A stretch of 35,042 bases of DNA from Desulfurococcales archaeon (GTDB lineage: Archaea > Thermoproteota > Thermoprotei_A > Sulfolobales > Desulfurococcaceae). The notes under the pieces were generated by a model. The model saw only the letters and a program-made list of their open reading frames with translations, did no database searches and had not been told where the DNA came from. Shown piece by piece: positions 1-35,042 of this stretch. Numbering within the stretch: position 1 is the first letter of the stretch; every line of letters starts with the position of its first letter. Location: the NCBI GenBank assembly GCA_021163115.1, contig JAGGXK010000054.1:1-35042 (forward strand), in the 5' to 3' direction. The position numbers and the translations under genes were made by a program.

Positions 1-578
1 AATTTATACTATTTATTGAATATAATAGGCATTTATTGCTTATCTAGTCATAACTATGTATTTTTTCTCAAATTTTTAGTCTAAGTATCTTTTATTTTAG
101 TCTAAGATAGATCTTGTTATTTAATTATTGTTTTTCAAGATTATTTTCCATGTATTTATTTATTATATTTTATATCTATATATTGTATATGTTTTCTATG
201 GGTATTACACTTCATTAGTGATCATGATGGACTCGGGGTATCTTATCTAGATAGTAGTAAGGGGGTGCTGCTGGATTTTTATTGATAGGTATTATCTATG
301 GTTTTTTGTACTTGGTGTTTTGTGTTTTGATATTTTTCTAAGTGTTTTATTTTAGGCTTTGCTCTTGTGATTTGGTATTAGGTTATTATTTTTGTCTGTA
401 TTGTTTGCTTTGTTTGTTTTGTTTTCTGTTTTATGTCTATGGATTGATACTATAGTATATTTTTGTTTTTATATATTTTGCTAATATATTGTTTCTTTAC
501 TATTGTTTTGTTTAGCTTAGGTTTTATTTTCTTGTCTAATTATTTTGTTATTGAAAATTATTTATTTTTAATTGTGTT

Positions 579-1805
579 TTATGTTGTTATCTTGGATCCT
601 GGGTTTATTCTTGTGTTTGGTTTGATTGTTGTTCCTGGGTATAGTATTGTTCCAGCTCCTACTATTGTGTTATAGCCTATGATGCTGCCTAGTTTTAGTG
701 GTTGTCTTCCTTTAATGCTTTGTACTAGGTGTTGTCTTAGTCGTGGTGGTTTCTGATTTTCTGGTAAAATATTTAGGGTTACTACATGATCTCCTATGCT
801 AGTGTTTTCCCCTATAATGCTGTCTCCTATGAAGCAGTGGCTGTCTACTAGGGTGTAGGGTTGGAGTATACTGTTTTTGATCTCTGTATATGCTCCTATT
901 CTCACATGGTCTTCTAGGCTTGAATAATGTCTTATGAAGCTATGGGCTCCAATAAATGATTCCCTACCAATGTATACTGGACCCTTTATTACCGTGTAGT
1001 GGTCTATGTAAGCGCCTTCATCTATGTATACTGGAGGCTTTAACACAACATTATCTTCAACAACTGCTTTACTAGACATTTTTACACCACCTAGTCTTGA
1101 TAGGAGTAGCCTAGATGCTTCTAGAAGATCCACTGGATAACCTATATCAACCCATAGCCCGCTCCAGTATACACAAGCCACTTTGCCTGTAGTAGCGAGT
1201 TTTGATATAGCATCTGGGAGGCTATTGTTTTTCTCTAGATAGTCAAGTATAGTTGTTGGCAGTATATAGGCTCCTCCAAGAGTATAAACTGGTTTCTCAA
1301 CAAGCTCTATACTGGGTGGTTTTTCAACAACCTTCTTAACAAAGCCGTTGAGATCTACTGTTGCTATCCCATAGGTTGATGCAAATCTCTCTTCAAGCGG
1401 GATAGTCAGTACTGCTGCATCAGGGTTTACTCTATAGAATGTATCAAGGAGGTTATAGATAGCATCAGGATCAAATATTAGATCCCCGAATACTAGTAGG
1501 AAGTAGTCTGTATCACCTAGCTCGTTGCTTGCAGATAGTATAGCTCCTTCTATACCTGGAATAGACTGTTTAATAGGCCTTAGTATACCTGCTTCAAGAT
1601 AGGCTTTTGCATCTCTAACTACATCACTATAGCTATACACAAGAATTATTTCTCCAGAATAATTCCTTACAATAGCATTTAATGGATAGTATATAACTGG
1701 TTTGCCAAGAACCCTTAGTGTATGCTTACTCCTACCCCTAGGTACAAGCATTGATAACCTAGAAGGCTCACCACCAGCTAGTACTACAGCTTTCAAGTAC
1801 AACAC
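579..1805 (-). CDS. Sugar-1-phosphate nucleotidyltransferase / acetyltransferase, GlmU-like, with left-handed beta-helix hexapeptide C-terminus
   Basis: 408-aa ORF; N-term KAVVLAGG...GKPVIYYPL nucleotidyltransferase-like; C-term hexapeptide repeats (IGRESFIGAHSFI, IGDSIIGENTSIGDHV, GYNTIVGAGTILYPGTTI); next to glmS. Confidence 0.85.
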   Translation of the reverse strand: MLYLKAVVLAGGEPSRLSMLVPRGRSKHTLRVLGKPVIYYPLNAIVRNYSGEIILVYSYSDVVRDAKAYLEAGILRPIKQSIPGIEGAILSASNELGDTDYFLLVFGDLIFDPDAIYNLLDTFYRVNPDAAVLTIPLEERFASTYGIATVDLNGFVKKVVEKPPSIELVEKPVYTLGGAYILPTTILDYLEKNNSLPDAISKLATTGKVACVYWSGLWVDIGYPVDLLEASRLLLSRLGGVKMSSKAVVEDNVVLKPPVYIDEGAYIDHYTVIKGPVYIGRESFIGAHSFIRHYSSLEDHVRIGAYTEIKNSILQPYTLVDSHCFIGDSIIGENTSIGDHVVTLNILPENQKPPRLRQHLVQSIKGRQPLKLGSIIGYNTIVGAGTILYPGTTIKPNTRINPGSKITT

Positions 1806-1814
1806 CCCAGGAAA

Positions 1815-3659
1815 CTATTCAACTGTAACTGTTTTAGCTAGGTTACGGGGTTTATCAGGATCATATCCTCTACGTATAGCTGTATAGTAGGCTAGTAGCT
1901 GTAACGGAGGAGTATGAGTTAGTGGAGTTAATATCCAGTGTCCACATGGTACACGGAACCATAGATCAAGCTGGTCTGCAAGCCCTGTATCCTCGGCTGC
2001 AACACCTATAATATATGCTCCCCTGGCCCGCATCTCCTGTATGTTACCTAGTAGTAGTTTTTCAACCCAGTCAACACCAGGGATCACGAATAGTACTGGA
2101 AACATGTTTTCAACCAATGCTATAGGCCCATGCTTACTCTCTCCAGCAGGATAGGATTCTGCATGAATATAGGCTATCTCCTTAAGCTTTAAAGCACCCT
2201 CCATAGCAACTGGCACACCAATCCATCTACTAAGATAGTACATGCTATGCTTCCCTGCAATCCATTCAGCAAGCTTTATTGCAAGACTCTCGTTAGCAGC
2301 TATAGACTCTGCAACAAGCTGTGGAGCCTTAGCAAGCCAATCTCTTAGCTCTCCAGCCTCACTTCTATCCAAAACACCTGCCTCCTCACCATGTGCAATA
2401 GCTAGCCATGCAAGAACTGTTGTCTGTGCAGTAAAGGTCTTGGTTGCAGCAACACCTATCTCGGGCCCAGCCCTCATGTAGATCGCTAGATCGCTTTCAC
2501 GTGGGATAGCAGAGTCAACAATATTTGATACCGCAATAACTCTCCCACCCCTCTCTCTAAAAGCTCTTACAGCCATTAATACATCAATAGTCTCCCCACT
2601 CTGACTAATAGCCACCAGTACATCATCCTCCCCAACAGAGTCAGCTATACTAGGGTACTCACTAGCAATAAAGCTGTATACAGGCTGTTTTGCAAGCTGG
2701 GCTGTAGCCAGGCTATAGTATAGTCCAGCATGATAGCTTGTACCAGCAGCTGTAGTATAGATCCTCCTAGCATCAAGTAAGAGCTTAGCAGCTTCTACTA
2801 CAACAGGCTCATTCATTAAACCATAGAGGGTGTCCCGGATAGCCCTTGGCTGTTCATGGATCTCCTTAAGCATGTAGTGGGGATACCCACCCTTACTAGC
2901 ATCCTCTATACTCCACTCAATAATTCTTACCCGCCTACTCCAGTCTATGGATCCCCTGCCTAGTTCTTCAAGGTATATGCTAGAGGGAGTTATATAGCCT
3001 AGTTCATTGTCATGAACTATAATTGCCTTCCTAGTATACTCTAGTATAGCAGGTATATCGCTTGCAACAAAATTATATCCATCACCAACCCCTATTATCA
3101 GGGGGCTGTCTTTTTTAGCAAAAAATATCTTGTCAGGCTCATGTAGGGTTATAACTGCAAGAGCATAGCTACCCTCGATCTCCATTACAGCCTCTTTAAA
3201 AGCTCTATAGAAGTCCCTGTAAACCCTATACTTCTCCTCAATAAGGTGGGCTATAACCTCTGTATCAGTCTCACTAGAGAATACATGCCCCTTCCTCAGA
3301 AGCTCCTCCTTCAATATCCTATAGTTCTGTATAATACCATTATGTACAACAGCTATCTCCCCTCTACAATCTAGATGGGGGTGTGCATTCTCATCACTAG
3401 GCCTTCCATGAGTTGCCCAGCGTGTATGATATATGAGGGTGTAGCCGGGAAGCTTTGACAAACCAAGTTTTCTCTCAAGCTCAGCTATCTTGCCCTTCCC
3501 CTTAGCAACAATAATCCTCCTCCTAAAAGGATCAATGGAGGCTCCTCCAGCACTATCATAGCCTCTATACTCAAGCCGTAGTAAACCACGATAACCCATC
3601 TCAGAAGGCTTATAGGGAGTCTTACCAGGTAGCGCTACAACACCTATGATACCACACAT
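1815..3659 (-). CDS. glmS: Glutamine--fructose-6-phosphate aminotransferase (isomerizing)
   Basis: MCGIIGVV N-terminal nucleophile Cys GATase domain; two SIS domains (SQSGETIDVL, ESKHGPIAL); 614 aa. Confidence 0.97.
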   Translation of the reverse strand: MCGIIGVVALPGKTPYKPSEMGYRGLLRLEYRGYDSAGGASIDPFRRRIIVAKGKGKIAELERKLGLSKLPGYTLIYHTRWATHGRPSDENAHPHLDCRGEIAVVHNGIIQNYRILKEELLRKGHVFSSETDTEVIAHLIEEKYRVYRDFYRAFKEAVMEIEGSYALAVITLHEPDKIFFAKKDSPLIIGVGDGYNFVASDIPAILEYTRKAIIVHDNELGYITPSSIYLEELGRGSIDWSRRVRIIEWSIEDASKGGYPHYMLKEIHEQPRAIRDTLYGLMNEPVVVEAAKLLLDARRIYTTAAGTSYHAGLYYSLATAQLAKQPVYSFIASEYPSIADSVGEDDVLVAISQSGETIDVLMAVRAFRERGGRVIAVSNIVDSAIPRESDLAIYMRAGPEIGVAATKTFTAQTTVLAWLAIAHGEEAGVLDRSEAGELRDWLAKAPQLVAESIAANESLAIKLAEWIAGKHSMYYLSRWIGVPVAMEGALKLKEIAYIHAESYPAGESKHGPIALVENMFPVLFVIPGVDWVEKLLLGNIQEMRARGAYIIGVAAEDTGLADQLDLWFRVPCGHWILTPLTHTPPLQLLAYYTAIRRGYDPDKPRNLAKTVTVE

Positions 3660-3845
3660 TCCTAGACAGCCCCAGATAGAGAATACAAGCTAATTACTAA
3701 CTATTAATTATACAAGGTTTTAATCTTATTATAAATTAATTAACTTGCTATAATCAAGCTAGTATTCTATATGGATGTATGAGTGTTTTTATATAACCTT
3801 ATAGATCAATGGAGTAGAGCAGGAATATAGAAGAGGGGGTATTAA

Positions 3846-4526
3846 GTGGAGTATCTAGTGGTAAAGCTTACTGGGAAAATATTTAATGATGAATCAATAG
3901 AGTTGTTGAAAAAATATAGAGACAGTCTTCTCAAGCTTGTAGAGAAAGGGTATAGGGTTGCAGTAGTTGTTGGTGGGGGAGGGCTTGCACGAAAGTATAT
4001 AGAGTATGCTAGAAGACTAGGGGTTAGCTCTAACTACTGGCTAGACATTATAGGGATCAATGCTTCAAGGTTAAACGCTCTACTCTTAACAACACTCCTC
4101 TACCCAACTACTCCACGTAAACCAGCTGAGACTCTAGAAGAGGTGCTAGAGAATATAGCACTATATAATATAATTGTACTAGGAGGCCTTATACCAGGCC
4201 AGTCAACAGCAGCTGTAGCAGTAGAGACAGCTGAGGCTATTAATGCAAAACTTATAATCAATGCCGGGGCAATAGACTACGTCTACACAAAGGATCCGAG
4301 AAAACACCCAGATGCTGCACCATTATCAAGAGTTAAAGCAACCCAGCTCCTCCAGTTAATCGAGGGAGAAACCCTGCCAGGGGAATACCAGCTACTAGAC
4401 AAACATGCTGTAGAGCTCATGATTAGAAGCAAGATAAAGATGGCGCTTATCCACTATAAAAAACCAGAAGCACTACTAGAAATCATTAAGGGCCGAATAC
4501 CAGGAACACTAATACTACCAGAATAA
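3846..4526 (+). CDS. pyrH: UMP kinase, archaeal type (amino acid kinase family)
   Basis: 226 aa, GTG start; VVVGGGGLARKYIEYAR and DYVYTKDPRKHPDA motifs typical of archaeal UMP kinases. Confidence 0.9.
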   Translation: MEYLVVKLTGKIFNDESIELLKKYRDSLLKLVEKGYRVAVVVGGGGLARKYIEYARRLGVSSNYWLDIIGINASRLNALLLTTLLYPTTPRKPAETLEEVLENIALYNIIVLGGLIPGQSTAAVAVETAEAINAKLIINAGAIDYVYTKDPRKHPDAAPLSRVKATQLLQLIEGETLPGEYQLLDKHAVELMIRSKIKMALIHYKKPEALLEIIKGRIPGTLILPE

Positions 4527-4789
4527 CCAGAGAGATAATCCTTAAAGACTACAAAACAATAAATAAAGGATTTAAGATCAACTTCTTTATAAGTTTCTAA
4601 ACTAGTTAATAATAACTGCTTCTCCATGACAGAGTAATTGATTTAGATCCCGCTACTAAGAAACTTATAGAAACAAAATACCCTTAAGAACTTCTATAAA
4701 CAATGCATCAGTGTTAAGGGATCAGTATTTAATACATGCAAGATATCTGCCTACCTGAGTAGATAAGATGTCTTTAGAAACATATGGAA

Positions 4790-5035
4790 TTATACAGGTT
4801 TCTTAGGCCTTGGGTAAGGCAGTTGCTTATAGGCTATTTCTCGAATCTCTTCTGGTTCGAGGTATTTACTTATATTATGCACTATTATTTCTACTATCTC
4901 ACCGTTTTTATCAAGATAGATCTCTATATCGCCTGACTCAATAATATGGTAGGCTACCTTACCCTTACCCTCATCATAGTATATCTCGTCGCCCCACAGC
5001 ATCCATTTCTTATTTTTTGAGCTCAATCCATACAC
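4790..5035 (-). CDS. DUF2283-like small protein (possible antitoxin partner)
   Basis: 81 aa; DIEIYLDKNGEIVEIIVHNISKYL resembles DUF2283; overlaps the 3' end of the upstream DUF4258-like ORF. Confidence 0.55.
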   Translation of the reverse strand: MYGLSSKNKKWMLWGDEIYYDEGKGKVAYHIIESGDIEIYLDKNGEIVEIIVHNISKYLEPEEIREIAYKQLPYPRPKKPV

Positions 5036-5357
5036 CTCCTCTAACCCTACTGTTCCTTAGCCTCATATATCTTCTTCCACTCCCAATATCTATAGTTGTA
5101 ACAACAACTATTGTATCATCCTCTTCAACAACCACAACCGGGTACCTACCACCACCCTTCCTAACATAAACTATTCTCCTAAAACCCTCGATAACACTTC
5201 TAGACTTATCAAGAAATACCTCATGAGGAGCGGATAAAGCCTCTAAAACCTTCTTCCTCAACAAACCACGCTCTCTAATCCTCCTAATAGCATGCCTGGT
5301 TAGAAACACGTCCTTGCCACGGACCCTACCAATGGGTCCATAAACCCATCTAGGCAA
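5010..5357 (-). CDS. DUF4258-like small protein (possible RelE/BrnT-like toxin)
   Basis: 115 aa; LTRHAIRRIRERGL...VVVVEEDDTIVVVTTIDIG resembles the DUF4258 pattern; overlaps the DUF2283-like ORF. Confidence 0.55.
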   Translation of the reverse strand: MPRWVYGPIGRVRGKDVFLTRHAIRRIRERGLLRKKVLEALSAPHEVFLDKSRSVIEGFRRIVYVRKGGGRYPVVVVEEDDTIVVVTTIDIGSGRRYMRLRNSRVRGGVWIELKK

Positions 5358-5392
5358 TATAGTTCACCAAGTACTATGAGTTAAAAATACTA

Positions 5393-5635
5393 TTACCTAT
5401 GATACTGTGCTAGTATAGCTGCTTGCCGTTCATAATACTTCATCATCACATCAATATCTCTCTCACTCAATTCCTCGTACCTGTCTAGTGTCGTCCTAAG
5501 CATTGATAGTATGTATTCCTTGGCATAGCCATAGCCTTGCCTCCAGTCTATTTCTGAGGCCCAGTCTACTACACGCCAGTCCATATGTCTTTTACTACAG
5601 TATTTCTTGATATAATAGGCTAGCCACAATACCAT
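5393..5635 (-). CDS. Hypothetical protein (80 aa)
   Basis: ORF with plausible composition, co-directional with neighbours; no family recognised. Confidence 0.4.
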   Translation of the reverse strand: MVLWLAYYIKKYCSKRHMDWRVVDWASEIDWRQGYGYAKEYILSMLRTTLDRYEELSERDIDVMMKYYERQAAILAQYHR

Positions 5636-5785
5636 GACATAATACCATATCCTAAGCGGCTTACGCTTATACTTTCCTGATAATTATATACTCCACCAAG
5701 TTAAAGAAATAGGGAGAAGAAGTTAATTGGATAAGCAGCTGAAGAATCCTTAAAAAAGCTTACATGGGCTTAGCCAGAGAAAACA

Positions 5786-6076
5786 TTACCTATAATAGGG
5801 TTCTGCTAGTGCCATAAATCCTAGTATTATTAGGAATACTATAAACAGTATAAACGGTATGATAGTTCCTATTATATAGCCTGTTGTAAAGCTCTTTCTA
5901 CTCCAGAAAACCCATACACTCCCACCAACAACACCAGCTATAGCAAAAACAAACACATAAGCACCAAAAGGATCAAGACCAAGCCTACAAAAACCAAGCC
6001 AAGACAAAACCGTATACACAAAACCAGCCACAAAACCCAACAAAAACAAGGCAACAGACCTAAGTATACTCCCCAT
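5786..6076 (-). CDS. Small membrane protein (about 3 TM)
   Basis: 96 aa, multiple hydrophobic segments; sense strand G/T-rich. Confidence 0.55.
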   Translation of the reverse strand: MGSILRSVALFLLGFVAGFVYTVLSWLGFCRLGLDPFGAYVFVFAIAGVVGGSVWVFWSRKSFTTGYIIGTIIPFILFIVFLIILGFMALAEPYYR

Positions 6077-6089
6077 AATCTACATCTCC

Positions 6090-6335
6090 CTACAGGCCTG
6101 GAGCTATAGCAAGCGGTGCAATTATAAGTATAATGAATATAAGTGAAGCTATAAAACCAAGCAATATCCCCAAAACAAACAACAACCTCCTCTCAACAAA
6201 ATATAGAAACAACAACGAAAAACCAAACAACAACAAAACCAAATAACTACCCAACACAAAAAGAAGAATAAAACCAACAACAAAACCAACAACAAACACA
6301 CAAAAACCAGTAACAAACCTAGCCAAACCCACCAT
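6090..6335 (-). CDS. Small membrane protein
   Basis: 81 aa, almost entirely hydrophobic; sense strand G/T-rich; 13 nt from the next membrane ORF. Confidence 0.5.
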   Translation of the reverse strand: MVGLARFVTGFCVFVVGFVVGFILLFVLGSYLVLLLFGFSLLFLYFVERRLLFVLGILLGFIASLIFIILIIAPLAIAPGL

Positions 6336-6446
6336 GATCTTTAACCCTATGAAAATGGCTTTGTTCTATTCTTAAAATATCTTTAAATTAGATATCTGTA
6401 ATTTAAATATAAGCTTAAAACCAACAATAAAATAGATCAAGAAATA

Positions 6447-7424
6447 CTAGTGCCTCTTGTGCGATTTTCTTAAGTAAATTATTAATAAAACTAAGCAAGA
6501 TAATGATAACAGGCCAAGCAGTAATAACGTTGAGTGCTCAAAGGAGTAGATCATGGTGTTCGATTCTGTAGACCTAGCTCTTTCCCCTATAACCTCTGGG
6601 TAATTAGAGTACAGGGCTAGTACTACAATACTCGTTGTCTCAGTATTCATGTCATGTCCAGCACCCTTCAAAATAACTACTTTCCCATCTACTACTTTAT
6701 AGCTAGTATAGATCCCGCCGCAAACAGGATCCTGTGCCTTACTGATTATCTCCAGGCACTTATCATGGATGTATCGATAATCCCTGATTACTTCAGAACT
6801 AGCTGCTTCTAATGCTTTATATAAATAGATAAACAGAGCACATTTATAGACCTGATAAACCCCATGCTCCTTTACAAAATTATCTCTAAACCCGTAACCA
6901 TCCCACATCCTAGTTAGATTAAAAAAGGCTTTCTCAGCCTCAGCTCTTGAACCCCACAGTAGCCTATCCAATGCATGGTATACTAGGAGATCAGCATATT
7001 CGTACCAATTATTAATAATGACCGAGGTATTCATCTTCTCATATACAATAATATAGCCATCTACTTCTCCTACAACTACATTCTCTGGCTTATAGAACTT
7101 ATCAGGAATATCCCTGCCCAAGAGAATATCTATTTTACCATTCCAGCCACCATCATACTTGTTGTTTAACACAGTAAGTACTTTACTAGCTAATGAAGAG
7201 TTAAGCACCGCTAAAGCTCTCGCAGCCAACACATTATCGTTTGCAACATAAATAGTTATATTTTCAGGGTAAGCAGTAGTAGCAGCCCTAAGCAAGCCCG
7301 CCTCAGGAACAAACTGTTCTTCAAGAAAATACCTAAGCATGTCCTTGTCTATAGAATATCCAGAGTATCCTGGTACAACTACTAGTGTAGCTATGATTAT
7401 TGCTATCAATACTATCAAACGCAC
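6447..7424 (-). CDS. Predicted secreted / membrane-anchored protein of unknown function
   Basis: N-terminal signal-like MRLIVLIAIIIATLVVVPGYSGYS; C-terminal TM LLLLGLLSLSCLVLLIIYL plus basic tail. Confidence 0.65.
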   Translation of the reverse strand: MRLIVLIAIIIATLVVVPGYSGYSIDKDMLRYFLEEQFVPEAGLLRAATTAYPENITIYVANDNVLAARALAVLNSSLASKVLTVLNNKYDGGWNGKIDILLGRDIPDKFYKPENVVVGEVDGYIIVYEKMNTSVIINNWYEYADLLVYHALDRLLWGSRAEAEKAFFNLTRMWDGYGFRDNFVKEHGVYQVYKCALFIYLYKALEAASSEVIRDYRYIHDKCLEIISKAQDPVCGGIYTSYKVVDGKVVILKGAGHDMNTETTSIVVLALYSNYPEVIGERARSTESNTMIYSFEHSTLLLLGLLSLSCLVLLIIYLRKSHKRH

Positions 7425-7572
7425 CCAGAAACCCCTACCATACTGATATATGAAGTAAGAAATATTACTACATTACTCGTTCAGAGAATAACATGGCTAT
7501 ATCCACGTAAAAGCCCTGTCAGCCCCTATGCAGGGTTGTTGAGAAATTATTAAAAACTATAAGCCACGAAGC

Positions 7573-7884
<312 letters not shown>

Positions 7885-7899
7885 CGCCCACGTGATCGA

Positions 7900-7913
7900 C
7901 TTAAAATTTTAAG
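7900..7913. promoter_or_regulatory. Perfect 14-bp palindrome CTTAAAATTTTAAG, possible TATA element of int(N)
   Basis: Self-complementary sequence centred about 22 nt upstream of the int(N) ATG. Confidence 0.4.
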
Positions 7914-8179
7914 CCCCAATAACAATAACCAGAAAAGGATAAAAGCAGGGAAAAAGCTTGGTCAGAAAACAGAGCTAGAAGCACTGCAAGTAGCTTAGGT
8001 CAGGCACAGATGTTTCCGCTTCTCCCCCCGACCCGCAAAAATTTTTCCGTTCCGCAAACCACACCAACAGGGGGGCCGGATCTGATGTTGTCTTCTCCAT
8101 GGCTCTGTTCTGGGCAGAAGCGGAAAATAGGGTTGGCAGATAACATGTGCCCTAGGAGGCGTACAGGGTTTCAACTGTT

Positions 8180-8887
8180 TCAAGGTCTCTCCATATCTCC
8201 AGCTTCATGGCTCTGGGGGTAGAGTATTGCATAGTGCCGGTGCTTCTGAGAACTGTCCACCCTTATGTAGAGAGTCCCGCAGCCAAGCCTGTACACCGTA
8301 TAGGGTGACACGTGCAGGTGCCCGCACAGCACTATCTTGGGCCTTGCCTCATGGATAGCCGCGCCTACGGCGGCCGTTCTCTCATCATCTGCTATCCTGC
8401 CCCTGTACTCGGGGACGTCCACGTACGGGGAGTCATGCAGCAGGAGGACATCTATCCTGCCCCTCAGTTTCTTGGCAACCCCTATGTATTCCTCAGGCCT
8501 CTTCCTAGGGATGCCCTTCCTCTCCCTCCTCCTCAATGCAACGATCCCGTTGATGGCGCCGAACCTCAGCCCCGCAAACTCCCTGATCTCACCATCACCC
8601 ATCAATACAGGCTCATAACTATCTGTAAGAACATTGTACATCCTCCTGAGGACTCCGAGGTTCTCGTGGTTGCCATAGATACTCCAGACCCTGACCCTCC
8701 TCAACAGCCCGTAAAACTCCCTAAGATTAACAGCTTCACCCCAGTCACCACACGATAACAGTAGATCAGGCTTATGATAATCAACAATATTCAACAACCA
8801 CTCCCAAGCCCCAGACTCGTCAACTCCTCTGAAAAACCTTTTATTATAATGTATATCACTGACCACTAAAATCTTCACCAATACCAC
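8180..8887 (-). CDS. Metallophosphoesterase (calcineurin-like)
   Basis: VVSDIHYNKRFF, LLSCGDWGE, YGNHEN and CGHLHV motifs; noticeably GC-rich relative to the rest of the window. Confidence 0.88.
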   Translation of the reverse strand: MVLVKILVVSDIHYNKRFFRGVDESGAWEWLLNIVDYHKPDLLLSCGDWGEAVNLREFYGLLRRVRVWSIYGNHENLGVLRRMYNVLTDSYEPVLMGDGEIREFAGLRFGAINGIVALRRRERKGIPRKRPEEYIGVAKKLRGRIDVLLLHDSPYVDVPEYRGRIADDERTAAVGAAIHEARPKIVLCGHLHVSPYTVYRLGCGTLYIRVDSSQKHRHYAILYPQSHEAGDMERP

Positions 8888-9201
8888 CCAACGATACCAC
8901 GTATCCTTTGTTCCGATACATCTTTATCTTATTTTTCAGCCGCTGCAGGTTTTATATAAAAGTATATATATTGTATATGTTCTTCATGATGTGTTATGCT
9001 TATATTCTTGTTTAGGGCATTGCTTATTTGTAGATGTGCCGTCGCCTCGGGGTCGGCGGTGAATGCCCCCGCAATGACTGATAAAGCCAGACCAACAGCA
9101 GGGGAAAATGATGAACCAATAACCAAACATATAAAAACACATAAAGAGGCGAACCCCTTATTCTTCCCCCATGTTAATGCAGTAAGCTATGGAGAAGATA
9201 A

Positions 9202-9375
9202 AAGATCTACTTTCTACTTATAACAGTAGGCAATACAACACTACTCCGTATATATTTCATAGTAAACATCAACGGCAAAGAATACAAACTAGTATACGGC
9301 CATCACGAATATATTTTAGTATTCAAGGAAATGTACTGGAACGACAAAGTATATACTATAGAGTTAAAGCCTTAA
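9202..9375 (+). pseudogene. Coding remnant with no start, possibly frameshifted from ATG at 9189
   Basis: Own translation: KIYFLLITVGNTTLLRIYFIVNINGKEYKLVYGHHEYILVFKEMYWNDKVYTIELKP*; protein-like composition; preceded by an in-frame TAA at 9199; absent from the ORF track. Confidence 0.4.
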
Positions 9376-9436
9376 ACTCTGTTATTATACGTTCCATGTT
9401 TATCATCTATAGCTACTAGGTATTCTGTGTAAAAAT

Positions 9437-10540
9437 TCATAGCTTCTCCATGACTACATATTTTACTATTGGATCCGGTATTTTATACCTGTTATCCTCT
9501 TTTAAGAGGTAACCGTATTTCACTAGTTTTTTGAGGAGTTCTGTAAATCTCTTATCAGTAATAGATCCTGTTTTTGCTATTGTATATGCCTTAATATCAC
9601 TCCACGATGTTATGCCGTGGGCAATGGCTTTCAATATAGCTGTGTAGCGTTTTTTTGATGGCGCTATAACTTTAATTAACTCTTCTAGGACTAGTTTAGA
9701 GCCTTCCTCAAATACTTTATTCAATGCCTCTTTATGTGAGAGTTTTCTTATAACACGGTAATACCCGTAGTATGTCAGCCAACCCACAAGCCCATTAAAT
9801 GCTTCTACAGCTTCCCCTAGCTCATCCATATCTGGTTGTAGACCTAGTTCTCTGAAACCCTGTCTTAGAAAGTCCATGCTTTGATCCCTACTAAATCTAT
9901 CAACATATATCTCTCTCCTATACCTACCATATAGTGGTGCCCTAGCATCATCTATTCTAAGAAACTCTCTTAAAACCCCAACCTCACTACCTGTAAGTAT
10001 AAATGTTATATTACTAAGATTATCCACAGCCCATGCAAACAATCCATCATATCTTATATTAGAGAATCTAAGGTACTGTGCTTCATCAAATACAAATACA
10101 AACCTCATACCATGCTTTCTACACCATGAGCTTATCTCGGAAAACAGTGCTGTAAGGGAGATCCTTGCTTTAGGCTCTATTTCAACTTCATAGCCCTTTA
10201 CATGAACCTTCCTAATTCTTTTCAACGCATCCCTTAAGTTAAATCCCAGCTTTTCACACCACTTCATATACTTCTTAAACCCGTCTATCAGATACTTTAC
10301 AAGATATGGTATTGTAACCATGTTCTCACTATAGTACAGCTCCCTCACATCAACAAGAACATAGGGTAATTTAGACTCCCTCAAAGCTACTTTCACTAAA
10401 CTCGACTTACCAATACGACGGACACCATAAACTATAACCAACCTCTCACCAAGCCTTAAAGCTTCAAGAATCCCACTAAGCTCTTCATCCCTATCATAGA
10501 AATCCTCCCGTCTCTCCTTAGGAACAACATCAAACAACAT
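9437..10540 (-). CDS. Archaeal AAA-type ATPase (PF01637-like)
   Basis: Walker A GVRRIGKSSLV, Walker B FVFVFDEAQYLRF, C-terminal winged-helix-like region; 367 aa. Confidence 0.88.
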   Translation of the reverse strand: MLFDVVPKERREDFYDRDEELSGILEALRLGERLVIVYGVRRIGKSSLVKVALRESKLPYVLVDVRELYYSENMVTIPYLVKYLIDGFKKYMKWCEKLGFNLRDALKRIRKVHVKGYEVEIEPKARISLTALFSEISSWCRKHGMRFVFVFDEAQYLRFSNIRYDGLFAWAVDNLSNITFILTGSEVGVLREFLRIDDARAPLYGRYRREIYVDRFSRDQSMDFLRQGFRELGLQPDMDELGEAVEAFNGLVGWLTYYGYYRVIRKLSHKEALNKVFEEGSKLVLEELIKVIAPSKKRYTAILKAIAHGITSWSDIKAYTIAKTGSITDKRFTELLKKLVKYGYLLKEDNRYKIPDPIVKYVVMEKL

Positions 10541-10541
10541 T

Positions 10542-10580
10542 ACTATCTCCCCCCGATAGTAACTATCCCCCCCCGATAGT
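10542..10580. repeat. Two tandem 19-bp inverted repeats ACTATC-N7-GATAGT with C/G-tract spacers (20-bp period)
   Basis: + strand ACTATC-TCCCCCC-GATAGT-A-ACTATC-CCCCCCC-GATAGT; lies immediately upstream of the ATPase ATG. Confidence 0.9.
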
Positions 10581-10770
10581 AATAAATTCTCCCATGAATA
10601 GAATCAAGGATCCACATAAGAAACTTTCAGTCTCCTCTTATCTTTATAGTTCACTAATTCACTAACATTTTTTCATAAGTTCTGGGCCAGAACAAGCTCC
10701 AGGTACAGACCCATCTTTTTTCTTACTGCTCGAGAAATCTCTAACCTTAACCAAAGTTTGTGAAGCATTA

Positions 10771-11492
10771 AAAAGATCACGGCTTACGGATTACTTATAC
10801 CTGCTAGGTATATTGCTATTGATTTTAGTGCAAATGTTATTGTCACTTCTGTTGTTGATCTTCATAGATATTAATGAGGATAGTATTGACTGCTTACTAG
10901 TTAATTATGATAAAAGCGAAGCCATGTTGTCCTCAATAAAACACGATATTAGGAGGATACGTACCAGTTATAGGAGGACTAGGAAGAGTATTCAAGAGAA
11001 GGTTAAGAACCCTAGGTTAAGGATTAAACTTCTAGCTAAGTATGGTTTACGTGAGAGGAAGCGTGTAAAGGATAGATTGAAAAGAAGATAACCACGCTGC
11101 TAGCAGAGATTGCCAGGGAATATAACGCTGACCTAGTTAGGGAGAACCTCAAGGACTTGAAACTCGACAGTAGAAAGAAGAGTAAGCAACTAAACTATAG
11201 GCTATCCACTTTTCCATACCACAGGTTCATAGAGAATATTGACTATAAATTTAATGAGTTGGAACTAGGCGTGCTAGAGGTTGATGCGAGGAAAACATTC
11301 ATCACCTGCCCAATATGTGGCTACGTGGATAAGAGGAAGAGAATAAGTAAAGAAGTATTCAGATGTGGAAGATGTGGTTTCACATTTAACGCTCAGTATA
11401 CTGCTTGTCTCAACATTTTCTCCCGCCTCGATGACAGTGAAATAACCATCAGGAGCGGGAGAATGTATCTAATCTCCCATAAGGCTGCATGA
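10771..11492 (+). pseudogene. tnpB: Decayed IS200/IS605-type TnpB (5'-truncated, at least two frameshifts)
   Basis: Fragments in different frames: KITAYGLLIPARYIAIDFSANVIVTSVVDLHRY (RuvC-I-like); IRRIRTSYRRTRKSIQEKVKNPRLRIKLLAKYGLRERKRVKDRLK; KITTLLAEIAREYNADLVRENLKDL (RuvC-II-like E); TCPICGY...FRCGRCGFTFNAQYTACLNIFSR (Zn finger / RuvC-III region). Confidence 0.85.
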
Positions 11493-11640
11493 GTGGTGGC
11501 GGTCAATGTAGCTCCCGATGAACTGCCGAACCGCATGAGATGGTTAAGGGGAGAAGCCCGTGCAAGTTCCCATAATTTCCAAAATATCTAGAATAAAAAG
11601 CACGGGCAATAACCCTTACTTTTATCACCCTAAGAAAAAT
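11440..11640 (+). ncRNA. Possible omegaRNA/right-end remnant of the tnpB element
   Basis: Hairpin-rich tail: GGGAGA/TCTCCC, GGCGGT/ACTGCC (one wobble), AACC/GGTT, and 8-bp GCCCGTGC (11556-11563)/GCACGGGC (11600-11607). Confidence 0.35.
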
Positions 11641-11861
11641 ACTATATCTTTATCTAATAATTTGTTGTAAGTACGGATAAATAATCTGGTATCAATATTG
11701 GTACATTTACTAAGGTCTTTAAAGAGTAAGAAGAACAAGGAATAGAATGAGTATATTGTCTAATGCGGCGTCTACCAAGTGCCTATCCATCTTACCTACT
11801 TGGTAGAACTTAGTAAAGTTTATGAGATCTAATCTCATCCTACACTATTACCTAGCATGGT

Positions 11862-12521
11862 CTAAAATGATAGATAGCTGAATCCCAGGATTACTAGGAA
11901 GCTTGAGAGAGGTACCATTACATTATCGTCTATGCCTTTGAACTCGAAGTGCTCAATAATACTAGCTATTATAGCTGCTATGACGCCTGGTAGTCCTATT
12001 AGTAAGCCTATTGGTAGTGTTGTAGCAAGCATTGCTAGGTTGCCATACCATGACTTCGTCCTCTTACCATACAGTATATTACGTACAACCCCTGTTGCTG
12101 CATCACCAAAAGCCATAAAGGATACTGGTATAACACCATACCAGAGGTTGTGGAAGATTATCCATGAGAGAGCTATTACTATACCCCACATTATACAGAA
12201 GTTTACCTCATACATATTGTCTTCTACCTGGAACCAGTAAAGCAGCTTACCCTGTCTATGTGGTAAATAGGTAAATAATGCCAAGATCATTGCCAAGATG
12301 GATGGTAGCAGCGGCGTCTCATAGAGAAATGGTACAAGGAGAGCAACAAATCCTCCAGCAGCAATATGGATCAACTTCCTATTATAGTATACTGCCTTAT
12401 TATGTGGCATCCCCCTAGACACCATGTAGTCGTAGAGCTTCCTCGTTATAAACTGGACAACAGCAATAACCCATACAAAGAGTATAACTGTATAAATAAC
12501 CTCGGTTAAGAGATTAGGCAT
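11862..12521 (-). CDS. Dolichol kinase / CTP-dependent polyprenol kinase-like membrane protein
   Basis: RKLIHIAAGG and FGDAATGVVRN...KSWYGNLAM motifs, multi-TM. Confidence 0.75.
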   Translation of the reverse strand: MPNLLTEVIYTVILFVWVIAVVQFITRKLYDYMVSRGMPHNKAVYYNRKLIHIAAGGFVALLVPFLYETPLLPSILAMILALFTYLPHRQGKLLYWFQVEDNMYEVNFCIMWGIVIALSWIIFHNLWYGVIPVSFMAFGDAATGVVRNILYGKRTKSWYGNLAMLATTLPIGLLIGLPGVIAAIIASIIEHFEFKGIDDNVMVPLSSFLVILGFSYLSF

Positions 12522-12633
12522 AGCCTACACCTCTCACCGAAAATCAAGTGATCCAATATATTGTATTCTGGAGATGGATAAGAAGCTTTCCATCTAATAA
12601 AACTAAAGTGGATGTAAAAGCAGGTGTTTCAAA

Positions 12634-13722
12634 GTGGCGGGCAAAGACTGTGTGATATCGGTTGGGGATGTAGATGTAGAGATAGTATGGTTTGACTCAA
12701 TGGGGGCTAAATCCAGCAGTATCTTAGTAAAAACACCTAGTGTCTCTATACTAGTTGATCCAGGAATAGCTGTTATGCATCCATCTTTCCCAGCAAGCTA
12801 TGAAGATAAGATTAGATGGTTTAATGAAGGATATAGGAGGATACTCACTGCAGCAAAGGAGGCTGATGTGATTACTTTAACCCATTACCATTATGACCAC
12901 TTCATAGACTTTGAGCCAAGAGTATACATAGGCAAGACTATACTGGCAAAAAACCCTAACAAGTACATAAATGATAGTCAGAGGAAACGAGCACTTAGCT
13001 TCTACAAGAATCTATTAGAACATCTAGGCTATAATCTAGAGACGTATCTTAGTAGCCCCCAAGATACACTAGAAATACCTGATCCATTAAAACATATACC
13101 TAAAGCCATGGCAAAGGATTATGGAGACTATAGTTCTAGAAAGAAAGAACTTATTAAAAAGGGGCTTAAATGGTTCTGGGGAAGAGTAGAGAAATGGAGA
13201 AGATACCCCATAATCCCTGAACTAAGACTTGGCAAAACAAGGATATTTTATGCAGACAATAAATGCTTCTCCTTCGGTAGAACAAGGATCTGTTTTAGTA
13301 GACCATTATTCCATGGAATAGAGTTTTCCCGAGTAGGCTGGATATTAATGGTTATGATAGAATACAAGGGAATAAAGATCATGCATACCTCGGATGTGAA
13401 TGGCCCAATTATAGAAGACTATGTAGACTATATACTATCCTTTAAACCAGATATATTATTCCTGGACGGACCTCCCACATACTTGCTTGGATATACAATG
13501 AATAGGATAAACTTAGGGAGAGCAATAAATAATGGATTAGCTATTATAGATGGGCTTACAGATAAGAAACCATATATAATATACGATCACCATGTAGTGA
13601 GGGAAAAGAACTTTATTGAAAGAACAAAACCTGTTTGGAGAAAATCTGCTGAACTAGGAGTATTCTTTAAACCAGCATCTAATATATGTGGATATGATCC
13701 TGTTGTGCTGGGCAAGCAGTAG
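12634..13722 (+). CDS. MBL-fold metallo-hydrolase, UPF0282-like
   Basis: LTHYHYDHF metal-binding motif; WFDSMGAKSSSILVKTPSVSILVDPG N-terminus. Confidence 0.85.
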   Translation: MAGKDCVISVGDVDVEIVWFDSMGAKSSSILVKTPSVSILVDPGIAVMHPSFPASYEDKIRWFNEGYRRILTAAKEADVITLTHYHYDHFIDFEPRVYIGKTILAKNPNKYINDSQRKRALSFYKNLLEHLGYNLETYLSSPQDTLEIPDPLKHIPKAMAKDYGDYSSRKKELIKKGLKWFWGRVEKWRRYPIIPELRLGKTRIFYADNKCFSFGRTRICFSRPLFHGIEFSRVGWILMVMIEYKGIKIMHTSDVNGPIIEDYVDYILSFKPDILFLDGPPTYLLGYTMNRINLGRAINNGLAIIDGLTDKKPYIIYDHHVVREKNFIERTKPVWRKSAELGVFFKPASNICGYDPVVLGKQ

Positions 13723-13816
13723 CTATGAGTATGTTGATACAAAATAATATAATAAGCTCGATTATTAATAGTGTTTAAAAGAGTACAGTAACCCTCTTTA
13801 GGAGGTGGTAAATAGA

Positions 13817-14140
13817 ATGGTGTACAAGTCCATTGTCTCAGACGATGAATTAAGAAAAGCACTTGAAGAGAAACAGGCGAGGAAGCAGGTAAGTGATGAG
13901 AAGCAAAAATGGGTTAACAGAATGATTAGGAGTGCTAGACACCACCACAAGATATGTCCATACTTTGATAAGAAGACGGGGATGTGCTTTCTAGCACTAG
14001 GAGCAAAATGTGATAGAGATGGAAAGTTTGAGAATTGCCCAGTATTTAGACAGTTTCTTGAAAGAAAATATGAAGAATATAAATCAAAAGGCTTCCCATT
14101 ACCAATGGACTTTGCAGATATAACCATAGGTTTTATCTAA
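13817..14140 (+). CDS. Hypothetical Cys-containing (putative metal-binding) protein
   Basis: CPYF...GMCF...KC...NCP pattern; ATG at 13817 preceded by GGAGGTG at 13801. Confidence 0.6.
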   Translation: MVYKSIVSDDELRKALEEKQARKQVSDEKQKWVNRMIRSARHHHKICPYFDKKTGMCFLALGAKCDRDGKFENCPVFRQFLERKYEEYKSKGFPLPMDFADITIGFI

Positions 14141-14245
14141 TATAAAGACTATTTTCCCCTCTATACACAAATCCATAAAAACATATAGCTCTATGTTTTT
14201 AATCCAGTACATTTATCTAGGGAACTAGAAGATGGTGAATGATCT

Positions 14246-14473
14246 ATGGGTGAGAAGAGTTCTATTGAATATAAAATAGCTGACATAGACAAGATCTGGA
14301 TTGAATACGATAGACAAAATGATATACTCTACATAAACTTTGGATATGATATAGAGGATGCTGATGAAGAAGTCTTATCCGGAGAAGACATTATTGTAAG
14401 GATAAAACATGGTAGAGTAGTAAGCTTAACAATAATGAATTTCTCTGAGAAAGCAAATATTATTGTCTACTAG
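14246..14473 (+). CDS. DUF2283 family protein
   Basis: WIEYDRQNDILYINFGYDIEDADEEVLSGEDIIVRIKHGRVVSLTIMNFS. Confidence 0.75.
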   Translation: MGEKSSIEYKIADIDKIWIEYDRQNDILYINFGYDIEDADEEVLSGEDIIVRIKHGRVVSLTIMNFSEKANIIVY

Positions 14474-14480
14474 TTTTCAG

Positions 14481-14849
14481 CTAATATGGTAGAGGAAGCT
14501 GGCTCCTATCAGAATAGTGGACTACATAATGTTTTGGCTTAAGGACATCTATTAGATACTTAAATGCCTTCCATGGATCAGCTTTTTCCCCACATGTATA
14601 GACATCTATGGTTGCATAACCTTGTAAAGGCCATGTGTGGATAGCTATATGGCTTTCTATTACAAGAGCTAGGACGGAGACACCCCCCATTTCTCCACCA
14701 ACCCGCCATGAACGGATCTCTAGGAGGTCGGCATTTGCCTCTTTTGCCGCGTTCTTTACAGCCTCTACTATAAACTCCTCATTCTCAAGCAAATCCCTAG
14801 GACAGCCATAGAGATCGCCGTAAACATGTTTTCCAACTACAAGCCTCAT
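14481..14849 (-). CDS. SpeD-family pyruvoyl decarboxylase proenzyme (S-adenosylmethionine or arginine decarboxylase)
   Basis: VIES-HIAIHTWP self-cleavage region and YATIDVYTCGEKADPWKAF; the ATG at 14849 (after GGGGGTG) is more likely than the upstream GTG at 14858. Confidence 0.9.
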   Translation of the reverse strand: MRLVVGKHVYGDLYGCPRDLLENEEFIVEAVKNAAKEANADLLEIRSWRVGGEMGGVSVLALVIESHIAIHTWPLQGYATIDVYTCGEKADPWKAFKYLIDVLKPKHYVVHYSDRSQLPLPY

Positions 14850-14856
14850 GTTAAAC

Positions 14857-14870
14857 ACCCCCTGTGGGGT
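14857..14870 (-). promoter_or_regulatory. Hairpin ACCCC-ACAG-GGGGT overlapping the SD-like GGGGGTG of the speD-family gene
   Basis: - strand ACCCCACAGGGGGTGTTTAACATG; TATA-like TTATATA around 14896-14903 implies a very short leader. Confidence 0.5.
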
Positions 14871-14922
14871 ATTCCTCGTAAACTATACACCCCCGGTATA
14901 TAAGCTTAGCTTAAATAGTTAT

Positions 14923-15228
14923 TTAAACACCGATTATCTCGTTAATGACGTCCTCAAGGTCTCCTTTAAAACCTACTAGAACTTTTACGCCGTTTTCACC
15001 CATATACTCTATGGTCTCAGATAAAGCATTCTCAGCAATAATAGCTACTATGTCATGTACTACAGCAAACTCTCCAAGAAGTTCTATCTTTTTCCTCCCC
15101 AGATTCCTCTCTAAAACCCTAGACCCTGTATCTAGATCCATTAAGAGGATGTGGCTAGCCCTCTCTACACTATCCATTACCAGTTTTTCTCCATGCATAC
15201 TTACTGTAAAACCTACTATATACGCCAT
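14923..15228 (-). CDS. NifX/NifB-like (dinitrogenase FeMo-cofactor-binding fold) small protein
   Basis: Overall pattern VASHILLMDLDTG...ALSETIEYMGENGVKVLVGFKGDLEDVINEIIG; tentative. Confidence 0.4.
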   Translation of the reverse strand: MAYIVGFTVSMHGEKLVMDSVERASHILLMDLDTGSRVLERNLGRKKIELLGEFAVVHDIVAIIAENALSETIEYMGENGVKVLVGFKGDLEDVINEIIGV

Positions 15229-15303
15229 AACCGATCCCTTATTCTTTGCGGAATATCTTATTTACCACCAAGTTATACTTTTCCCTGCATTGGTGTAGAA
15301 AGT

Positions 15304-16194
15304 TTGATAGATATAGTGTATGAGAGGGCAAAGAGGGTAGCAGAAACACTGTCAATGTTTAAAGAGGATTTTATAGTTCTATTAGAGAAAAAGGATCCAC
15401 AATACCATGCTGTAAAGTTATTAGCTTTAAAGAATCCTAGAGTAGCTGCTATAGTTTCTATTGCCAATGCTCTTATAAGCTATCAATTGACTGGTAGGGG
15501 GGAGGATTACTGGAGTGAAGTTGGGAGATACTTTGTAGAAAAGAATATTGTAAATCCCGTGGAGCTATTTCTAGAATTTAAGGATTTTCTCCTAAACCAT
15601 ACAAGGTATAACCGTAGATACGTCTATACTAAGATCTCTAGACTTGAGAAGCTATGGAAGAGTAATCTATTAAATACACTATGGGAGAATCCTACACTAT
15701 ATTGTAGATGTCAGGAAAAATTATTAGGAGAGCTGGTAAGGATCTATAGGCAACCTTGGTCTGCAAAAACCCTTGTTTTTGCTGTAAAGATGTATTATTA
15801 TTTCTGTAAAGCCAGAGGCTTAGATGTAAAGCCTAGCCAGAAAATCCCTATGCCATGTGATAGAAGAATATGCTTCATAACACTATCAAGCGGTATCCTA
15901 TACATAAAAGGAGCTATCATTACATGGAATAACATATGGGGGTATGTAGACCTTCTAATGAAGAAACATAGAGACAGCCTTGTCCAAGCCTGGTTTTTAG
16001 TCTCTAAACTTTCTGGTCTCCCCGCTATCTACATGGATACAATTATCTGGCTCTTAGCAAGGTTTATAATGAGGGGGAGAAGCATTGAGGACATCTATAA
16101 AGAGTTTACTAGAGTTTATGAAGTAGAATTCCTTCCCAGCAAACTAGTTAAATCTCTTATCCATGAGCTTCTTTTCATACTTCATGTAGCCTAA
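15304..16194 (+). CDS. Archaeal GO glycosylase / DNA lyase (AGOG, 8-oxoguanine)
   Basis: FLLNHTRYNRR, SAKTLVFAVKMYYYFCKARG and LPAIYMDTIIWLLAR match AGOG-type HhH glycosylases; TTG start inferred. Confidence 0.8.
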   Translation: MIDIVYERAKRVAETLSMFKEDFIVLLEKKDPQYHAVKLLALKNPRVAAIVSIANALISYQLTGRGEDYWSEVGRYFVEKNIVNPVELFLEFKDFLLNHTRYNRRYVYTKISRLEKLWKSNLLNTLWENPTLYCRCQEKLLGELVRIYRQPWSAKTLVFAVKMYYYFCKARGLDVKPSQKIPMPCDRRICFITLSSGILYIKGAIITWNNIWGYVDLLMKKHRDSLVQAWFLVSKLSGLPAIYMDTIIWLLARFIMRGRSIEDIYKEFTRVYEVEFLPSKLVKSLIHELLFILHVA

Positions 16195-17568
16195 CTTCCT
16201 TGATTCAATAACAGGTATATCCCATCTACCGAGAACAATCCATGCAACACCTGCTAAGCCGGCAAACACATTGCTTAAACTCATAGATAGCCAGAGCCAC
16301 CATATACCTAGTCCTAGATGTATTGAAAGTATATAGCCAAGCCCTATCCTGATAACCCAGAGCCTTACAATACCTATTAGTGAAGGAGGTACTGTATGAC
16401 CTGAGCCGCTTCCTACAGACATTGATGTAAAGAACATTCCGAAGAATGGTATTGATAATACGAAGAGCTGGACGAGGTTGTCAGCTAGATCAATGATCTG
16501 GGGTGTGCTTGTGAACCACATTATCAATGACCTTCTCAGAGCATATATTATTAAAGCTCCAATAACTGTTCCTCCAGTAATAATTGCTAGGGCTTGATAA
16601 ACAACTTGCCTAGCCCTCTTAGATAGCCCTGCTCCAATATTCTGGCCAACCATTATTGATATAGCCCGTGTAAAACCCCATAGTATTGCATCAGACAAGT
16701 TAATGGCTATCAAGCCTATAGAGTATGCTGTAGCCGCTATTATACCAAAGCTATTCACTATCCTCTGGAGTACTACAAACGATGAAACATTAGCTAGCCT
16801 TAGAGCTATTACTGGAGAACCTATTTTTAGACTCTTTACAAGCCACAGTTTATCCATATGGAGGAATAAATGTATCCTTATACCCTTATACCCTCTAAAC
16901 AATAACAGGGCACCAGCTACTGTAGTAATCATTCTTGCAAGAACTGTTGCAAGAGCAGCTCCTGCTACACCCATTGCTGGAAATGGGCCTATACCAAAGA
17001 TTAGTATAGGATCAAGTATTGCATTAATTGTTGTTGACACTACTGCAAAAATTGTTGGTGTCTTTGTATCTCCTAGCGCCTGCAGCGTTGTCGAGAATGC
17101 AAAGAAGAGGAATGCAAAGAATACTCCCCAGCTTACAATAGCTGTATAAGCTATTGTATCCTCATAGATTTCTTTTGGTGTAGAAACTATATTTGTTATA
17201 ATAAAGTCTTTCATGAAATATATTAGTATAGAGAATAGGAGCCCAAGTATAATCATTACAGTGAATAAGTTGCTAGCAGACTTCTCTGCTTCACTATACT
17301 TCTTTGCACCAACATACTGTGATATAAGTGCTAGGTTAGCTACAGAGAACCCCGTGCCCACGGTGAAGGTAAGCATTATCACAGGCCATACTTGCCTAGG
17401 TACAGCAAGTGCTATGTCACTTAACCTGCTAAGCCATATAGAGTCAACTATGTTGTATGATACTTGTACAAGCTGGGTTATTAGAGGCGGGAGGCCAAGC
17501 CATAGGAGGGTTGATAGTATCCCGCCCTGTGTTATCCTTTCCCTATATTTAATGTAGTCTCTGCTCAT
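16144..17568 (-). CDS. MATE family efflux transporter
   Basis: 474 aa, 12-TM-like; GLPPLITQLVQVSYNIVDSIWLSRL and internally repeated architecture. Confidence 0.92.
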   Translation of the reverse strand: MSRDYIKYRERITQGGILSTLLWLGLPPLITQLVQVSYNIVDSIWLSRLSDIALAVPRQVWPVIMLTFTVGTGFSVANLALISQYVGAKKYSEAEKSASNLFTVMIILGLLFSILIYFMKDFIITNIVSTPKEIYEDTIAYTAIVSWGVFFAFLFFAFSTTLQALGDTKTPTIFAVVSTTINAILDPILIFGIGPFPAMGVAGAALATVLARMITTVAGALLLFRGYKGIRIHLFLHMDKLWLVKSLKIGSPVIALRLANVSSFVVLQRIVNSFGIIAATAYSIGLIAINLSDAILWGFTRAISIMVGQNIGAGLSKRARQVVYQALAIITGGTVIGALIIYALRRSLIMWFTSTPQIIDLADNLVQLFVLSIPFFGMFFTSMSVGSGSGHTVPPSLIGIVRLWVIRIGLGYILSIHLGLGIWWLWLSMSLSNVFAGLAGVAWIVLGRWDIPVIESRKLGYMKYEKKLMDKRFN

Positions 17569-17634
17569 ATTCTTCTACCTAAATACTTTAATTAACTAAT
17601 CAAGCCTATTTCTTACCAGTAGTGAGGGTCTAAT

Positions 17635-18327
17635 ATGGTTTTAATCAAGACTAGTTTGGTTCACTCAACGCATATGTTTAGAGGATGTGAAAAAATTATC
17701 GCTGTAATCATACTAGGTAGTACTGAATATCATGGAGACTATCTGCCCTTATCCATTGATGGCATGATTATTGAGAAGCTCTTTGATCAAAGTATAGCGG
17801 AGATCAAGCTACCTGATAACATATGTCTATTAGAACTGCCTACAATACACTATGGCTACTCTATTGAATGGATTGGATATCCCGGCACAATATCGCTTAA
17901 ACCCGAAACACTGCTAGCCATTCTAAGAGATATAGTCTATAGCCTTAGAGATAGTACTGGAATAAATGGAGTCCTCATCATAAATGGGCATGGCGGAAAC
18001 ACTGGCTTACTAGAAAGCTTTGCTAGAGAACTCTTTTTCAAGAACCATATTAAGACCGTGGTTGTTGATCTATGGAGACTAGCAAGTAGAAAGGGCTTGG
18101 GCTTCTGCCACGCATGTAGTTTTGAAATAGAGCTAGCAAAAAAATTAGGCCTTCCCTACAACCCTAAACATAGTAAATCACAGCATACAGGAAAAATTTC
18201 AACACATAAAGATCTTATAGCTTACACTAATGAAAGTATTCCTGGGGGAGGCGAGATTGATGTTAAAGAATTTATTGAATATTTCAAGAACATGCTAAGA
18301 AATGCTATTAAACTACTCATATCATAG
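17635..18327 (+). CDS. Creatininase-family amidohydrolase (possibly ArfB-like deformylase)
   Basis: LGSTEYHGDYLPLSIDGMI and LIINGHGGNTG metal-site motifs. Confidence 0.8.
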   Translation: MVLIKTSLVHSTHMFRGCEKIIAVIILGSTEYHGDYLPLSIDGMIIEKLFDQSIAEIKLPDNICLLELPTIHYGYSIEWIGYPGTISLKPETLLAILRDIVYSLRDSTGINGVLIINGHGGNTGLLESFARELFFKNHIKTVVVDLWRLASRKGLGFCHACSFEIELAKKLGLPYNPKHSKSQHTGKISTHKDLIAYTNESIPGGGEIDVKEFIEYFKNMLRNAIKLLIS

Positions 18328-18447
18328 AATGTACCCATATCCGATAAGGAAAGATATAATTATGAAGTTTATAAGGAATTTATGTATTAATTAGATTATA
18401 CTATGGCTGCATTATTTCTAATATGTATTATATTATGAAAATAAATT

Positions 18448-20469
18448 ATGATGTATTTTAAAACTTATATAATTGTTCAACGAGATCCCTATACTAGGTG
18501 TATATGTCTTATGAATGAGGAGCCAGTGGGTCGAGGAGTAATTGTTTACACAAGGATAATAGAAGACCCCTTTAAAACTATTGATAGGAGAGGTTATAGA
18601 TGGTTTGGAACCCTTGTTGTAGAGATAGATAAGCGTAGAGTACACTTACTAATGACGGGGAGTATATCCCAGTGGTTTAGTAAAGGAGAGAAAGTAAAGA
18701 TCATGTTAAAGAACGAGCCGAGGAAAATAGAGGATGTGTGGATACTTGGTTTCAACGACTATGAGCTATATAGAATATGGGGCGAGGATCAGGTAAAGGT
18801 ATGGCCGCCCTGGTCTAGTGTGACAAGGCTTCCCCGATACGACCCTCTTGGAAAGAAGACTGTTTATGAATATACCGTGGTTGCACGTGAAGCAGTTAGT
18901 GAAGAAGACTATATGGAGATTGTAGGGCTTGAACAATACCATTATGCAAGCAAGGAAGAGATCGTGGCTATATGGAGATGCCCTGTCTGCGGAGAATATG
19001 TTGAAGCAAATATCCAGCCACTATGCCCAAGAGACAATATCCCTATGAAGCTACAGGAGATAAGAGGGAGTCTTCCAAGTAGTAGATTCCTTGTCTTAGA
19101 ACTAGTTAATAGGAGAGAATATGAACCAAGAATCGTGGGGTATGTTCGGGTTGATACCCCTATTCCTCTCATGAATAGGAGATTACCTGATGGCAGTATT
19201 GAGAAAATGATTAGAGAGAAAGTTTTCCCAAGCCACTGGTTCCATCCAACATACTGGCCAACAGCCTTGGAGGAGAAGAAACCCATTCTAAAACGGTATA
19301 GGGAACTATATAACTTATATAGATCGCGGAGACTTGCAAGAGCTATAGTTGGAGAGGAGGTAAGTAGCCAGGCACTACGTATAGCTAATACTGCTGCAGC
19401 AAGAATTGCAAGAGCTGTTGTTCATCCAGACTATAGAGGCGATGGATTAGGTGTTCTAGCTGTTAAAATGGCTATTCAGTGGATCAAGGAACGTAGAATA
19501 CCAGAGATGAAGAAGGAGAAGCATATTGTAGAGACAATAGCTATGATGGCTCGTTATAACCCATTTTTTGAGAAAACAGGATTCTACTACATGTGGGATA
19601 CTGGAAGCGGACGACCTGTACTAATGTATCCCTTAACAAGTACTGCTAGGGAGAGAATAGAGTCTTTCCTAAGAAGTGATAAGTATGCCAAACTACATGG
19701 AGGTAAACTGTATAGATCTAGATATGGTGTTGTAGAAAAACTTTCAGCCCCAATCGAGATAAAGAATCTAACCAAGATCTTCTCTAGCACACTAGATGTT
19801 GATAGATTACCTAGAGAGTTAAGAGATATATTAATAGCCTTTGGCGTTGAACGAAGAACAATCGAGAAATATATACTTAAGGATGTCAACTTAAAGATCA
19901 ATCCCGGGGAGATCGTGATTGTTGTTGGTGCCAGTGGGACAGGGAAGACAACATTTCTCAGAATGATTATTGGAGCAACTGATCCTAAGAGAAAAGATGA
20001 TCCAAGGTATAAGCCTTCTAAGGGAAAGGTTATTGTCCCAGAGAATGTAAGGATAGCATACCTACTGCCAGGTGAGAACGAGCCTGTTTTTGGAGCTGAA
20101 ACCCTACTTGAGCATCTATCAAGCAAAATAGGTGACCCGGCAGCTGCTGTTGAAACACTAAATATGGTTGGCCTAGGTGATGCAGTATTCTATAGAGCTA
20201 GGTTTAACGAATTATCCACAGGCCAGAAAGAGAGAGCTAAGCTAGCTAGTTTGCTTGCAGAGAAGCCAAATCTACTCATCATTGATGAGTTCACCGCCCA
20301 TCTAGACACATTAACTGCACAGAGAGTAGCTAGGAAGATGGGCGTCTTAGCTAGGAAGGCAGGGATAACACTTATTGCAGCAACCAACAGGCCCGAAGTA
20401 ATAGATGTATTGAACCCAGATAAACTCATCTATATAGGCTATGGAACAGCCATTGTTAGACGTTTATAG
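18448..20469 (+). CDS. ABC-type ATPase fused to Zn-ribbon and GNAT acetyltransferase-like domains (COG2401-like)
   Basis: CPVCGEY...LCPRDN ribbon; RIARAVVHPDYRGDGLGVLAVKMAIQW GNAT motif; GASGTGKTTFLR Walker A; LSTGQKERAKLASLLAEKPNLLIIDEFTAHLD signature/Walker B. Confidence 0.9.
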   Translation: MMYFKTYIIVQRDPYTRCICLMNEEPVGRGVIVYTRIIEDPFKTIDRRGYRWFGTLVVEIDKRRVHLLMTGSISQWFSKGEKVKIMLKNEPRKIEDVWILGFNDYELYRIWGEDQVKVWPPWSSVTRLPRYDPLGKKTVYEYTVVAREAVSEEDYMEIVGLEQYHYASKEEIVAIWRCPVCGEYVEANIQPLCPRDNIPMKLQEIRGSLPSSRFLVLELVNRREYEPRIVGYVRVDTPIPLMNRRLPDGSIEKMIREKVFPSHWFHPTYWPTALEEKKPILKRYRELYNLYRSRRLARAIVGEEVSSQALRIANTAAARIARAVVHPDYRGDGLGVLAVKMAIQWIKERRIPEMKKEKHIVETIAMMARYNPFFEKTGFYYMWDTGSGRPVLMYPLTSTARERIESFLRSDKYAKLHGGKLYRSRYGVVEKLSAPIEIKNLTKIFSSTLDVDRLPRELRDILIAFGVERRTIEKYILKDVNLKINPGEIVIVVGASGTGKTTFLRMIIGATDPKRKDDPRYKPSKGKVIVPENVRIAYLLPGENEPVFGAETLLEHLSSKIGDPAAAVETLNMVGLGDAVFYRARFNELSTGQKERAKLASLLAEKPNLLIIDEFTAHLDTLTAQRVARKMGVLARKAGITLIAATNRPEVIDVLNPDKLIYIGYGTAIVRRL

Positions 20470-20663
20470 TCAACTCCTTAAATTCTTCAATAAGCTCGTG
20501 TGTATATTACTCCTTGCTTATAGCTAGAGCTACTAATGGAGGTTCTTCACTGACAGGCATAACCCATGATGCAGCCATGACATTATATCCGCCCTGCTTC
20601 CTCCTTGTAACAATTAAATATACTGGACGTGGATGTAGGACATAGTAGTTCTCTCTATCTATA
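20462..20663 (-). pseudogene. Inverted N-terminal half of a flavin-reductase-like gene
   Basis: - strand: IDRENYYVLHPRPVYLIVTRRKQGGYNVMAASWVMPVSEEPPLVALAISKE*YTHELIEEFKELTIN; flavin-reductase N-terminal pattern with an internal TAA. Confidence 0.85.
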
Positions 20664-20999
20664 GTTGTTGGAGAAGAACACCTAGATATAGTATATAGAG
20701 CTGGCACTATTACTGGGAGAAATACTGATAAATGGAACATGCTGGGACTGAAGCCCCTTGAATCCATATCTATTTCTACACCAGGAATAGATGGAGCATA
20801 TGGTGTTATAGAGTGTAAACTACAAGACAAGATTGATGCTGGTGAATGTTCTATATTTATTTGTGAAGTATTAACTATAAGAGTTGATAAGGAGAAGTAC
20901 ACAAGGTATGGATGGGATTTCAAGAAAACAAAACTACTACATATAAGGGGTAGAGCTTTCACTTTACCAGGACGCCTGGTATTTGCTGAGAGAAGATAA
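20664..20999 (+). pseudogene. C-terminal half of the same flavin-reductase-like gene
   Basis: + strand: VVGEEHLDIVYRAGTITGRNTDKWNMLGLKPLESISISTPGIDGAYGVIECKLQDKIDAGECSIFICEVLTIRVDKEKYTRYGWDFKKTKLLHIRGRAFTLPGRLVFAERR. Confidence 0.85.
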
Positions 21000-21051
21000 T
21001 AGCTTAACAATATAATACTGCTTATTAATCTAATTTTTCAGGAGATACCAT

Positions 21052-21678
21052 ATGTATAGAGTATCAAAGAAGCTTGTTCTCGCCACCAAAAGTCCGAGAA
21101 GAATAGCTTTGCTAAAGGAGCTTGGAATAGACTTTCTTGTTATTAAGCCGAGAACCTACGAGAGTATACATAGGGCTCAGCCTAGATCAATAGTCTTAGA
21201 TAGTGCTAGGCGTAAAGCCTACTCAGTACTAGATAGTGTCCCATATAATGCAGTCGTAGTTGCTGCAGACACTATCATTGTAGATGACAGCAATAGAGTT
21301 TATGGTAAGCCATCAAGCCTATCAGAAGCAGCAAGAATATTAAAAATACTTAGAGGCAAGTGGCATCGTGTACTAACCGGTGTTTATATAGTTGATGTAC
21401 CTGATAGGCTAGAGGACTTCTTTATCTCTGAAACAAAGGTTAAGCTAAGGAATTTCTCTGACAAGGAACTAGAGGTATACTTGTCTTCTCTAGAGTCCTT
21501 AGATAAAGCTGGTGCTTATGCTCTTCAGGGAATTGGCAGGTTTCTCGTAGAGGAAATTATTGGTGATCCATATAATGTTGTAGGTTTACCTCTATCTAAG
21601 CTTTATGAAGTATTATTAAAACATGGTATAGACCTGCTTAAGATGGCGGTGATGAAGAAAGTTGTTGGAGCCCCTTGA
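21052..21678 (+). CDS. maf: Maf-like nucleoside triphosphate pyrophosphatase
   Basis: LVLATKSPRRIALLKELGIDF; VVAADTIIVDD; GKPSSLSEAARILKILRGKWHRVLTGV. Confidence 0.93.
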   Translation: MYRVSKKLVLATKSPRRIALLKELGIDFLVIKPRTYESIHRAQPRSIVLDSARRKAYSVLDSVPYNAVVVAADTIIVDDSNRVYGKPSSLSEAARILKILRGKWHRVLTGVYIVDVPDRLEDFFISETKVKLRNFSDKELEVYLSSLESLDKAGAYALQGIGRFLVEEIIGDPYNVVGLPLSKLYEVLLKHGIDLLKMAVMKKVVGAP

Positions 21679-22813
21679 TCCTATATCAATTATTTATTAT
21701 AGACCAGATGCTCTACGGGTATGGACTTATCCAGAAATTAAGGAGAGGCTCAGCTGGTACTATGAAGTTATGAAGGATTTAAAGCCAGCAAAGTTTATCA
21801 TAGCAAAACATATTGAGTCCCCCGTAAACCCATATAGAAAAGACCTTAGTATAGAGGATCTATGGAAGATCCATAGGGATCTAGAGAAGGAGTTCAGGAA
21901 GACATGGCTAAGTATAAAGAATGGAGAACAAAAACTTGGATCCAAGAGGCCTGAATATAGTTTTCTTGATGTAAAGATAGCTATTGTAAAACGTATGCTG
22001 AGAGAATGTAGTTTCTGCGAATGGAGATGTAGAGTGGATAGAACTAGTGGTAAAAAAGGTGTATGCAGATTAGATGCAACAACTTATGTGGACACATACT
22101 TCCACCATATGGGGGAGGAAGCGCCTCTTGTACCATCAGGTACAATATTTTATGGCGGATGTAATTTTAGATGTGTTTTCTGCCAAAACTGGACAATAAG
22201 TCAGGCAAATCCTTATGCAGGAATAATTGTTGATGCTCGAAAACTAGCAAGTATCCAAGAGGAACTAAGGAGGAGTGGGGCTAGAAATATAAATCATGTG
22301 GGAGGAGATCCTACTCCAAACCTTCACACTATATTAGAGAGTCTTAAATATCTTGAAATAAATGTTCCACAGCTCTGGAATAGTAACATGTATTTAACAA
22401 GAGAGGCCATGGATCTACTAAAGGATGTCATAGACATATGGCTTCCAGACTTTAAATACGGAAACAATAAGTGTGCACAGAGACTCTCAGTTATACGTAA
22501 CTACTATGATATAGTTACAAGGAATCTAAAGATAGCTTATGAAAATGGTGATATGATAATAAGACACCTGGTACTACCAAGCCATATAGAGTGTTGTACA
22601 AAAAGAGTGCTTGAATGGATCTCGAAGAACACGCCTAGAGCTATAGTGAATATAATGGATCAATACAGACCCGATTATCTTGTGCTAAGAATGCCTAAGA
22701 GGTTCAAAGAAATAGCTAGAAGGCCTAGTTTAACAGAGTTGAGAAATGCATATAGCTATGCAAGAAAATATGGATTCTCTAAATGCCCGGAGGAATTATG
22801 CTTTAAAGAATAA
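21662..22813 (+). CDS. Radical SAM protein, PflA-like (COG1313-like)
   Basis: CSFCEWRCRVDRTSGKKGVCRL and GGCNFRCVFCQNWTISQ (CxxxCxxC); TTG start overlapping maf. Confidence 0.9.
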   Translation: MLEPLDPISIIYYRPDALRVWTYPEIKERLSWYYEVMKDLKPAKFIIAKHIESPVNPYRKDLSIEDLWKIHRDLEKEFRKTWLSIKNGEQKLGSKRPEYSFLDVKIAIVKRMLRECSFCEWRCRVDRTSGKKGVCRLDATTYVDTYFHHMGEEAPLVPSGTIFYGGCNFRCVFCQNWTISQANPYAGIIVDARKLASIQEELRRSGARNINHVGGDPTPNLHTILESLKYLEINVPQLWNSNMYLTREAMDLLKDVIDIWLPDFKYGNNKCAQRLSVIRNYYDIVTRNLKIAYENGDMIIRHLVLPSHIECCTKRVLEWISKNTPRAIVNIMDQYRPDYLVLRMPKRFKEIARRPSLTELRNAYSYARKYGFSKCPEELCFKE

Positions 22814-22848
22814 AACTGTATAAAAACACCCACAATGGTGTAGGTACT

Positions 22849-23253
22849 ATGGAGGCCCCTGATAATGTTAGTGAGTATTGGTTCTTAGAATTCTATAGGG
22901 TCCTTGTTACAAGAATTGATAATGAAAACTATGTATCTGTTGATGTCTATAGAGAGGAGTGGCCATGGAGTCTTGATGGTTCAACAAAGATCTGTGTAAA
23001 GGATGAAGAATATTGTCTATTATATCATGTAATCGATAGGGATCTTGTTAATAAGGTGTTTGATAAGCTTGCGGAAAACATTGTTAAGGTAGAAGCTGTT
23101 GGAGTAAAGACTAGGGACAAGCTTGAGACAGTTAATGTAAGGTACATTATTAGAGGCGAATTAAAATATAATGATATAGAGCAGCTATTTTATAATTCTT
23201 GGAAGCTTATTGGATGCAGTCCTCCTTCTATAGAAGAGTTACCCATCCAATGA
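22849..23253 (+). CDS. Conserved hypothetical protein
   Basis: 134-aa ORF in a run of + strand genes; no recognised family. Confidence 0.55.
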   Translation: MEAPDNVSEYWFLEFYRVLVTRIDNENYVSVDVYREEWPWSLDGSTKICVKDEEYCLLYHVIDRDLVNKVFDKLAENIVKVEAVGVKTRDKLETVNVRYIIRGELKYNDIEQLFYNSWKLIGCSPPSIEELPIQ

Positions 23254-23347
23254 AGAAAAATATTATAGTATTAATAGCTAACCTTTATAGAGAGCTACTA
23301 AGTATTTTCTATTACTTAGCTAACTATTATTTGGAGGATATATTGTA

Positions 23348-25789
23348 ATGTCTGCTGGAATTAAGCCAAGGATTAAGGAGAAACGATGGAATATAAGTGA
23401 GGAGCAAAAACTTTATGAGCAGTGGGAGAAGGAAGGACTTTATGATTTTGTATTTAGAGAAGATGATCCAAGGGAAATTATTACAATAGATACGCCACCA
23501 CCTTATGCTAGTGGTAAATGGCATGTAGGTGGAGCAGCTCATTATGCACAAATAGATATGATTGCACGGTATTTTAGGATGAAGGGATACAATGTACTAG
23601 TACCATTCTATGCTGATAGAAATGGGTTACCTGTAGAGGTTCAGGTTGAGAAAGCATATGGTGTAAACCCCCATGAAATGGCTTCTACTCCAGAAGGTAG
23701 AGAAGAATTCCTTAGGCTATGTAGAAAATTCCTAGACAAAGCAGAAGAAGAAATTGTAAAGATATGGAAGAAGCTCGGATGTAGCTTCAACTACTGGAGA
23801 AATGGGACAGATAGCCCTAAGTACAGAAGGATCACTCAATCAACATTTATAGAGCTCTATAAACGAGGCTTGATCTATGAAGCTGAAAGACCTGTAAACT
23901 GGTGCCCCAGATGTAGAACCACGCTTGCTGATGCAGAACTTGAACATAAGGATGTTGAAGGTTATTTATACTATATAAAATTCAAGATCAAGGAGACAGG
24001 GGAATACGTTGTTGTAGCAACCACTAGACCGGAAATGCTTAGATCATGTAAGGCTCTAGTATACAATCCTAGTGATGAAAGATATAAGAAGCTTGAGGGA
24101 TTACATGCTATAAACCCGTTGTATGGACATGAAATGATTATCACAACTTACCCTGAAGTAAATCCAGAGTTCGGTACAGGACTTGTAATGGTTTGTAGTT
24201 ATGGTGATCAAGTAGATGTAAAGATGTTTAGGGATCTAGGTCTTAAGCCCCTAGTAATAATAGATAAGTCTGGGAAAATGACTAAAGAAGCCGGGCCTCT
24301 TGCTGGACTAGGGGTTGAAGAGGCTAGGGAGAAAGCAGCTGAAATACTTAAGGAGAAGGGGCTTCTAGTTAAAAAGGAGATGATCACTCATAGTGTTCCA
24401 GTGTGTTGGAGGTGTAAAACACCTATACAGATCCTTCATACAAGAGAGTGGTTTCTAAAACAGCTCGAGTTTAAGGAGGACATGAAGAAGATTGCCTATC
24501 AGATAGAGTTTAAGCCTGAGATGCATCGAAGAAAACTTCTAGACTGGATCGAGAGTATTTCTACAGACTGGCCGATTAGTAGGGATAGATACTATGCAAC
24601 AGAGGTACCTATATGGCGTTGTAGTAGATGTGGTGAAGTACTTGTACCAGAACCAGGGAAATACTATAGGCCATGGATAGACAGAGCCCCATGGGATCAA
24701 TGTCCCAAGTGTGGTGCACCTAGAGAATACCTAGTAGGGGAGAAGAAGGTATTTGATACATGGTTTGATAGCAGTATCTCTGTGCTCTACGTAACAGGGT
24801 ATTTAAGGAATGAAAAGTTATTCAAGAAGTCATTCAAGTATACTCTAAGACCACAGGGCCAGGACATTATTAGGACATGGCTCTACTATAGTCTTCTCCG
24901 CGTATATCAGCTTCTAGGAAAACCAGCATTTAAATGGGTTAGGATAACAGGAATGGGTCTTGACGAAAAAGGCGAGGCTATGCATAAGAGCAAAGGCAAT
25001 GTAATAGACCCAGACCCGTTCCTAGAGAAATACGGTGCAGACGCCTTTAGATACTGGGCAGCCTCTGCAAGCAAACTAGGCTATGACTACAGGTTTTCAG
25101 AACAAGCACTTAGAACAGGGTCATTGTTTATGACAAAGTTATGGAATATAGCAAGATTTGTATCAGTATTCCCTGAACCAAAAGAGGGGTTTAAGCTAAG
25201 AGGGATCGATAGGGCAACTCTAGCCAAGCTAGCTATAGTGCTTAAGAAGATAGATAAAGCATATAGTGAACTAGATGTCTATGAACCAATTACAGAGATC
25301 TATCAGTTCACATGGAACTATTTTGCAAGCCATTACATAGAACTCGTCAAGACAAGGGTCTATAATAGAGAATCAACATATAGTATTGAAGAACAAAAAG
25401 GTGCATGGTATACCCTACATACTATATTAAAGGCTATACTTAGAGCACTAGCTCCAATAATGCCCTTTGTAACAGATGCTATATACCGTAGACTCTACAA
25501 TGATTCTGTACATAGGCAGAAATTCCCTGAGCCGAAGAAGGAGTGGCTGAAATGGAGCCCGGAGTTGGCTGAAAAAGCTGTCCTTGTAAATTCAGCTATA
25601 TGGGCTTATAAGAAGAAAAACAACATAAGGTTCACTCAACCATTACCTGGCAAGGTATATCTTCCTAGAGAACTAGAGCCTATGGCGGAAGAGCTAAAGG
25701 ATCTACACCACATCGACGATCTAGGATTTTATACAGAACTACCTAGCAAAGGTGTCGATATAGGTAATGGCGTATATCTGGTGAAGTAG
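23348..25789 (+). CDS. valS: Valyl-tRNA synthetase, crenarchaeal type
   Basis: TPPPYASGKWHVGGAAHYAQ (HIGH region), HKSKGNVIDPDP (KMSKS region), Zn-binding CxxC pairs; 813 aa. Confidence 0.93.
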   Translation: MSAGIKPRIKEKRWNISEEQKLYEQWEKEGLYDFVFREDDPREIITIDTPPPYASGKWHVGGAAHYAQIDMIARYFRMKGYNVLVPFYADRNGLPVEVQVEKAYGVNPHEMASTPEGREEFLRLCRKFLDKAEEEIVKIWKKLGCSFNYWRNGTDSPKYRRITQSTFIELYKRGLIYEAERPVNWCPRCRTTLADAELEHKDVEGYLYYIKFKIKETGEYVVVATTRPEMLRSCKALVYNPSDERYKKLEGLHAINPLYGHEMIITTYPEVNPEFGTGLVMVCSYGDQVDVKMFRDLGLKPLVIIDKSGKMTKEAGPLAGLGVEEAREKAAEILKEKGLLVKKEMITHSVPVCWRCKTPIQILHTREWFLKQLEFKEDMKKIAYQIEFKPEMHRRKLLDWIESISTDWPISRDRYYATEVPIWRCSRCGEVLVPEPGKYYRPWIDRAPWDQCPKCGAPREYLVGEKKVFDTWFDSSISVLYVTGYLRNEKLFKKSFKYTLRPQGQDIIRTWLYYSLLRVYQLLGKPAFKWVRITGMGLDEKGEAMHKSKGNVIDPDPFLEKYGADAFRYWAASASKLGYDYRFSEQALRTGSLFMTKLWNIARFVSVFPEPKEGFKLRGIDRATLAKLAIVLKKIDKAYSELDVYEPITEIYQFTWNYFASHYIELVKTRVYNRESTYSIEEQKGAWYTLHTILKAILRALAPIMPFVTDAIYRRLYNDSVHRQKFPEPKKEWLKWSPELAEKAVLVNSAIWAYKKKNNIRFTQPLPGKVYLPRELEPMAEELKDLHHIDDLGFYTELPSKGVDIGNGVYLVK

Positions 25790-25809
25790 CTTCATAGGAG
25801 GTATAGGTT

Positions 25810-26478
25810 TTAGAAAGTTCTTTTCCTAAACACTTTTTCAATAGCCCATGTAAATCTCTTAGCAACGATATTAAAAGGGGGCTTCCCAGGCTTTGGTTTT
25901 ACATACCCTTTCCTAATAGCTTCTAGGATTTCTTCATCAGATAGTTCATTAACTTCTATTATCGTATAAGCTACACCTATATACTCTAGTATATGAGCAT
26001 CACTACTTGCAAGCCCAGGTAGACCAAGAATTTTAGCAGCCTCTACAGCCTTCTTATTAGCTCCCTTTGAAGCAGATGCATTAAACACTTCTATAGCATC
26101 CCATCCTTTATACTCATAAATCACATCACCTATACCTGATCTAAATATACTAAAAGGATGAGCCGGGACAACGAGACAGTTATTTTCATGAGCTCTATCT
26201 ATAAGCTCTGGTAGTGTATTAGGTATATCCACTTCATCTAGACAATAAACCAGTACATCACCATATTGAGTTCTAATTTCGTTACCTATGATGACAACCA
26301 TGGGTTCTGGAAGATTTTTAATATACTTCTTGGCTTGCACAGCACCTCTAAAACTATTATGATCAGTTATAGCTATAGCATCTAAGCCCTTATCAAGTGC
26401 TGTATACAATACCTCTACAGGACTTGCTTTCCCATCACTTACCAATGTATGTATATGGAGATCAGCCCTAATCCTCAT
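25810..26478 (-). CDS. PHP domain phosphoesterase
   Basis: ADLHIHTLVSDG, AITDHNSF, VVPAHPF, SSDAH motifs. Confidence 0.93.
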   Translation of the reverse strand: MRIRADLHIHTLVSDGKASPVEVLYTALDKGLDAIAITDHNSFRGAVQAKKYIKNLPEPMVVIIGNEIRTQYGDVLVYCLDEVDIPNTLPELIDRAHENNCLVVPAHPFSIFRSGIGDVIYEYKGWDAIEVFNASASKGANKKAVEAAKILGLPGLASSDAHILEYIGVAYTIIEVNELSDEEILEAIRKGYVKPKPGKPPFNIVAKRFTWAIEKVFRKRTF

Positions 26479-26523
26479 TAACTATACGCCCCATATACTA
26501 TTTTATAGTACTAGGGATAAGCC

Positions 26524-26706
26524 TTGGTTAAAATCATTATTGATCAAGAGAGATGCGATCTTTGTAGACTGTGCATAGACTACTGCCCAGCCTATGTTTT
26601 CAGCATAGATGATAATAAGATTGTTGTGGAAGAGAAGAACTGTATTGAATGCTATGGATGTATACCATTGTGTCCAAAGAAGGCAATAGATATTATCCCA
26701 GATTAA
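26524..26706 (+). CDS. 2x[4Fe-4S] ferredoxin
   Basis: CDLCRLCIDYCP and CIECYGCIPLCP; TTG start. Confidence 0.93.
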   Translation: MVKIIIDQERCDLCRLCIDYCPAYVFSIDDNKIVVEEKNCIECYGCIPLCPKKAIDIIPD

Positions 26707-26924
26707 TAATATGGCTGTAGCTCTACCCCATCATAGGGGCATCTATACTTTACTCTACGTGCATCTGCTGCACATAAGAATTTCCCACACTTAGGGCAAA
26801 CGTATACATCATGATATTCTACAGCATTAAATAGATCGAGTTTCTTATTACATATAGAGCATCTAGCTGTGCTCCAACCCTTATGTCCCGGAGCATTAAC
26901 TCCTTTAAGCAAGCCTATCGTCAT
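26703..26924 (-). CDS. Small zinc-ribbon protein
   Basis: CSICNKK...CPKCGKFLC...CPYDG cysteine pattern. Confidence 0.75.
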   Translation of the reverse strand: MTIGLLKGVNAPGHKGWSTARCSICNKKLDLFNAVEYHDVYVCPKCGKFLCAADARRVKYRCPYDGVELQPYY

Positions 26925-27013
26925 AGCTTATTCCACCACATAAACACTTCCTGTTTCCAGTGTAAATCATATTGGTTCCCTTATAACTTTATCTCTATAA
27001 ATATACTATAGAG

Positions 27014-27754
27014 GTGCATATGATGAATTCAGCAGTAAAGATAGCTGCTGTAGCAGATATTCATAGTCCAAGGTATCTACAACTATATCTTCAGGCACTT
27101 AGAAGGATCCATGATAAACCCGATGTTCTTATATGGGTAGGGGATATAGTTGATAAAAACAATGTTGAAGCAATAACTCCGGTGTATGAAGCAACACGTA
27201 AACATCTGGAGGAATGCCCTATAATAGCCGTCTTTGGTAACGAGGAATATCGAGGATTTGAAGAGAAGTATATAGAGAAGACCCCTGGGGTACTATGGAT
27301 AAATGATGAAATACGTATATTGACTATTAACGAGATAAGAATAGGTTTTATAGGAACCCGAGGAGCTTTAGATAAACCCACTCCATGGCAACAAAAGAAT
27401 ATGCCGTGGCTTTTAAACTATTATAAAGAGCTTCCTCAGAGAATTATCGATCTTGCAAGGAATGCTAGAAATGATGTTGATAAGCTCGTCCTTATATCTC
27501 ACTATGGAGTTACTAGAAGAAATCTAAGGGGAGAAAATCCAAGAGTGTGGCCATACCTAGCATCTACTGGGATGGAAAAAATAATTAAGACTGAATTATT
27601 TGATTTAGTAATCCATGGTCATGCACATAAGGCTTCAATTGAAAGAATAGATTTATATGGTACACCAGTATATAACGTAAGTCTTCCTGGAAGAAAGAAG
27701 ATTACATTGATAAATGTTAGTGCGAGAAAAGGGTTGCTTCAATGGATTAGATAA
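27014..27754 (+). CDS. Metallophosphoesterase
   Basis: VADIHSP, WVGDIVD, FGNEE, VIHGHAHKA motifs. Confidence 0.92.
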   Translation: MHMMNSAVKIAAVADIHSPRYLQLYLQALRRIHDKPDVLIWVGDIVDKNNVEAITPVYEATRKHLEECPIIAVFGNEEYRGFEEKYIEKTPGVLWINDEIRILTINEIRIGFIGTRGALDKPTPWQQKNMPWLLNYYKELPQRIIDLARNARNDVDKLVLISHYGVTRRNLRGENPRVWPYLASTGMEKIIKTELFDLVIHGHAHKASIERIDLYGTPVYNVSLPGRKKITLINVSARKGLLQWIR

Positions 27755-27845
27755 ATAGTAGTGTTTAACTTAAATAGCATCCAATAGTATTTAAAAACAA
27801 TGCTTTATCTGTAACGAGGCAAGAAGATAAATGGTGTAAAAGTCT

Positions 27846-28652
27846 TTGACTGGATTACCTATATCTCACGATATAATGTTTAGGAGACTGCCTATAGCAA
27901 CCCTTTCACTAATCATAATAAATGTGTTTGTCTATATAGCCACTCTTGTCTCACCAGATCTCCTTCTGCCTTATGCAAGAACAGATAATGATCTCTATAG
28001 GCTCTTGGGAGCTATACCAATAGCCATAGTACACGGAGAAAACCTGTGGACATTATTTACTTCAATGTTTCTCCATGGCGACTTTTACCACTTGTTTGGT
28101 AATATGCTATTCCTGTATTTCTTTGGAGGCCCTGTGGAGAATGCTATGGGTAGTAAGAGGTTTATACTATTCTATATACTGAGCGGGTTATCTGCACATT
28201 TATTCCATATACTAAGTATATCACTTATCCCATCTTCTTATTTATTAACAAACTATAGCTATAACCCATGGGCTATACCAACAATTGGTGCTTCAGGAGC
28301 TATAAGCGGGGTTATGGGAGCATACCTTCTATACTATCCTAGAGCACGGTTAAGTCTGGTATACTTTATTGCTGTAATTCCTCTATTTGTAACCCTGCCT
28401 GCGTGGGCATATTTGCTCTTATGGTTTGCTATGCAATTAGCAATGGGATTAATGGTATTAATTGGTATATCATACAGTTCTATAGCTTTCTGGGCACATA
28501 TAGGAGGATTTGCTACAGGACTAGCATTAGCTCCATACTTCCTACATCCAAAGATTAAAAGGTTTATAAGAATTAAGAGATTAGCCGAAGAACATGGATT
28601 ACTATTAACACCAGATGGGATTTATCAGTTTATAGAGGAAGAGGAGGAATAG
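27846..28652 (+). CDS. Rhomboid family intramembrane serine protease
   Basis: HGDFYHLFGNMLFLYFFG; catalytic GASGAISGVMG; FWAHIGGFATG. Confidence 0.95.
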   Translation: MTGLPISHDIMFRRLPIATLSLIIINVFVYIATLVSPDLLLPYARTDNDLYRLLGAIPIAIVHGENLWTLFTSMFLHGDFYHLFGNMLFLYFFGGPVENAMGSKRFILFYILSGLSAHLFHILSISLIPSSYLLTNYSYNPWAIPTIGASGAISGVMGAYLLYYPRARLSLVYFIAVIPLFVTLPAWAYLLLWFAMQLAMGLMVLIGISYSSIAFWAHIGGFATGLALAPYFLHPKIKRFIRIKRLAEEHGLLLTPDGIYQFIEEEEE

Positions 28653-28708
28653 AGGGTTCAATTGATAATTAATGAAGTATGGTGAACTATTTAATTTCTA
28701 AGAGTATG

Positions 28709-29578
28709 CTACGGTCTAAGTCCTTCATAAACTGCTAACTGGGCAACACCTGTTAGAAGAGGTATGTATTCATCAAAGATATAACCTTCCTTCCTAAGCC
28801 TTAGATCCATATTGAAGAGTGTTTTACTACCTGTTTTCGTAGCCATAAGTCCTTCCTCAATAGCTTTTCCTGCCATATCCTTTGCCCAGTTAGGGAGTCT
28901 AGGTGAGATCATGTCCAGGTAGAGCGCTATAATAGCATTGTTTGCATCCCTGTATCTTCTATAGTACTCCATAATAGTCTTTACATAGTCTAGGCTCGAT
29001 TGATCCCTTGGTGTTGATACTAGGAAACCGGGCCACTTTGATGCAAGAGTATTAAATGCATCAGATAGGCTCAGTCCTTGCGCCATCGCCTGGCTATAAC
29101 TTATGCCTGTATCTCTTAGGTGCTCGATCTTCTCAGAATCACCTATGCTTCTCAATGCATCCATGAATTCCCTTATATCCCTCCACCTAGTTCCCCCTAT
29201 CATTATATCTAAGGCTCTACGTAGCTCCCCAGCCCTTCTAATAACACTATCTGGCTCTACATATGATAGGATCAATGCATTAGTTATGGATGGCACAATA
29301 ATATCTACATAGGTATTTCTATTCCATCTATAAGCTTCCCTTATAGCTCTAGCTAGTAGCCTACCTAACCCTATAGAGTTAGCGGCTAAATCACCGCGTC
29401 TTACCTTTTCTCCGATATCCATAGCCTTAACAATATACTCCATAACACTTATGCATGAAGACATCATATTATATGCTGTAGCATCTATTCTAAGCCTATG
29501 AACCCCTCCAGGCTTTATACTAGAGTATATAGCTAGATGTGCTCCTTCCATAATAGATCTTAGAATGTTTGCAATCAA
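28709..29578 (-). CDS. Triphosphoribosyl-dephospho-CoA synthase (CitG)-like protein
   Basis: KPGGVHR near the N-terminus, conserved helical pattern, 289 aa. Confidence 0.75.
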   Translation of the reverse strand: MIANILRSIMEGAHLAIYSSIKPGGVHRLRIDATAYNMMSSCISVMEYIVKAMDIGEKVRRGDLAANSIGLGRLLARAIREAYRWNRNTYVDIIVPSITNALILSYVEPDSVIRRAGELRRALDIMIGGTRWRDIREFMDALRSIGDSEKIEHLRDTGISYSQAMAQGLSLSDAFNTLASKWPGFLVSTPRDQSSLDYVKTIMEYYRRYRDANNAIIALYLDMISPRLPNWAKDMAGKAIEEGLMATKTGSKTLFNMDLRLRKEGYIFDEYIPLLTGVAQLAVYEGLRP

Positions 29579-29674
29579 TTCCTATTCCCATGGAAAGTTA
29601 TTAGAGTTATACTCTATAAAGATAGTTCCCTATCAAAGACTTTTATAGAAGTAGGTATGTGAAGGAAGGAGACA

Positions 29675-30340
29675 ATGATTAAAATGAAGATTGTTGAAAA
29701 GAAGGCTGTAAATGAAGGAAAGAGTTTATTTATTGAAATACTTGTTATTGTAACCGCATTCTTTTCTATAGTTGCTAATAACTTGATACTAGGTGTGGAT
29801 ACTTTATTAGCCTATATAGAGGCTGGACTAGCTATCTTAGTAGCCATTATAGTAGCAAATACTGTGTTAGCGATAGAGACACAGAATTATACAGTACTTG
29901 TTAATATAAGGGGTCTAATTATCCCAATAACTATATCATCTAGTTTTATAACAAGGGTGGCGATAATGTACCCCCATATATTAGGCCATATATTGTTTGC
30001 AGTACTAATAGCATCGATTATATCGTATCTTGCAAGCCAGTATATTAGAGGCTATGGCATAGGCTTACCTATATTAATCCCTATACTATCATCTATATCT
30101 CTTGCAGGAATAATGATCTCAGTCAATAATCTTCACCCACTCCTATCATCGCCAGTAGCATACTTTATTAGTACATTCAGTGTATTAATAGGGCTTGATA
30201 TACTGAAGCTACTATTTATTACAAAGCAGTCGAGGATATTATTTGAGATCGGTGGCGGAGGATTCTTTGATATGTTATTCTTAACAGGGCCTCTTTCAAC
30301 ATCCATGTCGTTAGCTATAACAATGATTCTTTTAAAGTAA
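29675..30340 (+). CDS. DUF1614-like integral membrane protein
   Basis: YGIGLPILIPILSSISLAGIMI and EIGGGGFFDMLFLTGPLS; multi-TM. Confidence 0.65.
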   Translation: MIKMKIVEKKAVNEGKSLFIEILVIVTAFFSIVANNLILGVDTLLAYIEAGLAILVAIIVANTVLAIETQNYTVLVNIRGLIIPITISSSFITRVAIMYPHILGHILFAVLIASIISYLASQYIRGYGIGLPILIPILSSISLAGIMISVNNLHPLLSSPVAYFISTFSVLIGLDILKLLFITKQSRILFEIGGGGFFDMLFLTGPLSTSMSLAITMILLK

Positions 30341-30373
30341 TATCTTAGACAGGGATATCTGGAGAGGATACTG

Positions 30374-30829
30374 TTGAACCACGCTATTGAACTAGATGAT
30401 CTGGATAGAGAGCTTATAAGAATACTTGAATTAAACTCAAGGATGAGTTATAGAAAGATTGCTGAAAGACTGAGAGTTAGCCCTGCTACAGTACTGGTTA
30501 GATTGCGCAAGCTACGGAGGAAAGGAATTATAAAGGGATTTACTGTAGATCTTGATCCCACTAAACTAGGGTATACTGCACAAGCAATAATGTTGATTAA
30601 GACAGAGCCTAAGAAGATGAAGCTTGTGGCAAACAAGCTTGCATCACTCCCCAATGCTGTAGAGATCTATGAAGTTACTGGCGAATATCATGTATTGGTG
30701 AAAATCTGGGCAGAGGATCAAAATAGTCTTGCAAAACTAATAGACTTAATATCAGGTATAGAGGGGATAAGGGATTTTAATATAGTTTATATATTAAAGG
30801 TTGTAAAAGAGGCAAGAAGCCCTCTATAA
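30374..30829 (+). CDS. Lrp/AsnC family transcriptional regulator
   Basis: LDRELIRILELNSRMSYRKIAERLRVSPATVLVRLRKLRRKGIIKGF HTH plus RAM domain; TTG start. Confidence 0.95.
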   Translation: MNHAIELDDLDRELIRILELNSRMSYRKIAERLRVSPATVLVRLRKLRRKGIIKGFTVDLDPTKLGYTAQAIMLIKTEPKKMKLVANKLASLPNAVEIYEVTGEYHVLVKIWAEDQNSLAKLIDLISGIEGIRDFNIVYILKVVKEARSPL

Positions 30830-30893
30830 CCATTATCAGAGTGAGAGCTCTTCTTCACCACCCCATGGTGGGGTTCAAACGGTTTGCTTATCA

Positions 30894-31826
30894 TCACCTC
30901 TTAGCTTTATTAATAATGTGCTCTACAATATATTTTGCTGGATCAACTCCCGTGGCCTCCTTTAAACCTCTCCAGAGGGGGGAGGCATTTACTTCGATAA
31001 TATAGTGTCTACCATCATTGTCTACTATGATGTCTACACCACTATAGTCTAGCCCTAGTACCTTGGTTGCTTTAATAGCTAGTTCATAGGCTTCAGGATC
31101 CTCTTTCTCAGAGAGCTTAACACCCTTGGCACCTCTAGCTATATTAGTTTTCCACCCCTCACTAACAACTCTCTTCATAGCAGCTATGGCTATATCCCCT
31201 ACAACAAATACCCTAATATCATAGCCTGGTTTCTCAATATACTCTTGTATATAAGCTGGTTGCTTGAATGCTAGGAGACTTCGTGTAAGCCTGTAGCCTA
31301 TATCAGGGTTGTTTACGAGTATACTGCCTAATCCAAGACTTCCAATAGGGGGTTTGAATACTGCTCTCTCATATTTCTGGAGAGCCCTCATTGCTGTATA
31401 GGGGTTTTCAGTAATGATAGTTCTGGGAACAGGTAAGCCTGCCTCATAGAGGTGGATAAGGCTTATCCACTTCTCCCTAGCCAGGATCATTTTTACAGGA
31501 TCATTTATTACAGGTCCCTTAAAGATCTTTATTGTTTCAAGCACACCAACTCTCTTTAACAATTGTTCTATAGACATTGTATATCCTAGTCCTCTAACAA
31601 TTACTGCATCTAAGTATACTGGTCTACCAGCTACACTTACATCAACTACTCCATCTCCATGTATCTCTGCATCAATGGCCTGTATTCGTTCATAGAAGCC
31701 TATATGGCCTAGATCATTGATGGTTTTTAAGAGCTCTCTAGCACTCCAGGGTGGCCTACTACTATAATGTGTTACAAGGATCCTCGTAGAATTTCCCCCC
31801 TCCAGCGAGATAGTTTGTTTTCTCAT
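30894..31826 (-). CDS. RimK/MptN-like ATP-grasp ligase
   Basis: VFKPPIGSLGLGSILV, YIQEYIEKPGYDIRVFVVGD, VDIIVDNDGRHYIIEVNASPLWRGL. Confidence 0.85.
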   Translation of the reverse strand: MRKQTISLEGGNSTRILVTHYSSRPPWSARELLKTINDLGHIGFYERIQAIDAEIHGDGVVDVSVAGRPVYLDAVIVRGLGYTMSIEQLLKRVGVLETIKIFKGPVINDPVKMILAREKWISLIHLYEAGLPVPRTIITENPYTAMRALQKYERAVFKPPIGSLGLGSILVNNPDIGYRLTRSLLAFKQPAYIQEYIEKPGYDIRVFVVGDIAIAAMKRVVSEGWKTNIARGAKGVKLSEKEDPEAYELAIKATKVLGLDYSGVDIIVDNDGRHYIIEVNASPLWRGLKEATGVDPAKYIVEHIINKAKR

Positions 31827-32194
31827 AAAATATACTTTGATACAGCATAGGCCATGGTAATTAACACAATGATCATGGATAAGGCATGATATATTGCACC
31901 AATAGAATCCCTTCCGCCAAGAATGAGGCCTGCTATAAGGCCTGCAAGTATAAACAATATACCAATAACTAGAGCTGATGCTGAATCACGTGGATCAATA
32001 TGTTTTACAGAATATAATCCTATATAACTAAACAATAATATAGTAGCGATTGTTCCATAAATTATTGATTCAAAGCTATAGTTATACACTATATAGCCTG
32101 AGGCAATAAATAAGGCTATAAACACCAAGATCATGAGCTTCCTAGAATACAATAAACTAGCCATTACCCACACCATATCTCTTACTAAATCCAT
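31823..32194 (-). CDS. Small integral membrane protein (about 4 TM)
   Basis: 123 aa, four hydrophobic segments; overlaps the ATP-grasp start by 4 nt. Confidence 0.65.
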   Translation of the reverse strand: MDLVRDMVWVMASLLYSRKLMILVFIALFIASGYIVYNYSFESIIYGTIATILLFSYIGLYSVKHIDPRDSASALVIGILFILAGLIAGLILGGRDSIGAIYHALSMIIVLITMAYAVSKYIL

Positions 32195-32221
32195 GTATAA
32201 AATAGTGTGTAGGAAATAAAT

Positions 32222-33127
32222 CTAGTGGAGCAACCTAATAGCTAAGAGGATCAAATATATAGGGGATTCCAGAGGATCAGTATTCATTACAATGTCAATT
32301 ACTTGTGCACCAGATAATAAAGCCTTCATCTTCTTCTCTCGAACAAGATGTTCTTCAACACTATTAGCTAGCAGCAAGATCTTTTCACCACGTCTTGGCT
32401 TAAGAAGAGATACTGGTATGTAGCTAGCGTTTTTCCCTACTTCTCTGAAAACTTCTACGAAGACGTATCCCGCTGGTTCTAGGAATCTTGTTGACGTAAT
32501 GGTTATTGTATCTGCTCTACAAAGCTGATTTAATGCTTCCCCATACTTACTATAAAGTTCCCCAAGAATCTCTCTAAATCCTTCTCTAGCATTTTCTCTA
32601 AGCCTATCTATCCTAAATCCCTTTAGTCCATATGCTTCTACACCTACATAGAGTGCTAGTAATGACTCTGTTAGAGCTGTTAAGACTTCTTCCTTCATAT
32701 ATGGGATCTCTAGAACCCTTGTATCTCTAAGCATTGAAGAAACAGGTTCTGGAGGAGGCGGGGTTATTAATAATACGTTGCTTCCCGTAAGCCTTGCTGC
32801 ATCACAGAGTCTTATTAATGCAGGATCATTCCCTGTTGTTGTAAAATATACTATTGTTGAAGGCTCTCTATAAACTAGCCTATAGTAAGCTATGGTATCA
32901 GAGTCCTGGATTACTGGCTGTTTACTAGGGTTTAGAGTTGTTATTATCCAGTATAGTATAGATGCAGCAGTATATCCTAGCCTATTATATATAAAAACTA
33001 GTTCTCCACTAGATGATTCCAGGAACTCTACTACAGGGTCCTTGTTTCTCCAAGCCCATTCCTCAGCTCTGGATACAAGCCTCCCTATATATTCTAAACC
33101 AGGGCTGTCTCTAGTGCTTTGCAACAA
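32222..33127 (-). CDS. SIS-domain protein, possibly PGI/PMI-like
   Basis: 301 aa; [33 protein letters not shown] resembles a degenerate SIS core. Confidence 0.5.
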
Positions 33128-33921
33128 CTACACTTCCTCTCATCAGGTTTCTCAGGCAATCTCTTAACTATCTCGGGTAAAAGCTTCCTTGCTTTTTCTG
33201 TATTCTCCTTCATAACTCTGACAACTTCCTCGGCTGTAACAGGTTTTTCAGCCCATACATCATAGTCTGTAACCATAGCTACTGTAGCATAGCAGAGCTC
33301 TGCCTCGCATGCTAGGTTAACTTCTGGTACAAGAGTCATACCTATGATATCTGCTTTGAATACTTCTTTCCAAACCCTGCTTTCAGCCCTAGTTGAAAAC
33401 CTTGGGCCCTCTATACATACATAGGTTCCCCTAGGATGTATCACTAGGCCATCCACAGCCTTGGTTGCTTCAAGTATTATCTCCCTTAAGTGCTCGCAAA
33501 ACGGGTCGGCCATACTTACATGAGCTACAACTCCTCCTTCAAAGAATGTTAGTTCTCTAATACCCTTAGTCATATCAATAAACTGATCTGGTAAAACAAA
33601 GTCTCCCGGCTTATAATCCCATCTCAGACTACCTACAGCAGAAAATGATATAACCCATTTAACACCTAGGCTTTTCAAAGCCCATATATTTGCACGATAG
33701 TTTATTCTATGAGGAGGGATCCTGTGTCCACGACCGTGTCTAGGCAGGAAAGCTATTCTCCTTCCCTCTAAGACTCCAGTAATAATGTTGTCGCTAGGGG
33801 CTCCATAGGGTGTATATATCTTGTGTTCCCTAACATCTTCTAACCCAGGTATATCATATAATCCACTACCACCAATAACACCTATTTCGATTGAAGCAGG
33901 GGGTTTTACAAGCATGTTCAA
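33094..33921 (-). CDS. mtnP: S-methyl-5'-thioadenosine phosphorylase
   Basis: [55 protein letters not shown]-terminal Cys cluster KCSCCK. Confidence 0.95.
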
Positions 33922-34083
33922 GCACCCCTAGCTAAATATCAGGGTGAATTATACATATTGAAGCTATAATTACTTTCTTTAAATAATAATTATGTGGCTG
34001 GATATATGGAATATTATGATAGCTTGCTTAGACAAAAATATTTGATACCATACTATTCCGTCAATAGCTACTATGGTGCCAGG

Positions 34084-34767
34084 CTATTTCTTAAATAGAT
34101 ATTTCCTGCTTACTCTATCATACTCAATTACATGTTTTTCTTCTAGAATCCTTAATGCATCCTTGTAGTACCTGTCTCCTACATCTATACCATACCATTC
34201 CTTAAACTTCTCTACAATTTCTTCATAGCTCCACTCCTTCTTCCCAGTCTCCTTTGCTACATCCTCCATCATTCTTTTTATAAACTCATAGGTGTCTTCA
34301 AGCCTTGTCCATGGATACTGGAACCATGTCCAATCCTTAACTTCTATAGTATAGTAGTCTGGCTTAATCTTTGATACTGGAGAGATCCATTGTAGGGTTG
34401 CAATTTTTACTTCATCTGGGTTCCAGTTTTCTGTAACAAATTTTTTAGCAAGTATTAGTGATTCCCCTGTATCAGCTATATCGTCTACAATAAGTGCCTT
34501 CATACCCTTTAGATTGATCTTGTAGGGGAACTTAATTATAGCTCTCTCCTCCTTCTTAGCAGCCTCTGTCCAGTGCTGGCTTTGTAGTGAAACAAGATTC
34601 TCTATGTCAAGGAAATCACATATGAGGCGGGCGGCAACATAGCCTCCTCTAGCAATAGCCACTACAATATCTGGTTTATAACCAGATTCCCTAATCCTCC
34701 TAGCAAGCTCCCAAGACCAGTCAACAATTTCTTCCCAAGAAACTAGTTTAACAGGTATCCTAGGCAT
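34084..34767 (-). CDS. Phosphoribosyltransferase (purine-type, archaeal)
   Basis: PDIVVAIARGGYVAARL and MKALIVDDIADTGESLILAKK PRPP loop. Confidence 0.9.
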   Translation of the reverse strand: MPRIPVKLVSWEEIVDWSWELARRIRESGYKPDIVVAIARGGYVAARLICDFLDIENLVSLQSQHWTEAAKKEERAIIKFPYKINLKGMKALIVDDIADTGESLILAKKFVTENWNPDEVKIATLQWISPVSKIKPDYYTIEVKDWTWFQYPWTRLEDTYEFIKRMMEDVAKETGKKEWSYEEIVEKFKEWYGIDVGDRYYKDALRILEEKHVIEYDRVSRKYLFKK

Positions 34768-34936
34768 CCCAGGTATTCACCACAATATTAAAGGTTGTTT
34801 CAGAACAAAAACCTTACCCACCCAAGACACAATATACCCATGGGAAAGAAAATAAACAAAAACCAGAAAATATACATTACAAATCCCGAAAAACCAATAA
34901 AAACCCAATCCAACACTAAACAAGAATATAGCAAAA

Positions 34937-35042
34937 GCGGGGGTGCCCGAGCCTGGTCAAAGGGGTCGGGCTTAGGACCGAGAAGGGGTAGGAAACCCGA
35001 TGGCGTAGGCCTGCGTGGGTTCAAATCCCACCCCCCGCACCA
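34937..35042 (+). tRNA. tRNA-Leu(TAG) with an 18-nt intron (34977-34994), CCA encoded
   Basis: Exons align to the tRNA-Leu(CAA) at 7590; anticodon stem TCGGG-CTTAGGA-CCCGA; intron ACCGAGAAGGGGTAGGAA sits at canonical position 37/38. Confidence 0.92.

Follow-up and report, generated by a model that had tools for sequence, protein, structure and literature searches.

Gene content and arrangement of the locus

The window analysed here is the whole 35,042-nucleotide stretch of contig JAGGXK010000054.1 from the Desulfurococcales archaeon assembly GCA_021163115.1. Between an intact gene for a COG2401-like ABC/GNAT protein and an intact maf gene, it carries the two halves of a flavin-reductase-like gene on opposite strands (Table 1). 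Translation of the N-terminal half gives IDRENYYVLHPRPVYLIVTRRKQGGYNVMAASWVMPVSEEPPLVALAISKE and YTHELIEEFKELTIN, separated by a single in-frame TAA and running from IDRENYYV to EELTIN; the C-terminal half begins VVGEEHLD and reads VVGEEHLDIVYRAG...GRLVFAERR up to its stop. ORF calling returned only two antiparallel open reading frames at this locus, one of 167 amino acids (minus strand, 20507–21010) and one of 86 amino acids (plus strand, 20739–20999).

Table 1. Coordinates of features at the disrupted flavin-reductase-like locus, given as positions in the window.
Feature	Position	Strand	Evidence
COG2401-like ABC/GNAT protein gene, upstream, intact; last codons and stop now on inverted segment	18448–20469	+	
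8-bp inverted repeat TCTATATA/TATATAGA, arms set 25 and 28 nt beyond the breakpoints	20429–20436 and 20692–20699		
Left breakpoint region; ~22–28 nt present in the ancestor lost, among them the reductase ATG	20459–20464		Spacing relative to G003, G001 and G014; fine scan
Inverted segment, 202 bp; N-terminal half of flavin-reductase-like gene (codons 20662–20462)	20462–20663	-	PF01613 57.8 bits alone; optimum of re-inversion scan
Internal TAA stop in N-terminal half	20507–20509	-	Read from translation
Right breakpoint; 2 bp inverted microhomology (AC/GT) with left breakpoint	20661–20666		Breakpoint repeat scan
C-terminal half of flavin-reductase-like gene with natural stop	20664–20999	+	PF01613 50.4 bits alone; 59–62% identity to intact relatives
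maf, downstream, intact, conserved neighbour	21052–21678	+	PF02545 166.8 bits; same place in G003

Searches against the PF01613 profile (length 153, gathering cut-off 27 bits) placed the two halves, each of which matches on its own, at profile positions 4–60 and 62–149. When 20462–20663 was re-inverted, the halves joined in frame with zero gap and gave a single match of 122.6 bits across positions 4–149. Local alignment to the intact protein of a related single-contig genome, G003, scored 398 for the sequence as it stands and 619 after re-inversion at 20462/20663. The best score among 483 alternative inversions on a coarse grid was 590, while a fine scan reached its maximum of 619 at 20462/20663, 20461/20664, 20460/20665 and 20459/20666 alike; no inversion in the scan aligned better to the G003 relative than 20462/20663. 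The split-and-flipped arrangement is present in the sequence, far beyond chance.

A first-pass annotation, made from the letters of the window, had assigned the N-terminal half to the minus strand and the C-terminal half to the plus strand from 20664, and had held that re-inversion would restore the order usual for flavin reductases, in frame. Both claims stand: the profile search that it proposed for the re-inverted translation scored above either half, and the alignment improved on what the halves achieve alone. It was also right that re-inversion leaves the COG2401-like gene a stop, as this gene ends properly in both configurations, with ...AIVRRL-stop as it stands and ...AIVRL-stop when re-inverted.

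Elsewhere in the window, a short plus-strand ORF at 11157–11492 looks by eye like the end of a TnpB-like protein with its C-terminal zinc ribbon and is probably a transposon remnant.

Comparison with related genomes

In G003 the gene order COG2401–reductase–maf–radical SAM matches that of the window, with a co-oriented reductase in one intact frame of 185 codons. COG2401 also lies directly upstream of the reductase in G001 and G014, and in all three genomes the first codons of the reductase abut or overlap the COG2401 stop. Comparison of the COG2401–maf region among relatives, suggested by the first-pass annotation, thus yields an intact collinear gene in G003. Searches of 40 genomes (the window's own included) with each half showed that the antiparallel split is absent from the other family genomes searched; wherever another genome held close matches to both halves on one contig, the halves were adjacent and on the same strand (tables read by eye). 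An antiparallel arrangement shared with relatives, which would have counted against a disrupted gene, was therefore found in no searched relative. The window's genome is the sole member of its genus among those compared.

Amino acid identity to G003 and G008 is 67% and 64% for the N-terminal half and 59% and 61% for the C-terminal half, so that each half is about equally similar to the two relatives, which fits a single gene passed on vertically. The family alignment comprises 22 loci, mostly from archaeal metagenome-assembled genomes named Staphylothermus, Thermogladius, Thermosphaera or Desulfurococcaceae/Desulfurococcales, with one bacterial outlier, and the split arrangement occurs in none of the 22. 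A profile of the intact orthologues matches structures 2r6v and 1eje; no NCBIfam equivalog reached its cut-off with the reductase, and the C-terminal half alone gave no match in the GTDB species collection. With its full-length profile match after re-inversion, the gene resembles the PF01613 Flavin_Reduct family, including archaeal FMN-binding PH0856 (2r6v) and 1eje, but differs from them in being disrupted. Together, the profile scores and the intact, co-oriented orthologues in the same context support all three parts of the first-pass reading: the identity of the gene, its break through the inversion of some 200 bp, and its decay.

A contig break in G008 near the homologous position was considered and set aside as an ordinary assembler break. 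The two contigs overlap by exactly 127 identical nucleotides, the joined gene is intact and the upstream contig is labelled with ~3x coverage.

Lesions and state of decay

Three lesions disable the gene and make it a pseudogene: the inversion, the internal TAA and the loss of ~22–28 bp at the left breakpoint. The TAA, reported in the N-terminal half by the first-pass annotation and located here at 20509–20507 on the minus strand, falls at a variable position of the family; because G001 carries Gln there, the stop plausibly arose from CAA. An ATA had also been reported where a start would be expected. The start is indeed absent, but the change amounts to more than ATG to ATA, as ~22–28 nt have been deleted together with the start codon. 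By hand count, the codons for GYGTA in COG2401 and for ID in the reductase are separated by 39 nt in G003, 36 nt in G001 and 33 nt in G014, against only 11 nt, without a start codon, in the re-inverted window; this difference points to the loss of the ATG and first codons at the left junction, in a deletion whose length is not divisible by three. Near the C-terminus the sequence is one codon shorter than in relatives (TK-LLH), an in-frame gap that may or may not matter for the gene.

The re-inverted sequence thus has the whole-domain match of a PF01613 member, above the gathering score, and lacks an intact frame able to give a functional protein. Given the inverted half, the internal TAA and the lost start codon, we class it as a pseudogene of this family; the TAA and the missing start mean that re-inversion by itself would not yield a working gene. 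The remaining codons are well preserved, which in a pseudogene means that the loss is recent on this scale: in an alignment with 18 relatives, 46 of 48 near-invariant columns are kept, the two departures being a missing N-terminal Tyr and a change from Ser to Thr.

The same reductase has been lost independently in G013, where a C-terminal piece remains, interrupted by an internal TGA (L023 1227–1541, on G013:C1), and the N-terminal half was not detected anywhere in the genome; the gene is intact in the congener G022. An intact divergent paralogue survives in the window's own genome (G000:C22:5734-6240), with 25% identity to the C-terminal half and 42% to the N-terminal half. In the light of the G013 loss and this paralogue, the reductase gene is evidently one that a lineage can lose. 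Genus g5 and G002 yielded only homologues of a more distant kind.

Breakpoints and repeats

The absence of long inverted repeats at the breakpoints, remarked on in the first-pass annotation, was borne out: the breakpoints have just the 2 bp microhomology in common, and within 40 nt of them no exact inverted repeat is longer than the 8-bp pair listed in Table 1. An inverted repeat at least as good is expected by chance in ~10% of random placements, and recombination between these arms would carry the end of COG2401 into the inversion. Repeats near the breakpoints were rejected as a cause, being at chance level or wrongly placed.

Control for assembly artefacts

As a control, 1.6 Mb of G003 (1564 non-overlapping ORFs) was compared with 738 kb, in 61 contigs, of the 1.38 Mb of the window's genome. 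All close opposite-strand pairs were listed with no overlap filter and judged by eye. A match of at least 60 bits was obtained in the 738 kb for 537 G003 ORFs, and no other local inversion was seen among these 537 comparable genes, which cover about half of the genome. The sole true opposite-strand split was the reductase described here, which came up twice, once for its own orthologue as query and once for the G003 paralogue. In the remaining close opposite-strand pairs the two matches overlap on the query, and by eye these pairs resemble neighbouring paralogues; a plus-strand BLAST alignment reaching into 20514–20663 was dismissed as weak chance antisense similarity. Mid-gene stops in conserved genes, judged by eye, numbered ~3 in 335 apart from this gene. 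With no other inversion and with mid-gene stops this rare, a chimera-rich or error-rich assembly is unlikely.

Origin of the arrangement

The inverted segment is the reverse complement of the order seen in relatives, and its flanks are collinear with theirs. We consider it probable that the locus records a one-off, break-repair-like microinversion accompanied by a deletion in a dispensable gene for a PF01613-like FMN-binding protein, now a pseudogene. In the ancestor the reductase would have lain between COG2401 and maf, its first codons abutting or overlapping the COG2401 stop in the manner of G003. One event would then have flipped ~202 bp bearing the N-half codons from ID to EFTIN, with the loss of ~22–28 bp, start codon included, at the left edge; the likeliest cause would be misrepair of a broken segment, or a template switch that used almost no homology. 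As COG2401 retained a stop, the reductase alone would have been lost, and the nonsense change to TAA could have come before or after the inversion. The two halves, the conserved context, the intact relatives and the three lesions are seen directly, whereas the single event, the repair mechanism, the order of the lesions and the loss of function are inferred.

The main competitor is an artefact of assembly or amplification, in which a chimeric read or contig joined a 202-bp piece backwards while the gene in the cell is collinear. We regard this as unlikely, even though the assembly is fragmented, a draft of 103 contigs at 70.6% completeness: it demands two junctions 202 bp apart plus the 22–28 nt loss, rather than one chimeric join, in a genome where the control revealed no second local inversion, and it leaves a re-inverted gene that still has a TAA and no start codon while mid-gene stops are rare elsewhere. 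That the two antiparallel ORFs are real small genes, separately expressed and built from the old halves, is highly improbable. Both frames are open, but the minus-strand ORF is mostly antisense of the C-terminal half plus 42 N-half codons ending at the TAA, the plus-strand ORF begins 25 codons into the C-terminal half, half of an FMN-binding domain would be unlikely to fold, and no searched relative has such an arrangement.

The first-pass annotation had left phase variation open as one of three readings, and this finds no support here. A reversible inversion turning the reductase on and off has precedent in the intragenic invertons of prokaryotes (Chanin et al. 2024, cited in PMC11868660), and the 8-bp repeat lies near the breakpoints; its chance-level quality, however, and the mere 2 bp that the breakpoints themselves share, leave the segment without the inverted repeats at both ends that mark an inverton. 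Neither orientation is an intact gene, since inversion would not undo the two further lesions, and 20462–20663 appears in the opposite orientation on no contig of this assembly and in the present one in no other family genome searched. We therefore give a phase switch very little credence, and equally little to a repeat-less reversible or recurrent inversion acting on the N-terminal half, with populations that contain both orientations.

Relation to known systems

The microinversion reading has a counterpart in human–chimpanzee comparisons, where microinversions of 17–33 nt are reported to be mostly clean and to have flanking inverted repeats of 3–75 nt (PMC8755829). Like them, the present case is a short reverse-complemented segment recognised by comparison with relatives; unlike them, it spans 202 nt, has 2 bp of microhomology and lost 22–28 nt at one edge. 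Less homology, together with a deletion, makes end-joining-like repair or a template switch with loss the better guess. Intragenic invertons (PMC11868660) likewise invert within a coding region, but the breakpoints here lack inverted repeats and nothing points to reversibility.

The locus offers a base-resolved archaeal case of a gene lost through a small repeat-less inversion and a deletion. Since ORF calling reports nothing here but a pair of antiparallel ORFs, a pseudogene search restricted to one-strand stops and frameshifts would overlook it. In other respects the case is one of ordinary decay in an enzyme gene that is dispensable, with no switch.

Other observations in the genome

A gene at L066 6239–7502 (G000:C41) has an internal stop and a change of frame relative to its G003 homologue and is likely another pseudogene. 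Two in-frame inserts relative to G003 appear intein-like: one of ~1.5 kb, judged by eye, after GGFGTGK in a V/A-type ATPase subunit A-like gene (L074 5677–9057, G000:C49), which begins CILPGTPV and ends VIYHN, and one of ~1.4 kb in a gene that by eye is RtcB-like (L063 5468–2610, minus strand, G000:C38), which begins CLTPDTRV and ends IIVSN.
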